64,000 nucleotides of DNA from Chachezhania antarctica (GTDB lineage Bacteria; Pseudomonadota; Alphaproteobacteria; Rhodobacterales; Rhodobacteraceae): assembly GCF_003646465.1 (NCBI RefSeq), contig NZ_QZEX01000005.1, positions 249,123-313,122 of the forward strand, given 5' to 3'. Positions 1 to 64,000 of the stretch are shown piece by piece (positions within the stretch are counted from its first letter, which is position 1; each line of letters begins with the position of its first letter). Both the position numbers and the translations under genes were made by a program. The notes under the pieces were generated by a model. It was not told the origin of the DNA, made no database searches, and saw nothing but the letters and a program-made list of their open reading frames with translations.

Positions 1-411
1 CACCCGGATGGGGCGCAGGATCTCGATCGCGCGGACAGGTGCGTTCTGGCGGCGAAGACCGGCAGCGACGATGCCGCGCAGGAAGGGCGCGGCAGATCCG
101 TCGAGGATCGGCATTTCCGGTGCATCGACTTCGATCAGGACGTTCTGGAGCCCGGCCCCCGCAAGGGCGGCCATGACGTGTTCGACCGTGCCGACCGAGA
201 CGCCGGCTTCGTTCACCAGCTTGGTGTTCAAGGGGCCGCGTTCGACCGCGTCCCAGCTTGCCGGGATCATGGCCGAGGGGCCTTCGACATCCGTCCGCTT
301 CAGCCAGATGCCGTACCCTGCCGGAGCCGGGTTCAGCACAAGCCGAACCGGTGCGCCGCTGTGCAGGCCCACGCCATGGAAACTGACTGATCTTTGAAGC
401 GTCTGTTGCAA
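1..411 (-). CDS. lpxC: UDP-3-O-acyl-N-acetylglucosamine deacetylase (5' part, truncated by window edge)
   Basis: LpxC is the zinc deacetylase that commits UDP-3-O-acyl-GlcNAc to lipid A synthesis in the cytosol. Only the first 137 residues are present; the gene runs off the left edge. The product starts QQTLQRSVSFHGVGLHSG, followed by the GTVEHVMAAL zinc-ligand helix and the MPILDGSA segment, all typical of the LpxC N-terminal domain. No ATG is available in frame at the right place, so a TTG at 409-411 is taken as start, with a weak GGGAAG upstream. It lies downstream of ftsZ in the same direction, as in many proteobacteria, but a strong terminator separates them, so it probably has its own promoter. 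Confidence 0.93.
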   Translation of the reverse strand, partial: MQQTLQRSVSFHGVGLHSGAPVRLVLNPAPAGYGIWLKRTDVEGPSAMIPASWDAVERGPLNTKLVNEAGVSVGTVEHVMAALAGAGLQNVLIEVDAPEMPILDGSAAPFLRGIVAAGLRRQNAPVRAIEILRPIRV

Positions 412-577
412 TGTCTTCCCACTCGTCTTCTCTTCGCCGATCCGCGCCGGCTTTTGATGACTGAGAGGTAGACACGCCACCTGTTAAGCTCAACTCAATC
501 TTTGCAACGGTGTGAAACATGGGCGCGACGCCTGTCGGCAGATACCCGCGCACGCATGCCAAACCATTGACTATCAA

Positions 578-603
578 TAAAAAAGCCGCCCCGTAGGGCG
601 GCC
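578..603 (-). terminator. Rho-independent terminator after ftsZ
   Basis: Read on the minus strand, a 7-bp stem GCCGCCC/GGGCGGC (585-591 with 596-602) with loop TACG is followed by a run of six T (579-584). It lies about 50 nt past the ftsZ stop and should end the dcw transcript before lpxC. Confidence 0.9.
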
Positions 604-650
604 TGAAGATGATCTTCTCACCGGCGAATTTACTTCGCCTGTTGTTGAGT

Positions 651-2291
651 TCAGTTGGCCTGACGGCGCAGGAAGGCCGGAATTTCGATCCGCTCCTGGT
701 CTTCGTCAGCCTCCGGCATGGCGCCGCGACCGGGATCCGGGCGGTGCATCGGCTGGGCCACGGGCGCCTGACGGGCCTGGCCTTCGGCCTGGGCTTCACC
801 GTTGTGACCGGTCATCCGGTTGATCAGGGTGTTCAGGCCGAAACGGCGCTGTTCGCCATGGGCAGCCGGGGTCTGCTGGATGTCGCGGGCCTGCGGCCGG
901 GGCGCGCGCGCGGGCTGCTGCTGCACCGGCGGAGCGGAATGCAGCGGGCGCGGAGCGGCCGTCGGCGGGGTGTAGGTATCGGGCTCGTCTTCCATCGCGT
1001 CGGGCTGCGGCTGGAAGCTGGGCATCGCCGGGCGATAGGCTGGTTCCGGAATGTCCCGCGCATCGGCGGCCGGGGCCTCGTATTCGTACCCGTCGTCATA
1101 GCCGTCCTGGGCGACCTCTTCGATCAGGTCGTGCCGTTCGGATTCGAACCCGTCGAAGCTGGTCTGGCTTTCCGAGGCCTGGGCGTAGCGCGGCTCGGGC
1201 TCGGGCACGGCGGCGGCCACGGGTTCCGGCGCAGGCACCGGCTCGGGCTTCGGCGCTTCAACGGTCTGCGGCGGCAGCGGCGCGGCCATCGACCGGCGCG
1301 GTTTGGGCACTTCGCCCGCGTTTTCTGACGCGTCGATGCCGGTCGCGACAACGCTGACGCGCATCGTGCCGTTCATGTCGGCGTCGAGTGTCGAGCCGAC
1401 GATGATGTTGGCTTCCGGATCCACTTCCTCGCGGATGCGGTTGGCGGCTTCGTCCAGTTCGAACAGGGTCAGATCCGGACCGCCGGTAATGTTGATCAGC
1501 ACGCCCTTGGCGCCGCGCAGCGAGATCTCGTCGAGCAGCGGGTTTGCTATGGCCTTCTCGGCCGCCTGGATCGCGCGGTCTTCGCCTTCGGCTTCGCCCG
1601 TGCCCATCATGGCCTTGCCCATCTCGTCCATCACGGCGCGCACGTCCGCGAAATCGAGGTTGATCAGACCGGGGCGCACCATCAGGTCGGTCACGCCCTT
1701 CACGCCCTGGTACAGGACATCGTCGGCCATCGAGAACGCCTCGGTAAAGGTCGTCTTCTCGTTGGCGAGGCGGAACAGGTTCTGGTTCGGAATGATGATC
1801 AGCGTGTCGACGACCTGCTGCAGCGCGTCGACCCCGTCTTCCGCCTGGCGCATCCGCTTGGCGCCTTCGAACTGGAAGGGTTTCGTCACGACGCCGACGG
1901 TCAGGACACCAAGCTCCCGCGCGGCCTGCGCGATGATCGGCGCGGCCCCGGTTCCGGTGCCGCCGCCCATCCCTGCCGTGATGAAGCACATGTGCGACCC
2001 GGCAAGGTAATCTACGATCTGCTCGATGCTTTCTTCGGCGGCTGCGGCACCGACCGAGGCACGGGCACCCGCGCCCAGCCCTTCGGTGACCTTCACGCCC
2101 AGTTGGACGCGGGCTTCGGCCTTGGACTGCTGCAGCGCCTGCGCGTCGGTGTTGGCGACCACGAAGTCGACCCCATCGAGCGCCTTTTCGATCATGTTGT
2201 TGACCGCGTTGCCGCCCGCGCCGCCCACGCCGAAAACGGTAATCCGCGGCTTCAAATCGTCCTGTCCGGGCATGGAAAGGTTCAATGTCAT
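651..2291 (-). CDS. ftsZ: Cell division protein FtsZ
   Basis: Tubulin-like GTPase that forms the Z ring at midcell. Visible landmarks: the GGAGGNAV nucleotide-binding start (22-30), the tubulin signature GGGTGTG at 109-115, the T7 loop NLDFADV at 211-217, and a C-terminal tail ending [11 protein letters not shown] that should bind FtsA and other partners. At 546 aa it is much longer than E. coli FtsZ (383 aa); the extra length is a Pro/Ala/Glu/Gln-rich linker of about 170 residues, as in other alphaproteobacteria. The frame stays open 39 codons further upstream, but the conserved MTLNLSMPG start at 2291, preceded by AGGCGG, is preferred. Last gene of the cluster before the terminator. Confidence 0.98.
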
Positions 2292-2468
2292 CGGTATATC
2301 CGCCTGTGCTGCCGCCCCGCTTTTGCAGCGGGTATTCTTGTCCAACCTTGTTGTAACCCTATCGCCACAGAGACGTCTCGTCACTAGGAAAAAGGGAAAC
2401 AGGCGCAAAATATAGGCAAATTCTCGCGGGTTTTCGCCGGATTTCGGTCAGCCAACCAGATTTTGCGT
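2292..2468 (-). promoter_or_regulatory. ftsA-ftsZ intergenic region, probable ftsZ promoter region
   Basis: 177 nt without a gene, unusual in a cluster where most genes overlap. On the minus strand it has an AT-rich CCTATATTTTGC stretch (about 2410-2421) that could serve as a -10, and a small CCGCT/AGCGG hairpin near the start codon. No good -35 and no TTAA-N7-TTAA CtrA box is visible, so the exact promoter is not assigned. Confidence 0.35.
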
Positions 2469-3806
2469 CTACCAGTTGTCCTTGAACCATCGAACCGCGC
2501 GTTTGAGGGAGCGTCCGGACTGGCTGTCGAGCGGCATGTCGAAATCCCACCATTCGTCCTGCGGGTGCGCCGCGAACAGGCTGAGCCCCACGACGCCGGA
2601 AAATCCGGGCCCTGTCGCGGCTTGCGGCAGGCCGTGCACCCGCAGGGGCCGGCCCAGCCGCACCTGCTGGCCAAGGATCCGGCTGGCCAACCCGTCCAGC
2701 CCGGGGATCTGGCTGCCGCCGCCCGTCAGGACGATCTGCTGGCTGGGCAGATGATCGAAGCCCGCCGCGTCCAGGCAGGTGCGAACCTCTTCCAGGATCT
2801 CTTCCACCCGGGGCCGCATGATGCCGATCAGTTCCGCGCGGGAGACGGTGCGCCGGTCATGTTCCCAGTCGCCGGTCTGGCCGCCGATCTCGATCATGTC
2901 GCGGTCGTCCATGCCGGTCGCCTGCACGCCGCCGTAGAAGGTCTTGATCCGTTCCGCATTGGCCGCGGGAATGCCCAGCCCCATCGAGATGTCGCTTGTC
3001 ACATGCTCGCCGCCCATGCGGACGGTGTCGGCATAGATCATGTGCTTCTTCATGAAGATGGAAATGCTGGACGATCCGCCGCCCAGGTCGATGCAGGCCG
3101 CGCCCAGTTCCTGTTCGTCTTCCACCAGCGTCGAAATGCCGGACGCGTACGCCGACGAGGCGATTCCCGCCAGTTCCAGATCGCACCGCTTGATGCAGTG
3201 GACAAGGTTCTGGATCGCCACGTCATCGACCGTCAGCATGTGCATGTCGACGGCCAGCGTCTGGCCCATCTGCCCGCGCGGATCGTTCAGCCCCGACCGG
3301 TTGTCCAAGGCGAAGTTCACCGGCTGGGCGTGCAGCACCTCGCGCCGGTCGCCGTAATCGGGCACGTCGCAGGCGGCCAGAACGCGGGCGATCTCGTGCT
3401 CCGTCACCATCTGGTCCTGCAGTTCCACCTGCGCATCCAGCCCGTAGGACTTTGGCCGCGCGCCCGAGAAGCAGGCGATCACGTGATCGACGCGGACCTC
3501 GGCCATCTTCTGGGCCGCCTGCAGCGCCGTGCGGATCGCGCGCTCGGTCTCCTGCATCGCTGTCACTTCGCCGAAATGCACCCCGCGGGACCGGGTCGTC
3601 GCCGCCCCCACCACGCGGAACCCGGACTGGCCTGCCAGCGCGCCGATCTCGGCATCGGCTCTCGTGCGGGCCGATCCGTCGAAGCGCAGCACGAGGCAGG
3701 CGATCTTCGAGCTACCGACATCGAGAATGGCAATGACACCGCGTTGCAGCGCCTGGCGCCGCATCTGCCGCATGGCCCGTTGGGTTTGGTACAGGTCGTT
3801 CATCAT
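2469..3806 (-). CDS. ftsA: Cell division protein FtsA
   Basis: Actin-fold ATPase that tethers FtsZ to the membrane and recruits later divisome proteins. The phosphate-1 loop AILDVGSSKIACLV (about 26-39), the IDLGGGSSSISIF phosphate-2 segment (about 205-220) and the adenosine motif VLTGGGSQIPGL (about 368-379) are clear. The C-terminus ends in an amphipathic, basic and aromatic stretch RSLKRAVRWFKDNW, as expected for membrane targeting. The frame opens with two consecutive ATG codons (3801-3806); either could start. Three nt separate it from ftsQ, so the two are probably translated from one mRNA. Confidence 0.97.
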   Translation of the reverse strand: MMNDLYQTQRAMRQMRRQALQRGVIAILDVGSSKIACLVLRFDGSARTRADAEIGALAGQSGFRVVGAATTRSRGVHFGEVTAMQETERAIRTALQAAQKMAEVRVDHVIACFSGARPKSYGLDAQVELQDQMVTEHEIARVLAACDVPDYGDRREVLHAQPVNFALDNRSGLNDPRGQMGQTLAVDMHMLTVDDVAIQNLVHCIKRCDLELAGIASSAYASGISTLVEDEQELGAACIDLGGGSSSISIFMKKHMIYADTVRMGGEHVTSDISMGLGIPAANAERIKTFYGGVQATGMDDRDMIEIGGQTGDWEHDRRTVSRAELIGIMRPRVEEILEEVRTCLDAAGFDHLPSQQIVLTGGGSQIPGLDGLASRILGQQVRLGRPLRVHGLPQAATGPGFSGVVGLSLFAAHPQDEWWDFDMPLDSQSGRSLKRAVRWFKDNW

Positions 3807-3809
3807 GGC

Positions 3810-4694
3810 CTATCGCTTTGTCCCGTTGAGCGTTCGTATCCTTTGCAGTTCGTCGACGGCGGCCTCGGCCAGCCGCAGCGTCGGGCGGTCGGCCAGACGC
3901 ATGTCGACAACTGTCACATCCCGGTCGAGCAGTTCGCGCGCCGCATCGAGCGCCAGCACGCGCTCCAGCGCGCCGACATATCCCGTTTCCGGCAACTGGA
4001 TGCGCTGCCCGCGGTCCAGCACCACGTCCCAACGCCGGCCGCCCACGCGCACCAGACCGCGAAGGCGTTTCTCCAACGGCTGCGCGGCGGCCAGAAGCGC
4101 CAGCGCCTCGCCCACCGCAAGATCGGCCCCCTGCCCCGCCATCAGCGGCAGGTCGGGATGTGCGACGCGGTAATCCACGCGCGCCAACGCCATGCCGGTA
4201 TCGTCGAGAAGCTTCAGCCCGTCGGCGCTCCGCCACAGCACGACACCGATCCGTTCAGAGACGTCTATCTGCAGCACGCCGCCGGGGCGCACGCGCACGC
4301 CCACCGTTTCGACGGCAGGCAGGGCGTCGACGGTCGCGCGGATATCCTCGAGATCCAGATCGAAGGAACTGACAGGCAGCGCGAGGTCCAGCGTGTTGCG
4401 GATGACCCTGTCCAGATCCGCGCTTGCCCCGTCGATCGCCATCAGGTCGACACGGAATTCCGGGCGTTCGGCGAGGGCCGCGCGCAGATCGCCCGCCGCC
4501 TGCTCCACGGCGGCGCGGCGGCCTTCATCGGCCAGGAACGCCAGCGACCCGGTCACAATCAGAACGAGCGGCAAGCCAAAGCGCAGCAGCACGCGGATCG
4601 ACGGCGTCAGCCACCAGCGCTGCATCCGGTACTTCATCCGCGACGGCGCGGGATCTGACTTCAGCTTCGGTTCCGGACGCCCTAGCGGTCGCAT
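3810..4694 (-). CDS. ftsQ: Cell division protein FtsQ
   Basis: Bitopic divisome protein linking early cytoplasmic and late periplasmic components (partners FtsB/FtsL in known systems). 294 aa: a basic cytoplasmic N-terminus, one membrane segment at about 34-55 (VLLRFGLPLVLIVTG), then a periplasmic POTRA-like and beta domain. The start at 4694 overlaps the end of ddl by 13 nt, pointing to translational coupling. Sequence conservation of FtsQ is low; the assignment rests on topology, length and its place between ddl and ftsA. Confidence 0.94.
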   Translation of the reverse strand: MRPLGRPEPKLKSDPAPSRMKYRMQRWWLTPSIRVLLRFGLPLVLIVTGSLAFLADEGRRAAVEQAAGDLRAALAERPEFRVDLMAIDGASADLDRVIRNTLDLALPVSSFDLDLEDIRATVDALPAVETVGVRVRPGGVLQIDVSERIGVVLWRSADGLKLLDDTGMALARVDYRVAHPDLPLMAGQGADLAVGEALALLAAAQPLEKRLRGLVRVGGRRWDVVLDRGQRIQLPETGYVGALERVLALDAARELLDRDVTVVDMRLADRPTLRLAEAAVDELQRIRTLNGTKR

Positions 4695-5602
4695 GACGCA
4701 TCCTCCACCAGCCAGCGGCAGACCTGCCCGAAGGTCATGCCCTGCGCGGCCGCCTGTTCGGGCGCCAGCGACGTGGGCGTCATGCCGGGTTGCGTATTGG
4801 TTTCCAGCAGAACGAGGCCCGCGGCCCCCTTCGTTTCATCCCAGCGGAAATCGGTACGGCTCATCCCGCGGCAGCCCAGAAGCTGGTGCGCGCGCACCGC
4901 GTAGTCGAGGCACAGCGCCTCGATCTCGGCCGGGATATCCGCGGGGATCACGTGGCGCGATCCACCCGGCGAATACTTCGCATGATAATCGTACCATCCG
5001 TCGACGATGATGTCGGTCACGCCCAGGGCCGTGTCGCCCATCACGGTCGTCGTCAGTTCCCGCCCGGCTGCGAAGGCTTCGATCATCACGGTCCCGGGCA
5101 TCTCCGGGCCCATCTTGGGCGGGCTGTTGGCGGCCTCGTGCACGATATAGACACCGACGGAGGAGCCTTCATTGTTGGGCTTCACCACATAGGGTGGCTC
5201 CATCACGTGGCTTGCTTCGACCTCGGCCTTGCGGCGCAGGATCGACGGCACGACCGGCAGACCGGCGGCGATGTAGATGTCCTTGGTCCGCTGCTTGTCC
5301 ATCGCGAGCGAGGACGCGAGCACACCGGAATGCGTATACGGAATTTTCAGCCATTCTAGGATACCCTGAACGCAGCCGTCCTCGCCCCACCGACCGTGGA
5401 GCGCGTTGAAGACGACATCGGGGGCGATTTCCTGCAGGCGCGCAGCAACGTCGGGGCCGGCATCAAGCTCGACCACCTCTATCCCTTCGTCCCGCAGCGC
5501 GGCGGCGCATTCGCGCCCGGAGACCAGCGACACCTCCCGCTCTGCGGAGGCCCCACCCATCAATACCACGACCTTGGGATCTGTCCTGCCCGACCGACCC
5601 AC
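4682..5602 (-). CDS. ddl: D-alanine--D-alanine ligase
   Basis: ATP-grasp ligase that makes D-Ala-D-Ala for MurF in the cytosol. The N-terminal GGASAEREVSLVSG motif (16-29, with the catalytic Glu), the ATP-binding VVKPNNEGSSVGVY segment (about 142-155) and the metal/phosphate motif LLETNTQPGMTPTSL near the end fit Ddl type B. Normal length (306 aa). It sits between murB and ftsQ as usual for dcw clusters and overlaps ftsQ by 13 nt. A 100-nt gap to murB holds no gene. Confidence 0.97.
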   Translation of the reverse strand: MGRSGRTDPKVVVLMGGASAEREVSLVSGRECAAALRDEGIEVVELDAGPDVAARLQEIAPDVVFNALHGRWGEDGCVQGILEWLKIPYTHSGVLASSLAMDKQRTKDIYIAAGLPVVPSILRRKAEVEASHVMEPPYVVKPNNEGSSVGVYIVHEAANSPPKMGPEMPGTVMIEAFAAGRELTTTVMGDTALGVTDIIVDGWYDYHAKYSPGGSRHVIPADIPAEIEALCLDYAVRAHQLLGCRGMSRTDFRWDETKGAAGLVLLETNTQPGMTPTSLAPEQAAAQGMTFGQVCRWLVEDASCDR

Positions 5603-5702
5603 GTTCTGCCTCGATTGTTCCGGATCTTCTTGCGCGACCCGATAGTCTTGTTTGACCGCGCGGTCCCGTTGCCTGCAGGATGCGCGCGGCGGTGCTTGGT
5701 TC

Positions 5703-6686
5703 TTAAGGCGCGCCGTCCGTCGTTTCGTCTTCGAATGTCGGTATGGGCTGCCTGCCAGGGGCCGGTTCGCCGACCCTCATGATTTCCCACTCTAGCTTGA
5801 TGCGGCTCGTTTCGTAAACCTTTTTCCGCACGAATTCACCAAGTGACTCAAGGTCCTCGGCGGTGGCGGTGCCGGTGTTGATCATGAAGTTCGAATGCTT
5901 CCCGCTCATCTGCGCGCCGCCGATGGTGTGCCCGCGCAAGCCTGCGTCGTCGATCACCTTCCACGCCTTCAGATCGTGCACGTCGTCGGCCCGCCCGGTC
6001 GAGGAAAACCCGGCCGGGTTGCGGAACGTCGACCCCGCGCTGCGGTCCTTCGTCGGCTGAGATCTGTCCCGCGCGGCAAGCTGTTCGTCCATCCGCGCTT
6101 GCAAGGCCGCCGGGTCGCCATTCGGCGCTTCGAACGTGGCCTCGACCAGCACGGCGCCCTCGGGCAGATCGCTCTGCCGGTAGCGGAAGTTCAGGGTTTC
6201 GGGGGTCAGCGTGACGATTTCGCCGGTGCGTAGAACCGCTTTCGCGTCGACCAGAACGTCCGCCGTGTAGGTCCCGTAGCACCCGGCATTCATCCGCACG
6301 GCCCCGCCGACAGATCCCGGGATGGTGCGCAGGAAGGTCAGATCCACGCCCGCCTCCGCCGCCTTCCGCGCCACATGCGCATCCAGCGCCGCGGCCCCTG
6401 CAGTCACGCGATTGCCCTGAACCGAGATCCCGTTGAACCCCCGCCCCAGCCGGATGACGAGAGCCCGAAGCCCCCCATCCCGCACGATCAGGTTCGAGCC
6501 GACGCCCATCGGAAACACCGGCACGTCCGCGGGCAGAGCTTTCAGAACAACCGAAAGATCCATCAGATCCGCCGGCTGGAACAGCACATCCGCCGGCCCG
6601 CCCACGCGCAACCACGTGAGCCCGGCCATCTCGCGCCCCGGCGTCACCGCCCCGCGCGCGTTCGGCAATTCGGTTTGTCCGGTCAT
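5703..6686 (-). CDS. murB: UDP-N-acetylenolpyruvoylglucosamine reductase
   Basis: FAD- and NADPH-dependent reductase of the second committed peptidoglycan step, converting UDP-GlcNAc-enolpyruvate to UDP-MurNAc. Signatures: [13 protein letters not shown] (FAD domain start), [30 protein letters not shown], and AGSTFRNP with the Ser that protonates the substrate. C-terminal [13 protein letters not shown] is also typical. 327 aa, slightly longer than average because of a charged tail. A 262-nt gap on the murC side holds a palindromic repeat rather than a gene. Confidence 0.97.
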
Positions 6687-6771
6687 GACCCCTCACGTCT
6701 CAAGCTTGACCCCCGCGTACCCACCGAAACGAAAAGGGGCAAGTCCAACGGTCACTCCCCTGTCCCAAGGA

Positions 6772-6890
6772 TCGCGCCCGACCCGAGGGTGGGCCTGAAC
6801 GCCTGGACCGCCGCTATTCTTCTTCCCATCCTCCCGGCCGGGCGAACGCCTCACGAAATCGCGCCCGCCCTGGGGGCGGGTCGGGCGCGA
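6772..6890. repeat. Palindromic intergenic element, family 1, copy 1
   Basis: A ~119-nt element between murC and murB whose ends are inverted copies: left arm TCGCGCCCGACCC (6772-6784) and right arm GGGTCGGGCGCGA (6878-6890). Inside the left arm follow GAGGGTGGGC and AACGCCTGGA; the right arm carries GCGCCCGCCCTGGGGG. The same architecture recurs at 29332-29454. No ORF is present. A REP- or MITE-like element, or a structured 3' end, is the likely nature. Confidence 0.8.
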
Positions 6891-6948
6891 TCCGACGCTG
6901 ACGCGTCGGGGGGCGTCTTGTTGAGGGGGCTTACTAAATATCTTGAAG

Positions 6949-8355
6949 TTAAGCGCTCTTCTTCATCAACCGCTCAGGCAACCCGTGCGCCATCGCTGTG
7001 ATGTTTCCGGCGCCGAGGCAGACCACCATGTCCCCGGGCCCAGCCTGTTCGCGCACCAGCCGGGCAAGATCTTCCTCGTCCATGATGGCGCGGGCGTGGC
7101 GGTGGCCGTGGCGGATCAGTCCCGACACCAGATCGTCCCGGCTGGCGCCTTCGATGGGGGCTTCTCCGGCGGCGAAGACGTCGAGGATGCCGACCACGTC
7201 GGCCTCGTTGAAGCAGCCGCAGAAGTCGTCGAACAGGGAAGACAGGCGCGAATAGCGGTGCGGCTGGTGGACGGCGATGACGCGGCCCTCGGTCGCTTGA
7301 CGCGCGGCTTTCAGGACGGCGGCAATTTCAACCGGGTGGTGCCCGTAATCGTCGATGATCGTCACCCCGTTCACGGTGCCGACCTTGGTGAAGCGGCGGT
7401 TGACGCCCTTGAAGTTCGCCAGCGCCTCGCGAATTTCGCTGGCCTTCATGCCAAGATGGCGGGACACGGCGATGGCCGACAGCGCGTTCAGCACGTTGTG
7501 GTCGCCCGGCATCGGCAGCGCGCAGCCCTCGATCGTGATATCCTCGGCCTGCAGGATCACGTCGAAATGGGCGGTGCCGGCCTTGTAGGTCAGGTTCACC
7601 GCGCGCACGTCGGCCTGGGCGTTGAAGCCGTAGGTCGTGACCTTGCGGTCGGTCACGCGGCCCACCAGCGCCTGCACCTCCGGGTGATCGGTGCAGCACA
7701 CGGCCACGCCGTAGAACGGGATGTTCGACACGAAATCCAGGAAGCCCTGGCGGAGCGCCTCGATGGAGCCCCAGTGCTCCATGTGCTCGGGGTCGATATT
7801 CGTCACGATGGCGACGGTGGCCGGCAGGCGGTTGAACGAGCCGTCGCTTTCATCCGCCTCGACCACCATCCATTCGCCCTGCCCCATCCGCGCGTTCGAA
7901 CCGTAGGCGTGGATGATGCCGCCGTTTACGACCGTGGGATCGTAGCCGCCCGCGTCCAGCAGCGTGGCGACCATGGTGGTGGTCGTCGTCTTGCCGTGGG
8001 TGCCGGCGATGGCGACGTTGGATTTCAGGCGCATCAGTTCGGCCAGCATGTCGGCGCGGCGGACGACGGGCAGACCGCGCAGGCGGGCCTCGTCCAGTTC
8101 CGGGTTGCCGGGCTTGATGGCGGAGGAGATCACAACGACCTCGGCCCCTTCCAGATTGTCGCCTGTCTGGCCGATGAAGATCTGCGCGCCCAGCCCCTTC
8201 AGGCGGTCGGTGATCTTGGAGTCCTTCAGGTCCGATCCCTGCACCCGGTAGCCGAGGTTCAAGAGCACCTCGGCGATGCCCGACATGCCGATGCCGCCGA
8301 TGCCCACGAAATGGATCGCACCGACATCGGTGGGGAGTTTGGTGGCAGGGTTCAT
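6949..8355 (-). CDS. murC: UDP-N-acetylmuramate--L-alanine ligase
   Basis: First Mur ligase, adding L-Ala to UDP-MurNAc. Motifs in order: [11 protein letters not shown] (UDP-binding, about 17-27), the P-loop [33 protein letters not shown], and the C-terminal [10 protein letters not shown] and HQPHRYSR segments. 468 aa, normal for the family. The frame stays open upstream, but ATG at 8355 has AGGAG 7-8 nt before it and gives the expected MurC N-terminus. Four nt after murG. Confidence 0.97.
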
Positions 8356-8359
8356 CGGA

Positions 8360-9484
8360 TCACTCCTGGGTCGCGGCCCTGTCCGGGCCGTCTGGTGCTG
8401 TTTGGCCTGACAGCTCTTCGACCAGCGCGGCCAAGGCCGTTGTCGCGTCGGGGCGGCCTTCGGACAGGGCGCCGGCGGCCATCTGCTGGGCGGCATCGGG
8501 ATTCGTCAGGATGGCGGTCATATGCGTCGAGAGGGTTTCGGCGTCAAACCGCGATTCCGGGATGAGCACGGCAGCGCCGGCCTTGACCAGCATCGACGCA
8601 TTGGCGCTTTGATGATCGCCCGCCGCGGCGGCAAAGGGGACAAGGATCGACGGGCGGCCGATCACCGTCAGGTCGGCCACGGTGGAGGCACCGGCGCGGG
8701 CGATGACAAGCTGCGCTTCGGCCATGCGTTCGGGGACATCGTTGAAGAACGTCTCGACCGTGGCGTTCACGCCCATCTCGGCATAGGCCGCGGTGACACG
8801 GTCGACATCTTCGGGCCGCGCCTGTTGCGACAGGCGCATGTGCTGGCGCTGTTCCTCGGGCATCTGTGCGACGGCGGCGGGGACGACATCGGACAGGATG
8901 CGCGCGCCCTGGCTGCCGCCAAGGACGAGGACCGACATGGGGTAATCACCCGGCGCGATATAGGGCGCCGCGGCGCGGGCCATGACGGCGCCGCGCACGG
9001 GGTTGCCCGTCTGGACACCGGTCGCGCCCTTGGGCAGCTGCGTGGGCCAGACGCCGCAGGCCACCTTGGCCACGCGGGGCGCAAAGAGGCTGTTCACCTT
9101 GCCCAGCACGCCGTTCTGTTCGTGGATCATCCGCGGGATCCGCAGCACGAAAGCGGCACACAGCGCGGGGATCGACGGGTAGCCGCCGAAGCCCACCACG
9201 ACGCTGGGGCGGTCGACAGTCATCTGGAAGATCGCGCCGATGACACCCGCCGCGACGCGGAACGGCACCAGCGCCTTGGACAGAGCGCCACCCCGCGCGA
9301 AGGTGGCGCTGGGAACCTTGCGGATGCGCACGGCGGCAGGAAACTTGCCGGTGTAGCGGGCGCCGCGATCATCGGTCGACAATGTCACGTGCCAGCCGCG
9401 GTTCAGCATTTCTTCTGCAAGCGCCTGCGCGGGGAACATGTGCCCGCCGGTGCCGCCCGCTGCGATCAACAGGTGTCCGCTCAT
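8360..9484 (-). CDS. murG: Undecaprenyl-PP-MurNAc-pentapeptide GlcNAc transferase
   Basis: Membrane-associated GT-B glycosyltransferase (family GT28) that converts lipid I to lipid II on the cytosolic face. The N-terminal [18 protein letters not shown] loop, [21 protein letters not shown] and C-terminal [10 protein letters not shown] with the UDP-GlcNAc binding region are all visible. 374 aa, close to the family norm. Its start overlaps the ftsW stop by 4 nt (ATGA at 9481-9484). Confidence 0.97.
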
Positions 9485-10647
9485 CGGCGCCGGCTCCGCA
9501 GGATGTCACCGATCTCGCCCTGCGGGCGGGTCCTGGTCAGGGCCAGCAGCATGCCGATGGCGATACCGCCCGCGATCAGGGACGACCCGCCATAGCTGAC
9601 GAAGGGAAGCGTCATGCCTTTCGCGGGCAGAAGCCGGGCGGCCACGCCCATGTTGATGATGGCCTGAATGCCGAAGATGCAGGCCAGGCCGGTGCCGGCG
9701 AGGCGGATGAAAGGGTCACGCTCGCGCATCAGGCGGAACAGCGACCGCAGGACGATCAGCGAATACAGCAAGATGATCACGCCGATCAGGACAAGGCCGT
9801 ATTCCTCGGCCGCGACGGCGATGATGAAATCGGTATGCGCATCCGGCAGCGACCATTTCACCTGCCCCTCGCCCACGCCGACACCGAACAGCCCGCCTTC
9901 ACGGATCGCGTTTGAGGCAAAGCCCAGCTGGGTGGTCGGGTCCAGTTCGGCGGTCAGGAAGCCGTCGATCCGGCGGGCGACGTGTTCGGATTGCGAATAG
10001 GCCAGGATACCGCCCAGCACGGTGAAGCCCGCCATGCCCACCAGCAGGATCATCGGCGCACCCGCCACGAAGTACATCACGCCCCAGGCAAACAGGATCA
10101 GGCTGGCCTGCCCGAAATCGGGCTGGGCCACGAGCATGCCGATGATCGCCGCGCACAGCACGAACGACCATGTCTTGCCCGGCGGGCCGCCCACCTGCTG
10201 GCTTGCGGCAAGAAGCCAGGCCGACATGACCACGAAGCCCGGTTTCAGGAATTCAGCCGGCTGGATCGACCCGAACCCCATCGAATACCAGCGCACCGCG
10301 CCCTTGCCGAAATCGGTGCCCAGGAAGGGCAGCCCGGCCAGCGCGATGAAGGACACGAGGAACCCCAGAGCGGCCAGCCGGCGCACCATCGAGGGCGACA
10401 GCATCGACATGCCCAGCATAACGATCAGCGCCAGCGTCCCGAAAGCCGCCTGTCGCTGCACATAGTGGAAAGGATCAAGCCCGTTGCGTTCGGCCAGCGG
10501 CACCGATGCGGCCAGCCCCAGCAGCAGGCCGATCGCAAACAGGATCAGGACGCAAACGAGGCTCCACTTGTCGAGCGTTCGCCACCATTTCGGAAGGAGA
10601 GGTTCGCTCGTCTGGCGCGGAACCGCACCATAGACCATGTCTGTCAT
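9481..10647 (-). CDS. ftsW: SEDS peptidoglycan glycosyltransferase FtsW
   Basis: Septal peptidoglycan polymerase of the SEDS family that works with FtsI. 388 aa with about ten hydrophobic helices. Typical SEDS features are [20 protein letters not shown] (with the conserved Lys), [12 protein letters not shown], the periplasmic [19 protein letters not shown] containing the catalytic-type Asp, and the late [13 protein letters not shown] motif. Coupled to murG by a 4-nt overlap. The 204-nt gap upstream suggests that transcription could also restart here. Confidence 0.96.
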
Positions 10648-10851
10648 GGATATTCACCGCTCTATTGACCGGAAACCGCCCGCTTGTTGTCCAAGCCGAT
10701 TGTCGCTTCCCGGAGATCTGCCTCAGGTCGTGTCCCGTTTACGGGATTTTGCGACAAGTTACGTAAAATTGGCCGCGCGGGCCAGACAAATTGCATGGCT
10801 CGGCGTGCATAAGCCGCTTTGTCGTAACGCGGGCGCTACAAATCCGCGGTT
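10648..10851. other. ftsW-murD gap without a gene
   Basis: 204 nt with no coding signal in a cluster that is otherwise almost gap-free. On the minus strand there is an AT-richer stretch with TTGTCT (10783-10788) 18 nt before TACGTA (10759-10764) and a CCCGT/ACGGG hairpin at about 10734-10745. An internal promoter is possible but not proven. Confidence 0.3.
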
Positions 10852-12249
10852 CTACCGCAGGTATTGCGCCACTTCGGCCATGAAATCGGCGCCGCGCTGT
10901 TCGAAATTGTCGTACTGGTCGAAGCTGGCGGCGGCGGGGGCCAGCAGGATTGTATCGCCCGGCTGTGCCTCGGCCACGGCGCGTTCGACGGCCTGGGCCA
11001 TCGTCGTGCAGATCTCGGCCTCGACATCCAGTTCCAGCGCGAAACCGGCCGCGGCGCGCCCGATGACATAGGCCTTGGCCACGGCGCCGGTCTGGCCTTT
11101 CAGCGCGCCAAGCCCGCCTTCCTTCTCCAGCCCGCCACAGATCCAGCGGATGCGCGGGAAGGCAGACAGGGCTTTCACCGCGCTGTCGACATTGGTGGCC
11201 TTGCTGTCGTTGACGAAGGTGATGCCGTCCTTTTCGCCCACGATCTGGGAGCGGTGCGGCAGGCCCGGATAGGACCGCAAGCCATCCTCGATCAGCCGGG
11301 GCGCCAGCCCCAGCGCGCGGCAGGCGGCGTAGGCGGCGCAGGCGTTCTGGTGGTTGTGCGCCCCCGGCAGGCCCGGGATTCCGCGCAGGTCGATGCTGGC
11401 CTGCTGCCGCCCCTTGCGGGTTTCCGAAAGGAAACCCTTGCGGGCCATAACGTTCCAGCCCGGCCCCGCCAGCTTGTGCCCGACGGCAACGCGGATCACC
11501 CGGTCATCGGTGGGCCCTTCGCTGAGTTGCCCGGCAAGGTACTGGCCCTCGGCCTCGTCCACGCCGATCACTGCGCGGTCCGGCCCGCCTTCGGCGAAGA
11601 GACGGCGCTTGGCGGCGAAGTACCCGCCCAGCCCCGCGTGCCGGTCCAGATGGTCCGGCGACAGGTTGGTGAACACGGCAATGTCGGGCGTCATCGCGCG
11701 GGCCAGGTCGGTCTGGTAGGACGACAGCTCAAGCACCACCGCGGCCCCTTCGCCCGGCGGATCGATCGACAGCACGCCCCGGCCGATATTGCCGGCAAGC
11801 TGCACGGGCTTTCCTGCGATTTCCAGGATATGGTGGATCAGCGCGGCAGTGGTGGATTTCCCGTTCGACCCCGTCACCGCGATCACGCGCGGCGGCACGT
11901 CGAGACTGTCCCACGCCTCGGTCGCCAATGACCGGAAGAACAGCCCGATATCGTTGTCCACCGGCACGCTGGCCGCGTAGGCCGCGGCGATGGCCTTGTG
12001 GGGCGCAGGGTACAGGTGCGGGATGCCGGGCGAGACGACCAGCAGGTCGAGTTCCGCCATCACGTCATCCCGCGACAGGTCGCGGGTGTCATAGCCATAG
12101 CCTTCGGCCTTATCGCGGGCGGGGGCGTTGTCGTCCCACAGGATGACCGTGGCGCCGCCTGCCTCCAGCGCCTCGGCCGCGGCCATGCCCGACCGGCCCA
12201 GACCCAGCACACCCACCGTCGCGCCCTTGACGAAACGCACCGGGATCAT
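10852..12249 (-). CDS. murD: UDP-N-acetylmuramoyl-L-alanine--D-glutamate ligase
   Basis: Second Mur ligase, adding D-Glu. It shows [15 protein letters not shown] at the N-terminus, the P-loop [29 protein letters not shown], the MurD-type NDSKATN motif and the final [18 protein letters not shown] block that distinguishes MurD from other Mur ligases. 465 aa. Its start codon overlaps the stop of the ACT-domain gene (12246-12249), so translation is likely coupled. Confidence 0.97.
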
Positions 12250-12653
12250 GACGATGCCCCGGCGCGAGCTTGCAAGCGCGTCAGCGCCTCGGCCGCGCGG
12301 TCGGCGGGCACGAAGACATGATCGTGATGGAAGGCCGCGACCATGTTGCAGGGAATGCCCGCCCTGGCCAGTTCACCGGCCACCGCGGCCGTCAGCCCGA
12401 CCCCGTCGAGCGCCGAATTTACCTGCAGCGTGATCCGCCGCATCGGCAAGGGGCCGGCAAGACCCAGCGCCTTTGCATCGTCCCCGGGCAGGATCGCCGA
12501 CAGGCCTTCGTCTTCGATGAAGGTACTCAAGGCGCATTCCTTCACGCGAGGGGCCAGCGGCCCGTCAGGGTCCACGGTGCAGAAGTGCCAGAGACCCGGA
12601 TCCAGACGCGGGCTCATACCCGCGATCATCGCGCCCGTGTCCCTGACCGTCAT
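12246..12653 (-). CDS. ACT-domain protein inside the dcw cluster
   Basis: 135-aa cytosolic protein with the make-up of small stand-alone ACT proteins: [10 protein letters not shown] and [18 protein letters not shown] in the first half, then an ACT-like second half ([22 protein letters not shown]...[18 protein letters not shown]). ACT domains bind amino acids and often sense them; no enzyme domain is attached here. It lies 4 nt after mraY and overlaps murD by 4 nt, so it is translated with Mur enzymes. A role in sensing an amino acid used by the pathway is only a guess from position. Confidence 0.8.
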
Positions 12654-12657
12654 GATC

Positions 12658-13740
12658 CTACCGTACCTTCAGCGTTGCCAGCCCGATCATGGCGAGGATC
12701 AGCGAGATAATCCAGAAGCGGATCACGATGGTGGGCTCCGCCCAGCCCTTCTTTTCGTAATGGTGGTGGATCGGCGCCATCAGGAACACGCGCTTGCCGG
12801 TCCGCTTGAAGTAGGCGACCTGGATGATCACGCTCAGCGCCTCGACCACGAACAACCCGCCGATGATGCCCAGCACCAGTTCGTGCTTGGTGACAACGGC
12901 AATCGCCCCCAAGGCACCGCCAAGCGCCAGAGACCCGGTATCGCCCATGAACACCGCCGCCGGCGGTGCGTTGTACCACAAAAAGCCAAGCCCGGCGCCG
13001 AAAAGCGCCAACGCGAAGATCAGGATCTCGCCCGTGCCGGGAACGTAGTGAACTTCGAGATACTCGGTGAAGTCGACCCGGCCCACGGCATAGGCGATGA
13101 CGCCCAGCGTCATGGTGGCGATCATCACCGGCATGATGGCCAGCCCGTCCAGCCCGTCGGTCAGGTTCACGGCGTTGGCCGCGCCCACGATCACGAACAT
13201 GGCGACGGGAATGTAGAAATAGCCAAGGTGCAGCAGCACGTCCTTGAACACCGGGACCGCCAGTTCGAACCGCAGTTCGGCCGGATGGTACCAGACGGCC
13301 CAGACCGACGCGATCAGCGCGATCAGGAAGCCAAGGCCCAGCCGCACGCGGCCCGGCACGCCCTTGGTGTTGCCCTTCGACACCTTGGCGTAATCGTCCC
13401 AGAAACCGATGGCGCCGTAGGACAGCATCACGAACAGCACCAGCCACACGAACGCATTGTCGAGCCGCGCCCACAGCAGCGTCGATGTCGTCAGCGCGCC
13501 GACGATCAGCAGGCCCCCCATCGTGGGGGTCCCGGCCTTGGAAAAGTGGCCCTCCGGTCCGTCATCGCGGATAGGCTGGCCCTTGCCCTGCCGGCGACGC
13601 AGCACGTTGATCAACGGCCGCCCGAAAACGAAGGCGAACAGAAGCGACGTCAGGAAAGCCGCCCCGGCGCGAACCGTTATGTAGCGGAAGAGGTTGAAGA
13701 AATCCCCCCCGTCCGAAAGTGTCGTCAGCCAATAGAGCAT
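12658..13740 (-). CDS. mraY: Phospho-N-acetylmuramoyl-pentapeptide-transferase
   Basis: Integral membrane enzyme that joins phospho-MurNAc-pentapeptide to undecaprenyl phosphate to make lipid I. 360 aa with about ten transmembrane helices. Key motifs: GTPTMGGLLI, the catalytic Asp pair region IGFWDDYAKVSKGNTKG, NAVNLTDGLDGLAI, VFMGDTGSLALGGALG and the MAPIHHHYEKKGW His-rich loop. Complete and normal in length. Confidence 0.98.
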   Translation of the reverse strand: MLYWLTTLSDGGDFFNLFRYITVRAGAAFLTSLLFAFVFGRPLINVLRRRQGKGQPIRDDGPEGHFSKAGTPTMGGLLIVGALTTSTLLWARLDNAFVWLVLFVMLSYGAIGFWDDYAKVSKGNTKGVPGRVRLGLGFLIALIASVWAVWYHPAELRFELAVPVFKDVLLHLGYFYIPVAMFVIVGAANAVNLTDGLDGLAIMPVMIATMTLGVIAYAVGRVDFTEYLEVHYVPGTGEILIFALALFGAGLGFLWYNAPPAAVFMGDTGSLALGGALGAIAVVTKHELVLGIIGGLFVVEALSVIIQVAYFKRTGKRVFLMAPIHHHYEKKGWAEPTIVIRFWIISLILAMIGLATLKVR

Positions 13741-13767
13741 GTTCCGTCCTTCACCCGACCGCCATCG

Positions 13768-15168
13768 TCAGCCGGTTTCCCCGAGCTTGCGAATACCGTT
13801 AACCACAACTGCCAGCTTCATGCCCAGCGAACCTTTGACAAGTACCGTGTCCCCCGGCTGCAACTCCGCGCCCAGCTGCGGCACGAGTTCGGCGCTGGTC
13901 TCCACCTGCCGCCCCCGCCGCGCCTCGGGCAATGCCGTGTGCAAATACGCCATCTGCGGTCCGACGCAATGCACCTTGTCGATCACGGCCATCGCCGGCA
14001 GATCGGCCAGCGCCGCGTGCAGATCGGCAGAGGTCGGCCCAAGTTCCAGCATGTCGCCCAGGATCACGATCCTGCGCCCCCCGGCGTCGCCGGTCGAAGC
14101 CAGCACTTCCAGCGATGCTGCCAGCGACGCCGGGTTGGCGTTGTAGGAATCGTCGATCAGGTGCAGCGCGCCGCCGGGCAGCGCCACGTCCTCGCGCGCG
14201 CCGCGGCCGGTGACGGCGGTCCATTGGGCGAGCGCCGCGATGGCCTGATCCCGGTCGGCGCCCATCGCTTCGACGGCGGCCAGCGCGCCAAGGGCGTTCA
14301 GCGCGAAATGCTTGCCCGGCGCGGCAAGGCGGAAGGTGAAATCGTGGCCCTGGGCGCGGGCCGATACCTGGGTGCCGGTGCCGTCCACGTCGATCTTCAG
14401 CGCCTGGTAGGCATCCATCTCGCCGTCGGGCTTGGTGCCGAAGGGCACGATGCGGGCGCCGTGGGTCGGCGCGACCGAGGCCAGCACGGCAGCCGTGTCG
14501 ATATCGGCGTTGACGATGGCGGTCCCGCCCGGCTCCAGCCCCTCGAAGACCGATGCCTTCTCGCGCGCGATGCCTTCGATGTTCTCGAAGGCCTCCAGAT
14601 GCGCGGGCGCAACGGTGGTGACCATGGCAACATGCGGGCGGGCCATGCGGGCCAGCGGTGCGATCTCGCCCGGGTGGTTCATGCCGATCTCGATCACGGC
14701 AAAGCGGGTATCGCGGGGCATGCGCGCCAGTGTCAGGGGCACGCCCCAGTGATTGTTGTAGCTGGCGACCGAGGCATGGGTCGGCCCTTGCGGCGCCAGC
14801 ATGGTGGCCAGCATCTCCTTGGTCGATGTCTTCCCGACACTGCCCGTCACCGCGACGACCCGCGCATCGCACCGCGCGCGCCCTGCCCGCCCCAACGCTT
14901 CCAGCGCGGTCTGGACATCGTCCACCACCAGCAGCGGCGCGTCGTCAGCCACGCCATCGGGCACATGGGTGACCATGGCCGCCGCCGCGCCTTTGGCCAG
15001 CGCATCGGCCACGAAAACGTGCCCGTCCCGGGCGGCCTTCAGGGCGATGAACAGGTCGCCCGGCTGGATGGTCCGCGTGTCGATGGACAGGCCCGAGACC
15101 CGCCACTCGCCCTGTGCCGTTCCACCGGTGGCCTCGGCCGCCTCCGCGGCGGTCCACAGTGCCGTCAT
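13768..15168 (-). CDS. murF: UDP-MurNAc-tripeptide--D-Ala-D-Ala ligase
   Basis: Adds D-Ala-D-Ala (made by Ddl) to complete the pentapeptide. Motifs: SIDTRTIQPGDLFIAL near the N-terminus, P-loop VTGSVGKTSTKEML, EIGMNHPGEI, DDSYNANPASL and VLGDMLELG. The frame is open well beyond the start, overlapping murE in another phase; ATG at 15168 overlaps the murE stop as ATGA and gives 466 aa, the usual MurF length. Confidence 0.97.
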   Translation of the reverse strand: MTALWTAAEAAEATGGTAQGEWRVSGLSIDTRTIQPGDLFIALKAARDGHVFVADALAKGAAAAMVTHVPDGVADDAPLLVVDDVQTALEALGRAGRARCDARVVAVTGSVGKTSTKEMLATMLAPQGPTHASVASYNNHWGVPLTLARMPRDTRFAVIEIGMNHPGEIAPLARMARPHVAMVTTVAPAHLEAFENIEGIAREKASVFEGLEPGGTAIVNADIDTAAVLASVAPTHGARIVPFGTKPDGEMDAYQALKIDVDGTGTQVSARAQGHDFTFRLAAPGKHFALNALGALAAVEAMGADRDQAIAALAQWTAVTGRGAREDVALPGGALHLIDDSYNANPASLAASLEVLASTGDAGGRRIVILGDMLELGPTSADLHAALADLPAMAVIDKVHCVGPQMAYLHTALPEARRGRQVETSAELVPQLGAELQPGDTVLVKGSLGMKLAVVVNGIRKLGETG

Positions 15169-16643
15169 ACCGGTCTCCCTTCCAGCGCTTCGACAGCCAT
15201 GCTGGCCTGTTCGACATCGTCGAAGGGCAGCACGTCGTCGCCCACGATCTGCCCGGTCTCGTGCCCCTTGCCCGCGATCAGCAGGGCATCGCCGGGGCCA
15301 AGCGACGCCACGCCGCGCAGGATCGCCTCGGCCCGGTCGCCGACTTCCTCGGCACCGGGGGCCGCGGCCATGATGGCAGCGCGGATCGCCGCCGGGTCCT
15401 CGGTACGGGGGTTGTCGTCGGTGACGATGACATGATCGGCGTTTTCCACTGCCGCCGCCCCCATCATCGGGCGCTTGGCCGCATCCCGGTCGCCTCCCGC
15501 GCCAACAATGCAGATGATCCGGCCCAGCACATGCGGGCGCAGCGCCTTCAGCGCGGTCGAAACGGCATCGGGCGTATGGGCGTAATCGACGAAAACGGTG
15601 GCCCCGTTCGACCGTCGGGCGGCAAGCTGCATGCGTCCGCGGACGGAAGAAAGCTCGGGGAGCGCGCGGAACACCTGCTCGGGCGCGCAACCCGACGCGA
15701 TGGCAAGCCCGGCGGCGACGAGCGCGTTTTGCGCCTGAAAGCCGCCCAGCAGGTCCAGCCGGATCTGTTGCGGCACGCCGTGGAAGGCAAAGCGCAGGTC
15801 CTGCCCCGTGGCGTCATAGCGCTGCGCCAAAAGGTTCAGGTCGCCCAGCCCCCGGCCCACGGTGATCACCGACTGCCCCCGGGCCGCAGCAACCGCCCGC
15901 ATTTCCGGCCCGCGCGGATCGTCGAGGTCGATCACCGCCGTGCCGTCTTCCGGCAGAACACGGCGGAAGAGGCCAGCCTTGGCCGCGAAATAGGCATCGA
16001 ACCCCGCGTGGTAATCCATGTGATCCTGCGACAGGTTCGTGAACGCGCCCGCCACAAGATGCACGCCGTCCAGCCGGCGTTGTTCCAGACCGTGGCTCGA
16101 TGCCTCCATCGCCGCGTGGGTGACGCCTGCCGCCGCGGCCTGCGCCAGCATGCGGTGGAGCGTGATGGGTTCGGGCGTGGTGTGATGCAGCGGGGCCGTC
16201 CACGCGCCTTCGATGCCGGTCGTGCCGACATTGACGGCAGACAGGCCCAGATGCGTCCAGATCTGGCGGACGAAACTGGCGACGGATGTCTTGCCGTTCG
16301 TCCCCGTCACCGCGACCATGGTCTGCGGCTGTGCGCCGAACCACAATGCGGCCGTCATCGCCAGCACCTGCCGCGGGTCTTCGGCGGCGACGACGGCCGT
16401 GTCCGATCCCGCCAGTGCATCGGCGGCCATGTCGGCGCCGGCCGCATCTGTCAGTATCGCCGCCGCCCCGCGGTCCAGCGCCATCGGCACGAATGTCGCG
16501 CCGTGGACCTGCGTGCCGGGCAAGGCCGCGAACAGGTGCCCGGGTTCCACAGCGCGGCTGTCGACCGACAGGCCCGTGATGTCAGGATCGCGCCCGTCGC
16601 GGGCCGTCAGCCCGAGCTGGCTGAGAAGTCTGGCCTGCGTCAT
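15165..16643 (-). CDS. murE: UDP-MurNAc-L-Ala-D-Glu--meso-DAP ligase
   Basis: Third Mur ligase. It has the SIDSR-like SVDSRAVEPGHLF motif, P-loop VTGTNGKTSVASF, TTPEPITLHRML, MEASSHGLEQRR, NLSQDHMDYH and VDYAHTPDAV. The substrate-specifying DNPR motif (VTDDNPRTEDPAAI) is the form found in enzymes that use meso-diaminopimelate. 492 aa. Its stop is shared with the murF start by a 4-nt overlap; 21 nt separate it from ftsI. Confidence 0.97.
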   Translation of the reverse strand: MTQARLLSQLGLTARDGRDPDITGLSVDSRAVEPGHLFAALPGTQVHGATFVPMALDRGAAAILTDAAGADMAADALAGSDTAVVAAEDPRQVLAMTAALWFGAQPQTMVAVTGTNGKTSVASFVRQIWTHLGLSAVNVGTTGIEGAWTAPLHHTTPEPITLHRMLAQAAAAGVTHAAMEASSHGLEQRRLDGVHLVAGAFTNLSQDHMDYHAGFDAYFAAKAGLFRRVLPEDGTAVIDLDDPRGPEMRAVAAARGQSVITVGRGLGDLNLLAQRYDATGQDLRFAFHGVPQQIRLDLLGGFQAQNALVAAGLAIASGCAPEQVFRALPELSSVRGRMQLAARRSNGATVFVDYAHTPDAVSTALKALRPHVLGRIICIVGAGGDRDAAKRPMMGAAAVENADHVIVTDDNPRTEDPAAIRAAIMAAAPGAEEVGDRAEAILRGVASLGPGDALLIAGKGHETGQIVGDDVLPFDDVEQASMAVEALEGRPV

Positions 16644-16664
16644 GCGCCACCGTCTTCTTATGGG

Positions 16665-18452
16665 TTAGTTTGCGGAGAGGCTTATACCAGCCAATTGCCC
16701 CGGTTCAACGTTCGGTCTGAGCCCCAGCAGCGGAGCGATGCGCACGATCAGCTCGGCCGCGACGGGAACCGCCGTCCAGCCTGCTTCGCGCCGGTCCTCG
16801 TCGCTGGAATTCTCGTAAGCCTCGTCGAGCGACACGACCAGCACGTAACGCGGGTCATCCACCGGGAACATCGACGCGAAGGTCGCGATCACCTTGTCCT
16901 CGTGGTAGCCCCCCGTGCGCTTCGGCTTGTCAGCGGTGCCCGTCTTGCCCGCCACGGCATAGCCCGGTACGTCGCCGAACCGCCGCGCGGTGCCCTGCGT
17001 CACCACGTGCCGCAACATCTGGCGCGCCTCGTACGCCGCCTTCTCCGACAGCACGCGGGGCCCGTGTTGCGGGCCGTTCCGCTTCAGCACGGTCGGGCTG
17101 ACCGCATAACCGCCATTGGCAATCGTCGCATAGGCCGCCGCAAGATGGAGCGAACTGGTGGACACGCCATGGCCGTAGGAGATCGTCATGGTCGACAGCG
17201 GCGTCCAGCGTTTCGGGAAGAGCGGGCGCACGCCGCTGGCCTCGGCGATTTCGAAGGGGGTGGGATCGAGCAGACCCAGCGCTTCGAGGAATTCCTTCTG
17301 CCGCTCGCCGCCGATCTGTTCGGCCAGCCGCGCGGTGCCCACGTTCGACGACTTGGTGATGATCCCGTCGACCGAAAGCTCGTGACCGTAATTGTGGTAA
17401 TCGTTGATCCTGAACCCGCCAGCCCGGATCGGGCCGCGAATGTCGATGATCGTGTCGGGCGTCACCAGGCCAAGGTCCATCGCCTGCGCAGCGGTGAAGA
17501 TCTTGAAGGTCGAGCCCAGTTCGTACACCCCCTGCACCGCACGGTTGAAAAGCGGGCTGTCCTCGTCGGGCTTCGTCGGATCGCGGCTTGGGCGGTCGTT
17601 CGGATCGAAATCCGGCAGGGACGCCTTGGCCACGATCTCGCCCGTGTGCACATCCATCAGGATCGCCGCGGCGCCCTTGGCGTTCATCAGCCGGTATCCG
17701 CCTTCCAGCACCCGCTCCATCGCCGCCTGGATCGTCAGGTCGAGCGACAGGACCAGCGGCTTGTCGGCGTTGGACGGATCGCGAAGATATTCGTCAAAGC
17801 TTTTTTCCACACCGGCGACGCCGATCACCTCGGCCGAGTTCACGCCCTGCTTGCCGAAGGACGCGCCCCCCAGAATATGCGCCGCGATGGGGCCATTCGG
17901 ATAAAGCCGCATCTCGCGCGGGCCGAAATGGAGGCCCGGCTCGCCCATGTCGAAGACGGCCTGCCGCTGTTCGGGGCTGATCTGCGGCTTGATCCACGCG
18001 AACTTGCGTTTCGGGTTGTGGACGATCTTGGCCAGCGCCACGGGATCGAGATCCGGGAAGATCCCTGTCAGCCCGGTGATCGCGGCATCGGGATCGACCA
18101 GTTGCCACGGGTGGACGTAAAGCGAGTGGGTTTCGAGGTTCGTGGCCAGCACCCGGCCCTTGCGGTCAAGGATGTCGGCGCGCTGCGCGGCAATCTCGGA
18201 CCCGTGGGCCGATGCAACCGGTTCGGCCGGTTCCGTCATCGCCAGAACGCCCATGCGGGCGCCGATGGTCACGAAGGCACAGAAGAAGAACAGCCCCAGA
18301 ACCACAAGCCGCCCTTCGGCACGGACACGCTGGCGGTTCTGCTGGTCGATCTGGCGCTGGCGCAGGTTCTCGCGTTCGATGACGTCCGGGTTTTCACCGC
18401 GGGCGCGGGCCGGCAGGATCCGGGCCAGGGGGCGCAGGGGCGTGCGGGTCAT
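16665..18452 (-). CDS. ftsI: Septal peptidoglycan transpeptidase (PBP3)
   Basis: Class B penicillin-binding protein that crosslinks septal peptidoglycan. A short basic cytoplasmic tail is followed by one membrane anchor (about 48-70), a pedestal domain (RADILDRKGRVLATN), and the transpeptidase domain with active-site STFK at 314-317, SSN at 368-370 and KTGT at 503-506. 595 aa, normal. The start codon overlaps the ftsL stop by 4 nt. It acts with FtsW encoded in the same cluster. Confidence 0.97.
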   Translation of the reverse strand: MTRTPLRPLARILPARARGENPDVIERENLRQRQIDQQNRQRVRAEGRLVVLGLFFFCAFVTIGARMGVLAMTEPAEPVASAHGSEIAAQRADILDRKGRVLATNLETHSLYVHPWQLVDPDAAITGLTGIFPDLDPVALAKIVHNPKRKFAWIKPQISPEQRQAVFDMGEPGLHFGPREMRLYPNGPIAAHILGGASFGKQGVNSAEVIGVAGVEKSFDEYLRDPSNADKPLVLSLDLTIQAAMERVLEGGYRLMNAKGAAAILMDVHTGEIVAKASLPDFDPNDRPSRDPTKPDEDSPLFNRAVQGVYELGSTFKIFTAAQAMDLGLVTPDTIIDIRGPIRAGGFRINDYHNYGHELSVDGIITKSSNVGTARLAEQIGGERQKEFLEALGLLDPTPFEIAEASGVRPLFPKRWTPLSTMTISYGHGVSTSSLHLAAAYATIANGGYAVSPTVLKRNGPQHGPRVLSEKAAYEARQMLRHVVTQGTARRFGDVPGYAVAGKTGTADKPKRTGGYHEDKVIATFASMFPVDDPRYVLVVSLDEAYENSSDEDRREAGWTAVPVAAELIVRIAPLLGLRPNVEPGQLAGISLSAN

Positions 18453-18862
18453 TGGCTGACCTCCGTCTTCGCGCGGGACTGCACCGGCGTGGCCCTGACC
18501 TGAACCAGCCCGGTCGGCGCGCCACCATCCTTGTCGGAGGCCAGCGCGATCACGTTCATCATCTGCATTTCGGCGACGGGCGGATAGGGAATCTCATCGA
18601 TATGCCCGAACTGGTCGGGCCGCAGCGGCAGCAGACCCAGCCGGTCGAAATTCGCCTCGGTCAGGTCCATCAGCCGGTCGGGGCGGTTCAGGTAGGCCCA
18701 TTCCGCCTTCAGCACGTTCAGCCGCGCCCGGGCGGCGCTGATGTTCTGCTGCAGGTTGCGCGTGTCGGCCAGAACCTGCTGCGTCGCGTAGTTCTCGCGA
18801 TAGGCCCAGAAGGCCAGGCCAAAGACCGCCAAGGCGGTCAGAACGTAGAACACACCTCTCAT
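18449..18862 (-). CDS. ftsL: Cell division protein FtsL
   Basis: Small bitopic divisome protein that pairs with FtsB and FtsQ and helps activate FtsWI. 137 aa: a very short N-terminus, one membrane segment (3-22, [19 protein letters not shown]), then a heptad-rich coiled-coil stretch (about 28-62, containing [20 protein letters not shown]). Conservation is low, so the call leans on topology and its place between rsmH and ftsI, overlapping both genes by 4 nt. Confidence 0.9.
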
Positions 18863-19839
18863 TTGCGGCGCCCTTTCAGTTGCGGCATTCCGATCTGCTC
18901 CGGCTCCAGCTCTTCGGCCGGGGCCTTCGTGCGCATGGCCACCCGCAACCGGGCCGACCGTGCCCGCGGGTTTTCCGCCAGTTCCTCGGCATCGGGCGGG
19001 ATCGCCCGGCGGCCCTGCAGGTCAAAGCCCGGCGGTGTCGTCTCCACCTCGGGCGCATAGCGGTTGGCGCGGCCCATGCGGCCGGCACGATGCTGCAGGA
19101 AGCGCTTGACCATCCGGTCCTCGATCGAATGAAAGCTGACGACAGCCAGCCAGCCCCCCGGCGCCAGCGCGCGTTCCGCGGCCATCAGGCCGTTGTAGAG
19201 TTCCTCGTATTCTCCGTTCACCGCGATCCGCAACGCCTGGAAGGTGCGCGTCGCCGGATGGGACTGGCCCGGCCGCTGCCGCGGCAGGCAGCCTTCGACG
19301 ATACCGGCCAGGCGCGCGGTGGTCTCGATCGGCGCGTCCAGCCGCTCCGCCACGATCCGCTTGGCGATACGGCGGCTCGCCCGTTCCTCACCGTATATAT
19401 AGAGTATGTTGGCAAGGTCGGCCTCCTCGGCCTCGTTCACCAGATCGGCGGCACTGGGGCCATCCTGCGACATCCGCATGTCCAGCGGCCCGTCGCGCAT
19501 GAAGGAAAACCCGCGCTCGGCGCGGTCCAGCTGCATCGACGACACGCCCAGGTCCAGCACGACGCCGTCCAGATCCCGCCCGTATTCATCGAGTTTGGAA
19601 AAGACGCCCTGCACCAGCTGCAGCCTGTCGCCATGGGCCCCGGCCCAGCCCTGCGCCAGTTCCAGCGCCAGCGGGTCGCGATCCACGCCGATCACCTTGT
19701 CGGCGCCGGCGTCCAGCAAACCGGCGGCATAGCCCCCTGCCCCAAACGTTCCGTCAAGCCACGTGCCCCGCACCGGCGCTACTGCTTGCAGCAGCGGGCG
19801 GAGAAGCACCGGCACATGGGGAGCGCTGTGCCCGGCCAT
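18859..19839 (-). CDS. rsmH: 16S rRNA (cytosine-1402-N4)-methyltransferase
   Basis: SAM-dependent methyltransferase (formerly MraW) that modifies C1402 in the decoding centre of 16S rRNA. SAM motif [17 protein letters not shown] (about 29-45) and [10 protein letters not shown], then [11 protein letters not shown], the insertion domain [31 protein letters not shown], and [15 protein letters not shown] are all present. 326 aa. Coupled to ftsL by 4 nt; 3 nt from mraZ. Confidence 0.97.
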
Positions 19840-19842
19840 CGC

Positions 19843-20376
19843 CTAGTCCTCCCCGACGGCGTTGAGAAGTTCGCGGGGATCGAAACTGTCGGGCTGGTCG
19901 TCCAGCCAGTCCTCGATCTTGGAGACCTCCTCGGCCTCGTAGGTCTCGGGGTTCCAGATCTCGAACGTGGTGCCGGCACCGATGAAGAACGCCGTGTCGG
20001 TCAGCCCGATCTTCTGGCGCAGCTTCGCCGGCAGCACCAGGCGGCCGGTATCGTCGACGGATGTTGTGTGGATCTGCCCGTTATAGAGTCGTTCAAGGAA
20101 CTTGCGTTCCTGCCCGATGGGAAGCTTCTCGATCTTGGCATCGACCTCTTCGATGCCTTTCATCGTGTAGCATTGCAGGTACTTCCGGCGGTGATCGCCG
20201 TAGACGATCACGATCTCGGGGTTGGGAAGGGCTGCGTCATCACCTTCGGCCTTAACGGCCTGGTATTCGGGGTCGCCTTCTTCAAGCACACGGCGAAAGG
20301 ATGCGGGAATCGAAACCCGCCCCTTGCTGTCCACCTTGTGGTGGCTCTCGCCTCTGAACCTGAACCTGCGGCTCAA
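19843..20376 (-). CDS. mraZ: Transcriptional regulator MraZ
   Basis: DNA-binding repressor of the dcw cluster that forms a ring of swapped AbrB-like folds. Two D-x-x-x-R repeats are visible: VDSKGRVSIPASFRR (15-29) and VDDTGRLVLPAKLRQ (about 105-119). At 177 aa it is longer than the E. coli form. No ATG fits; a TTG at 20374-20376 preceded by AAGGGG gives the conserved N-terminus LSRRFRFRGESHHKVD, so translation may be deliberately weak. Likely binds the TGGGN boxes found about 300 nt upstream. Confidence 0.95.
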   Translation of the reverse strand: MSRRFRFRGESHHKVDSKGRVSIPASFRRVLEEGDPEYQAVKAEGDDAALPNPEIVIVYGDHRRKYLQCYTMKGIEEVDAKIEKLPIGQERKFLERLYNGQIHTTSVDDTGRLVLPAKLRQKIGLTDTAFFIGAGTTFEIWNPETYEAEEVSKIEDWLDDQPDSFDPRELLNAVGED

Positions 20377-20454
20377 TGCCTGCCCCTTTGTCCGCGCCTG
20401 CGCCCTTTCCGCCCCGTTCGAAAACCAGTCTGTAAAAATGCACCCTTAAAACGT

Positions 20455-20494
20455 GAAAACGGCGGGTTGATCCGCTGCCAACGATCAACCCGCC
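20455..20494 (-). terminator. Terminator/attenuator hairpin in mraZ leader
   Basis: Perfect 12-bp inverted repeat GGCGGGTTGATC / GATCAACCCGCC (20461-20472 with 20483-20494) with a 10-nt loop. On the minus strand it is followed by GTTTTC. It lies between the presumed dcw promoter and mraZ, so it would reduce read-through into the cell-wall genes. Confidence 0.8.
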
Positions 20495-20661
20495 GCCTCG
20501 TCCCGCGTTGCGGGAATGTCCGACTGCGCACGCATTTATGGGGGGATGACTGCTCGCCCGCGCGCCGGATCTTCCATCAGTTGAAGCGGTTGCCTGTATG
20601 AAACCTTGATTTTGTTGCCTTCCGTGATCTTTGCCGTCCCGGTTGGCGTCGCTCATCTGAT
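20455..20661 (-). ncRNA. UpsM-like structured leader / sRNA upstream of mraZ
   Basis: The mraZ start is preceded by an untranslated region of nearly 300 nt that ends, on the minus strand, in a strong terminator-like hairpin about 80 nt before mraZ. In Rhodobacter sphaeroides the dcw cluster is known to have a long leader that yields an sRNA (UpsM) through early termination, with read-through giving the dcw mRNA. Position, size and the hairpin match that arrangement. The 5' end is inferred from a candidate promoter and is approximate. Confidence 0.65.
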
Positions 20662-20667
20662 GCAACA

Positions 20668-20696
20668 GGAATGCCATGGGAAAGCATGGGTTGCAA
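20668..20696 (-). promoter_or_regulatory. Candidate dcw/UpsM promoter
   Basis: Read on the minus strand: TTGCAA (20691-20696) as -35, 17 nt, then CATTCC (20668-20673) as a weak -10. It would start a leader of the length known for the Rhodobacter mraZ mRNA. The -10 is poor, so another sigma factor or another site is possible. Confidence 0.35.
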
Positions 20697-20711
20697 CACC
20701 TTTTTATGGGA
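20677..20711. promoter_or_regulatory. Candidate MraZ boxes (TGGGN repeats)
   Basis: On the plus strand TGGGA (20677-20681), TGGGT (20687-20691) and TGGGA (20707-20711) lie on one 10-nt grid with one position skipped. TGGGN repeats with 5-nt spacers are the known binding pattern of MraZ. They overlap the candidate dcw promoter, as expected for autorepression. They are on the opposite strand to mraZ, which lowers certainty. Confidence 0.5.
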
Positions 20712-21448
20712 ATTTTCCGGAGCGGCGATGGGTCGAAGCGCTCTTTTCAGCGGAAAACTCGCCCGAAACCACCACATATAGCCTCAAGACCGAAAACCCT
20801 TGGCCAATGTAGAGAAATCATGGCGGCGGCGTGCTGTCCCATGAATTCCCCAAAAAATGGCGGCGACGCCCATCTTACCCGAATTTTCACCCTATGTTCC
20901 CCGATTTCCGGCACGAGCCGCGAACGCCCCGCGCGCGTACCATTCTATCCCATATTCGGAGTCCTGTCTCTGCATGCCGCGCGCAAAAGCGCGCCTTCGC
21001 AGGAATCACACCCGTCCTGGCCGACGGTGGCCCGACAGCCCGGACGCGAATCCACAGATCGTACCGCACCCGAACGAGTCGTCGGTCGCGCAAGAATCGG
21101 GATTTCGGTCGAACCGGGGCGAAACAGCCTGACACCCCTCAGGGAATGTCACGCGGGAGTGATGATGACGTTTGGGCAACGGGGCAGGTATCGCCCCGGA
21201 TTTCAGCGCAGCGCAAAAAAATTACGCATGAGCCCATGCACTTGCCGCATGGCAGCATTGCCGATCAAGGCGTTGTGCATCCGCAGCAATTACCGCATAT
21301 TCATCTCATCGAAACGCAAACGGGCGATCAAGCCCGGCGGTACAGGAAGACGGACCCAGAAGGGATCGCACTGTAAAAGGCCAGAGCAGGTCACCGTGAA
21401 GGATCGTAAGAAGACGGCGGCGGGCGGCCTGACAGCCCGCAGGAACAT
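20712..21448. other. Intergenic region without a recognised gene
   Basis: Over 700 nt between the mraZ control region and the CcsR-type hairpins. Several frames stay open, but the translations are Arg/Ser/Pro-rich, have no family features and no good ribosome site. A DUF1127 gene, the usual neighbour of CcsR RNAs, was looked for on the plus strand and not found. Confidence 0.5.
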
Positions 21449-21454
21449 ATGAAT

Positions 21455-21487
21455 CAGGTTCTCCTCTCCTCCTCCCTAGAGAACCTG
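21455..21487 (+). ncRNA. CcsR/cuckoo-type sRNA hairpin 1
   Basis: Perfect 9-bp stem CAGGTTCTC/GAGAACCTG (21455-21463 with 21479-21487) closing a 15-nt loop that contains CCTCCTCCC. An anti-Shine-Dalgarno CCUCCUCCC loop is the defining mark of CcsR ('cuckoo') RNAs of Rhodobacter and related alphaproteobacteria. Confidence 0.85.
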
Positions 21488-21493
21488 TTACTC

Positions 21494-21532
21494 GCGGCGG
21501 CATCCTCCTCCTCCCTGATGTCGCCGCTTTTT
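21494..21532 (+). ncRNA. CcsR/cuckoo-type sRNA hairpin 2
   Basis: 11-bp stem (21494-21504 with 21517-21527, one G-U pair) with 12-nt loop CTCCTCCTCCCT, followed by five T. It has the CcsR loop and also looks like a terminator, so RNA ends may form here. Confidence 0.85.
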
Positions 21533-21562
21533 ACAACGGCTCGGAAACGGGCCCAGGTTGCG

Positions 21563-21589
21563 CCGGGGATTTCTCCTCCCTCACCCCGG
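21563..21589 (+). ncRNA. CcsR/cuckoo-type sRNA hairpin 3
   Basis: 6-bp stem CCGGGG/CCCCGG (21563-21568 with 21584-21589) with a 15-nt loop carrying CTCCTCCC. It is the weakest member of the row, with a shorter stem and a slightly shorter pyrimidine motif. Confidence 0.75.
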
Positions 21590-21599
21590 TAGCATCTCG

Positions 21600-21634
21600 A
21601 AACGGCGGCCTCCTCCTCCCTTGGGCCGCCGTTT
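21600..21634 (+). ncRNA. CcsR/cuckoo-type sRNA hairpin 4
   Basis: 11-bp stem AAACGGCGGCC/GGCCGCCGTTT (21600-21610 with 21624-21634) with a 13-nt loop TCCTCCTCCCTTG. Last of the four; the stem ends in TTTCCC and may also serve as the array terminator. Confidence 0.85.
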
Positions 21635-21687
21635 CCCGTTTCGGGGGGCTTCCAGATTTTCAGATCATGCGCCCGGCCGTTGCCGCG

Positions 21688-21780
21688 GGGGCGCTGCCGC
21701 CGCACCCCCGGAGTATTCCGGGAAGAAAGTAAGGCACGATGTCCTTCTTCTCTTCCTCAATTACTCCCGCCCGGGGCGGA
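21688..21780. repeat. Palindromic intergenic repeat, family 2, copy A
   Basis: Two facing half-elements: CCCCCGGAGTATTCCGG with AAGAAAG (left, about 21705-21728) and TTCTTCTCTTCCTCAATTACTCC (right, about 21744-21766, quoted here only as position; core ATTACTCC). A GGGGGCGCTGC hairpin lies at the left end. It lies downstream of uvrD (minus) and downstream of the CcsR hairpins (plus). Confidence 0.75.
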
Positions 21781-21869
21781 CCAACGCGCAAGCGACACCT
21801 GCGCCCTGCCCATGAAAGCGCGCGCCCGGGCCACAGGCCCGGCGCCGAACACTCGCCGCAGAGCCTATG

Positions 21870-24206
21870 TCAGAACGGAATATCGTCGCTTCCCGTCACG
21901 AAGCGGGCGACCACCTTCTTGTGCCCTGCCTTCTCGAAATCGACGTCCAGCTTGTCGCCTTCGATCCCGGCGATCACGCCGTAGCCGAACTTCTGGTGAA
22001 ACACGCGCTGACCCATGGTGAAGGACGACACCGCTTCAAGGTCGATCACCATGTTGCGGCTTTCCTTGGGCTGCGACGTGCCCCGCTGCGCCGACCGCGC
22101 CTGCAGGCGGCGCCAGCCGGGCGAGTTGTAGACATTGGCCTCGGCCGCGCGCGTCTCGACGCCACCACCCCCGGCTTGCTGACCGCCCCCGTAAAGGCCC
22201 GGCGGCGTCAAGACGTCCACGTGATCGGCCGGCAGCTCATCGATGAACCGCGACGGCATCGACGATTGCCACTGACCGAATACCCGCCGGTTCGCGGCAA
22301 AGGAAATCGTGCAGACCTCCTCCGCCCGCGTGATCCCGACATAGGCCAGCCGGCGTTCTTCCTCGAGCCCCTTGAGCCCGGTCTCGTCCATCGAGCGCTG
22401 TGACGGGAAAAGCCCGTCCTCCCAGCCCGGCAGGAAGACGGCGGGAAACTCCAGCCCCTTGGCCGCGTGCAGGGTCATGATCGACACTTTCGCGCCGTCG
22501 CCTTCGGCCTCGTTGTCCATGATCAGCGCGACGTGCTCCAGAAACCCTTCCAGGTTCTCGAAGCTCTCCAGCGCCTTGACCAGTTCCTTCAGGTTCTCCA
22601 GCCGCCCCGGCGCTTCCGGCGTCTTGTCGTTCTGCCACATCGCCGTGTAACCGCTTTCATCGAGGACTTGCCCGGCCAGGTCCACGTGCGAGACATCCGC
22701 CTCCCCCGTCATCCGGCCCCAGCGTGCAAGATCCTCGACCAAGGTACGCAGCTGGCCCGCCCCCTTGCCCTTGATCGCGCCCTCCTCGATGGCGATCCGC
22801 GCGCCTTCGATCAGGTTCACGCCATGCTGGCGCGCCGTCACCTGGATGGTCTGCTGCGCCTTGTCGCCCAGGCCCCGCTTGGGCGTGTTCACGATCCGCT
22901 CGAACGCCAGATCGTCGTCGGGGCTGACCACCAGCCGGAAATAGGCCATCGCATCGCGGATCTCGAGCCGTTCGTAGAAGCGCGGGCCGCCGATCACCTT
23001 GTAGGGCAGACCGATCGTCAGGAACCGGTCTTCGAAGGCACGCATCTGGTGCGAGGCGCGGACAAGGATCGCCATCTCGTCCAGGTCGATGGGCCGGATC
23101 CCGCGGGTGCCCTTCTGAATCGACTCGATCTCGTCGCCCACCCAGCGAGCTTCTTCCTCGCCATCCCAATGCCCGATCAGGCGGACCTTCTCACCCTCGC
23201 TCGCATCGGTCCAGAGCGTCTTGCCCAGCCGCTTTTCATTGGCCGCGATCACGCCCCCGGCCGCGGCGAGGATATGGGGGGTCGAGCGATAATTCTGTTC
23301 CAGCCGCACCACGTGGGCGCCCGGAAAATCCTTTTCAAACCGCAGGATGTTGCCCACCTCGGCGCCGCGCCAGCCATAGATCGACTGGTCGTCGTCGCCC
23401 ACGCAGCAGATGTTCTTGTGCGTCGCCGCAAGAAGCCGCAGCCACATGTACTGCGCGACGTTGGTATCCTGATATTCGTCGACAAGGATATAGCGGAACC
23501 AGCGGCGATACTGGTCCAGCACGTCCTCGTGCGTCTGGAAGATATGGATCACATGAAGCAGCAGATCCCCGAAATCGACCGCGTTGAGCTCCTTCAGGCG
23601 GGCCTGGTACTGGGCGTAAAGCTCCGTCCCGCGGTGATTGTAGGCGCCGGCCTCCGCCACGGGGACCTTTTCCGGCGTCCAGGCGCGGTTCTTCCAATTG
23701 TCAATGATTCCGGCCAGCATCCGTGCGGGCCAGCGCTTGTCGTCGATGTTCTCGGCCCGGACCAGCTGTTTCAGCAGGCGCAGCTGGTCGTCGGTATCGA
23801 GAATGGTGAAGTTCGACTTCAGGCCCACCAGTTCGGCGTGGCGCCGCAGGAGCTTCACGCAGATGGAATGGAACGTGCCCAGCCAGGGCATCCCTTCCAC
23901 GGGCTGGCCCAGCATGTCGGCCACGCGCACCTTCATCTCGCGCGCGGCCTTGTTGGTGAAGGTCACGGCCAGGATCTCGTTCGGGCGCGCGGTGCCGGTG
24001 TTCATCAGGTGCACGATCCGCGCCGTCAGCGCCCGGGTCTTTCCCGTGCCGGCACCCGCCAGCATAAGGACCGGACCGTCGAGGATCTCGACCGCCTGGC
24101 GCTGCTCGTCGTTCAGCCCGTCAAGATAGGGCGTGGGCCGCGCAGCCATGGCGCGGGCGGAAAGGGACGCGGCTTCGAAGGCGTCCATATCGTCGAAACT
24201 GCTCAT
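21870..24206 (-). CDS. uvrD: UvrD/PcrA-type superfamily 1 DNA helicase
   Basis: 3'-5' ATP-dependent helicase of nucleotide-excision and mismatch repair. 778 aa with the SF1A motifs: Q motif LNDEQRQAV, Walker A AGAGTGKTRAL (50-60), VTFTNKAAREM, DEYQDTN (Walker B), GDDDQSIYGWRGA, LEQNYRS, TLHAAKGLEFPAVF and EEERRLAYVGITRA. The C-terminus ends in a Tudor-like domain (GQRVFHQKFGYGVIAGIEGD) typical of PcrA/UvrD. A LexA-type box sits about 40 nt before the start, so SOS control is expected. Confidence 0.97.
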   Translation of the reverse strand: MSSFDDMDAFEAASLSARAMAARPTPYLDGLNDEQRQAVEILDGPVLMLAGAGTGKTRALTARIVHLMNTGTARPNEILAVTFTNKAAREMKVRVADMLGQPVEGMPWLGTFHSICVKLLRRHAELVGLKSNFTILDTDDQLRLLKQLVRAENIDDKRWPARMLAGIIDNWKNRAWTPEKVPVAEAGAYNHRGTELYAQYQARLKELNAVDFGDLLLHVIHIFQTHEDVLDQYRRWFRYILVDEYQDTNVAQYMWLRLLAATHKNICCVGDDDQSIYGWRGAEVGNILRFEKDFPGAHVVRLEQNYRSTPHILAAAGGVIAANEKRLGKTLWTDASEGEKVRLIGHWDGEEEARWVGDEIESIQKGTRGIRPIDLDEMAILVRASHQMRAFEDRFLTIGLPYKVIGGPRFYERLEIRDAMAYFRLVVSPDDDLAFERIVNTPKRGLGDKAQQTIQVTARQHGVNLIEGARIAIEEGAIKGKGAGQLRTLVEDLARWGRMTGEADVSHVDLAGQVLDESGYTAMWQNDKTPEAPGRLENLKELVKALESFENLEGFLEHVALIMDNEAEGDGAKVSIMTLHAAKGLEFPAVFLPGWEDGLFPSQRSMDETGLKGLEEERRLAYVGITRAEEVCTISFAANRRVFGQWQSSMPSRFIDELPADHVDVLTPPGLYGGGQQAGGGGVETRAAEANVYNSPGWRRLQARSAQRGTSQPKESRNMVIDLEAVSSFTMGQRVFHQKFGYGVIAGIEGDKLDVDFEKAGHKKVVARFVTGSDDIPF

Positions 24207-24246
24207 GCGTGGAAGATACAGCGGAATGGACGGGCGTTAAAGACTT

Positions 24247-24261
24247 GTTCGTATTTCGTTC
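24247..24261 (-). promoter_or_regulatory. LexA (SOS) box upstream of uvrD
   Basis: On the minus strand GAAC-GAAATAC-GAAC, a perfect GAAC-N7-GAAC direct repeat, which is the SOS box of many alphaproteobacteria including Rhodobacter. A third GAAC lies 5 nt further upstream (24267-24270). It is centred about 48 nt before the uvrD start, a suitable position for repression. Confidence 0.82.
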
Positions 24262-24274
24262 GCTTCGTTCTTAA

Positions 24275-24435
24275 CGGCCCCCGAAGCCGGGGGGCCTGCC
24301 CCCGCCGCGCCTGTCGGCGCGACTCCCCCGAGGTATTTGGAGACCGGAGAAATCAGGCCCGTTTTGCGCTTCTTCTTTCTCTAAATACTCCGGGGGTGTC
24401 CGGGCCGCAGGCCCGGGCGGGGGCAGAGCCCCCTC
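24275..24435. repeat. Palindromic intergenic repeat, family 2, copy B (double)
   Basis: Two complete half-elements in opposite orientation. Left: GGGGGCCTGCCCCCG... ACTCCCCCGAGGTATTTGG; right: CTTCTTTCTCTAAATACTCC then CGGGGG and a GGGGGCAGAGCCCCC hairpin (24419-24433). Unlike other copies it lies between divergent genes (uvrD and the lldD-like gene), so it cannot simply be a terminator of either. Confidence 0.8.
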
Positions 24436-24478
24436 TGCGCGGGATGGGGCTGGACAACGGACGTGCGTCGGGCAACCA

Positions 24479-25624
24479 ATGCCGCCCATGGATCTGCATC
24501 AGAAATTCCCCGCCATCGATGACCTGCGTCGCCGTGCGCGTAAGCGAATCCCGCATTTCGTCTGGGAGTATCTGGACAGCGGCACCGGGACCGAGGCCAC
24601 GACCGCGCGCAACCGCACCGCGCTGGACCGGGTGGGATTTCAGCCGTCGATCCTGCACGGACCGATCGAGCCCGGGCTCGGGACCCGTTTCCTGGGACGT
24701 GACTTCCCCGTGCCCTTCGGCATGGCGCCCATCGGCATGTCGGGGCTGATGTGGCCACGGGCCGAGATCCTGCTGGCCGAGGCGGCGAAGAAAGCGGGGA
24801 TTCCCTACTCCATCTCTACCGTCGCCACCCGCACGCCCGAGGACATGGCGCCCCATATCGGGCCCGATGCGTGGTACCAGCTGTATCCGCCCAAGGACCC
24901 GGAGATCCGGCGCGACATGATCGACCGGATCAAGGCCGCGGGGTTTTCGGGCCTGATCCTGACCGTCGACGTGCCGGCGTCGTCGCGTCGCGAGCGGCAG
25001 GTGCGGTCGGGGTTGACCTCTCCGCCCGCGCTGACGGCGCGGCTCTGGACGCAGATCGTGCAGTGCCCCGCCTGGGCCATGGGCATGGCGCAGACCGAAC
25101 GGCCGACGATGAAGACCATCGAGAAATATGTCGACAAACAGCTGGGCCTGCCGTCGACGGCGCATATCGGGTACATCCTGCGAACCTCGCCCGATATCGA
25201 ATACGTGAAATGGCTGCGCGATGCGTGGGACGGACCCTTCATCATCAAGGGCGTCATGCGCGCCGACGATGCCGCGGCGCTCGAAGATGTCGGCGTCGAC
25301 GCGCTGTGGGTGTCGAACCATGCCGGCCGGCAATTCGATGGCGCCATGGCCAGTATCGAGGCGCTGCCGAAGGTCCGCGAAGCGACCGCCCTGCCTCTGA
25401 TCTTCGACAGCGGGATCGAAGGGGGCCTCGACATACTGCGCGCCATCGCGTTGGGGGCGGATTTCGTGATGCTGGGCCGGGCGTTCCATTTCGCGCTTGG
25501 CGCAATGGGGGAAGCCGGGCCTGCACATCTGATCGACCTGCTGAAGCTGGACATGGTGTCGAACATGGGCCAGCTGGGCGCGGCCACGCTGGGCGATCTG
25601 CCGACCCCGATCACCCTGTCATGA
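24479..25624 (+). CDS. FMN-dependent alpha-hydroxy-acid oxidoreductase (lactate dehydrogenase-like)
   Basis: TIM-barrel flavoenzyme that oxidises L-2-hydroxy acids such as L-lactate. Features: FVWEYLDSGTGTEATT (substrate loop), FPVPFGMAPIGMSGL (FMN binding), SISTVATRTPEDM, WYQLYPPKDPE, LTVDVPASSRRERQVR, FIIKGVMRADDA with the flavin Lys, and VSNHAGRQFDGA carrying the catalytic His. 381 aa. ATG at 24479 or 24488 could start; neither has a clear ribosome site. The exact substrate (lactate, glycolate, mandelate) cannot be told from sequence reading. Confidence 0.9.
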   Translation: MPPMDLHQKFPAIDDLRRRARKRIPHFVWEYLDSGTGTEATTARNRTALDRVGFQPSILHGPIEPGLGTRFLGRDFPVPFGMAPIGMSGLMWPRAEILLAEAAKKAGIPYSISTVATRTPEDMAPHIGPDAWYQLYPPKDPEIRRDMIDRIKAAGFSGLILTVDVPASSRRERQVRSGLTSPPALTARLWTQIVQCPAWAMGMAQTERPTMKTIEKYVDKQLGLPSTAHIGYILRTSPDIEYVKWLRDAWDGPFIIKGVMRADDAAALEDVGVDALWVSNHAGRQFDGAMASIEALPKVREATALPLIFDSGIEGGLDILRAIALGADFVMLGRAFHFALGAMGEAGPAHLIDLLKLDMVSNMGQLGAATLGDLPTPITLS

Positions 25625-25776
25625 GCGACGGATAAACCGGAACGTGCTCGCGGTCCCGGTCGGGCGCCGCTCTTTCGCATGCGACAGAAATCCTGTCATT
25701 TGTCAGCCGGCAATTCCCGCGTAACCGGCTGATCAGATGTCGGTATCGGATCTTTTTGCACGTGCAGCACCGTGCT

Positions 25777-25791
25777 AACTGTTTCACAGTT
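25777..25791. promoter_or_regulatory. Palindrome upstream of pyc, candidate operator
   Basis: Perfect inverted repeat AACTGT-TTC-ACAGTT, 56 nt before the pyc start. Suggests a dimeric regulator site; no regulator is encoded nearby. Confidence 0.4.
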
Positions 25792-25846
25792 CGGTTACAC
25801 CGTGCCCCGCACGCGCACCGATCCCCTCTGCGGCCAGGAGACCCCC

Positions 25847-28800
25847 ATGACCGAGTTCCGTAAAATCCTCATTGCCAACCGTGGCGAGATCGCCATCCGC
25901 ATCATGCGCGCGGCCAACGAGATGGGAAAGACGACCGTCGCCGTCTATGCCGAGGAGGACAAGCTGGGCCTGCACCGGTTCAAGGCGGACGAGGCCTACC
26001 GGATCGGCGAAGGCATGGGGCCGGTCGCGGCGTACCTGTCGATTGACGAGATCATCCGCGTGGCCAAGCTTTCGGGCGCCGATGCGGTGCATCCGGGCTA
26101 CGGCCTGCTGTCGGAAAATCCCGCGCTGGTCGAAGCCTGCGACCGGGCGGGCATCACCTTCATCGGCCCCAAGGCCGACACGATGCGCGCGCTTGGCGAC
26201 AAGGCCTCGGCCCGTCGGGTGGCCATCGAGGCCGGCGTGCCCGTGATCCCGGCCACCGAAGTGCTGGGCGACGACATGGACGCGATCCGCAAGGAAGCGG
26301 AGGAGATCGGCTATCCCCTGATGCTCAAGGCCTCGTGGGGCGGCGGCGGGCGTGGGATGCGGCCGGTGCTGGCGTCGGCCGAGCTGGAGACCAAGGTTCT
26401 GGAAGGCCGGCGCGAGGCCGAGAACGCGTTCGGCAATGGCGAGGGCTATCTTGAGAAGATGATCACCCGCGCCCGGCACGTGGAGGTCCAGATCCTCGGC
26501 GACAAGCATGGCGGCATGTACCACCTGTTCGAACGGGATTGTTCCGTCCAGCGGCGCAACCAGAAGGTCGTCGAACGCGCCCCCGCGCCCTACCTGACGG
26601 AAGAGCAGCGCGCCGAGATATGCGAGCTGGGCTACCGCATCTGCAAGCACGTTAATTACGAATGCGCGGGCACGGTCGAGTTCCTGATGGATATGGAAAC
26701 AAGCCAGTTCTACTTTATCGAAGTGAACCCCCGCGTGCAGGTGGAACATACGGTGACCGAGGAAGTGACCGGCATCGACATCGTCCGCGCCCAGATCCTG
26801 ATCGCCGAAGGCAAGACCGTGGCCGAGGCCACCGGCAAGGACAGCCAGGACGATATCCGCCTGAACGGCCATGCACTGCAGACCCGGATCACGACAGAGG
26901 ATCCGCAGAACAACTTCATCCCCGATTACGGCCGCCTGACGGCCTATCGTTCGGCCACCGGGATGGGCATTCGTCTGGACGGTGGCACGGCCTATGCGGG
27001 CGGCGTGATCACGCGCTATTACGACAGCCTGCTGACCAAGGTCACTGCCTGGGCCCCTGCGCCTGAAATGGCGATCAAGCGGATGGACCGTGCCTTGCGC
27101 GAGTTCCGGATCCGGGGTGTTTCCACCAACATCGCCTTCGTCGAGAACCTGCTGAAGCACCCGACGTTCCTCGATTACTCCTATACGACGAAATTCATCG
27201 ACGACACGCCGGAGCTGTTCCAGTTCGCCTCGCGCCAGGACCGCGGCACCAAGGTTCTGACCTATATCGCCGACATCACGGTGAACGGGCACCCGGAGAC
27301 GAAGGACCGCCCCCGCCCACCGGCCGAATCGAAGGAACCCCGCCCGCCTGCGCAAAAGGCCGAGCCGATGATGGGCACGCGCAACCTGCTGGAACAGAAG
27401 GGCCCGCAGGCAGTGGCCGACTGGATGGTGGCACAGCGCCAGTTGCTGATGACCGACACGACAATGCGCGACGGGCACCAGTCTCTGCTGGCCACGCGGA
27501 TGCGCTCGCACGACATGGTGAAGGTGGCGCCGGCTTACGCCGCCAACCTGCCGCAACTCTTCAGCGTCGAATGCTGGGGCGGTGCAACCTTCGATGTCGC
27601 CTACCGCTTCCTGCATGAATGCCCGTGGCAACGCCTGCGCGATCTGCGCGAGCGGATGCCCAATGTCATGACGCAGATGCTGCTGCGCGGCTCGAACGGG
27701 GTGGGCTACACGAACTATCCCGACAACGTGGTGCAAAGCTTCGTGGCCCAGGCCGCCGAAACGGGCATCGACGTGTTCCGTGTCTTCGATCCGCTGAACT
27801 GGGTCGAAAACATGCGCGTATCGATGGATGCGGTGCTGGAATCGGGCAAGGTGCTGGAAGGCGCCATCTGCTATACCGGAGACATCCACGACCCCGACCG
27901 CGCCAAGTATGACCTGAAATACTATGTCGAGATGGGTAAGGCCCTGAAGGAGGCCGGGACCCACATCCTTGGCCTGAAGGACATGGGCGGGCTGGTGAAG
28001 CCGCGCGCCGCAAGTGCGCTGGTCAAGGCGCTGAAGGAAGAGGTCGGGCTGCCGATCCACTTCCATACGCATGACACGGCGGGCATCGCCTGCGCCTCGA
28101 TCCTCGCCGCGGCCGAGGCCGGGGTGGATGCCGTCGACGGCGCGATGGATGCGCTTTCGGGCAATACCTCGCAGGCGACGATGGGCACGCTGGTCGAGGC
28201 GTTGAAGGGCACGGAGCGCGACACGGGACTGGATATCGCGGCGATCCGAGACATCTCGAACTACTGGGAGAGTGTCCGCAAGCAATACGCGGCCTTCGAA
28301 TCCGATCTTCAAGCGCCCTCGTCCGAGGTCTACCTGCACGAGATGCCGGGCGGACAGTTCACCAACCTCAAGGCGCAGGCGCGGTCGATGGGGCTGGAAG
28401 AACGCTGGAGCGAGGTCGCCCGGACCTATGCCGACGTGAACCAGCTCTTCGGCGACGTGATCAAGGTGACGCCCATCGCCAAGACGGTGGGCGATCTGAC
28501 GCTGCTGCTGGTCAGCCAGGGCCTCACGACCGAAGACCTGATGAAGCCCGAGACAGAGTTTTCGTTCCCCGACAGCGTGATCACGTTGATGAAGGGCTAC
28601 GTGGGCCAGGCCCATGGCGGCTTCCCGCCCGAGGTGGTGAAGAAGGTGTTGAAGGACGAGAAACCGATCACCGTCCGCCCCGGCTCGCTGCTTGAACCCG
28701 CCGACATGGAGGCCGAGCGCACCAAGCTGGCCGAGACCTACGAGGTCGAGATCGATGACGAGGATCTGAACGGCTACATGATGTATCCCAAGGTCTTCAC

Positions 28801-29293
28801 CGATTACCTTGAGCATCACGCCAAGTATGGCCCCGTCCGCACCCTGCCCACGCGCACCTTCTTCTACGGCATGGAGTCGGGCGAGGAGATCTCGGCCGAG
28901 ATCGACCCGGGCAAGACGCTGGAAATCCGCCTGCAGGCGGTCAGCGAGACGGGCGAGGATGGCGAGGTGAAGCTGTTCTTCGAACTGAACGGCGTGCCGC
29001 GGATGATCCGGGTGGCGGATCGCAAGATCAAGTCGGAAACGGCCGCGCGGCCCAAGGCGGAACCGGGCAACGCGCTGCACGTGGGTGCGCCGATGCCGGG
29101 CGTGGTGGCGACGGTTGCCGTGAAGGCCGGGCAGAAGGTGAAGGACGGCGATCTTCTGGTGACCATCGAGGCGATGAAGATGGAGACGGGCATCCATGCC
29201 GAACGCGACGGGACGGTGAAGGCGGTGAACGTCCAGCCCGGCACCCAGCTGGATGCCAAGGACCTGATGGTGGAGTTCGAGGCAGACGCTTGA
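25847..29293 (+). CDS. pyc: Pyruvate carboxylase
   Basis: Biotin enzyme that carboxylates pyruvate to oxaloacetate, refilling the TCA cycle. 1148 aa in one chain: biotin carboxylase/ATP-grasp domain (1 to about 450; KILIANRGEIAIRI, KASWGGGGRGMR, EVNPRVQVEHTVTEEVTG), carboxyltransferase domain (about 530-830; TTMRDGHQSLLATRMR, CWGGATFDVAYRFL, LKDMGGL), and a C-terminal biotinyl domain with EAMKMETG, biotinyl Lys at about 1111. The frame is open 25 codons upstream, but ATG 25847 has AGGAG at 25836-25840 and starts MTEFRKILIANRG. Confidence 0.98.
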   Translation: MTEFRKILIANRGEIAIRIMRAANEMGKTTVAVYAEEDKLGLHRFKADEAYRIGEGMGPVAAYLSIDEIIRVAKLSGADAVHPGYGLLSENPALVEACDRAGITFIGPKADTMRALGDKASARRVAIEAGVPVIPATEVLGDDMDAIRKEAEEIGYPLMLKASWGGGGRGMRPVLASAELETKVLEGRREAENAFGNGEGYLEKMITRARHVEVQILGDKHGGMYHLFERDCSVQRRNQKVVERAPAPYLTEEQRAEICELGYRICKHVNYECAGTVEFLMDMETSQFYFIEVNPRVQVEHTVTEEVTGIDIVRAQILIAEGKTVAEATGKDSQDDIRLNGHALQTRITTEDPQNNFIPDYGRLTAYRSATGMGIRLDGGTAYAGGVITRYYDSLLTKVTAWAPAPEMAIKRMDRALREFRIRGVSTNIAFVENLLKHPTFLDYSYTTKFIDDTPELFQFASRQDRGTKVLTYIADITVNGHPETKDRPRPPAESKEPRPPAQKAEPMMGTRNLLEQKGPQAVADWMVAQRQLLMTDTTMRDGHQSLLATRMRSHDMVKVAPAYAANLPQLFSVECWGGATFDVAYRFLHECPWQRLRDLRERMPNVMTQMLLRGSNGVGYTNYPDNVVQSFVAQAAETGIDVFRVFDPLNWVENMRVSMDAVLESGKVLEGAICYTGDIHDPDRAKYDLKYYVEMGKALKEAGTHILGLKDMGGLVKPRAASALVKALKEEVGLPIHFHTHDTAGIACASILAAAEAGVDAVDGAMDALSGNTSQATMGTLVEALKGTERDTGLDIAAIRDISNYWESVRKQYAAFESDLQAPSSEVYLHEMPGGQFTNLKAQARSMGLEERWSEVARTYADVNQLFGDVIKVTPIAKTVGDLTLLLVSQGLTTEDLMKPETEFSFPDSVITLMKGYVGQAHGGFPPEVVKKVLKDEKPITVRPGSLLEPADMEAERTKLAETYEVEIDDEDLNGYMMYPKVFTDYLEHHAKYGPVRTLPTRTFFYGMESGEEISAEIDPGKTLEIRLQAVSETGEDGEVKLFFELNGVPRMIRVADRKIKSETAARPKAEPGNALHVGAPMPGVVATVAVKAGQKVKDGDLLVTIEAMKMETGIHAERDGTVKAVNVQPGTQLDAKDLMVEFEADA

Positions 29294-29331
29294 TCACCTA
29301 CTTCGCAATTCACTTATCGCTCGACGCAAGG

Positions 29332-29454
29332 TTCGCGCCCGACCCGAGGGTGGGCTGTAACGCCTGGACTGTCGTCAGGTGAGAGAACGCCCATCGAGGC
29401 ACGTCGAACGGTGTATCAATTCGCGCCCGCCCTGGGGGGCGGGTCGGGCGCGAA
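29332..29454. repeat. Palindromic intergenic element, family 1, copy 2
   Basis: Second copy of the ~120-nt element with inverted ends: TTCGCGCCCGACCC at left and GGGTCGGGCGCGAA at right. The arms match copy 1 almost base for base, including GAGGGTGGGC and AACGCCTGGA, while the centre differs. It lies between convergent pyc and the quinone oxidoreductase gene. Confidence 0.8.
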
Positions 29455-29536
29455 CCGGACCGCTACGCGCTCCGGTGCGACAAGATTCTAGTACAGGTTC
29501 ATTCAATCAACGTTAAAGGGTCAGCAACCGCTCCCT

Positions 29537-30511
29537 TCACAGCTCCAGAATAGTGCTCCCCGTCGTGGCCCGTGCTTCCAGTGCCTTGTGCGCCTCTGCC
29601 ACGTCCGCCAGCGGGAAGCGCTGGTCGATCCGGATTTTCACGTCGCCCGACGACACCTTGTCGAACAGCTCCTGCGCCATCTGCTGGCAGGTGGCGTGAT
29701 CGGCGGTATGGGCGAACAATGTCGGCCGCGTGATCTTCAGCGATCCCCCGGCCGCCAGCCGTCCCAGATCGAACGGCGGCACCGCCCCCGAGGCATTGCC
29801 GAACGACATCATCATCCCGAAGGGTTGCAGGCATTCCAGCGAGCCGTCGAACGTGTCGCGGCCCACCGAATCCATGACCACCGGCACGCCCTTGCCATCG
29901 GTCAGGTCCTTCACACGCGCCACGAAATCTTCCGTCCGGTAGTTGATGCAGTCGCTCGCGCCATGTTCCAGCGCCAGCGCGCATTTCTCGTCCGATCCGG
30001 CCGTACCGATCAGCCGGATCCCTTCCGACCGCGCCCATTGGCAGGCGATCAGCCCCACGCCACCGGCAGCGGCGTGGAACAACACCGTATCCCCCGAAGC
30101 GATGGGCGCGGTCCGGCGGAACAGGTAGTTGACCGTCATCCCCTTCAGCATCATCGCCGCGGCGGTGTCGAAGCCGATATCGTCGGGCAACGGGCAGACC
30201 TGCGCCGCGGGCATCACCCGCGCCTCGGCGTAGGCACCCGGAGGCACCGCCGCATAAGCTGCCCGGTCCCCCGGTTTCAGATGGGTGACGCCCTCGCCCA
30301 CCGCCTCGATCTCGCCCGCCGCTTCCATGCCAAGCGCGGCCGGCAGCGGCAGCGAGTAGAGGCCCGACCGCTGGTAGACGTCGATGAAGTTCAGCCCCAC
30401 GGCCCGGTGCCGGATGCGCACCTCGCCCGGTCCCGGCTCGCCCACCTCCCGGTCGACCAGTTTCAGAACCTCAGGTCCGCCCTGCTCTTCGATGATAACC
30501 GTGCGTACCAT
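29537..30511 (-). CDS. Quinone oxidoreductase (zeta-crystallin type)
   Basis: NADPH-dependent medium-chain dehydrogenase/reductase that lacks zinc. 324 aa: GroES-like N-terminal fold (GLNFIDVYQRSGLY, LGMEAAGEIEAVGEGV) and a Rossmann fold with FHAAAGGVGLIACQWA (about 148-163) and GTAGSDEKCALA. The pattern matches QorA of E. coli. One nt separates it from a second MDR gene, so both are probably on one mRNA with the COQ9-type gene further upstream. Physiological substrate unknown. Confidence 0.9.
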   Translation of the reverse strand: MVRTVIIEEQGGPEVLKLVDREVGEPGPGEVRIRHRAVGLNFIDVYQRSGLYSLPLPAALGMEAAGEIEAVGEGVTHLKPGDRAAYAAVPPGAYAEARVMPAAQVCPLPDDIGFDTAAAMMLKGMTVNYLFRRTAPIASGDTVLFHAAAGGVGLIACQWARSEGIRLIGTAGSDEKCALALEHGASDCINYRTEDFVARVKDLTDGKGVPVVMDSVGRDTFDGSLECLQPFGMMMSFGNASGAVPPFDLGRLAAGGSLKITRPTLFAHTADHATCQQMAQELFDKVSSGDVKIRIDQRFPLADVAEAHKALEARATTGSTILEL

Positions 30512-30512
30512 G

Positions 30513-31505
30513 TTACTCTCCCGCGACCTTCAGAACGATCTTGCCGATATGGGCCGAGCTTTCCATCCGCGCATGGGCAGACGACGCTTCCTCCAGCGCG
30601 AATTCCTGGTCCATGATCGGCCGCACCTTGCCGGCCTCCAGCAGCGGCCAGACCTTTTCCCTCAGCGACGCGGCGATCCCGGCCTTGGCCAGCTCGCTCT
30701 GTGGCCGCAGGGTCGATCCGGTGATTGTCAGCCGCCGCATCATCACCTGCGCGAAGTTGAAATCGACCTGCGCCCCCTGCAGGAAGGCGATCATCACCAG
30801 CCGCCCGTCATCGGCCAGCGCCTCGACATCACGCTGCAGATAGGGCCCGCTGACCATGTCGAGGATCAGGTTCGCGCCGCCTTCAGCCTTCAGGATGTCG
30901 ACGAAATCCTCCTCGCGGTAGTTGATCGCCCGCTCGGCGCCCAGATCGAGGCATGCCTGGCACTTGTCGGCAGATCCGGCGGTCGCGAAAACCCGCGCGC
31001 CGAATTCGCGCGCCAGCTGGATCGCCGTCGTCCCGATGCCCGACGATCCGCCGTGCACGAGAAACCGCTCGCCCGCTTTCAGGCCGCCGCGGTCGAAGAC
31101 ATTGGTCCAGACGGTAAAGAACGTCTCGGGCAGGCAGGCCGCCTCCTTCAGGCTCAACCCCTTGGGAACAGGCAGACAATGCGCCGCCGAGGTGACCACG
31201 TACTCGGCATACCCGCCACCGGGCAACAGCCCGCAGACCATGTCGCCTTCCGCGTATTCGGTCACCCCCGGCCCCACGGCCACGACCTCGCCCGACGCCT
31301 CCAGCCCCGGCAGGTCGCTCGCCCCTTTGGGCACGGGGTAGTTGCCCGACCGCTGGATCGCGTCGGGCCGGTTCACGCCCGCATAGGCGACCTTGATCAG
31401 CACCTGCCCGTGCCCCGGCTCGGGGATCTCCCGCGTGCCCGGTGTCAGAACCTCCGGTCCGCCGAATTCCCGGATCTCCACGACGCGCATCATCTGATCG
31501 CCCAT
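30513..31505 (-). CDS. NAD(P)H quinone oxidoreductase (PIG3-like MDR)
   Basis: Second zinc-free MDR, 330 aa, only distantly similar to its neighbour. AGVNRPDAIQRSGNYPVP, LPGLEASGEVVAVGPGV, ETFFTVWTNVFDRGGLK and VHGGSSGIGTTAIQLAREFGA are the hallmarks of the PIG3/TP53I3-like branch. ATG at 31505 is chosen because GAGGAA lies 7 nt upstream; the frame is open nine codons further. Likely reduces quinones or reactive carbonyls; substrate not predictable. Confidence 0.88.
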   Translation of the reverse strand: MGDQMMRVVEIREFGGPEVLTPGTREIPEPGHGQVLIKVAYAGVNRPDAIQRSGNYPVPKGASDLPGLEASGEVVAVGPGVTEYAEGDMVCGLLPGGGYAEYVVTSAAHCLPVPKGLSLKEAACLPETFFTVWTNVFDRGGLKAGERFLVHGGSSGIGTTAIQLAREFGARVFATAGSADKCQACLDLGAERAINYREEDFVDILKAEGGANLILDMVSGPYLQRDVEALADDGRLVMIAFLQGAQVDFNFAQVMMRRLTITGSTLRPQSELAKAGIAASLREKVWPLLEAGKVRPIMDQEFALEEASSAHARMESSAHIGKIVLKVAGE

Positions 31506-31585
31506 ACCCTGTTCCTCATCTGTCGAATGCAAGTGCCCAGACCCTAATCACAGCCCCACCCGGAACGCGAGCCGGTCCGGGGGTG

Positions 31586-31633
31586 CAGGGGGATCCTCCC
31601 CCTGCGCGGGGGGTGCGGGGGCGGCAGCCCCCC
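31586..31633. terminator. Pair of G/C hairpins after the COQ9-type gene
   Basis: CAGGGGG/CCCCCTG (31586-31592 with 31598-31604) and GGGGGC/GCCCCC (31617-31622 with 31627-31632). Positioned after the COQ9-type stop on the minus strand, they may slow or end transcription. They resemble the hairpin part of repeat family 2 but lack its AAATACTC core. Confidence 0.5.
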
Positions 31634-31673
31634 GCCCGGGCGACGCGCAAACGCGCAGCGCAAAACCTCGAAC

Positions 31674-32396
31674 CTACTTCCGGAAGACGCGCCCGGGAAA
31701 CAGGCTCTCGCCACCGACCGGCGCCTTGATCTGGCCAAGCAGCCGGTTCGGGACAGCAAGGAACGGCTTCAAGAACGGGTTCTCGTTCACCTTCGCCTTC
31801 ACCGTCTCGAACTGCATCACGTTGTCGATCCGCCGGTCCAGGAAGGCCCAGGTCGCCTCGTGGCCCTCGCTATCATCGCCCAGCCAGAACAGCAGCGTCG
31901 ACGAATAGACCCCCGAAAGCGTCGCCCGTTTCGTGTACCAGTTCACGTCGTCCGAGCTGTCGCCCAGGGCGGTCCAGATCCGGTCGCAGGTCCCCCAGAC
32001 GGCCTTGGTCCCGTCGCCCGCATGCATCGGCAGCGCAAAAAGGGCCATGCCCCGCCGCACCAGGTCGCGGTCTTCCACCGCCTCCAGCCGGAACCGCACC
32101 GCCGTGGCGATCCGGTCACGGAAGCGCAGGGCCGTCAGGTCCGTCTCCTCCAGCCGGGCCAGCATGGCCCGGTCGCCGCGGTCGTGGTAGGCCAGCGCAA
32201 GATCCACGCCGCCGCGCGGGAACAGCGCGCGCCCCAGCGCCGGCGCCACGCCGGCCTCCGCGATGGCCGCGCGCAGGGTCGTGGTCGACCACCCGTCAAA
32301 GGGCACATGGTTCAGCGCCGCGTCCAGGATCCGGTCGCTGGCGGTCGACATTTCGTTTGACGTTTCGTTTGCAGTGCTCTCTTGGGCATCTGACAT
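31674..32396 (-). CDS. COQ9-family protein (ubiquinone biosynthesis)
   Basis: 240-aa protein of the COQ9 family. It has the TetR-like N-terminal helices (RILDAALNHVPFDGWSTTTL) and the COQ9 C-terminal region (DDVNWYTKRATLSGVYSSTLLFWLGD, then TWAFLDRRIDNVMQFE). In eukaryotes and alphaproteobacteria COQ9 presents lipid quinone intermediates to COQ7-type hydroxylases. ATG 32396 is preferred over one 36 nt upstream because AAGGA precedes it. Divergent from rpsU. A role with the adjacent quinone oxidoreductases is tempting but not shown. Confidence 0.9.
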   Translation of the reverse strand: MSDAQESTANETSNEMSTASDRILDAALNHVPFDGWSTTTLRAAIAEAGVAPALGRALFPRGGVDLALAYHDRGDRAMLARLEETDLTALRFRDRIATAVRFRLEAVEDRDLVRRGMALFALPMHAGDGTKAVWGTCDRIWTALGDSSDDVNWYTKRATLSGVYSSTLLFWLGDDSEGHEATWAFLDRRIDNVMQFETVKAKVNENPFLKPFLAVPNRLLGQIKAPVGGESLFPGRVFRK

Positions 32397-32425
32397 GGCA
32401 GGTCCTTTCAAATCGAGCTCTTCAC

Positions 32426-32454
32426 TGGACAACGTAACCTTCCCCTGCTAAAAG
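32426..32454 (+). promoter_or_regulatory. Candidate rpsU promoter
   Basis: TGGACA (32426-32431), 17-nt spacer, TAAAAG (32449-32454): close to the housekeeping sigma pattern, 55 nt before rpsU. It overlaps the upstream end of the divergent COQ9-type gene. Confidence 0.5.
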
Positions 32455-32509
32455 GCCAACTCCTGCAAATTCCCTTGCAACTCGTTTCTAGAAAGGTGGT
32501 GACAACCAC

Positions 32510-32716
32510 ATGCAGGTCAGTGTTCGCGACAACAATGTCGACCAGGCGCTCCGCGCGCTCAAGAAGAAACTCCAGCGCGAAGGCGTGTTCCGCGAAATGA
32601 AGCTCAAGCAGCATTTCGAGAAACCGTCGGAAAAACGCGCCCGGGAAAAAGCCGAAGCGATCCGCCGTGCACGCAAGCTCGCGCGCAAGAAGGCACAACG
32701 CGAAGGTCTTCTCTGA
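32510..32716 (+). CDS. rpsU: 30S ribosomal protein S21
   Basis: 68-aa basic protein of the small ribosomal subunit. [20 protein letters not shown] at the N-terminus, [17 protein letters not shown] in the middle and a Lys/Arg-rich helical tail are classic S21. ATG at 32510 is preceded by AAGGTGG. Single-gene unit with its own promoter and terminator. Confidence 0.97.
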
Positions 32717-32805
32717 GACCCCGAGCCGCGCATGCGCCGCACCGTGGCGCCTGGCAGGCTTGGCGATCCGTCGACAGTTGAACGACGATATCTGAAAACG
32801 ACAGG

Positions 32806-32842
32806 AAACTCCCGCAGCACCGCTCGGGGGTTTTCGCTTTTT
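32806..32842 (+). terminator. rpsU terminator
   Basis: 9-bp stem AAACTCCCG/CGGGGGTTT (32806-32814 with 32825-32833; one G-U pair) followed by TTTCGCTTTTTT. Confidence 0.85.
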
Positions 32843-32874
32843 TGGGGGCTGCGCTTTCCGTCCTGGGCGGTGTT

Positions 32875-33831
32875 TCAGTCGCGCGCGGGCCGGAGGGTCG
32901 CCAGCGCCTCGGCCACGCCCATCCCGATCAGAGGATAGATCGCCCAGAACCCGCCGCTCCACGTGAACAGGTTGATCGCCACCACGCCTGCGGAGATCGC
33001 CGCATAACGCATCCGCCGCGCCCAGGTCGGATCGGGCGCATAGACCCCGGCCCCGGTGATGCCCAGCGTCATCAGCGCCGCGACAATCACCCAGTGCACG
33101 AACAGGCCGCCGCCCGTCACCACGTCCATCAACGCGAGTGCGACAAGGCCGATCCCGGTCAGCTGGGCACACCGGATGAACTTTGCCCGCCCCTCCGGCC
33201 CCGGCCCGAACGTGCGGCCGCCCTCCGGATCAGGCCGCAGCGCTTCGGGGCCTGCCACACCGACCGTCGGCCGCGCATCGGGGCGCGGCGCGTCTGCGGC
33301 CCCGGTCGCGATGCGGAACACCTCCACATCCTCGACAAAGTTCTTGGGCCGGTGACCGCCCAAAGACTCGAACGACACCGACAGTTTCGACCGCACCTGG
33401 TCGTACACCTGGCGCGAGATCAGGATCCCGCCCGGCTCGGCCATCTCCTGCAATCGCGCGGCAAGGTTGACGCCGTCGCCCAGCAGATCGTCGCCGTCGA
33501 CCATCACGTCGCCCAGGTGAACGCCGATCCGGAAATCCAGCCGCTCGCCCGCGGACGGGGCCATTTCCCCCAGCTCGCGCTGCACATCCATGGCGCAGGA
33601 CACAGACTCGACCACCGACGGGAACTCCGCGATCAGACCGTCGCCCGCCGTGTTGGCAATCCGCCCGCCGTGATGGTTGATCATCCTCTGGAACACCCCC
33701 CGCGCCTTGTGCAGCGCCGCGTAGGTGCCCGTCTCGTCTCGTCGCATGTGTGCCGAATACTGCGCGGCATCGGCGGCAAGGATCGTGGTCAGCTTGCGGC
33801 GGATAGGATCGGACGGTTCGGTCTGGGACAT
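32875..33831 (-). CDS. Class III adenylate/guanylate cyclase with C-terminal membrane segments
   Basis: 318 aa. Residues 10-185 form a class III cyclase domain: metal Asp in ILAADAAQYS (D21), second metal Asp in NTAGDGLIAEF (D64), and the VNLAARL transition-state pair N122/R126. After a Pro/Gly-rich linker come three to four hydrophobic helices (about 208-310), an inverted order compared with cyclases that carry their membrane part first. Probably makes cAMP; substrate choice cannot be fixed from the residues read. Faces away from the PAS-protein gene. Confidence 0.85.
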   Translation of the reverse strand: MSQTEPSDPIRRKLTTILAADAAQYSAHMRRDETGTYAALHKARGVFQRMINHHGGRIANTAGDGLIAEFPSVVESVSCAMDVQRELGEMAPSAGERLDFRIGVHLGDVMVDGDDLLGDGVNLAARLQEMAEPGGILISRQVYDQVRSKLSVSFESLGGHRPKNFVEDVEVFRIATGAADAPRPDARPTVGVAGPEALRPDPEGGRTFGPGPEGRAKFIRCAQLTGIGLVALALMDVVTGGGLFVHWVIVAALMTLGITGAGVYAPDPTWARRMRYAAISAGVVAINLFTWSGGFWAIYPLIGMGVAEALATLRPARD

Positions 33832-34014
33832 GGGTCGACTCCGAAGGGACGTGCAAGGGGAACACCCCGGTTCCGACCGTTTAACAGACCTTCGCCGGCC
33901 TCGCGACGGCCATCAATGCACCACGCCAATTGCCGCAACACGACCACGATCTTACCGGGATTTTAAGCGATGGCTGCGAACACTCCCCCGTCTGCAACGG
34001 AAGGAGCCATCGCG

Positions 34015-35292
34015 ATGCGGAACCCGTCCTCCCCCTCCGGCGAACGCAACGAGGCGCATTTCCGGATCGAGGAGCTGTTTTTTTCCCGCACGGACGACCG
34101 CGGTGTCATCCGGTCCGGCAACAGCGTGTTCCAGCGAGTGTCGCATTATTCCTGGGACGACCTGATCGGCGCGCCCCACAAGCTGATCCGCCATCCCGAC
34201 ATGCCCAAAGCGGTGTTCTACCTGCTGTGGGAGACGATCAAGTCCGGCCGCCCCATCGGTGCCTACGTGAAGAACCGCGCCAAAACCGGGCAGTATTACT
34301 GGGTCTTCGCCATCGTCACGCCGATCGACGGCGGCTTCCTGTCGGTGCGCCTGAAACCGTCCTCCACGCTCTTTCCCGCGGTCGAAGGCGAATACCGCAA
34401 GCTGCGGCAGGCGGAACTGGCCGACGATCTGGCCGCCGACATCTCGGGCCCCGCCCTTCTGGCGCGGCTGGGGGACCTCGGCTGGCGCAACTACGCGGCC
34501 TTCCAGGCCCGCGCGGCAGTGGCCGAGACCTGCGCGCGTGACAAGGCGCTCCACGGCTCGGTCGGTGACGCCGGCTGCGCGATGGGCCGGATCCTGGAAA
34601 TGTCGGCGGCAAACCTCGATGAGGCGAAATCGGTCCTGCGGCTCTGCGAAAAGCTGAAATACACAGCCATCAACCTGTCGATCCATTCCTCGAAGGACGC
34701 GGCGCACCGGCAGCTTTTCAACGTGATCTCGTCGAACTTCGCGCGGGTCTGCGACATGCTGAAAGCCCAGGTGGTCGATTTCATCGCCAGCGCCGAAGAC
34801 GTGTCCGACCGGATCCACGAAGGTCTGTTCCTGCTGATCGTCGCCCGTATCCAGACGGAAATCGTCTCGCTCTTCCGCGACGAACATGTCGAGGACGGAA
34901 CCGAACTCGACCAGACCCGCGAGGCCGAGTTGCTCACGGCCCAGAGCCACGACTATTCCGACCGCGCGCGCGACAGCCTGCACGACATGCAGGCCCGCGT
35001 CCGCGCCTTCCAGTGGCGCTGCGACGAGATGAAGGAACATGTCGGCGCCCTAGGCGTGACGGGCGATGTGGGCCTGATCGAAACCGCCCGGCTCGACCGC
35101 AGCGGGTCGGTCTCCTTCCAGCTGCTGGAAGAAACCGCCCGCGTGCAGGAGGCGATGGATGTCGCCCTGAAAGGCATCGTCGAACGCAACACCGCACTGG
35201 AACGTGCCATCGACGTGGCCAGCACCTACGACCGCCCCCGCCCTGTGCGCGCCGCGCCGCCGGGTCCGATCAAGCTGAAGAAAGCCGGCTAG
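34015..35292 (+). CDS. PAS-domain protein (Aer-like sensor domain) without output kinase or methyl-accepting region
   Basis: 425 aa. PAS domain at about 15-115 with the Aer-type motif HKLIRHPDMPKAVF followed by VKNRAKTGQYYWV, which in Aer relatives binds FAD and senses redox or oxygen. The remaining 300 residues are helical and coiled-coil-like, with no membrane segment, no MCP signalling hairpin, no HisKA/HATPase and no GGDEF. ATG 34015 has GGAAGGAG 8 nt upstream and is preferred over ATG 33970. Possibly a cytosolic input protein for the chemotaxis system encoded at 47.8 kb. Confidence 0.7.
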   Translation: MRNPSSPSGERNEAHFRIEELFFSRTDDRGVIRSGNSVFQRVSHYSWDDLIGAPHKLIRHPDMPKAVFYLLWETIKSGRPIGAYVKNRAKTGQYYWVFAIVTPIDGGFLSVRLKPSSTLFPAVEGEYRKLRQAELADDLAADISGPALLARLGDLGWRNYAAFQARAAVAETCARDKALHGSVGDAGCAMGRILEMSAANLDEAKSVLRLCEKLKYTAINLSIHSSKDAAHRQLFNVISSNFARVCDMLKAQVVDFIASAEDVSDRIHEGLFLLIVARIQTEIVSLFRDEHVEDGTELDQTREAELLTAQSHDYSDRARDSLHDMQARVRAFQWRCDEMKEHVGALGVTGDVGLIETARLDRSGSVSFQLLEETARVQEAMDVALKGIVERNTALERAIDVASTYDRPRPVRAAPPGPIKLKKAG

Positions 35293-35360
35293 GCGCCCGC
35301 CCCTGCCATCTCAGGCACGTCACGCCCAAACAATCGAAAAGGAAAAAGCGCGCGTCCCCT

Positions 35361-35427
35361 GTTCTTCTTTTTCCAAATACTCCGGGGGAGTCCGCGCCGC
35401 AGGCCCGGACGGGGACAGCGCCCCCTA
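35361..35427. repeat. Palindromic intergenic repeat, family 2, copy C
   Basis: TTCTTCTTTTTCCAAATACT (35362-35381) followed by CCGGGGGAG, a GGCC-centred palindrome and GGGGACAGCGCCCC. It lies between convergent genes (PAS protein and ppk2) and could end both transcripts. Confidence 0.8.
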
Positions 35428-35489
35428 CCCCGTCGAAACCACGACAAACGCCGGGAGTCTGCCCAGTTGTCACCGGACCGGGAGCGGGA

Positions 35490-36407
35490 TCAGTAGATCT
35501 TCGGCACGTACAGTTCGTCCGGCAGAACCTGGCGTTCGTAATTGGGCGAAAATTCGCGCTCGGGCAGGACCACTTTCTGGTGCGGCACTTCCTCGTAGGG
35601 GATCTTCGTCAGCAGGTGCTCGATGCAGTTCAGCCGCTCGCGCTTCTTGTCGTTTCCCTCGACGATGAACCACGGCGCCTCGGGGATGTTGGTGCGTTCG
35701 AACATCGCCTCCTTGGCCTTGGTGTACTGCTCCCACCTTATGCGGGATTGCAGGTCCATCGGCGACAGCTTCCACTGCTTCATCGGATCGTGGATTCGCA
35801 TCAGGAAGCGCAGCTGCTGTTCCTCGTCGGTGATCGAGAACCAGTATTTCAGCAGGATGATTCCCGACCGCACCAGCATCCGTTCGAATTCCGGAACGTC
35901 CTGGAAGAACTGTTCGACCTGCTCGGGCGTGGCAAAGCCCATCACGCGTTCAACGCCGGCCCGGTTGTACCAGGACCGGTCGAAGAACACGATCTCGCCG
36001 CCTGCCGGCAGGTGCGGGACATAACGCTGGAAGTACCACTGGCTCTGCTCGCGCGGGGTGGGGGCCGACAGGGCCACCACACGCGCGACACGCGGGTTCA
36101 GGCGCTGGGTGATCCGCTTGATCACGCCGCCCTTGCCCGCCGAATCGCGGCCCTCGAACAGGATGCAGACCTTGGCACCCGAGTGCTGGACCCAGTCCTG
36201 CACCTTGATCAGTTCCGATTGCAGCCGCAGCAGGTTGCGGAAATAGGTCCGGCGATCCAGCTGCTCGGGATGCTGCTCGTTGTAGATCTTGCGGATCTCC
36301 TGGGAGAGCATCGGTTCCGCGAACTCGATCTCCAGGTCCTCGTCGAACGTGTCCTGCAGTTCGGCCTCAAGCCAGTCCATCGGCCCGTCGTCATCTGCAT
36401 CCGACAT
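35490..36407 (-). CDS. ppk2: Polyphosphate kinase 2
   Basis: P-loop kinase that moves phosphate between polyphosphate and nucleoside di/monophosphates. 305 aa; Walker A GRDSAGKGG at 86-94, Walker B VFFDRSWYNRAG at 140-151, lid-region Arg residues, and KYWFSITDEEQQLRF. The order and spacing match one-domain PPK2 enzymes. ATG 36407 has AAGGA 7 nt upstream; a GTG six nt earlier is too close to it. The short gap to the GMC gene does not suggest a shared function. Confidence 0.95.
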   Translation of the reverse strand: MSDADDDGPMDWLEAELQDTFDEDLEIEFAEPMLSQEIRKIYNEQHPEQLDRRTYFRNLLRLQSELIKVQDWVQHSGAKVCILFEGRDSAGKGGVIKRITQRLNPRVARVVALSAPTPREQSQWYFQRYVPHLPAGGEIVFFDRSWYNRAGVERVMGFATPEQVEQFFQDVPEFERMLVRSGIILLKYWFSITDEEQQLRFLMRIHDPMKQWKLSPMDLQSRIRWEQYTKAKEAMFERTNIPEAPWFIVEGNDKKRERLNCIEHLLTKIPYEEVPHQKVVLPEREFSPNYERQVLPDELYVPKIY

Positions 36408-36486
36408 CGTCACATCCTTTCAGAAACCAGTGGGCTTGCGGTAGCGAGCGCTTGTAACACTATGGTGTCAGACCACTTATACTGTC

Positions 36487-38085
36487 TCAACCTGCGTCAG
36501 CCAGTATCATGTCTGCCGCCTTTTCCGCCATCATGATCGTCGGCGCATTGGTGTTGCCGCTGGTGATCCTGGGCATGGCGCTGGCATCGACGACACGCAG
36601 ACCGTCCACACCGCGCAACCGCATCTGCGGATCCAGCGGCGCGTCCGCGCCTCCCATCGCGACGGTTGCGACGGGGTGGAAGATCGTCGTCCCGATATCG
36701 CCCGCCGCGCGCGCCAGATCCTCGGGCCCGTCGCTGTCGATCCCCGGCTTCATTTCCTGCGGGGCATAGCGCGCCATCGGCCCCTGCCCCATGATCGCGC
36801 GCGCCTGCCGGATCGCCGCGATCGCGACCTGTCGGTCGCCTTCGGTGTCCAGGTAATTGGGCGCGATCACCGGCGCGTCATGGGGATCGGCCGACCCGAT
36901 CCGCACCGTCCCGCGGCTTTCGGGCCTCAGGTTGCAGACGCTGGCCGTGATCGCCGGATAGGCGTGCAATGGTTGGCCGAACGCCTCCAGCGACAGGGGC
37001 TGGACGTGATATTCAAGATCCGGCGTCTCCAGATCCGGGCGCGAGCGCGAGAACGCCCCCAGCTGGCTGGGCGCCATCGACATCGGGCCCGTCCGGAACA
37101 GTGCGTACTCCATCCCGATCCGTGCCTTGCCCATCAGCGAACCGGCCAGCGTGTTCAGCGTTTTCGCTCCGGTCAGCCGCCACGCGCAGCGCAGTTGCAG
37201 ATGGTCCTGCAGGTTGGCGCCGATCCCCGGCACCTCGTGCCGGACATCGATGCCCCGCCCTGCCAGCACATCCCCCGGCCCGATCCCCGAAAGCTGCAGG
37301 ATCTGCGGCGAGCCTATAGCCCCGGCCGAAAGGATCACCTCGGCCTTCGCCCGCGCCTCGCGACGCTCTCCGCCGCGGCCGCCCTTATCGTAAGCCACGC
37401 CCACGACACGGCCGCCATCGAAGATCAGCCCGGTGGTATGCGCCTCCGTCTCGACCTTCAGTCGCGCGGCCCTGGACGTCCGCAGGAAGGCCTTGGCCGT
37501 GTTGACCCGCCAGCCGCTGCGCTGGTTCACGCGGAAATAGCCCACGCCTTCATTGTTGCCGCGGTTGAAATCCTCGACCCTCGGCAGGCCCCAGGCTTCG
37601 GCCGCGGCGGCCCAGTCGTCCAGCACATCCCAGTGGAGCCGCTGCTTTTCCACCCGCCATTCCCCGCCCTGCGCGTGATGGTCCGACGGGCCTTCGGCGT
37701 AATCCTCGGACTTCAGGAAATAGGGCAGCACGTCATCCCAACCCCAGCCCGGCAGACCCATCTGCCGCCAGCCATCGTAGTCTGCCGCCTGTCCCCGCAG
37801 GTAGAGCATCCCGTTGATCGACGAACACCCACCCAGCCCCTTGCCGCGCGGATAGATGAGCGACCGTCCGTTCAGGCCCGGTTCCTCCGCCGTGCGGAAC
37901 ATCCAGTCGGTGCGCGGATTGCCGATGCAATAGAGATACCCCATCGGGATATGCACCCAGTGGTAGGTGTCGCGCCCGCCCGCTTCCAGCAGCAGCACGG
38001 CATGGTCCGCCTCGGCCAGCCGCTTGGCCAGCACGCAGCCGGCGCTGCCGGCGCCCACGATGATATAGTCCCAGTCCCCTGTCAT
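36487..38085 (-). CDS. GMC-family FAD oxidoreductase (choline/alcohol dehydrogenase-like)
   Basis: 532-aa flavoenzyme oxidising an alcohol group. YIIVGAGSAGCVLAKRL (FAD Rossmann motif), PRGKGLGGCSSINGMLYLRG (GMC signature 1), GAIGSPQILQLSGIGP (GMC signature 2), and the C-terminal GTTIFHPVATVAMG and SGNTNAPTIMMAEKAADMI with catalytic His/Asn. Close in style to BetA but without neighbouring betaine genes, so choline is not assured. It follows the Lrp-type regulator by 7 nt and may share its mRNA. Confidence 0.88.
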   Translation of the reverse strand: MTGDWDYIIVGAGSAGCVLAKRLAEADHAVLLLEAGGRDTYHWVHIPMGYLYCIGNPRTDWMFRTAEEPGLNGRSLIYPRGKGLGGCSSINGMLYLRGQAADYDGWRQMGLPGWGWDDVLPYFLKSEDYAEGPSDHHAQGGEWRVEKQRLHWDVLDDWAAAAEAWGLPRVEDFNRGNNEGVGYFRVNQRSGWRVNTAKAFLRTSRAARLKVETEAHTTGLIFDGGRVVGVAYDKGGRGGERREARAKAEVILSAGAIGSPQILQLSGIGPGDVLAGRGIDVRHEVPGIGANLQDHLQLRCAWRLTGAKTLNTLAGSLMGKARIGMEYALFRTGPMSMAPSQLGAFSRSRPDLETPDLEYHVQPLSLEAFGQPLHAYPAITASVCNLRPESRGTVRIGSADPHDAPVIAPNYLDTEGDRQVAIAAIRQARAIMGQGPMARYAPQEMKPGIDSDGPEDLARAAGDIGTTIFHPVATVAMGGADAPLDPQMRLRGVDGLRVVDASAMPRITSGNTNAPTIMMAEKAADMILADAG

Positions 38086-38092
38086 GGCCCGA

Positions 38093-38551
38093 TCATAGGG
38101 GCAGCGCGGTTGTTTCCAAGACCGTCTTCAGCGCGAAGCTCGACTGCATCTGCGCCACCCCCGGGAGGCGGGCCAGACGTTCGCGGTGGATGCGGGCGAA
38201 ATCCTCGGTATCGGCGGCCACGACCTTCAGGATGTAATCCGCCGTGCCCGCCATCAGGTGGCATTCCAGCACGTCCGGGATCAGCACCACCGCCTTTTCG
38301 AACGCCTCCATCACTGCCTCGGCCTGAGCCTGCAGCGTGATCTCGACATAGACCGTGGTTGTCAGCCCCAGCCGCCGCGGCTCCAGCCGGGCGACGTAGT
38401 TGCGGATGACGCCAGCCGCCTCCAGCCGCTGCACCCGCCGGTGACAAGCCGAGGCCGACAGGTGCACTCGTTCGGCCAGGTCCGCGTTCGACACACGACC
38501 GTCCCGCTGAAGATGGTCCAGGATACGCATGTCCGTTGCATCACAGTCCAT
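38093..38551 (-). CDS. Lrp/AsnC-family transcriptional regulator, likely controller of ald
   Basis: 152 aa: winged HTH (MRILDHLQRDGRVSNADLAERVHLSASACHRRV, quoted by position 8-40; key DGRVSNADLAERV) and a RAM/ACT effector domain (CHLMAGTADYILKVVA). Transcribed away from alanine dehydrogenase with 136 nt between starts, the usual arrangement of an ald activator (AldR type) that responds to alanine or another amino acid. ATG 38551 gives the typical length; the frame is open 13 codons further to a TTG. Confidence 0.92.
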   Translation of the reverse strand: MDCDATDMRILDHLQRDGRVSNADLAERVHLSASACHRRVQRLEAAGVIRNYVARLEPRRLGLTTTVYVEITLQAQAEAVMEAFEKAVVLIPDVLECHLMAGTADYILKVVAADTEDFARIHRERLARLPGVAQMQSSFALKTVLETTALPL

Positions 38552-38687
38552 TGATCGAAGATTCTCCCGAAATTGACCCACCTCGCGCAAGACTATCCCG
38601 AAATACCGGATCGGGGCGAGCCCGATTTGATCGGAAATTGCACGGCAAATGCGCTAGGTTCCCGGAAAATCAAAGGAGGATCCCGCC
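38552..38687. promoter_or_regulatory. Divergent lrp-ald control region
   Basis: 136 nt between the two starts. ATTTG (38626-38630) and CAAAT (38647-38651) form a spaced inverted repeat, with ATTGC-acg-GCAAAT inside it, close to the ald ribosome site. A plausible binding site for the adjacent Lrp-type protein; no strong -35/-10 pair was recognised. Confidence 0.4.
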
Positions 38688-39806
38688 ATGAAGATCGGTT
38701 GCCCGAAGGAAATCAAACCGCAGGAATTCCGAGTCGGCCTGACACCCAACGCCGCGCGCGAGGCCATCGCCCACGGGCACGAGGTGCTGGTCGAAACCGG
38801 CGCCGGCGCGGGCTCGGGCTTTGACGACGCGGCCTATGTCGATGCCGGGGTCACTATCCTTGCCACGGCGGACGAAGTTTTCGCCCAGGCCGACCTGATC
38901 GTGAAGGTCAAGGAACCGCAGGCGGCCGAGCGCAAGAAACTGCGCGACGGCCAGGTGCTGTTCACCTATCTCCACCTCGCCCCCGATCCGGACCAGACAA
39001 AGGACCTGATGGACAGCGGCTGCACCGCCATCGCCTATGAAACCGTGACCGACGCGACCGGCGGCCTGCCCTTGCTGGCCCCGATGTCCGAGGTCGCGGG
39101 CCGTCTGGCCCCGCAAGTGGGCGCCTGGACACTGCAGAAGGCCAATGGCGGCCGCGGCGTGCTGATGGGCGGCGTGCCCGGTGTTGGCCCGGCGCGGGTC
39201 GTCGTGATCGGCGGCGGTGTCGTGGGCACCCATGCGGCGCGCATCGCGGCCGGAATGGGCGCGGACGTGACGGTGCTGGACCGCTCCCTGTCCCGGCTGA
39301 AATACCTCGACGATGTCTTCGGGCGCACGTTCAAGAACCAGTTCTCCACCCCCGGCGCCACGGCCGAGTTGGTGGAGCAGGCCGACCTCGTCATCGGCGC
39401 GGTCCTGATCCCGGGCGCCGCAGCGCCCAAGCTGATCTCGCGCGCGCAGCTCTCCAAGATGAAGCCCGGCGCGGCGCTTGTCGACGTGGCCATCGACCAG
39501 GGCGGCTGTTTCGAGACGTCCCACGCCACCACCCATGCCGATCCGATCTACGAGGTCGACGGCATCATGCACTATTGCGTCGCCAACATGCCGGGCGCTG
39601 TCGCGCGCACCTCGACCATCGCGCTGACGAACGCGACGCTGCCCTTCCTGCTGTCGCTCGCCGACAAGGGCTGGCGCGAGGCGCTGACGGAAGATCCGCA
39701 CCTGCTGAACGGTCTCAACGTGCATGCCGGCCGGCTGACGAACTACGCCGTCGGCAAGGCGCTGGGGATCGACGTGTTGTCTCCCACGCTGGCCCTGAAG
39801 GCCTGA
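38688..39806 (+). CDS. ald: Alanine dehydrogenase
   Basis: NAD-dependent enzyme interconverting L-alanine and pyruvate plus ammonia. 372 aa: MKIGCPKEIKPQEFRVGL start with substrate Arg, KVKEPQAAE with catalytic Lys, TYLHLAPDPDQT with catalytic His, the NAD fold VVIGGGVVGTHAARIA (about 169-184), and VDVAIDQGGCFETSHATTH. Very strong ribosome site AAAGGAGG 8 nt before ATG 38688. Probably under the Lrp-type regulator. Confidence 0.97.
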   Translation: MKIGCPKEIKPQEFRVGLTPNAAREAIAHGHEVLVETGAGAGSGFDDAAYVDAGVTILATADEVFAQADLIVKVKEPQAAERKKLRDGQVLFTYLHLAPDPDQTKDLMDSGCTAIAYETVTDATGGLPLLAPMSEVAGRLAPQVGAWTLQKANGGRGVLMGGVPGVGPARVVVIGGGVVGTHAARIAAGMGADVTVLDRSLSRLKYLDDVFGRTFKNQFSTPGATAELVEQADLVIGAVLIPGAAAPKLISRAQLSKMKPGAALVDVAIDQGGCFETSHATTHADPIYEVDGIMHYCVANMPGAVARTSTIALTNATLPFLLSLADKGWREALTEDPHLLNGLNVHAGRLTNYAVGKALGIDVLSPTLALKA

Positions 39807-39826
39807 CGCCACCGGAAGAGGCCCCC

Positions 39827-39875
39827 CACTTCTTTGGTCTTCAAATACCTCGGGGGGACGGGGGCAGAGCCCCCA
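39827..39875. repeat. Palindromic intergenic repeat, family 2, copy D
   Basis: ACTTCTTTGGTCTTCAAATA, CCTCGGGGGG, then hairpin GGGGGCAGAGCCCCC (39860-39874), starting 20 nt after the ald stop. Placed as a terminator for ald. Confidence 0.8.
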
Positions 39876-39897
39876 AACGCTCCGCTCCAAACGCAAA

Positions 39898-39926
39898 CCG
39901 CCGGCGATGCAAGGCATCACCGGCGG
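39898..39926 (-). terminator. Terminator-like hairpin between aroQ and ald
   Basis: 13-bp stem CCGCCGGTGATGC with GCATCGCCGGCGG on the minus strand (one G-U pair), followed by TTTGCGTTTGG. Could end aroQ or the structured RNA next to it. Confidence 0.55.
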
Positions 39927-39955
39927 CCGCGAAGGAGTACGAAGGTTCGTTCCCT

Positions 39956-40050
39956 TGTCCAGGGTGTGCCGGACCAGGTGTGACCCCTACACCGGTCCGG
40001 CACGTCTTCGGAGGATCGTTCAGGAGAAAGAACCCTCCCAAGTCTGGACA
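39956..40050 (-). ncRNA. Three-way-junction RNA-like fold between ald and aroQ
   Basis: Stem P1 TGTCCAG/CTGGACA (39956-39962 with 40044-40050) closes two hairpins: GTGCCGGACC/GGTCCGGCAC (39966-39975 with 39994-40003, extended by GGTGT/ACACC) and GGAGG..GTTC/GAAC CCTCC (40010-40021 with 40030-40038). A terminator-like hairpin follows on the minus strand, favouring that strand. It may be an sRNA or a processed aroQ 3' UTR. No known family was recognised. Confidence 0.5.
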
Positions 40051-40111
40051 CCCTCATCATGCCAAACAATTGGTTACGAAGAGGTTAACCAAACCGGGAA
40101 AATTGTCCCGA

Positions 40112-40555
40112 TCAGCCCTGGGCGTCGATGACCGCGCATATATGACGGACGGCGGCAACGTAGCCTTGCGTGCCGAAGCCCATCACGATCCCGTCCGCGC
40201 GGCTCGACACATAGGAATGATGCCGGAACGGTTCGCGCTTGTGGACCTGCGAGATATGGACCTCGATCACCGGGCCGTCGAAGGCCATCAGCGCATCGAG
40301 TATCGCGACCGAGGTATGCGAATAGGCGGCCGGGTTGATCACGATCCCAGCCGCTTTCTCGCGCGCCTCGTGGATCAGATCCACCAATGCTCCCTCGTGG
40401 TTCGATTGCTCGAACCGCACCTCGAAACCCTCGCCGCAGGCCGCCTCGCAAAGCGTGCGGACATCGTCCAGCGTCTCGGCGCCGTAGATCAGCGGCTGGC
40501 GCTGGCCCAGCAGGTTCAGGTTCGGGCCGTTCAGAACGTAGATCGTCTTGGTCAT
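40112..40555 (-). CDS. aroQ: 3-dehydroquinate dehydratase, type II
   Basis: Third step of the shikimate pathway, cytosolic dodecamer. 147 aa: [19 protein letters not shown] with catalytic Arg19 and Tyr24, [30 protein letters not shown], and [20 protein letters not shown] with His100. Normal length. Starts 4 nt after the pheT stop and in the same direction, so it may be cotranscribed with pheT; both serve aromatic amino acids. Confidence 0.97.
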
Positions 40556-40559
40556 GGCC

Positions 40560-42953
40560 CTACCCTCTCAACGTCCCGCCCGACGCCTTCGTCACCTTGT
40601 CGACGATCTTCTGCGACACGGCGTCGATCTCGGCCTCGGTCAACGTCTTCTCGGTCGGCTGCATCCGCACGGCGAGCGCGAGCGACTTCCGCCCCTCGCC
40701 CAGCGAGCCACCAACGAACTCATCGAAGACCCGCACCGTTTCGATCAGCGCCTTGTCGGCACCCTGGGCTGCATTGACCAGCACCTGCGCCTCGACATCC
40801 GTATCGACGACGAAGGCGAAATCGCGCTCCACCGCCTGCAGGTCATGCAGGTGCAGCGCCGTCCGGGTCGCGCCCGATTTCCGCGGCATCGGCACTTCGT
40901 CGGGCCAGATGGTGAAGGCCATCGCCGGGCCCTTCACGTCCATCGCGTCCAGCACCTTGGGATGGAGTTCGCCGAAGACGCCCAGCATCTTCTTCGGGCC
41001 AAGGCAGATCCGACCGTGCCGTCCGGGATGCCACCAGCTTTGCGCACCGCGCAGGATCTGCACCTTCTCAGGCGCGCCGAGCGCCGCGAGGACCGCCTCG
41101 ACATCCGCTTTCACGTCGAACACGTCGACAGGCCGTGATCCTCCATGGACGTCGCGCGGGCTGCTCCGACCGACCAGAAGGCCCGAGATCAGCATGTGTT
41201 CCTCGGTCGGTTCCCCGCCATGGAAGGCGGGCCCCAGTTCGAACAGCGCCAGATCCATGAAGCCACGCGCCTGGTTGCGCGCGGCGGCCTGCAAGAGGCC
41301 CGGCAGCAGCGCGGGGCGCATGTGCGACATCTCGGACGAGATCGGGTTTTCCAGCATCGTCGCGTCATCGCCGCCGCCGAACAGCTGAGCCGACGCCTTG
41401 TCGATGAAGGAATAGGTGACGCATTCATTGTACCCCAGCGCCGCCGTCATCCGCCGCGCCGCGCCATAGCGCTTCTGCGCCGGGGTCAGCACCGGGGCCG
41501 GCACGCCGGGCACGCGCTCCAGCGGTTTGCCTTCCAGCTTGGTCAGCGATGCGACGCGCGCCACTTCCTCGACCAGGTCGGCCTCGCCCTGCACGTCGGG
41601 GCGCCAGCTGGGCACATGGGCCATGTCGCCTTCCAGCCGGAAGCCAAGGGCCTCCAGCGTGGCGCGTTGCTGGGCCTCGGGGATCTCCATGCCCACAAGG
41701 CTCTGCACCCGCGCCGGGTCCAGCTTGTATGCCCGGGCTTGATCGGGCACGTCGCCGGCCACGACCATCTCCGATGGCTCACCGCCGCACAGGTCCAGGA
41801 TCATCTTCGTCGCCGCGTCGACACCCGGTATGCACGAGGCCGGATCGACCCCGCGTTCGAACCGGTAGCGCGCATCGGAATGGATCTTCAGCGCCCGGCC
41901 AGTGAGCGCGATCTGTACCGGATCCCACCAGGCGCTTTCGACGAAGACGGTGGTGGTCTCTTCGCTCACGCCCGACGGCTCGCCGCCCATGATCCCGCCG
42001 ATGCTCTCGACCGTGTTGTCGTCGGAAATGACCATCTGGCCGGGCTGGAACGTGTAGGTCCGCTCGTCCAGCGCTTCCAGCGTCTCGCCGCCCTTGGCGC
42101 GGTGAACGCGCAGATCTCCCGACATCTTGTCCACGTCGAAGACGTGCAGCGGGCGGTTCAGGTCGTAGGTGAAGAAGTTCGTGATATCGACCAGCGCCGA
42201 GATCGGACGCAGGCCAATCGCCTTCAGCCGCGCCTGCAGCCAGGCCGGGCTGGGCGCGTTCTTCACGCCGCGGATCACGCGACCGGCGAAGATCGGACAG
42301 CCGTCGCGGGTGTCCTCGTCGATGGAGACGTCGACGGGCGACGGGAATGTGCCGTCAACAGGCGCAATCAGCGGCGTCTTCAGCGTCCCCAGCCCGCGCG
42401 ACGCCAGATCGCGCGCGATCCCGGCCACGCCGAGCGCATCGGGCCGGTTGGGCGTGATCGCGATCTCGATCACCGGATCCACCTTGGCCGGATCGTTCTG
42501 CGCCAGCCAGTCGGTGAAGCTCTGCCCCACCTCGCCCGACGGCAGCTCGATGATGCCGTCATGTTCCTCCGAAAGCTCCATCTCGCGTTCGGAACACATC
42601 ATGCCGTAACTCTCGACGCCGCGGATCTTGCCCACGCTGATGGTGATATCGAGCCCCGGGATGTAAGTCCCCGGCTTGGCGACGACGACGGTGATGCCTT
42701 CCCGCGCATTGGGCGCGCCGCAGATGATCTGCAGGTCGCCCTCGTCCGTGGCCACCTGGCAGACACGCAGGCGGTCGGCATCCGGGTGCGTTTCGGCCTT
42801 CACGACCTTGCCGATGGTAAAGGCCGACAGACGGTCGGCCGGGTTCGAGATCTCCTCGACCTCCAGCCCCAGATCGGTCAGCACCTCGGCGATCTCGTCC
42901 ACCGACGCGTCGGTGTCGAGATGTTCCTTCAGCCAGGACAGGGTGAATTTCAT
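40560..42953 (-). CDS. pheT: Phenylalanine--tRNA ligase, beta subunit
   Basis: Large subunit of the alpha2-beta2 synthetase. 797 aa: N-terminal [17 protein letters not shown], the tRNA-binding OB-fold ([21 protein letters not shown]), B3/B4 editing domain, B5 ([19 protein letters not shown]), catalytic-like core, and C-terminal anticodon-binding FDX-ACB domain ([18 protein letters not shown]). ATG 42953 is chosen because the long open extension upstream runs through a repeat element. pheS is not adjacent: a cupin gene and two repeat elements lie between. Confidence 0.97.
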
Positions 42954-43070
42954 CGCATCGCGCCCTTCTTTGCCTCGCGCAGACGGGCGCGAGCGTTTGG
43001 GCCGTGCAATGGCAAAGAACGCCCATGGATGCAAGCGCAGGCGGTGCGCGGCGTGGCAGGCGGCGACAAT

Positions 43071-43185
43071 GGGGGCGCTGCCCCCGCCCTCCCGTGCCGG
43101 GAGGACTCCCCCGGAGTATTTCCGGAAAGAAGAGAAGAAGGAGAGGCTTTTTTTCTCTTTTCCCAAGTACTCCCGCCAGAGGCGG
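43071..43185. repeat. Palindromic intergenic repeat, family 2, copy E (double)
   Basis: Facing half-elements: GGGGGCGCTGCCCCC hairpin (43071-43085) with CTCCCCCGGAGTATTTCC, and CTCTTTTCCCAAGTACTCC with CGCCAGAGGCGG. Closely resembles copy A. Between pheT and the cupin gene, which point the same way. Confidence 0.8.
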
Positions 43186-43215
43186 CTCTAGCCCCGCGGC
43201 GCGTGACGCGGTCCA

Positions 43216-43635
43216 CTACTTCTCGCTCACCGTATTGGGCACGCCTTCGACACCGGCAAAGACGGCCAGGATCCGGACAGGCACGGCGCCCGTGTTGGTG
43301 CCGTTGTGACGGGTCTTGAAGGCCTCGACGATACTGTCACCGGTTTTGTAGACGCGCGGGCCATCCGGGCCATAGTCGACGGTGATCTCGCCCTGCAGGA
43401 TATGTGCGAACAGAGGCGCGTCGTGGACATGCCAGCCGGTGCTCTCCCCCGGGGCCATGGTCACGATGGCGGCCGTGATCTGAGCCGTGCCGGACGGGTA
43501 TTCGAAGGGCTGTCCGATCACTGTCTTGTCGGTCTGGAGCAGCATCTCCAGCGGCGGGTACTCGCTGTCCGCGACCGCCGCGTCAGCCGCGGCAAGGCAC
43601 AGGGCCACGATGGCGGCGCGTTTCAAATGGACCAT
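43216..43635 (-). CDS. Secreted cupin-domain protein
   Basis: 139 aa with an N-terminal signal peptide (MVHLKRAAIVALCLAAADAA, cleavage near 20-22). The rest is one small cupin barrel: GWHVHDAPLFAHILQGEI (first metal motif with two His) and YKTGDSIVEAFKTRHNGTN (second motif). Strong ribosome site GGAGGAGG before ATG 43635. Periplasmic; ligand or enzymatic role unknown. It sits between pheT and pheS but has no visible link to tRNA charging, and is flanked by repeats on both sides, so it looks inserted into a former pheST operon. Confidence 0.8.
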   Translation of the reverse strand: MVHLKRAAIVALCLAAADAAVADSEYPPLEMLLQTDKTVIGQPFEYPSGTAQITAAIVTMAPGESTGWHVHDAPLFAHILQGEITVDYGPDGPRVYKTGDSIVEAFKTRHNGTNTGAVPVRILAVFAGVEGVPNTVSEK

Positions 43636-43777
43636 CCGATTCCTCCTCCACGGCGCGGCATCGCGCAGTATCGACAATTGCCGCCCCTGATTGCCCTTAC
43701 GGCACCCTCTTGGCAACGAAGTTTCGCGACAAGGTTCCAGAACAGTCGGCGCGATACACGGGGGCCACCGACCCGGC

Positions 43778-43850
43778 GCCCGGCTTCTTTGGTCCACAAA
43801 TACCTTGGGGGAGACCGGCCCGGCAGGGCCGGTCGGGGGGAAAGCCCCCC
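43778..43850. repeat. Palindromic intergenic repeat, family 2, copy F
   Basis: CTTCTTTGGTCCACAAATAC then CTTGGGGGAG, followed by ACCGGCCC/GGGCCGGT and GGGGGGAAAGCCCCCC hairpins. Located directly after the pheS stop; likely its terminator. Confidence 0.8.
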
Positions 43851-43857
43851 GTCAAAC

Positions 43858-44931
43858 CTACCGCGACAGACCGGCGCGCAAGGTCGGCACATCCAGCGCC
43901 GAGAAGCCGTAGTGCCGCAGCCAGCGCAGGTCGCTGTCGAAGAACGCGCGCAGGTCGGGGATGCCGTATTTCAGCATCGCGATCCGGTCGATCCCCATGC
44001 CGAAGGCAAAGCCCTGGTACTTCTCGGGATCCACGCCGCCCGCCTTCAGCACCTTGGGGTGCACCATGCCCGAGCCCAGCACTTCCATCCAGTCGTCGCC
44101 CTCGCCGATGCGCAGCTGACCGTCGACCCACGAACACTGGATGTCGACCTCGGCCGAGGGTTCGGTGAACGGGAAATGCGAGGCGCGGAAGCGGGTCTTG
44201 ATGCCGTCGATCTCGAAGAAGGCTGAAAAGAACTCCTCCAGCACCCATTTCAGGTTCGCCATCGAGATATCCGTGTCGATGGCCAGCCCTTCGATCTGGT
44301 GGAACATCGGCGTGTGGGTCTGGTCGTAATCCGCACGATAGACGCCGCCCGGGCAAATGATGCGCAGCGGCGCGCCCTTGGCCTCCATCGTCCGGATCTG
44401 CACGGGCGAGGTATGGGTTCGCAGCACGTGGGGCGGGCGATTGTCGCCTTCGGCGCGGTGCATGTAGAACGTGTCCATCTCGGCCCGGGCCGGATGGTGT
44501 GCCGGGATGTTCAGCGCGTCGAAATTGTACCAGTCGGTGTCGATGCGCGGCCCTTCGGCCACGGCAAAGCCCATCTCGGCAAAGATCGCGGTCACTTCTT
44601 CCGTGACCTGAGCGATCGGATGCAGCGTGCCCTGCCGCCCCGGCCGCGACGGCAGCGAGACATCGAGCCATTCGGTGCGCAGACGCTCTTCCAGCGCGGC
44701 ATCGCCCAGCGCGGCCTTGCGCGCGGCCAGCGCCGAGTTGATTTCGTCCTTCAGAGCGTTCAGCTTCGGGCCGGCGGTCTGGCGTTCCTCGGGCGTCATC
44801 TTGCCCAGTTCGCGCATCTTAAGGGACACTTCGCCCTTCTTGCCCACCGCGGCCAGGCGGATCGCTTCCAGCGCGCTTTCGTCCGCGGCCTCGGCGATCT
44901 CGGCCAGGTACTTGTTTTTCAGATCGTCCAT
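43858..44931 (-). CDS. pheS: Phenylalanine--tRNA ligase, alpha subunit
   Basis: Catalytic subunit, class II synthetase. 357 aa: N-terminal coiled coil (about 1-85) that binds tRNA, motif 1 region [19 protein letters not shown], motif 2 [23 protein letters not shown]-type region, and motif 3 [21 protein letters not shown] 44931 gives the standard start [12 protein letters not shown]. Ribosome site weak. Separate from pheT by the cupin gene, a departure from the common pheST pair. Confidence 0.97.
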
Positions 44932-45088
44932 GATGCGTCGTCCATTCCCGGCCAGAGCGGCTTTCTTCGCGCCTCGGTTAGCCGCCCCGCCCCGCGATTG
45001 CAAGGCAGGCGGGCGGCCAAGCGACGCGGCGAACCGGTGGACAGCGCGGAAATCCCGCGCCTAGGTTCGCCGGGAGGGAGAGACCACG

Positions 45089-45133
45089 ATGACGACCATA
45101 CCAGCTTGCATGCAAGCCCCGGCCGCCCGATGA
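45089..45133 (+). CDS. 14-residue leader peptide coupled to the MFS gene
   Basis: Small ORF encoding MTTIPACMQAPAAR. Its ATG follows GGGAGGGAGAG at a good distance, while the MFS start has no ribosome site of its own; the leader stop TGA (45131-45133) overlaps the MFS ATG (45130-45132). The arrangement suggests that ribosomes finish the leader and restart at the transporter. No amino-acid run typical of attenuators is present. Could be chance, but spacing and overlap are good. Confidence 0.5.
   Translation: MTTIPACMQAPAAR
45104..45117. promoter_or_regulatory. 14-bp perfect palindrome in leader of MFS gene
   Basis: GCTTGCATGCAAGC, inside the leader ORF and 13 nt before the MFS start. It could be a repressor operator or a small RNA hairpin across the coupling region. 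Confidence 0.4.
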
Positions 45134-46350
45134 CGGCCGCCCCCCTGCACGACGCCGGGATAGAGCCACCCGCGCCCGCGCTTGGCCGCCAGTGGCTGAT
45201 CCTGGCGGGGCTCACGTTCGGGCTGTGCGTGACCAACGGGTTCGCGCGGTTTGCCTACGGTCTGCTGCTGCCCGCGATGAAGGCAGAGTTCGGCTGGACC
45301 TATGCCCAAGCGGGCTGGCTGAACACCGCGAACGCGTTGGGCTACGTGACCGGCGCCATAGCCTCCTACATCCTGATCCGACGCGTCAGCCCGGCATTGT
45401 TGTTCAATATCGGCGTCCTTACGACCATGATCACGCTGATGGCCACGGGCTTTGCCGAATCGCTGGTCGGACAATCCGTCTGGCGCTACCTGACCGGCCT
45501 TTTCGGCGCGCTGTCCTTTTCCACCGGCGGCGCGCTGGCCGCGGCGCTGTTTCCCGGAGACGCCCGCCGCAATGCGCTCGCCATCGCGATCTATTTCGGC
45601 GTGGGCGGGGGGCTTGGCATCTGGCTGGCCGGTGCAACCCTCCCTTGGGTGCTGGAGATCTACGGCACCGCCGGCTGGCCCTACGGATGGATCGCCATCG
45701 GGATCATGAGCGTCCTGCTCACGCCCCTCAGCCTCTGGTCCGGTACCGCGCTGCGCCCGCCGGCCAACGCCCCCCGCCCCACCGCCGCCCGCCTGCCGGT
45801 CCGTGCGATGCTGGGCCAGATCGGCGGCTATGCCGGCTTCGGGCTGGGCTATATCGTCTACCTGACCTTCATTGCCGCGTGGATGACCGAACGGGATGCG
45901 GGCGCCGCGCAGATCTCGCTTGCCTGGGTGCTGATGGGCACCGGGATCGTGCTGTCACCCTTCCTGTGGCGCGGTCTGTTCGCCCGCTTTGCCGGCGGGC
46001 TGCCGCTGGCCCTGATCCTCGCGTCCGTCGCCATCGGAACGCTGCTGCCGCTTGCGATGCCGACGACGGCCGGGCTTCTCCTCTCCGCCGCTGTCGTCGG
46101 GCTGGCCGTCTTCCAGTCGCCCGCCGCGGTCACCAATTTCTCGCGCCAGAACCTGCCGCCGGCGGTCTGGGGACAGGCGATCAGTCTCTTTACGCTTGTC
46201 TTCGCCGTGGCGCAGACGATCGGCCCCATCGGTGCCGGGCTTGTGGGTGACCTGACGGGCGATATCGGCAATGCGCTGATCGCCGCCGCTTGCATCTTGC
46301 TCGCCGGCGCGCTCTCGGCCATTCTCCAACGTCCACTGAAGACCGGCTGA
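45130..46350 (+). CDS. MFS transporter, YbfB/YjiJ type
   Basis: 406-aa inner-membrane carrier with about twelve transmembrane helices. GFARFAYGLLLPAMKAEFGW and YAQAGWLNTANALGYVTGA in the first two helices are typical of the YbfB/YjiJ branch; TFIAAWMTERDAGAAQISLA and VTNFSRQNLPPAVWGQAIS in the second half. Substrate unknown. It is followed after 17 nt by a DAO-type flavoprotein, suggesting one operon dealing with an amino compound. Confidence 0.85.
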   Translation: MTAAPLHDAGIEPPAPALGRQWLILAGLTFGLCVTNGFARFAYGLLLPAMKAEFGWTYAQAGWLNTANALGYVTGAIASYILIRRVSPALLFNIGVLTTMITLMATGFAESLVGQSVWRYLTGLFGALSFSTGGALAAALFPGDARRNALAIAIYFGVGGGLGIWLAGATLPWVLEIYGTAGWPYGWIAIGIMSVLLTPLSLWSGTALRPPANAPRPTAARLPVRAMLGQIGGYAGFGLGYIVYLTFIAAWMTERDAGAAQISLAWVLMGTGIVLSPFLWRGLFARFAGGLPLALILASVAIGTLLPLAMPTTAGLLLSAAVVGLAVFQSPAAVTNFSRQNLPPAVWGQAISLFTLVFAVAQTIGPIGAGLVGDLTGDIGNALIAAACILLAGALSAILQRPLKTG

Positions 46351-46367
46351 CCGCAGGAGCCCGCGCC

Positions 46368-47639
46368 ATGACCGGAGATCCCAATTCCAATGGCCTCTGG
46401 GCCGTGTCCGCGGCCGAAACCTTCTCGGCCCCTGCCCTGACGGACGACATTTCGGTCGATCTGGCCATCATCGGTGGCGGCTTCACCGGCACCGCCGCGG
46501 CACTGGCGGCCGCGAAAGCCGGCGCCAGGGTCTGCCTGCTGGAAGCCAACCGAATCGGCCATGGCGGATCGGGACGCAATGTCGGACTGGTGAACGCCGG
46601 CCTCTGGCTGCCGCCGGACACTATAACAGCCCAGTTGGGCCCCGAGACCGGGGAGCGCCTGTCCACCCTCCTTGCCACCGCGCCGGACCTGGTCTTCGAC
46701 CTGATCGCCGAACACGCAATCGCGTGCGAGCCCGTCCGCAGCGGCACGCTTCATTGTGCCCACGCGCCCTCCGGCCTGCGCGATCTGCAGAACCGCCACG
46801 CCCAGCTTACCGCCCGCGGCGCGCCGGTTTCGCTGCTGGGCGACACCGAAACCGCCAGCCGGACAGGCACCGATGCATTCGGCGGCGCACTCTTCGATCC
46901 TCGCGCGGGCACCATCCAGCCGTTGGCCTACAACCGTGGCCTTGCCCGCGCAGCGCAGACCGCCGGCGCCCTGATCCACGAAGCCACCCCGGTGCAGCGA
47001 ATCGCACCCGATGGCGAGGGCTGGACGCTTTCCGCACCGGGCTGGACGATCCGGGCGGGCGCGATGATCATGGCCACAAACGCCTATCACCAGCCCTTCC
47101 GCGGCGCCGAAACACCGCCACATCTGCTTGTGCACTTCTTTCAGGCCGCGACGGCCCCGGGCCTTGCGGAACAGGTCGTTCCCGGTGGCGAGGGCCTGTG
47201 GGACACCGCGCCTGTCATGACGTCGCTGCGCACCGACGCTGCGGGGCGCGTGATCCTTGGCGCGATGGGCGCGCTCGACCATCCGGGCGGCGGCCTTCAT
47301 CGCGGCTGGGCCGAACGCAAGCTGGCACGCCTGTTCCCGCATCTGAAAGGCACACCGTTCCAGCAGGTCTGGTTCGGACGAATCGCCATGACACCGGCCC
47401 ACCTGCCGGAGATCCAGCGCCTCGGCCCGAATGGCCTGGCCGTGCACGGCTATTCCGGCCGCGGTATCGGCCCTGGGACCCTCTTCGGCACGCGGTTGGC
47501 CGAGGTATCTCTGGGCGCCGATCCGTCCCGTCTGCCGGTCGCCCCGATCGCACCCTACAGGCTGAAAGCGCCCGGTTTGCGCAGCACGATCTTCGAAACC
47601 GGGGCCACGGCGCTGCATGCGGTATCGGCCCGGTTCTAG
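46368..47639 (+). CDS. FAD-dependent oxidoreductase, DAO family
   Basis: 423-aa flavoprotein of the glycine/D-amino-acid oxidase superfamily. LAIIGGGFTGTAAALAAAKAG (by position about 35-55; FAD motif GGGFTG), LLEANRIGHGGSGRNVG, and C-terminal HGYSGRGIGPGTLFGTRLAE. It resembles PuuB-like gamma-glutamylputrescine oxidases and is a distant paralogue of the gene at 58471. ATG 46368 has AGGAG 9 nt upstream. Oxidises an amine or amino acid; substrate not assigned. Confidence 0.85.
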   Translation: MTGDPNSNGLWAVSAAETFSAPALTDDISVDLAIIGGGFTGTAAALAAAKAGARVCLLEANRIGHGGSGRNVGLVNAGLWLPPDTITAQLGPETGERLSTLLATAPDLVFDLIAEHAIACEPVRSGTLHCAHAPSGLRDLQNRHAQLTARGAPVSLLGDTETASRTGTDAFGGALFDPRAGTIQPLAYNRGLARAAQTAGALIHEATPVQRIAPDGEGWTLSAPGWTIRAGAMIMATNAYHQPFRGAETPPHLLVHFFQAATAPGLAEQVVPGGEGLWDTAPVMTSLRTDAAGRVILGAMGALDHPGGGLHRGWAERKLARLFPHLKGTPFQQVWFGRIAMTPAHLPEIQRLGPNGLAVHGYSGRGIGPGTLFGTRLAEVSLGADPSRLPVAPIAPYRLKAPGLRSTIFETGATALHAVSARF

Positions 47640-47758
47640 GGTCTTTCGCAATTCCTTCGAATTACAATGGCCTCAATCCGGAACACGGAACGGTCTATTA
47701 AGTTTTTGCGCATAACGTCTGCCGGACATCGCGACATCGGGCGAACGGGCGCAAATAC

Positions 47759-48145
47759 ATGACAGCAGACATGCCACAGGCAAATGATTCGGACGACACC
47801 CCAACGTCGGACGACTCCCTTCCCGCGGCTGGGAAAGCGAAAGGCGCATCGGACGCCGCTGCCGCCGGGACAACCGGCGATCACGGCTGCATCCGACTGC
47901 CGGAACTGGTCGACTTCACCGTGTGCGAGGATCTCGCCGCACGGATCGGGGCCGCACGTCATTCAGCGCTCGAAGTCGACGCTGAAAAGGTGACGTTCCT
48001 CGGAACGCTCGGCCTGCAATTGCTGCTGTCGGCCCACGCCCAGTGGCAGCGTGACAAGGCAGAATTCACCGTAAGCAACCCATCGTCCGGTTTTCTGGAC
48101 GGCCTGAAGGAACTCGGCGTTTCCGATTCCGTATTCGACAGCTGA
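47759..48145 (+). CDS. STAS-domain protein, CheS-like, first gene of chemotaxis operon
   Basis: 128 aa. Residues 1-42 are a low-complexity Asp/Ala/Gly-rich tail; 43-128 form a STAS fold (GCIRLPELVDFTVCEDLAARI, VTFLGTLGLQLLLSAHAQW) in which the usual phosphorylated Ser is replaced by a Gly/Thr context. In rhizobial che operons a STAS protein (CheS) precedes cheY1-cheA and helps CheA drain phosphate from CheY1. The same order here supports a CheS-like role. 20 nt before cheY. Confidence 0.7.
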   Translation: MTADMPQANDSDDTPTSDDSLPAAGKAKGASDAAAAGTTGDHGCIRLPELVDFTVCEDLAARIGAARHSALEVDAEKVTFLGTLGLQLLLSAHAQWQRDKAEFTVSNPSSGFLDGLKELGVSDSVFDS

Positions 48146-48165
48146 CTGACGAGGACTGACAGAAA

Positions 48166-48531
48166 ATGGCGAAGAGAATTCTCGCGGTCGACGATTCCCG
48201 CACGATGCGGGCCATGCTGTCCCAGGCGCTTGTCGAGGCCGGGTACGAGGTCGACCTGGCCGAAGACGGCGCGCAGGGGCTGGAACGCATCACCGAACAG
48301 GTGCCCAACCTCCTGATCACCGACATCAACATGCCGAAGCTCGACGGCTTCGGCCTGATAGAGGCGGTGCGCGGGCAGAAGAACCTGCGCGCCCTGCCGA
48401 TCCTGGTGCTGACCACGGAAAGCGCCGCCGAACTGAAGATGAAAGCCCGCAAGGCCGGTGCCTCGGGCTGGATCGTCAAGCCGTTCGAAGAAGAAAAACT
48501 ACTGAACGCCATCCGGATGGTCGTGGCGTGA
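48166..48531 (+). CDS. cheY: Chemotaxis response regulator CheY (first copy)
   Basis: 121-aa single receiver domain: acidic pair D9/D10, phospho-acceptor D53 (ITDINMP), T83 and K105. Receives phosphate from CheA. In alphaproteobacteria with two CheY proteins one often acts as a phosphate sink; by operon position this one corresponds to rhizobial CheY1, the sink. That role is inferred from order only. Confidence 0.95.
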   Translation: MAKRILAVDDSRTMRAMLSQALVEAGYEVDLAEDGAQGLERITEQVPNLLITDINMPKLDGFGLIEAVRGQKNLRALPILVLTTESAAELKMKARKAGASGWIVKPFEEEKLLNAIRMVVA

Positions 48532-48568
48532 CCCGCTCCCGCGTTCCGGTTCCCGGAGGAGACTGCTC

Positions 48569-50776
48569 ATGACAGATCTACGCACAGCCTTCTTCGAAGA
48601 ATGCGAAGAACTTCTCGAAACGCTTTCCGACGGGCTTGCAAGCTTGGAAGAAGGCGCCGACGACAGTGAAACGGTCAACTCGATTTTCCGCGCGGTGCAC
48701 TCCATCAAGGGCAGCGCCGGAGCCTTCCATCTCAATGCCCTGGCCGAGTTCTCGCATATCTTCGAAAACGTCCTCGACCTGCTTCGCGAAGGCAAGCTGT
48801 CGGCCGATGAAGACCTCATGCCGTTGCTCTACGCCGCGGGCGATCACCTAAGCTACCTGGTCGAGGCGGCGAATGGCGGTGTCGAGGTCGAACCCGACCG
48901 GGCCGCAGCCCTGGTTGCCGATCTGCGCCGTACGGCCAATGTCGAGGGTTCCGCAACCGAGGAGGAAGACCCCGATACCAGCGCCGAAGACGTGGCCGCC
49001 ATCGGTGCCTTCCAGCCGATCAACCTGGATCTCGGCCTGCCCGACCTCGGCAGCATCGACACCGGTGAAGCGCCGGCACCGACCGGGCCGCCCAGGTACA
49101 CGATTCGCTTCGCACCGAAGGACGAATTGTTCGAAACCGGTCACGATCCGGTTCTGATCTTCCGCGCCTTGCGGGCGCTCGGCCCGGTCGAAGCAACCGC
49201 GGACCTCACCGAGGTCCCCGCCTTTTCCGAGATCGAGTGGGATCGTCCCTACATCTCTTGGACGCTGACACTGCAAACCGAAGCCGGACGCGACGGAATC
49301 GAAGGGGTCTTCGATTTCGTATCCGATCTCTGCGATCTCGAGATCGTCCCGGATCTTCCGCCCAGCACGGCCCAGGCGGCCGAACCGCCGGCAGGCGGCG
49401 GCGAAACGCCGGATGAAGACGGCCCTGGCAACGTGGATACCGGCGATGCCGGGACCGCCGCCGCCGCACCGACGACCGCTGCTGCCGCACCCAGCGCACC
49501 TTCGGCGGCCAAACCCGCGGCGAAGAAGCCCGAAGGGAAGGCCGCCCGCGACACGATCCGCGTCGAACTGGAACGTGTCGACAGGCTGGTCAACATCGTG
49601 GGCGAGCTGGTGATCAGCGAAGCCATGTTGCGCCAGGCCATGTCCGACAGTGCAATGTCCGCACATGGGCCTGCCGCCAATGCAATGGGCCAGTTGCGCC
49701 AGCTTTCGGGCGAGCTCCAGGAAAGCGTCATGGCTATCCGCGCCCAGCCGGTACGTGGTCTCTTCCAGCGCATGTCGCGGATCGTTCGCGAAGTCACCCG
49801 CGAGACGGGAAAGAACGCGCGCATCGTGACTGAAGGTGAAGCCACCGAAGTCGACAAGACCGTCATCGAACGGCTCGTCGATCCGCTGACGCACATGATC
49901 CGCAACGCGATCGACCACGGGCTGGAAAAGCCCGAACAACGTGAAGCCGCAGGCAAGAAGGCCCTGGGAACGGTGACCCTGTCCGCCGCGCATCGCTCCG
50001 GCCGCGTCATTATCGAACTGCGCGACGACGGCGCCGGAATCAACCGCCCCAAGGTGCGTGAACTTGCCATTTCCAAGGGTCTGATTGCCGCCGGGGACGA
50101 CCTGTCGGACGCGGAAATCGACAACCTGCTCTTTGCGCCCGGGTTCTCCACCAGCGAAAAGGTTTCGAATCTGTCGGGCCGCGGCGTCGGAATGGACGTG
50201 GTGCGCAGCGAAATCCAGGCCCTCGGGGGGCGCGTCTCGATCGCCTCGGAATGGGGCAAGGGAACAGTGTTCTCGATCAGCCTGCCGCTGACGCTGGCGG
50301 TACTCGAAGGCATGATCGTGGAGGTTGCGGGCGAAAAGATCGTCGTACCGACCACGACCTTGCGGGAAACCGTCCGCGCCAGCGAGGCGGCCATGCACTG
50401 CCTGGGCGATTCCGAGCGTGTCCTGTCGATGCGCGACGGGCTGGTGCCAATCGTGGATCTTGGGGAATCTCTTGGGTTCCGCGGCCGGGTCAGCGATTTT
50501 TCGGACCAGTCCTTGCTGCTGATCGAAACCGATACAGGGCAACGCACCGCTCTTGCGGTGGACCGCGTGTATGACCAGCGCGAAGTGGTCATCAAGGGGC
50601 TGGAGCAGAACTACCGCCAGGTCCCCGGCATCGCCGCCGCCACTATTCTGGGGGACGGTCGAATCGCATTGATCGCCGATACCGATCAATTCACCTCGAC
50701 CGGTCCCGGAACCGCCGCCGCCAGCGTCAGCGCCAGCGGTGATATCTTCGACGACTTTTCGGATTTCGGAGTGTGA
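48569..50776 (+). CDS. cheA: Chemotaxis histidine kinase CheA
   Basis: 735 aa. P1 Hpt domain with phospho-His44 (AVHSIKGSAGAFHL), a P2-like region, a long Ala/Pro linker (about 265-325), P3 dimerisation helices (ERVDRLVNIVGELVISEAM), P4 kinase with N box IRNAIDHGLE, G1 RDDGAGIN and G2 SGRGVGMDVV, and a CheW-like P5 domain at the C-terminus (FSISLPLTLAVLEGMIVEV onward). All catalytic motifs are intact. Ribosome site GGAGGAG before ATG 48569. Confidence 0.97.
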   Translation: MTDLRTAFFEECEELLETLSDGLASLEEGADDSETVNSIFRAVHSIKGSAGAFHLNALAEFSHIFENVLDLLREGKLSADEDLMPLLYAAGDHLSYLVEAANGGVEVEPDRAAALVADLRRTANVEGSATEEEDPDTSAEDVAAIGAFQPINLDLGLPDLGSIDTGEAPAPTGPPRYTIRFAPKDELFETGHDPVLIFRALRALGPVEATADLTEVPAFSEIEWDRPYISWTLTLQTEAGRDGIEGVFDFVSDLCDLEIVPDLPPSTAQAAEPPAGGGETPDEDGPGNVDTGDAGTAAAAPTTAAAAPSAPSAAKPAAKKPEGKAARDTIRVELERVDRLVNIVGELVISEAMLRQAMSDSAMSAHGPAANAMGQLRQLSGELQESVMAIRAQPVRGLFQRMSRIVREVTRETGKNARIVTEGEATEVDKTVIERLVDPLTHMIRNAIDHGLEKPEQREAAGKKALGTVTLSAAHRSGRVIIELRDDGAGINRPKVRELAISKGLIAAGDDLSDAEIDNLLFAPGFSTSEKVSNLSGRGVGMDVVRSEIQALGGRVSIASEWGKGTVFSISLPLTLAVLEGMIVEVAGEKIVVPTTTLRETVRASEAAMHCLGDSERVLSMRDGLVPIVDLGESLGFRGRVSDFSDQSLLLIETDTGQRTALAVDRVYDQREVVIKGLEQNYRQVPGIAAATILGDGRIALIADTDQFTSTGPGTAAASVSASGDIFDDFSDFGV

Positions 50777-50779
50777 CCT

Positions 50780-51244
50780 ATGTCCGACGTGATGGAACAA
50801 ACCTCGACCGGCCTGCGCGAAATCGTGTCCTTCACGATCAAGGGACAGGGCTTCTGTATAGACATTGGCCATGTGCTGGAAATCCGCGGCTGGACGCCAA
50901 CGACCAAGCTGCCACATGCGCCGGACTACGTGACCGGGCTCATGAACCTGCGCGGCACCGTTCTGCCCGTCATCGACCTGTCGATGCGGCTGGGGCTCGG
51001 CCGGTCGGAACCCAATCCTCGCCACGTGATCATCATCGTGAAACTGGGCGACAGCACCGTGGGCTTCCTGGTGGAAGCGGTGTCCGACATCCTGACCGTG
51101 CGTCCGGAAGAAATGAAACCGACCCCCGATGTGGCATCGAATCAGACCAAGGACTTCATCGAGGGCGTCTTCGCACGCGACGAACAGTTGCTGCGCGCGC
51201 TCGACCTGAAAAGCATCATGCCGGCCGGACAGGGGGCACTCTGA
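50780..51244 (+). CDS. cheW: Chemotaxis coupling protein CheW
   Basis: 154-aa adaptor linking CheA to receptors. One CheW fold: IVSFTIKGQGFCIDIGHVLEI, HAPDYVTGLMNLRGTVLPVIDL (with the NLRG signature), FLVEAVSDILTV. Starts 3 nt after cheA stops. No receptor gene lies in the operon. Confidence 0.96.
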   Translation: MSDVMEQTSTGLREIVSFTIKGQGFCIDIGHVLEIRGWTPTTKLPHAPDYVTGLMNLRGTVLPVIDLSMRLGLGRSEPNPRHVIIIVKLGDSTVGFLVEAVSDILTVRPEEMKPTPDVASNQTKDFIEGVFARDEQLLRALDLKSIMPAGQGAL

Positions 51245-51246
51245 CC

Positions 51247-52164
51247 ATGGGGCCAGCGCAACAGAGCGCGACCGAACCGGATCTGAATCTCTCGGATGCC
51301 GACTTCGCAGCGCTTGCCAATCTGCTCTACTTCGAAACCGGCATCTACCTGCCGGACTTCAAGCGCGCGATGGTCGTATCCCGCCTGTCGAAACGTCTGC
51401 GGGAACTGCGCTTGCCGGACATGAACACCTACCGCCGTCTGGTGGAAGGCGATCAGGGGCACGACGAACGCGCCCGGATGATTTCGCTGCTGACGACCAA
51501 CGTGACCCATTTCTTCCGGGAGATTCAACATTTCGACGATCTGCGTGCAGCCGTGCTGCCCGGCCTGATCAAGGCCGCCCGTCGCGGCGAGCGTGTGCGC
51601 ATCTGGTCTGCAGGGTGCTCGACCGGAGAGGAGGCCTACAGCCTCGCCTTCACGGTGCTCGACATGTGCCCAGAAGCGGCGACGCTCGACTTCCGCATAC
51701 TGGGCACGGATATCGATCCCGAAGTGATCGCGACGGCGCAGCAGGGCATCTACTTCAACAAGCGGCTGAAGACCGTCCCCGAGCGCTACCTGGAGAACTA
51801 CTTCGTCGCTGCGCCGGCCACGGCCGAAAAACGCGAGGTGGGCAATGAACCGCGACAGATCATAGCCTTCCGGAAACTCAATCTGCTGCAGGCCTGGCCT
51901 TTCAGCGGCTTCTTCGACGTCATCATGTGCCGAAACGTAACCATCTACTTCGAGAAAGAAACCCAGGATTTCCTGCGCCTGCGCTTTGCCGAACGGCTGA
52001 AATCCGATGGCCGGCTCTATGTCGGGCATTCAGAGCACAGGCTCGGCACTGAAAGTGCATTTTTCCGGCCGCTGAGTTCAGGGGTCTTCCTGCGCACCGA
52101 TGCAATCGTGCGTCCGGAGATGATTCCCGCTTCCGCGCCCTATAGCCCCGAGGTCATCCGATGA
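51247..52164 (+). CDS. cheR: Chemoreceptor glutamate methyltransferase CheR
   Basis: SAM-dependent methyltransferase that methylates receptor glutamates for adaptation. 305 aa: N-terminal helical domain (FAALANLLYFETGIYL), then the catalytic domain with RIWSAGCSTGEEAYSLAF (SAM motif I), ILGTDIDPEVIATA, FDVIMCRNVTIYF and LYVGHSEH. Starts 2 nt after cheW; its end overlaps the next gene by 4 nt. No partner cheB (methylesterase) is present in the window. Confidence 0.96.
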   Translation: MGPAQQSATEPDLNLSDADFAALANLLYFETGIYLPDFKRAMVVSRLSKRLRELRLPDMNTYRRLVEGDQGHDERARMISLLTTNVTHFFREIQHFDDLRAAVLPGLIKAARRGERVRIWSAGCSTGEEAYSLAFTVLDMCPEAATLDFRILGTDIDPEVIATAQQGIYFNKRLKTVPERYLENYFVAAPATAEKREVGNEPRQIIAFRKLNLLQAWPFSGFFDVIMCRNVTIYFEKETQDFLRLRFAERLKSDGRLYVGHSEHRLGTESAFFRPLSSGVFLRTDAIVRPEMIPASAPYSPEVIR

Positions 52165-52547
52165 GCATCAAGGATAGTTTGCGGATTCTGGTTGTCGACG
52201 ACATGGCAATCAGCCGAAGCCTGATCACACAAGCACTGGACGAAATTGGCATTCGTCACTATCGCACCGAAAATGACGGCGCGCGCGCCTTCCAGTCATT
52301 GGCGACCCAGCCGGTTCACCTGGTGATTTCCGATCTGAACATGCCAGGCATGGACGGGTTGCAACTGCTTGAAGCAATCCGGACCCACAAGGAAACGGCG
52401 CGCACCGGGTTCGTGCTGGTCACCGGCAGGGCCGATGCGAAAACCCTGGGGCGCGGGCAGAAACTGGCGATGAACAACTATCTGCAAAAGCCGTTTGATA
52501 CGCCGAAAATGAAGAAGTGCATCGAGACGGTTGTCGGCCGACTGTGA
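52161..52547 (+). CDS. Second CheY-type response regulator
   Basis: 128-aa receiver with D13/D14, phospho-acceptor D58 (ISDLNMP), T88 and K110. It corresponds by position to rhizobial CheY2, the motor-binding form, though cheB that normally precedes cheY2 is missing. Translationally coupled to cheR (ATGA). Confidence 0.93.
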   Translation: MSIKDSLRILVVDDMAISRSLITQALDEIGIRHYRTENDGARAFQSLATQPVHLVISDLNMPGMDGLQLLEAIRTHKETARTGFVLVTGRADAKTLGRGQKLAMNNYLQKPFDTPKMKKCIETVVGRL

Positions 52548-52552
52548 GGAAC

Positions 52553-53029
52553 ATGGCACTGGAAACAACAGGCCAGCCGCCCGAAACGGACGGCGAGCAT
52601 CCGACCGGCGCGGATCCGCGCGCCGGCGCCGGGGACGGCGCGCCAAAGCAAGGATCGCACATGATGAGCGGACTTCATGACCACCCGCACCAGCCGATGG
52701 CACACGTGCTGGAACGCGTGGCCGAGGAGATGCAGGTGTCCATCGATCATCTGCTGGGCATCGAGCATGTGCTGGAAAAGATCCTGTCCGCCCCGGACAT
52801 GCGGGCGCATGTCGGCTATGTACAGAACATCGACCTGGTCTGCCAGACGCTGGAGGACGTCGCCCGGATCTTGCGGTTCATTTCCGCCCTGGCACCGAGC
52901 GACGCGGAACTTGACCCTCAGGAAATCGGAGAGAAGATCAAGCTTGCCGATGTCCGGCACAGGCTGCTCGGCATCGCGCATTCCATGGCTGAACCCGAAC
53001 ATGCCAGCGGACATGTGGATCTGTTCTGA
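52553..53029 (+). CDS. Orphan at the end of the che operon with a CheZ/CheT-like D-x3-Q motif
   Basis: 158 aa, no family recognised with certainty. Residues 1-45 are a disordered Gly/His/Pro-rich tail; 46-115 are predicted long amphipathic helices, including QNIDLVCQTLEDVARIL, where D94 and Q98 form D-x-x-x-Q, the catalytic pattern of CheZ and of rhizobial CheT phosphatases. CheT is the last gene of the rhizobial che operon, as here. Five nt after the second cheY. A CheY-P phosphatase is the working hypothesis; proof is lacking. Confidence 0.55.
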   Translation: MALETTGQPPETDGEHPTGADPRAGAGDGAPKQGSHMMSGLHDHPHQPMAHVLERVAEEMQVSIDHLLGIEHVLEKILSAPDMRAHVGYVQNIDLVCQTLEDVARILRFISALAPSDAELDPQEIGEKIKLADVRHRLLGIAHSMAEPEHASGHVDLF

Positions 53030-53072
53030 GGGCGGGAACCGGCGCGACGCGACGGGTCAGAACGGGAAAAGT

Positions 53073-53102
53073 CGCGCGCCCAACACGAAATCGTGGCGCG
53101 CG
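53073..53102 (+). terminator. Hairpin after the che operon
   Basis: CGCGCGCC/GGCGCGCG stem (53073-53080 with 53095-53102) with an inner CACGA/TCGTG stem. No T-run follows, so it is either a weak terminator or RNA-end stabiliser. Confidence 0.4.
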
Positions 53103-53225
53103 CCATTACCCGGCTTTGCCGTCACGCCATGCGGCGCTGCGGCACGGGTATCACACCGCCATTCAAACTGGTGAACGGATCGCATCCATATTGGCGCCCG
53201 GCACGCTCCGCGCTAACATGCCGTC

Positions 53226-53678
53226 ATGCTGACGCGTTTTTTCCAGGCTTTTCGCCCTTCCCAGCCGGCACCGCTGCCCGATCCGGATGCCGAGCTTGCG
53301 CTTGGTGCCCTTCTGGTACGCGTGGCCAAGTCTGACCGCGACTACCAGGTCGAGGAAATCCGCCTGATCGACAGGATCCTGTCACGCCTTTACGCGCACA
53401 ACGCGATCGAAGCTGCGAAAGTGCGGGCGACGTGCGAAAAACTGCACGCCGCCGCCCCCGACAGCGACACCTTCGCAAAGCTGATCCGCGAGACGACGGG
53501 GATCGACCAGCGGCTCGCCGCGCTCGACGCGCTTTGGGAAGTGGTGCTGGCCGACGGTGTCGAATCGCATGGCGAGCTGAGAATCGTCGAGGAAGCCCGC
53601 ATCGCGATGGGTCTTTCGCTGGCCGACAGCGAAGCCGCGCGCAACCGCGCCGACGAAAGATACAGCGCGGGCGGGTAA
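53226..53678 (+). CDS. TerB-family protein, copy 1
   Basis: 150-aa helical protein of the TerB (tellurite-resistance B-like) fold: ALGALLVRVAKSDRDYQVEEI with the acidic D-x-D-Y metal-type turn, and ALWEVVLADGVESHGELRIV in the second repeat. TerB-like proteins are often found near membrane-stress or secretion genes; the role of stand-alone forms is unknown. Followed by a divergent paralogue, so this is a tandem duplication. Confidence 0.8.
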   Translation: MLTRFFQAFRPSQPAPLPDPDAELALGALLVRVAKSDRDYQVEEIRLIDRILSRLYAHNAIEAAKVRATCEKLHAAAPDSDTFAKLIRETTGIDQRLAALDALWEVVLADGVESHGELRIVEEARIAMGLSLADSEAARNRADERYSAGG

Positions 53679-53727
53679 CGCACGGCCGGGCTTGGCCTTC
53701 CGGGCGCGCGGCTCTATCCTGCCGGTC

Positions 53728-54174
53728 ATGTTCGATACATTGCTTCGCCGGCTGGCCCGGCCTGACCCCGATCCGTTGCCCGCCGAAGACGCCCGCCTGG
53801 CGCTCGCCGCGCTATTGGTGCGCATTGCGCGTTCCGACAATGATTATGCCGCCAGCGAGGTGGCCCGCATCGACCGGGTGCTTGCCACCCGCTTCGAGCT
53901 GACGACGTTCGAGGCCGCGGGCCTGCGTGCCAAGGCCGAGGCGCTGGAGGCACAGGCCCCCGACACGGTCCGCTTCACCCGCGCGATCAAGGAAGCGGTG
54001 CCCTACGAGGACCGCCGCGCCGTGGTGCAATCGGCCTGGTCGGTAGCGCTGGCCGATGGCGAACGTTCGAACGAGGAAGACGCGCTGATGCGCATGATCG
54101 CCAGCCTTCTGGGCGTGAGCGATGTCGACAGCGCGATGGCCCGCCAGCACGTGTCAAAGGGCAGCGCATCATGA
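53728..54174 (+). CDS. TerB-family protein, copy 2
   Basis: 148 aa, paralogue of the preceding gene: ALAALLVRIARSDNDYAASEV and SAWSVALADGERSNEEDALMR align with copy 1. The frame is open 12 codons upstream; ATG 53728 aligns with the start of copy 1. Its stop overlaps the start of the PhnD-like gene (54171-54174, ATGA), so it is translated with the polyamine-type operon. Confidence 0.8.
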   Translation: MFDTLLRRLARPDPDPLPAEDARLALAALLVRIARSDNDYAASEVARIDRVLATRFELTTFEAAGLRAKAEALEAQAPDTVRFTRAIKEAVPYEDRRAVVQSAWSVALADGERSNEEDALMRMIASLLGVSDVDSAMARQHVSKGSAS

Positions 54175-54917
54175 TCGCGATGCTGGGCATGTACGATCAC
54201 CCGGCGATCCAGGGCGCGAATGACCGCTACTGGGCCCTGATCCGCGATCACCTGGGCCGCGGCCCCGAAACCCTGACCCGCGACCGCGATTTCTGGGACA
54301 TGTGGCTGTCGCCCGACCTGCTGCTGGGCCAGACCTGCGGCCTGCCCTACCGGTCGCGCCTGCATGACAAGGTCACCAAGATCTGCACGCCGGATTACGG
54401 CCTGCCCGATTGCCCGGCGGGCCATTACAAGTCGTGTTTCGTGGTGCGCAAGGATTCGGATGTCCGGACGCTCAAGGATCTGGACGGGCTGCGGATGGTT
54501 TACAACGAAGATGTCTCCCAATCCGGCTGGGCCGGGCCGATGGCGCATCTCAGGGCCAACGGGGTCACGCCCGCCTCGGCCGAAGCCACGGGCGCGCATG
54601 TGAATTCGATGAAGGCAGTGGCCGAGGGGCGGGCCGATTTCTCGGGCATCGACGGGATCACCTGGAATACCCTGTTGGCCCATGAACCCGCCGCAGACAC
54701 ACTCAGGATCATCGACTGGACACCGCCAACGCCCGGCCTGCCCTACATCACCAGCCTGTCAAACGATCCGGAACCGCTGGAAAAGGCCATTCAGGCGGCA
54801 ATCGACGGGCTTGCCCCGGCGGACCGCGAGACGTTGCAACTGCGCGGGATTGTCAACATCCCGACAGAGGAATATCTGTCGGTCGAAACCCCGCCGCATC
54901 CTGCGGCGGCTGCCTGA
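54171..54917 (+). CDS. PhnD/SsuA-like substrate-binding-fold protein without signal peptide
   Basis: 248 aa resembling periplasmic binding proteins of phosphonate/phosphite type (PhnD): ALIRDHLGRGP, LGQTCGLPYRSRLH, YKSCFVVRKDSDVRTLKDLDG (positions 85-105), and AVAEGRADFSGIDGITWNTL. No signal sequence or lipobox precedes MIAMLGMYDHP, so the protein should be cytosolic, unlike classical binding proteins. No ABC permease genes are near. Coupled to TerB copy 2. Could be an intracellular ligand sensor; substrate unknown. Confidence 0.75.
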   Translation: MIAMLGMYDHPAIQGANDRYWALIRDHLGRGPETLTRDRDFWDMWLSPDLLLGQTCGLPYRSRLHDKVTKICTPDYGLPDCPAGHYKSCFVVRKDSDVRTLKDLDGLRMVYNEDVSQSGWAGPMAHLRANGVTPASAEATGAHVNSMKAVAEGRADFSGIDGITWNTLLAHEPAADTLRIIDWTPPTPGLPYITSLSNDPEPLEKAIQAAIDGLAPADRETLQLRGIVNIPTEEYLSVETPPHPAAAA

Positions 54918-54970
54918 CATGTGCGGCGGGCCAATTTCGGCCCCCCACCGGCAGTAGACCGGAGCATAAG

Positions 54971-56299
54971 ATGGACCTCGCCGATCTGGGCGCCTTTGCC
55001 ACCCTGCGGGTGGCGGCGGCGGACCTGAACGGGCAGATGCGCGGCAAGCGCGTGCCCGGATCCTATGGTGCGAAGCTGGAAGGCGGCGCCGTGCGCATGC
55101 CCTATTCCGCACTGAACGTGGACCTGTGGGGCGCCGATATCGCCGACAGCCCGCTGGTGTTCGATTCGGGCGATGCCGATGGCGTCCTGCGCCCGACGGA
55201 TCGTGGCCCGGTGCCGATGCCGTGGATCCCTGCTCCCACCGCACTCGTGCCGATGACGATGCATCACGAGGATGGCCGCCCCTTCGCCGGCGACCCGCGC
55301 CATGCGCTGGCCCGCATCCTCGACCGTTATGCCAAACGCGGCTGGCAGGTGATGGCCGCGACCGAGATGGAATTCACGCTGCTGGACGACAGCGGCAACG
55401 CCCCCCTGCCGCCGCGCAACCCGATGACGGGCCGCGCGCTGGCGGGCGAGGCGGTGCTGTCGCTGGCGGAAATGGACGCGTTCGATGGCTTTTTCACCGC
55501 GCTCTACGATGGCTGCGCGGCGATGGGCATCCCGGCGCAATCGGCGATTTCGGAATCCGGCGTGGGCCAGTTCGAACTGGCGCTGGAACACCAGCCGGCC
55601 CTGCGCGCGGCCGACGATGCGTGGCTGTTCAAGGCGCTGGTGCGGGGCCTTGCACGCGCGCACGGATTTTCGGCCACCTTCATGGCCAAGCCCTATGGTG
55701 ACGATGCCGGCAACGGGATGCATGTGCATTTCTCGGTCCTGGACGCCGATGGCAACAACGTGTTCGACGATGGCACGCCCAAGGGCAACGACGTCCTGCG
55801 CCATGCCGTCGCCGGCTGCCTGGCCGCGATGCCCGACAGTACGGCGATCTTCGCGCCGCACATGAACTCCTACGAGCGGTTCGTCGACGGGGCCCATGCG
55901 CCCACAGGCGCTGCGTGGGGCTATGACAACCGGACCGTGTCGATCCGCATTCCTGCCGGCCCGCCGGTGGCCCGTCGGATCGAACATCGCGTCGCGGGCG
56001 GGGACCTGAACCCCTACCTTGGCATCGCCGCCATGCTGGGCGCCGCGCTGAACGGGATCGAGGACGAAGCCGAACCGCCCGCCCCGGTCGAAGGCAACGC
56101 CTACGAGATCGAGGGCCTGCCGACGCTGGCGCCGACAATGGCCGCGGCGCTCGACCGGTTCGAAGCCAGCCCGCTGATGGCACGGATCTTCCCGGCGCAG
56201 CTGATCGACTGCCTCGTGCGGATGAAACGACAGGAAATCGAGCGGTTCGAGGCCCTTTCCCCCAAGGAACACTGGCTCTCCTACCTCGAAACCGTCTGA
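54971..56299 (+). CDS. Glutamine-synthetase-family ligase, copy 1 (gamma-glutamylamine synthetase-like)
   Basis: 442 aa. C-terminal GS catalytic barrel: ATEMEFTLL (metal Glu), SESGVGQFELAL, GNGMHVHFSVLD (ATP/metal His), WGYDNRTVSIRIP and GGDLNPYLGIAAML. The N-terminal domain is short, as in PuuA-type enzymes that join glutamate to a mono- or polyamine rather than to ammonia. It lies 53 nt after the PhnD-like gene and before an amidotransferase and a second GS paralogue. Confidence 0.85.
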   Translation: MDLADLGAFATLRVAAADLNGQMRGKRVPGSYGAKLEGGAVRMPYSALNVDLWGADIADSPLVFDSGDADGVLRPTDRGPVPMPWIPAPTALVPMTMHHEDGRPFAGDPRHALARILDRYAKRGWQVMAATEMEFTLLDDSGNAPLPPRNPMTGRALAGEAVLSLAEMDAFDGFFTALYDGCAAMGIPAQSAISESGVGQFELALEHQPALRAADDAWLFKALVRGLARAHGFSATFMAKPYGDDAGNGMHVHFSVLDADGNNVFDDGTPKGNDVLRHAVAGCLAAMPDSTAIFAPHMNSYERFVDGAHAPTGAAWGYDNRTVSIRIPAGPPVARRIEHRVAGGDLNPYLGIAAMLGAALNGIEDEAEPPAPVEGNAYEIEGLPTLAPTMAAALDRFEASPLMARIFPAQLIDCLVRMKRQEIERFEALSPKEHWLSYLETV

Positions 56300-56359
56300 T
56301 GGCTTGCTCCGGGGGCGCCTCCTCGGGTAGGAAGATTTGATCAAACTCTCCGGTGCTCT

Positions 56360-57040
56360 ATGAAAATCGGCATATTGCAGACGGGCCACGCGCCCGATCT
56401 GGTCCTTGAAAAGAACGGCGACTACGACGCCATGTTCCGCCGCCTGCTGGACGGGCACGGGTTCGAGTTCGTGACCTACAACGTGGTCGACAACGAATTC
56501 CCGGACGGTGCGGAGGCCGCCGATGGCTGGCTTGTCACCGGCTCGCGCCATGGCGCGTATGAAGATCACGACTGGATTCCGCCGCTGGAAGAGCTGATCC
56601 GCGAGATCAAGGCGAAGGACCGGCCCATGGTCGGCGTCTGCTTCGGCCACCAGATCATCGCGCAGGCGCTTGGTGGCAAGGTGGAAAAATTCGCCGGCGG
56701 CTGGGCCGTGGGGCGCAAGGAATACCGCATCGGCGACCAGATCATGGCGCTGAACGCATGGCACCAGGACCAGGTGGTCGAATTGCCCGAAGGCGCCACG
56801 GTCGAAGGCCACAGCGATTTCACGGCCAACGCCATCGTCTCCTACGGCCCTAACGTCTGGACGGTGCAGCCCCACCCGGAATTTCAAAGTGACGTGATCG
56901 AAGCGCTGATCCATGGTCGCGGCAAGGGCGTGGTGCCCGACGATCTGCTGGCGGAGGCCGAAGAGACGCTGGTGCAACCCAACGACAATGCCTCGATCGC
57001 GCTGAAGATGGCCAAGGTCCTGAAAGGAGAACGGTCATGA
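56360..57040 (+). CDS. Class I glutamine amidotransferase-like protein
   Basis: 226-aa GATase1 domain alone: GVCFGHQIIAQALGG with nucleophile Cys94, and VQPHPEFQSDVI with His172 and Glu174, so the triad is complete. Most like GMP-synthase-type stand-alone amidotransferases. Between two GS-type ligases it could hydrolyse gamma-glutamyl adducts (as PuuD does, though PuuD is a different subfamily) or supply ammonia. Its stop overlaps the second GS gene by 4 nt. Confidence 0.85.
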   Translation: MKIGILQTGHAPDLVLEKNGDYDAMFRRLLDGHGFEFVTYNVVDNEFPDGAEAADGWLVTGSRHGAYEDHDWIPPLEELIREIKAKDRPMVGVCFGHQIIAQALGGKVEKFAGGWAVGRKEYRIGDQIMALNAWHQDQVVELPEGATVEGHSDFTANAIVSYGPNVWTVQPHPEFQSDVIEALIHGRGKGVVPDDLLAEAEETLVQPNDNASIALKMAKVLKGERS

Positions 57041-58410
57041 AGATCGATCCGGTCGAAAGCTGGCCCGACATCCTGCCCGAAGCGGCCCGCGAATACCTTG
57101 AAGGCCGGAGGCTGGACGAGGTCGAATGCATCATCTCGGACTTGCCGGGCATTGCCCGCGGCAAGGCCGTGCCGGCGCAGAAATTCCGGCGGATGAACCA
57201 GTTCCACCTGCCCGACAGCATCTTCTTCCAGACCATCACCGGTGACTGGAGCGAGGCCGCCGGCCAGGACGGCTTCCTTGAGCGGGACATGGTGCTGAAG
57301 CCCGACTACTCCACCGCCACCGCCGCACCGTGGACGGCCGACTGGACGCTGCAGGTGATCCACGACGCCTTTGACCGCGCGGGCGAGCCGATCCCGTTCT
57401 CCCCCCGCAACGTGCTGAAGCGGGTCGTGAAACTGTACGAGGACAAGGGCTGGAAACCGGTCGTGGCGCCCGAGATGGAATTCTACCTCGTCGCCCGCAA
57501 CACAGACCCGGCCCGCCAGATCGAACCGATGATGGGCCGGTCGGGCCGCCCCGCCGCCGCGCGGCAGGCCTATTCGATGACCGCGGTCGATGAATTCGGC
57601 CCGGTGATCGACTCGATCTACGATTACGCCGAAGCGCAAGGGTTCGAGATCGACGGCATCACCCAGGAAGGTGGTGCCGGGCAGCTGGAGATCAACCTGC
57701 GCCACGGTGACCCGGTGCTGCTGGCCGACGAGGTCTTCTATTTCAAGCGCCTGATCCGGGAAGCGGCGCTGAAGCAGGGCTGTTTCGCCACCTTCATGGC
57801 GAAGCCCATCATGGACGAACCGGGCAGCGCAATGCACATCCACCATTCGGTGGTCGATGCGAAGACCGGCAAGAACATCTTCACCAATCCCGACGGGTCG
57901 GAGACGGACGAGTTCTTCCACTACATCGCCGGTCTGCAGAACCACCTGCCCGCGGCGCTGGCGCTGATGGCGCCCTACGTGAATTCCTACCGCCGCTACG
58001 TTCCCGACAATGCGGCCCCCATCAACCTGAAATGGGGCTACGACAACCGGACGACGGGCATCCGCGTCCCCATCTCGGACCCGGACGCGCGGCGGATCGA
58101 AAACCGGATCGCAGGGATGGATTGCAACCCTTACCTGGGAATCGCGGCGTCGCTCGCCTGTGGCTACCTGGGAATGACCGACAAGATCATGCCCGAGGAC
58201 AAGACCGAGATCGACGCCTATTCCATCGAAGGCGATTTCCCCCGTCTGCTTGGCAGCGCGCTGGACCTGTTCGAGGATTCGAGCCCGCTCCACGAGGTGA
58301 TTCACCCCGAATTCGCCCGCGTCTACGGCATCGTGAAACGAACGGAGTACGAGGAATTCCTGCAGGTGATCTCTCCGTGGGAGCGGGAGCATCTGCTGCT
58401 GAACGTCTGA
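57037..58410 (+). CDS. Gamma-glutamylputrescine synthetase-like enzyme, copy 2
   Basis: 457 aa, GS fold: N-terminal DEVECIISDLPGIARGKAVP, then APEMEFYLVARNTD, TQEGGAGQLEINL, GSAMHIHHSVVDA, WGYDNRTTGIRVPISDPDARR and DCNPYLGIAASLA. The closest known function is PuuA, ATP-dependent coupling of glutamate to putrescine. It differs clearly from copy 1, so the two probably act on different amines or steps. Coupled to the amidotransferase and followed by the PuuB-like oxidase. Confidence 0.88.
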   Translation: MKIDPVESWPDILPEAAREYLEGRRLDEVECIISDLPGIARGKAVPAQKFRRMNQFHLPDSIFFQTITGDWSEAAGQDGFLERDMVLKPDYSTATAAPWTADWTLQVIHDAFDRAGEPIPFSPRNVLKRVVKLYEDKGWKPVVAPEMEFYLVARNTDPARQIEPMMGRSGRPAAARQAYSMTAVDEFGPVIDSIYDYAEAQGFEIDGITQEGGAGQLEINLRHGDPVLLADEVFYFKRLIREAALKQGCFATFMAKPIMDEPGSAMHIHHSVVDAKTGKNIFTNPDGSETDEFFHYIAGLQNHLPAALALMAPYVNSYRRYVPDNAAPINLKWGYDNRTTGIRVPISDPDARRIENRIAGMDCNPYLGIAASLACGYLGMTDKIMPEDKTEIDAYSIEGDFPRLLGSALDLFEDSSPLHEVIHPEFARVYGIVKRTEYEEFLQVISPWEREHLLLNV

Positions 58411-58441
58411 CCGGGCGCGCGGCCCGCGCCACAACCGAAAG

Positions 58442-58462
58442 GGATGGCCCCCGCGGCCATCC
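58442..58462 (+). repeat. Hairpin just before the puuB-like start
   Basis: 8-bp inverted repeat GGATGGCC/GGCCATCC with a 5-nt loop, 8 nt before the chosen ATG (58471) and overlapping the only Shine-Dalgarno-like AAAGGG. It may limit translation of the oxidase. Confidence 0.5.
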
Positions 58463-58470
58463 AACCTTGC

Positions 58471-59775
58471 ATGAACCTTCTCGACGCGAACGACCCGACG
58501 GGCGCCTACCCCGACAGCTGGTACGCGGCCACGGCCAACGACCCGACCCGTTATCCGGCGCTGGAGGGCGACACGAAGGTCGATGTCTGCGTGATCGGCG
58601 GCGGTTTCACCGGGCTGTCCGCGGCGCTGCACCTTGCCCAGGCCGGCCGCCGCGTGATGCTGCTGGAAGCGCACCAGGTGGGCTTCGGTGCATCCGGGCG
58701 GAACGGCGGGCAGGTCGGCAGCGGTCAGCGGGTGGGCACCGAAACGCTCGACCGGATGGTGGGGCGCGAAAACTCCGACAGGCTCTGGGCGCTCAGTCAG
58801 GCGTCGAAGGATCTGGTCAAGAGCCTGTCCCACGAGCACGGGATCGACTGCGATCTGCGCCCCGGCATCGCCCACGCCTCCCGCACCAAGGCGGGGATGG
58901 AGGACGAACACCGCGAAGCCGACATGCTGGCAGACCGCTACAGCTACAACGCGATCACCAAGCTGGACCGCGACGCGTTCCATGCGCTCTGCCCGTCGGA
59001 CTTCTACTATGGCGGCACGCTCGACATGGATGCCTGCCACATCCACCCGCTGAATTTCGCGCTGGGGCTGGCGCGTGCGGCGGCCGCGGCCGGGGCCGTG
59101 ATCCACGAAAGGACGCGGGTCACGGGGTTGGATCAGGGCACCCCGGTGGTGGTTCATACCGCGCAGGGCAAGGTGACTGCGGACCACGTGATCCTGGCCT
59201 GCAACGGCTATCTTGGGGATCTTTCGCCAAAGGTCGCCGCGCGGGTGATGCCGATCAACAATTTCATCCTCGCGACCGAGCCCCTGGGCGACGATGCCGC
59301 CCGTGTCCTGACGCAGGACGTGGCGGTGGCCGATGACATGTTCGTGGTGAACTACTACCGCCTGTCCCGCGACAAGCGGCTGCTGTTCGGTGGCGGCGAA
59401 AGCTATGGCTACCGCTTTCCTGCGGATATCGAGGCCAAGGTGCGCAAGCAGATGGTGCAGGTCTATCCCCACCTGAAGGATGTGCGCGCCTCGCACGCCT
59501 GGGGCGGGACGCTGGCCATCACCGTGCGGCGGATGCCCTACCTCGCGCGGCTGACGCCCACGATCCTGACCGCCTCGGGCTATTCCGGCCATGGCGTGGC
59601 ATTGGCGACGCTGTCGGGCAAGCTGATGGCGCAGGCGGTCGAAGGACAAAGCGACGGGTTTGACACCATGGCCGCCGTGCCCGCCCTGCCCTTTCCGGGC
59701 GGCAGCGCACTACGCAGCCCCATCCTTGTGCTTGCGATGAGCTGGTTCGCCATGCGCGACCGGCTGGGCTTCTGA
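58471..59775 (+). CDS. puuB: Gamma-glutamylputrescine oxidase-like flavoprotein
   Basis: 434-aa DAO-family oxidase: VCVIGGGFTGLSAALHLAQAG (positions about 38-58, FAD motif GGGFTG), LLEAHQVGFGASGRNGGQVG, and a C-terminal LTASGYSGHGVALATLSGKL. With the PuuA-type ligase directly upstream it fits the oxidation of gamma-glutamylputrescine to the aldehyde. ATG 58471 gives the typical MNLLDANDPTG start; an earlier ATG at 58444 is possible. No puuC-type dehydrogenase follows. Confidence 0.85.
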   Translation: MNLLDANDPTGAYPDSWYAATANDPTRYPALEGDTKVDVCVIGGGFTGLSAALHLAQAGRRVMLLEAHQVGFGASGRNGGQVGSGQRVGTETLDRMVGRENSDRLWALSQASKDLVKSLSHEHGIDCDLRPGIAHASRTKAGMEDEHREADMLADRYSYNAITKLDRDAFHALCPSDFYYGGTLDMDACHIHPLNFALGLARAAAAAGAVIHERTRVTGLDQGTPVVVHTAQGKVTADHVILACNGYLGDLSPKVAARVMPINNFILATEPLGDDAARVLTQDVAVADDMFVVNYYRLSRDKRLLFGGGESYGYRFPADIEAKVRKQMVQVYPHLKDVRASHAWGGTLAITVRRMPYLARLTPTILTASGYSGHGVALATLSGKLMAQAVEGQSDGFDTMAAVPALPFPGGSALRSPILVLAMSWFAMRDRLGF

Positions 59776-59838
59776 CGCGTCCCCCCATCACAAATTGCGA
59801 CAATTGCATGAATTTTCCCGGTTCCGCGGGGATTGCGC

Positions 59839-59867
59839 TTGGCCTGCGCGCGCGGCTGTATTAAGAT
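59839..59867 (+). promoter_or_regulatory. Candidate promoter of the DegT-type aminotransferase
   Basis: TTGGCC (59839-59844), 17 nt, TAAGAT (59862-59867), ending 31 nt before ATG 59899. Confidence 0.5.
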
Positions 59868-59898
59868 AAGCCAAAGTACGATTTAAGGAAATCGAAAT

Positions 59899-61134
59899 AT
59901 GCAGCCGACCTCCACCGCAGGGCCCGTCGCCGTTCCCGACGTCCACCAGGCCGAGCCGATCCCCGCCGCCGCACGCGAGGCGATCGACGCGCTGATGCAG
60001 ACGGCAGACCTGTTCCGCTACAACTCGGACGAAGCGCCGGTGACGCTGCTGGAAGCCGAATTCGCCGAGATGATGGGCACGCGCTATGCGCTGGCCGTTT
60101 CGTCCTGTTCTGCCGCGCTGTTCCTATCGCTGAAGGCGCTTGGCCTGCCCCGCGACGCGCGGGTGCTGATCCCGGGCTTTACCTTCGCCGCCGTGCCCTC
60201 GTCGGTCATCCATGCCGACTGCAAGCCGGTGCTGTGCGAAGTTGGCACCAACTACCGGATCAATCTTGCCGATTTCGAGGCGAAGCTGGATCAGGACATT
60301 GCTGCCGTCATCATCTCGCACATGCGCGGACATACATCTGACATGGACGCGATCATGAGCCTGTGCGAGGCGCGCAGCATCCCGGTGATCGAAGACGCGG
60401 CGCATTCGCTGGGCACGACTTGGGGCGGCGAAAAGATCGGGACGATCGGCCAGGTCGGCTGCTTCTCGTTTCAAAGCTACAAGATGATCAACGCGGGCGA
60501 AGGTGGCATCCTGGTGACCGACGATGCCGATCTTGTCGCGCGGGCGGTGATCATGTCGGGCGCCTACGAACATAACTGGAAAAAGCACAAGCGCCGGGGG
60601 GAGAACTCCTCGGACCTCGAAGAGGCGTTCGAACGCTGGCAGAACCAGCTGCCGCTTTATAACCTGCGGATGAACAACCTGTCGGCGGCGGTGATCCGGC
60701 CGCAGATCCCGGAACTGGCGCGGCGCGTGCGCGACGGGCTGGTGAACCACGATTACGTGGCGGGCCGGTTGAACCAGTCGCCATGGTTCGACGTACCGCC
60801 CTGCCTTGCGCCGGAAGTCCGCGCGCCGGATTCGATCCAGTTCAACCTCGTGAACCTCTCCGACGATCAGGTGCTGGCCTTCGCCGCGCTGTCGGCGCAA
60901 CGCGGGGTGAAGGTTCAGGTTTTCGGGATGAGCACGGACAACGCCCGCGCCTTCTGGAACTGGCAATTCATCGAGGACCTGCCCGAGCTGCCCCAGACCC
61001 GCGCGATGCTGATGCGCGCCTGTGACGTGCGCCTGCCGGTGCGGCTGACGCAACCGGAATGCGATGCGATCACGGATGTTCTGCTGGGCGCCATGGACGA
61101 CATCCTGGGCGAGGCCCGCGCCTACGGCACCTGA
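59899..61134 (+). CDS. DegT/DnrJ/EryC1-family PLP aminotransferase
   Basis: 411 aa, PLP fold type I as in sugar aminotransferases. SSCSAALFLSLKALGLP (cofactor phosphate site), PGFTFAAVPSSVIHADCKPV, VIEDAAHSLGTTWGG (cofactor Asp), and CFSFQSYKMINAGEGG with the PLP Lys at 195. Ribosome site AAGGAAAT 8 nt before ATG. The substrate in this context is open: no sugar-nucleotide genes surround it, so an amine or amino-aldehyde related to the upstream operon is possible. Confidence 0.87.
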   Translation: MQPTSTAGPVAVPDVHQAEPIPAAAREAIDALMQTADLFRYNSDEAPVTLLEAEFAEMMGTRYALAVSSCSAALFLSLKALGLPRDARVLIPGFTFAAVPSSVIHADCKPVLCEVGTNYRINLADFEAKLDQDIAAVIISHMRGHTSDMDAIMSLCEARSIPVIEDAAHSLGTTWGGEKIGTIGQVGCFSFQSYKMINAGEGGILVTDDADLVARAVIMSGAYEHNWKKHKRRGENSSDLEEAFERWQNQLPLYNLRMNNLSAAVIRPQIPELARRVRDGLVNHDYVAGRLNQSPWFDVPPCLAPEVRAPDSIQFNLVNLSDDQVLAFAALSAQRGVKVQVFGMSTDNARAFWNWQFIEDLPELPQTRAMLMRACDVRLPVRLTQPECDAITDVLLGAMDDILGEARAYGT

Positions 61135-61178
61135 AGCGTCGGCGTTTCCTGAAAAGGACAGCGGCGCGCCAGCGCCGC

Positions 61179-61256
61179 ATCGCGCCCAAGCGTGGCCCGG
61201 AGGATCCCGAAGGGATCCGACGGGGGCGGGCGGGTGGGCCGCGCGCAGGGCGCGAT
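61179..61256. repeat. Nested palindrome between degT-type gene and phaR
   Basis: Outer arms ATCGCGCCC/GGGCGCGAT (61179-61187 with 61248-61256), middle arms GGCCC/GGGCC (61194-61198 with 61236-61240) and inner hairpin GGATCCC/GGGATCC (61202-61208 with 61212-61218). Between convergent genes, it may end transcription from both sides; it differs in sequence from repeat families 1 and 2. Confidence 0.7.
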
Positions 61257-61269
61257 CCCGCCGCCAGCC

Positions 61270-61830
61270 CTACATCTTAGACAGTTTCGACTGCAGGTCG
61301 GCCAGCTGCTTCTTGATCTCGTCCAGCTCTTCGCTTTCGCTACCGGCCGGCCGTGATCCGTCCCCTTCCCGGCCAGGGCCCGACATGCCCCCCGGGAAGC
61401 CGCCCGTCATCGCCTTCAGCCATGCCTCCTGCTGCGCCTTCATCGCCTCGAAGCCCGGCAGCGTCGTCATCGGATTGATGACCTGCATGTTCTCCATCAT
61501 CTTCGACTGGCTGTCGCGCAGCATCTCGAACGAGCTTTGCAGGAACTGCGGCATCATCCCGCCGCCCGGCACCATGTAGCTGCGCACCAGATCCATCAGC
61601 ACGTTCACCGGCAGGATGTTTTCCCCACGGCTTTCGTGTTCGGCGATGATCTGGAGCAGGTATTGCCGGGTCAGATCGTCCCCGGACTTCAGATCGACAA
61701 TCTGGACTTCACGACCCGCGCGGATGAATCCCGCGATGTCCTCCAGGGTCACGTAGTCGCTTGTTTCGGTATTGTAGAGCCGGCGGCTCGCATATCGTTT
61801 TATCAGAAGCGGCTTGTCGCCTTCCGCCAT
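61270..61830 (-). CDS. phaR: Polyhydroxyalkanoate synthesis repressor PhaR
   Basis: 186 aa. The N-terminal PHB accumulation regulatory domain binds DNA and polymer: LLIKRYASRRLYNTETSDYV and LEDIAGFIRAGREVQIVD, followed by GDDLTRQYLLQII and the middle QSSFEMLRDSQ region. The acidic C-terminal helix is variable. PhaR frees phasin genes when PHA granules appear. Palindromes matching its known TGC/GCA preference lie upstream of phaP and of phaR itself. Ribosome site GGGGAGGGA. Confidence 0.96.
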   Translation of the reverse strand: MAEGDKPLLIKRYASRRLYNTETSDYVTLEDIAGFIRAGREVQIVDLKSGDDLTRQYLLQIIAEHESRGENILPVNVLMDLVRSYMVPGGGMMPQFLQSSFEMLRDSQSKMMENMQVINPMTTLPGFEAMKAQQEAWLKAMTGGFPGGMSGPGREGDGSRPAGSESEELDEIKKQLADLQSKLSKM

Positions 61831-61873
61831 TTCGTTCCCTCCCCGGGGCTGAGCGCTGGACAGAGGTTAATCG

Positions 61874-61884
61874 CTGCAAAGCAG
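61874..61884. promoter_or_regulatory. Candidate PhaR site upstream of phaR
   Basis: CTGC-AAA-GCAG, 44 nt before the phaR start. Same half-site type as at phaP, suggesting autorepression. Confidence 0.45.
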
Positions 61885-61976
61885 AATGCAAAGGGAAAGC
61901 CTTCCTGATCCGGTGCGCGCAGCACATTGCCGGCACGGAAATTCTCCAATTGGCAAAACACTTTCCCGGAATCAGG

Positions 61977-62002
61977 AAGGGCAGGCCTTTCGGCCTGCCC
62001 TT
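61977..62002 (-). terminator. Terminator after phaP
   Basis: 11-bp perfect stem AAGGGCAGGCC/GGCCTGCCCTT with a 4-nt loop, 75 nt after the phaP stop. A clean T-run is missing, but the stem is very stable. Confidence 0.75.
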
Positions 62003-62076
62003 GTCCGAGATTGCACCGGATGGGAGGAGAGGAGGTGCAGATCGTCGAACCTCGAACCTTCAGCGGGCCGACAGGC

Positions 62077-62520
62077 TTACTGAGTGGTCGCTTTCTTGGC
62101 AGCGTCGGTCATGTCCGACGTCGCTTTCTTCATCGCGGTGGAGGCATCTTCGGCAACGTCCTTGCCGGCAGCCATCATCACTTCGACGGTGTCCATCTGG
62201 ACCTTTTTCGCGATCTCGGCGAAGGCGGCCATGTTTTCGGCGGCCACTTCGGCAGAAGCCGATGCGAAATCGGTCATGGCCTTGGCGTAATCGGCCGGCT
62301 CTTCCTTGGCTTTCGCCATGTCGGAGAGCTTCGCCAGCGTGTCCTGGGTCCACTTCGACGTCAGCTGGGCCGACTTGCCGGCGGCGTCCAGAGCGATCGA
62401 GGACAGTTTTTCGTTCAGGTCGGCCTGAGTCTTGAACGCTTCTTCCATCGACGAGGTGTCGATCGGGAATGCGCCCATCATGTCTTTCATCATGGCCGAG
62501 AAGTCTTGCGTATTGGTCAT
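62077..62520 (-). CDS. phaP: Phasin
   Basis: 147-aa amphipathic helical protein coating PHA granules. Rich in Ala, Met, Lys and Asp with regular heptads (SMEEAFKTQADLNEKLSSIA, DFASASAEVAAENMAAFAEI); ends in a Lys/Ala/Thr tail as in many phasins. Start at 62520 with GAAAGGAAT upstream. It lies between phaC and phaR, all on the minus strand, with its own promoter and PhaR-type operators. Confidence 0.94.
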   Translation of the reverse strand: MTNTQDFSAMMKDMMGAFPIDTSSMEEAFKTQADLNEKLSSIALDAAGKSAQLTSKWTQDTLAKLSDMAKAKEEPADYAKAMTDFASASAEVAAENMAAFAEIAKKVQMDTVEVMMAAGKDVAEDASTAMKKATSDMTDAAKKATTQ

Positions 62521-62572
62521 TGGTCAAATTCCTTTCAGCTTAACGGGCCCGCCCCGTTCATCAGCTGAGCCC

Positions 62573-62601
62573 TATATGCATGCTGCGGCGCAGCATTTCA
62601 A
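62573..62601 (-). promoter_or_regulatory. phaP promoter with PhaR-like operator in the spacer
   Basis: On the minus strand TTGAAA (62596-62601), exactly 17 nt, CATATA (62573-62578). The spacer is almost filled by the palindrome ATGCTGCGCCGCAGCAT (62580-62596), matching the TGC/GCA sites known for PhaR. A bound repressor would block RNA polymerase. Confidence 0.75.
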
Positions 62602-62607
62602 GAAAAA

Positions 62608-62624
62608 TTTGCTGCGCCGCAGAA
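62608..62624. promoter_or_regulatory. Second PhaR-like palindrome upstream of phaP
   Basis: TTTGCTGCG-C-CGCAGAA, just upstream of the -35 and 28 nt (centre to centre) from the first palindrome, so cooperative binding is possible. Confidence 0.6.
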
Positions 62625-62649
62625 AGAGCGTTGATTTGACTATATATTT

Positions 62650-64000
62650 TTAGCGCGCTTTTATCGCGACATAAGTTCCCGGGGCCGGCGCAAGCACAGG
62701 GTGAGTCGAATCTCCCGGCTCACGCGCTGGCACATCCCGGCCCGACTGGGGCCGCAGCCAAGCATCCCATGTCGGCCACCACGACCCTTCGTGGAACGTG
62801 CCGGTGTCCTTCCAGGTGTCCGGGTCCAGTGTCATGTCGGGGTTGATGTAGTGGCCGTACTTCTTCTTCGACGGCGGATTGACGATCCCGGCGATATGGC
62901 CCGACTGGGTCATGATGAAGGTCCGGTCGTTCGAGCCCATCATCTGCACGCCGCGATAGCTGTCCTTCCACGGCGCGATGTGATCCGTTTCGCACGCGAT
63001 GGCGCACAGGGGGACGTCCATGTCCTTGATGTGCAGCCGCTGGCCCATCAGGTCTAACCCGTCGCCCGAGAACGCGTTGCCCTGGCACAGCTGGCGCAGG
63101 TACTGGACGGCCATCTTGCCCGGCAGGTTGGTGCCGTCGCCGTTCCAGTAGAGCAGATCGAAGGCGGGTGGCGTTTCCCCCAGCATGTAATTGCGGATCG
63201 CGGGCTGGTAGACAAGATCGTTGGCCCGCAGGAAGCTGAAGGTCCGCGACATCAGATAGGACGGCAGGTAGCCGTCCTTTTCGATCTCGCCCTGGATGCC
63301 GTCGACGAAATCGTTCTGCAGGAAGGGCGTGAATTCGCCTTGGTCGGAAAAGTCGGTCAGCGCCGTGAAGAAGGTCGCCGAATTGACGCTGTCATCGCCG
63401 CGCTTCTTCATCAACGACAGGGTCAGCGCCAGCGTCGTGCCGGCGATGCAGTAGCCCACGACGTTCAGCTTCTTCGTGCCGCAGATTTTCCTGACCTCCC
63501 CCATCGCGGTCAGGAAGCCTTCCTCCACGTACTCCTCCATGCCCACATCGGCATAGTTTTCATCGGGGTTGACCCAGGACACGACGAAGACGGTGTAGCC
63601 CTGTTCGGTCAGCCACTTGATCAGGCTGTTCTGCGCCTTCAGGTCGAGGATGTAGAACTTGTTGATCCAGGGCGGCACGATCAGAAGCGGGATTTCCTTC
63701 ACCGTTTCGGTCGCGGGCTTGTACTGGATCAGTTCCAGCATCCGGTTGCGGAACACCACGGAACCGGGCGTCGTGGCGATGTTGTTGCCCATCTCGAAAG
63801 CGGTATCGTCGGCCAGCCGCACGACCAGTTCGCCGTCATGGGCCTCCAGATCCGCGATCAGGTTTTCCAGCCCCTTGACCAGCGACATGCCTTCGGTGGC
63901 CACGGCGCGTTCCAGCGCATCCGGGTTGGTGGCCAGGAAGTTGGTGGGCGACATCATCTCGACGATCTGACCCGCGAAGTAGTTCAGGCGCTTCTTCTCG
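62650..64000 (-). CDS. phaC: Class I poly(R)-hydroxyalkanoate synthase (C-terminal part, truncated by window edge)
   Basis: Polymerises hydroxyacyl-CoA into PHA on the granule surface. About 450 residues are present; the N-terminus lies beyond the right edge (reading continues with EKKRLNYFAGQIVEMMSPTNF, given as position 63958-64000 onward; key MSPTNFLATNP). Signatures: PPWINKFYILDL, the lipase-like box VGYCIAGT with catalytic Cys, and SGHIAGIVNPP with catalytic His. Upstream of phaP and phaR as in other Rhodobacteraceae. Confidence 0.96.
   Translation of the reverse strand, partial: EKKRLNYFAGQIVEMMSPTNFLATNPDALERAVATEGMSLVKGLENLIADLEAHDGELVVRLADDTAFEMGNNIATTPGSVVFRNRMLELIQYKPATETVKEIPLLIVPPWINKFYILDLKAQNSLIKWLTEQGYTVFVVSWVNPDENYADVGMEEYVEEGFLTAMGEVRKICGTKKLNVVGYCIAGTTLALTLSLMKKRGDDSVNSATFFTALTDFSDQGEFTPFLQNDFVDGIQGEIEKDGYLPSYLMSRTFSFLRANDLVYQPAIRNYMLGETPPAFDLLYWNGDGTNLPGKMAVQYLRQLCQGNAFSGDGLDLMGQRLHIKDMDVPLCAIACETDHIAPWKDSYRGVQMMGSNDRTFIMTQSGHIAGIVNPPSKKKYGHYINPDMTLDPDTWKDTGTFHEGSWWPTWDAWLRPQSGRDVPAREPGDSTHPVLAPAPGTYVAIKAR

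Follow-up and report, generated by a model that had tools for sequence, protein, structure and literature searches.

The 64-kb stretch of DNA analysed here (the window) carries an array of hairpins which probably encodes Shine-Dalgarno (SD)-blocking RNAs, controlled by a PhaR-type, PHB-sensing operator, at a locus from which the DUF1127 gene ccaF1 has been lost. By direct computation we found the hairpins, their likeness to a known RNA family, their locus, the missing gene, the retained operator, and a binding-site matrix that this operator shares with phaP. Cuckoo RNAs, hairpin RNAs that mimic the tail by which the ribosome binds mRNA, are widespread in alphaproteobacteria and the signals that induce them are only partly known. 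The operator common to phaP, phaR, and the array offers one testable signal, namely PHB status through PhaR. Unusually, the window locus has kept the promoter region of the DUF1127 gene but not the gene itself, and DUF1127-less loci of this kind are a natural test of whether the DUF1127 protein is needed.

Fold, pairing, and family of the hairpin array

Four plus-strand hairpins lie at 21455-21635 of the window, each with CTCCTCCC in its loop (Table 1). The minimum free energy (MFE) fold of 21449-21640 has an energy of -84.4 kcal/mol and a z of -7.44, and none of 200 dinucleotide shuffles was equally stable. An earlier note on this DNA had described four consecutive plus-strand inverted repeats with near-identical loops, hairpin 3 differing from the rest, and the fold bears out both points: CCTCCTCCC is carried by HP1, HP2, and HP4, and TTCTCCTCCC by HP3 alone. 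A small fifth stem, free of the motif, sits between HP2 and HP3 at 21538-21553. Within the window CTCCTCCC occurs four times on the plus strand, always in the array, and has a single minus-strand copy at 62022. A terminator scan found no terminator-like site 3' of HP4, where a T run is also absent.

Table 1. Positions of the array, its leader, and related features in the window
Feature	Position	Strand	Basis
mraZ, beside dcw genes, divergent, syntenic anchor	19843-20376	-	earlier note and own ORF reading
Operator box 1, ACTTGCCGCATGGCAGCATTG, core CCGCATGGCAG, one mismatch to CTGCNNNGCAG	21240-21260	+	4th-best phaP-matrix site
Putative promoter TTGTGC-17 nt-CATATT	21273-21301	+	likeness with relatives
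Operator box 2, TGC-ATCC-GCAG, ~30 nt after box 1, overlaps putative -35	21275-21286	+	two-box pattern
Leader without recognisable DUF1127 ORF	21302-21454	+	Pfam and profile searches
CcsR-like unit A	21449-21532	+	Rfam ar14 43.7 bits, CcsR1 41.6 bits
Hairpin 1 (HP1), unit A, anti-SD loop CCTCCTCCC	21455-21487	+	MFE fold, Rfam match
Hairpin 2 (HP2), unit A, then TTTTT	21494-21532 (stem 21494-21527)	+	MFE fold, Rfam match
Hairpin 3 (HP3), unit B, loop TTCTCCTCCC	21559-21594 (longest form 21556-21597)	+	MFE fold
Hairpin 4 (HP4), unit B, loop CCTCCTCCC	21599-21635	+	MFE fold
UvrD-type helicase gene, convergent with array, syntenic anchor	21870-24206	-	earlier note and own ORF reading
phaR, PHB-responsive regulator	61270-61830	-	Pfam PF07879, E 2.5e-27
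Terminator-like hairpin following the phaP 3'-UTR hairpin	61979-62000	-	fold
phaP 3'-UTR hairpin, anti-SD loop CCTCCTCTCCTCCC	62012-62039	-	fold; just after phaP stop
phaP phasin gene	62077-62520	-	search and Pfam
Two CTGCNNNGCAG boxes, phaP promoter	62578-62627	-	best two matrix sites of window

To compare the locus among relatives, we searched 149 genomes of the family for the UvrD C-terminus and obtained a match in 145, the window's genome included. The sample comprised 120 stretches, from the same-genus genome G001 and from 119 of the 144 other matching genomes, those left out being mainly the weakest matches. Most stretches reach ~4 kb beyond uvrD, and three (L091, L114, L129) are longer because of a CcsR match there. 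With the window this gave 121 loci, of which 113 are 4000 nt or longer. In 79 of the 121, two or more hairpins form a cluster oriented towards uvrD; in the other 42 no cluster was found within the fetched stretch.

The stems of the arrays are variable in sequence yet held by pairing. When all CTCCTCCC sites on the array strand of the 121 loci were taken without regard to stems, 496 of 533 (93.1%) reached a stem score of 15, and the opposite strand contains a single site, which has no stem. Within the 79 arrays, which were picked by at least two stems so that the figure is partly by construction, 94.4% of 515 sites reach the score, with 423 distinct 5' arms; the count of 533 sites is unselected. 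In the comparison sets the proportion was 34.3% after arms were swapped between sites and 34.9% for 43 CTCCTCC sites outside arrays. The unselected count supports the proposal that compensated stems indicate selection on RNA. We also looked for a loss of stem pairing in related genomes, the observation that would speak against this proposal; pairing was retained, and the claim stands.

In G001 (L070), all four hairpins fold in both of its array copies. HP1 and HP2 of copy 2 each have one pair changed on both sides; for HP3, the alignment shows two broken or gapped pairs per copy. Six seemingly broken HP4 pairs per copy were dismissed as alignment artefacts, the register being off by one base on our reading of the separate folds. 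In this genome the promoter-plus-array unit is duplicated in tandem, the copies lying ~480 nt apart, each with its own leader and without a DUF1127 gene. HP3 and HP4 do not differ between the copies, which points to a recent duplication or to gene conversion.

A cmscan of 20700-21900 matched unit A to ar14 (RF02344; 21449-21532, 43.7 bits, E 1.8e-6, gathering score 58.8) and to CcsR1 (RF02791; 21451-21532, 41.6 bits, E 1.7e-8, gathering score 65.3), and unit B to ar14 (21553-21661, 34.8 bits, E 1.7e-4), also under the gathering score. The covariance search that had been proposed for this array therefore gave a divided answer, with low E-values for both models on the one side and scores below both curated gathering scores on the other. 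The default-threshold cmscan of the whole window listed no match. Another locus of the same genome exceeds the ar14 gathering score (68.9 bits). At an E of 0.001, CcsR1 matched 124 of the 149 family genomes, seven of them over the gathering score, and one of 14 control genomes (Thermus composti), below it. We rejected 6C RNA (RF01066) and ar7 as identities of the array because their Rfam matches are weaker than those of ar14 and CcsR. 6C RNA resembles the array in having two hairpins with C-rich loops and matches unit B weakly (32.7 bits against a gathering score of 47), but the consensus loop of its model is C only and ar14 fits the array better. The assignment of the array to the non-coding RNA genes of the cuckoo/alpha-r14/CcsR type is well supported, and the earlier note was right about the family, the plus strand, and the conserved anti-SD loops.

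The best Rfam match by bits belongs to the family of alpha-r14/NfeR1 (Smr14C2) of Sinorhizobium (RF02344), which likewise has tandem anti-SD hairpins with variable stems. According to passages of PMC10746234, NfeR1 differs in its three hairpins, its sigma-70 promoter, the binding of LsrB and NtrC, and its locus.

The four hairpins had been equated with four CcsR RNAs. We rejected this reading because the CcsR1 model spans two hairpins, and one CcsR unit is thus two hairpins. Two stem loops are described for transcript RS0680a of R. sphaeroides (PMC3927594, section 2.7), and in Cereibacter johrii (L222) eight hairpins follow the DUF1127 gene, which fits four CcsR RNAs. Because the CcsR RNA is a two-hairpin module, the window array consists of two CcsR-like units (HP1+HP2 and HP3+HP4). 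The largest cluster per locus ranges from 2 to 14 hairpins; the cluster of 14 is found in G050, and the DUF1127 protein of C. johrii is 99% identical to that of this genome.

The mraZ-uvrD locus and its missing DUF1127 gene

The position between mraZ and uvrD had been taken as a departure from loci of the R. sphaeroides type. It proved instead to be the usual site, as the 79 clusters near uvrD indicate. We saw mraZ in 53 loci, and in 50 of these the cluster lies between mraZ and uvrD, so this position is normal for the family. The gene order in C. johrii is mraZ, ccaF1, eight hairpins, uvrD.

In 64 of the 79 loci the array has a DUF1127 ORF no more than 150 nt upstream. Among the 15 loci without such an ORF, 13 clearly lack DUF1127, the window and G001 among them; in L187 (G116) the gene is further down, past hairpins, and the L188 stretch ends 99 nt upstream of the array. 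The order in L187 (oriented 2996-3539) is rearranged, with the DUF1127 gene (3230-3442) between the two-hairpin cluster and another single hairpin.

The profile used for DUF1127 was built from four proteins of this genome and then rebuilt from its matches. At the window locus, none of six ORFs had a Pfam match and the profile search was negative, confirming that no DUF1127 gene precedes the array; we found none on this contig. A DUF1127 gene hidden in the ORF-free region was rejected after inspection of Pfam matches, profile matches, and ORFs. Four DUF1127 genes are present elsewhere in the genome, so a partner may act in trans.

In two relatives, the interval between operator and array holds what we read from the translations as a degenerate (L103, G136) and a truncated (L110, G132) DUF1127-like ORF; these are apparent intermediates of gene loss. 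In a tree of MraZ plus the UvrD tail (43 loci, midpoint root), the DUF1127-less loci are scattered over several branches, which suggests that ccaF1 was lost repeatedly, the resolution of the tree being too low for a count. The absence at the window locus is best read as a secondary loss that left the promoter region behind.

Like CcsR1-4 of R. sphaeroides (RF02791; ccaF1-CcsR, the CIN1 locus), the window array has two-hairpin units with CCUCCUCCC loops, the mraZ-uvrD neighbourhood (by way of C. johrii), and an upstream operator/promoter element. It differs in lacking ccaF1/DUF1127, in having two units and not four, and in scoring below the Rfam gathering score. Of the features of CIN1, the mraZ-uvrD position and the leader element of relatives are present at the window, and the DUF1127 gene upstream is absent. 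Because this gene was tested for and is absent, we file the array outside the CIN1 loci, as an array of the cuckoo/alpha-r14 type whose site was formerly a CIN1 locus.

The tandem operator and its likeness to PhaR sites

The typical leader element of the arrays is TATGCAnnTGCTGCATAGCAGCATTG, ~12 nt, ATTGTGCAnnTGCAGCA, and then a -10-like box. A 15-nt palindrome with at most three mismatches is found in 71 of 79 leaders versus 2 of 75 control stretches taken 600 nt further up, the two-box pattern in 63 of 79 array loci versus none of 75 controls, and the strict form CTGCN3-4GCAG in 46 of 79 leaders versus 3 of 75 controls. Across the genome, the bare tandem pattern shows no enrichment (33 matches versus 43 in the reversed control). 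A sigma-70 consensus scan found no promoter at the array leader of the window.

In a further set of 80 named loci, in which some genomes have several loci and some also belong to the 121-locus sample, the palindrome with at most three mismatches precedes the DUF1127 gene in the 45 best-ranked (L222-L266; a raw count) and occurs in 7 of the remaining 35, mostly Rhizobiales including Phyllobacterium; it is absent from L267 (Cognatishimia). Ten arrays were taken as lying away from uvrD, and among these the two-box element is present in seven and a DUF1127 gene in six; one of the ten, L063, is ~4 kb from uvrD, and others may be the uvrD locus split by contig ends. At the genome's two other ar14 loci (C4, C17), the distance from the operator to the first loop motif is 72 and 80 nt. 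These two loci are stand-alone cuckoo arrays (L001, 1444-1630; L002, 1540-1665), each with a tandem PhaR-like operator, and upstream of both no DUF1127 gene was found. The only other match in the genome to the extended box 1 pattern (L191; G000 C47:22870) lies ~420 nt before a gene for an alanine/lysine/proline-rich protein, which on our reading resembles a histone-like granule protein.

The window itself contains phaR and phaP, and from our reading of the ORF phaC adjoins them. The PhaR site of R. sphaeroides is given as CTGCNNNGCAG in passages of PMC12542648. In the phaP promoters of relatives such boxes are often paired, ~27-30 nt apart; among 42 phaP upstream regions, 41 have at least one box and 29 at least two. 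We built a matrix from 70 sites in these 42 promoters, using no cuckoo leader. With this matrix, the best site of the whole fetched locus falls in the 520-nt leader for 70 of the 79 loci, where 9.6 were expected, and the median best score is 16.4 in leaders versus -6.3 in controls. The top sites of the window are phaP (27.0), phaP (26.8), phaR (15.1), and the array leader (10.7), followed by a site at 5.1. The score of 10.7 compares with a training median of 27.8, the core CCGCATGGCAG having one mismatch. Because the window's phaP sites had been in the first training set, we rebuilt the matrix without the own genus (66 sites, 40 promoters); the same four sites came out on top in the same order, and the leader was again best in 70 of 79 loci. 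At the centre of box 1, the leaders usually have ATA or ATG (40 of 49 strict sites), whereas phaP sites have purine-N-pyrimidine, as does box 1 of the genome's two other ar14 loci. Judged from these sequence matches, PhaR control of the array is likely.

Box 2 of L001 and the operator of S. meliloti mmgR have a common core, TGCACCGCAGCATT, and PMC12542648 lists the mmgR operator as efficiently bound by PhaR. MmgR (alpha-r8) is like the array RNAs in being a small RNA with an anti-SD loop and, as described in parts of PMC12542648 and PMC7143759, a promoter bound by PhaR/AniA. It differs in belonging to another RNA family and in having no tandem array of CCUCCUCCC hairpins.

In S. meliloti, SMc02051 has listed PhaR sites at 1667000-1666980, and NfeR1 (1667613-1667492) is encoded ~490 nt upstream of them on that strand (PMC12542648, PMC7143759); tables of these two papers show SMc02051 rising strongly without PhaR. 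A PhaR link is possible at this rhizobial cuckoo locus too. Passages of PMC12218461 report that S. meliloti phaP1 and DUF1127 genes are induced together by tetracycline, and in passages of PMC9230146 PhaR, phasin, and DUF1127 all appear but in separate places. A literature search covering titles, the starts of abstracts, and passages, with the neighbourhood lists of cuckoo-family, CcsR, and CcaF1 papers outside its scope, found no publication that joins PhaR or phaP with CcsR, NfeR1, or cuckoo RNAs, a result that leaves absence from print unproven.

Proposed regulation, candidate targets, and alternatives

We propose that the locus derives from the mraZ-operator/promoter-ccaF1-CcsR-uvrD arrangement common in Rhodobacteraceae and that, ccaF1 having been lost, the old ccaF1 promoter would now drive the RNAs directly. 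A single transcript from ~21308 would carry the two two-hairpin units and could be processed into them. Their exposed CCUCCUCCC loops would pair with the purine-rich Shine-Dalgarno sequence GGGAGGAG of mRNAs and block the start of translation. Stress induction and SD pairing of the putative array RNAs are plausible, and passages of PMC10746234 and PMC7143759 report an anti-SD function for relatives. Because the tandem TGC-N3/4-GCA operator resembles that of phaP, we propose PhaR, the PHB-responsive repressor, as the regulator which would hold the array down until PHB lifts the repression. Carbon storage would then raise the RNAs, and predicted target mRNAs for uptake and acyl-CoA use would be turned down.

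The arrangement GGGAGGAG-N3-10-ATG occurs 47 times in the genome versus 7 times in the reversed control; at least three of the 47 are counted twice by way of a second ATG, and two are antisense of arrays (C45:270623, C17:10259). The loci of the first 30 sites yielded 24 ORFs of at least 60 aa (one site twice), of which 20 were submitted to Pfam and 19 had a match, and the following classes are a descriptive list from these 30 sites. The candidate targets include an enoyl-CoA hydratase, an acyl-CoA dehydrogenase, a thiolase, two AMP-binding enzymes, and a CoA ligase, as well as two short-chain dehydrogenases, four solute-binding proteins, and an FGGY kinase. The others are a histidine-kinase-like ATPase, a beta-lactamase-fold protein, an Oxidored_q2 subunit, a methyltransferase, a molybdopterin-binding fragment, and an HbpS-like protein. 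Transport targets are reported for NfeR1 in parts of PMC7143759.

The strongest competitor to PhaR control is a plain CcsR/cuckoo array under RpoHI/RpoHII only, in which the TGC/GCA boxes would serve another regulator, such as a LysR protein of the LsrB/OxyR kind, and be unrelated to PHB. An RpoHI/RpoHII promoter is named for R. sphaeroides ccaF1-CcsR in a figure legend of PMC10253847, PMC10746234 describes LsrB and NtrC binding to the promoter of S. meliloti NfeR1, and the centre of box 1 is systematically unlike the phaP sites. We nonetheless regard this explanation as rather unlikely, for the phaP matrix has its best site in the leader at 70 of 79 loci, and within the window only phaP and phaR sites outscore the fourth-ranked array; box 1 of the genome's two further ar14 loci has a purine-N-pyrimidine centre, and one box 2 has the mmgR core. 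Moreover, control by RpoH and control by PhaR are mutually compatible.

The hairpins might also act mainly as sponges or decoys, for DUF1127 proteins of the CcaF1 type or for free 30S subunits, and not as mRNA-specific repressors. Such a role would suit the abundance of like loops within an array, the largest cluster of a locus having 2 to 14 hairpins, and the four other DUF1127 genes of the genome, but arrays persist in the 13 loci clearly without a neighbouring DUF1127 gene, and PMC7143759 reports genetic confirmation that NfeR1 silences some mRNA targets through its loops. We consider this role improbable. Even less credit is due to the idea that the hairpins are terminators or DNA repeats of the convergent mraZ/uvrD region with no RNA function. 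The array does converge with uvrD and a T run follows HP2, but the loop is conserved on one strand only (533 sites versus 1), the stems vary with pairing kept, the same module occurs elsewhere with its own operator, and HP4 has no T run, all of which makes a purely structural origin very hard to believe.

Returning to SD-blocking RNAs under PhaR, a broader form of this reading is tentative, and we would put it at slightly below an even chance. In Rhodobacteraceae, PhaR may control, throughout the family, a set of anti-SD RNAs comprising the ccaF1-CcsR operon, stand-alone arrays, and a conserved hairpin in the phasin 3' UTR. Storage would then be tied to translational silencing of genes for uptake and acyl-CoA use, and the arrays may be viable without an RNA-binding protein partner.

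The only CTCCTCCC of the window outside the array lies within the phaP 3'-UTR hairpin. From 100 phasin loci we kept the 68 with a PhaP C-terminal match (the 32 dropped without it include many short fragments or other phasins), and these provided 62 distinct 3' UTRs of sufficient length. In their first 90 nt, CTCCTCCC is present in 38 of 62 (0.5% in shuffles) and TCCTCCC or CTCCTCC in 49 of 62 (2.6% in shuffles). In 47 of 62 the MFE fold places the motif in the loop of a hairpin, a few of these UTRs having only CCTCC or CCCTCCC. These results suggest that the mRNA of a storage-granule protein also delivers an anti-SD RNA. As a known Rfam family this hairpin was rejected, since no match reaches the gathering score; the matches with the lowest E were CC3552 (21.5 bits, gathering score 50) and the molybdenum riboswitch (16.6 bits, gathering score 36). 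In two loci (L360 and L379), the terminator-like hairpin that follows the phaP 3'-UTR hairpin has an anti-SD loop as well.
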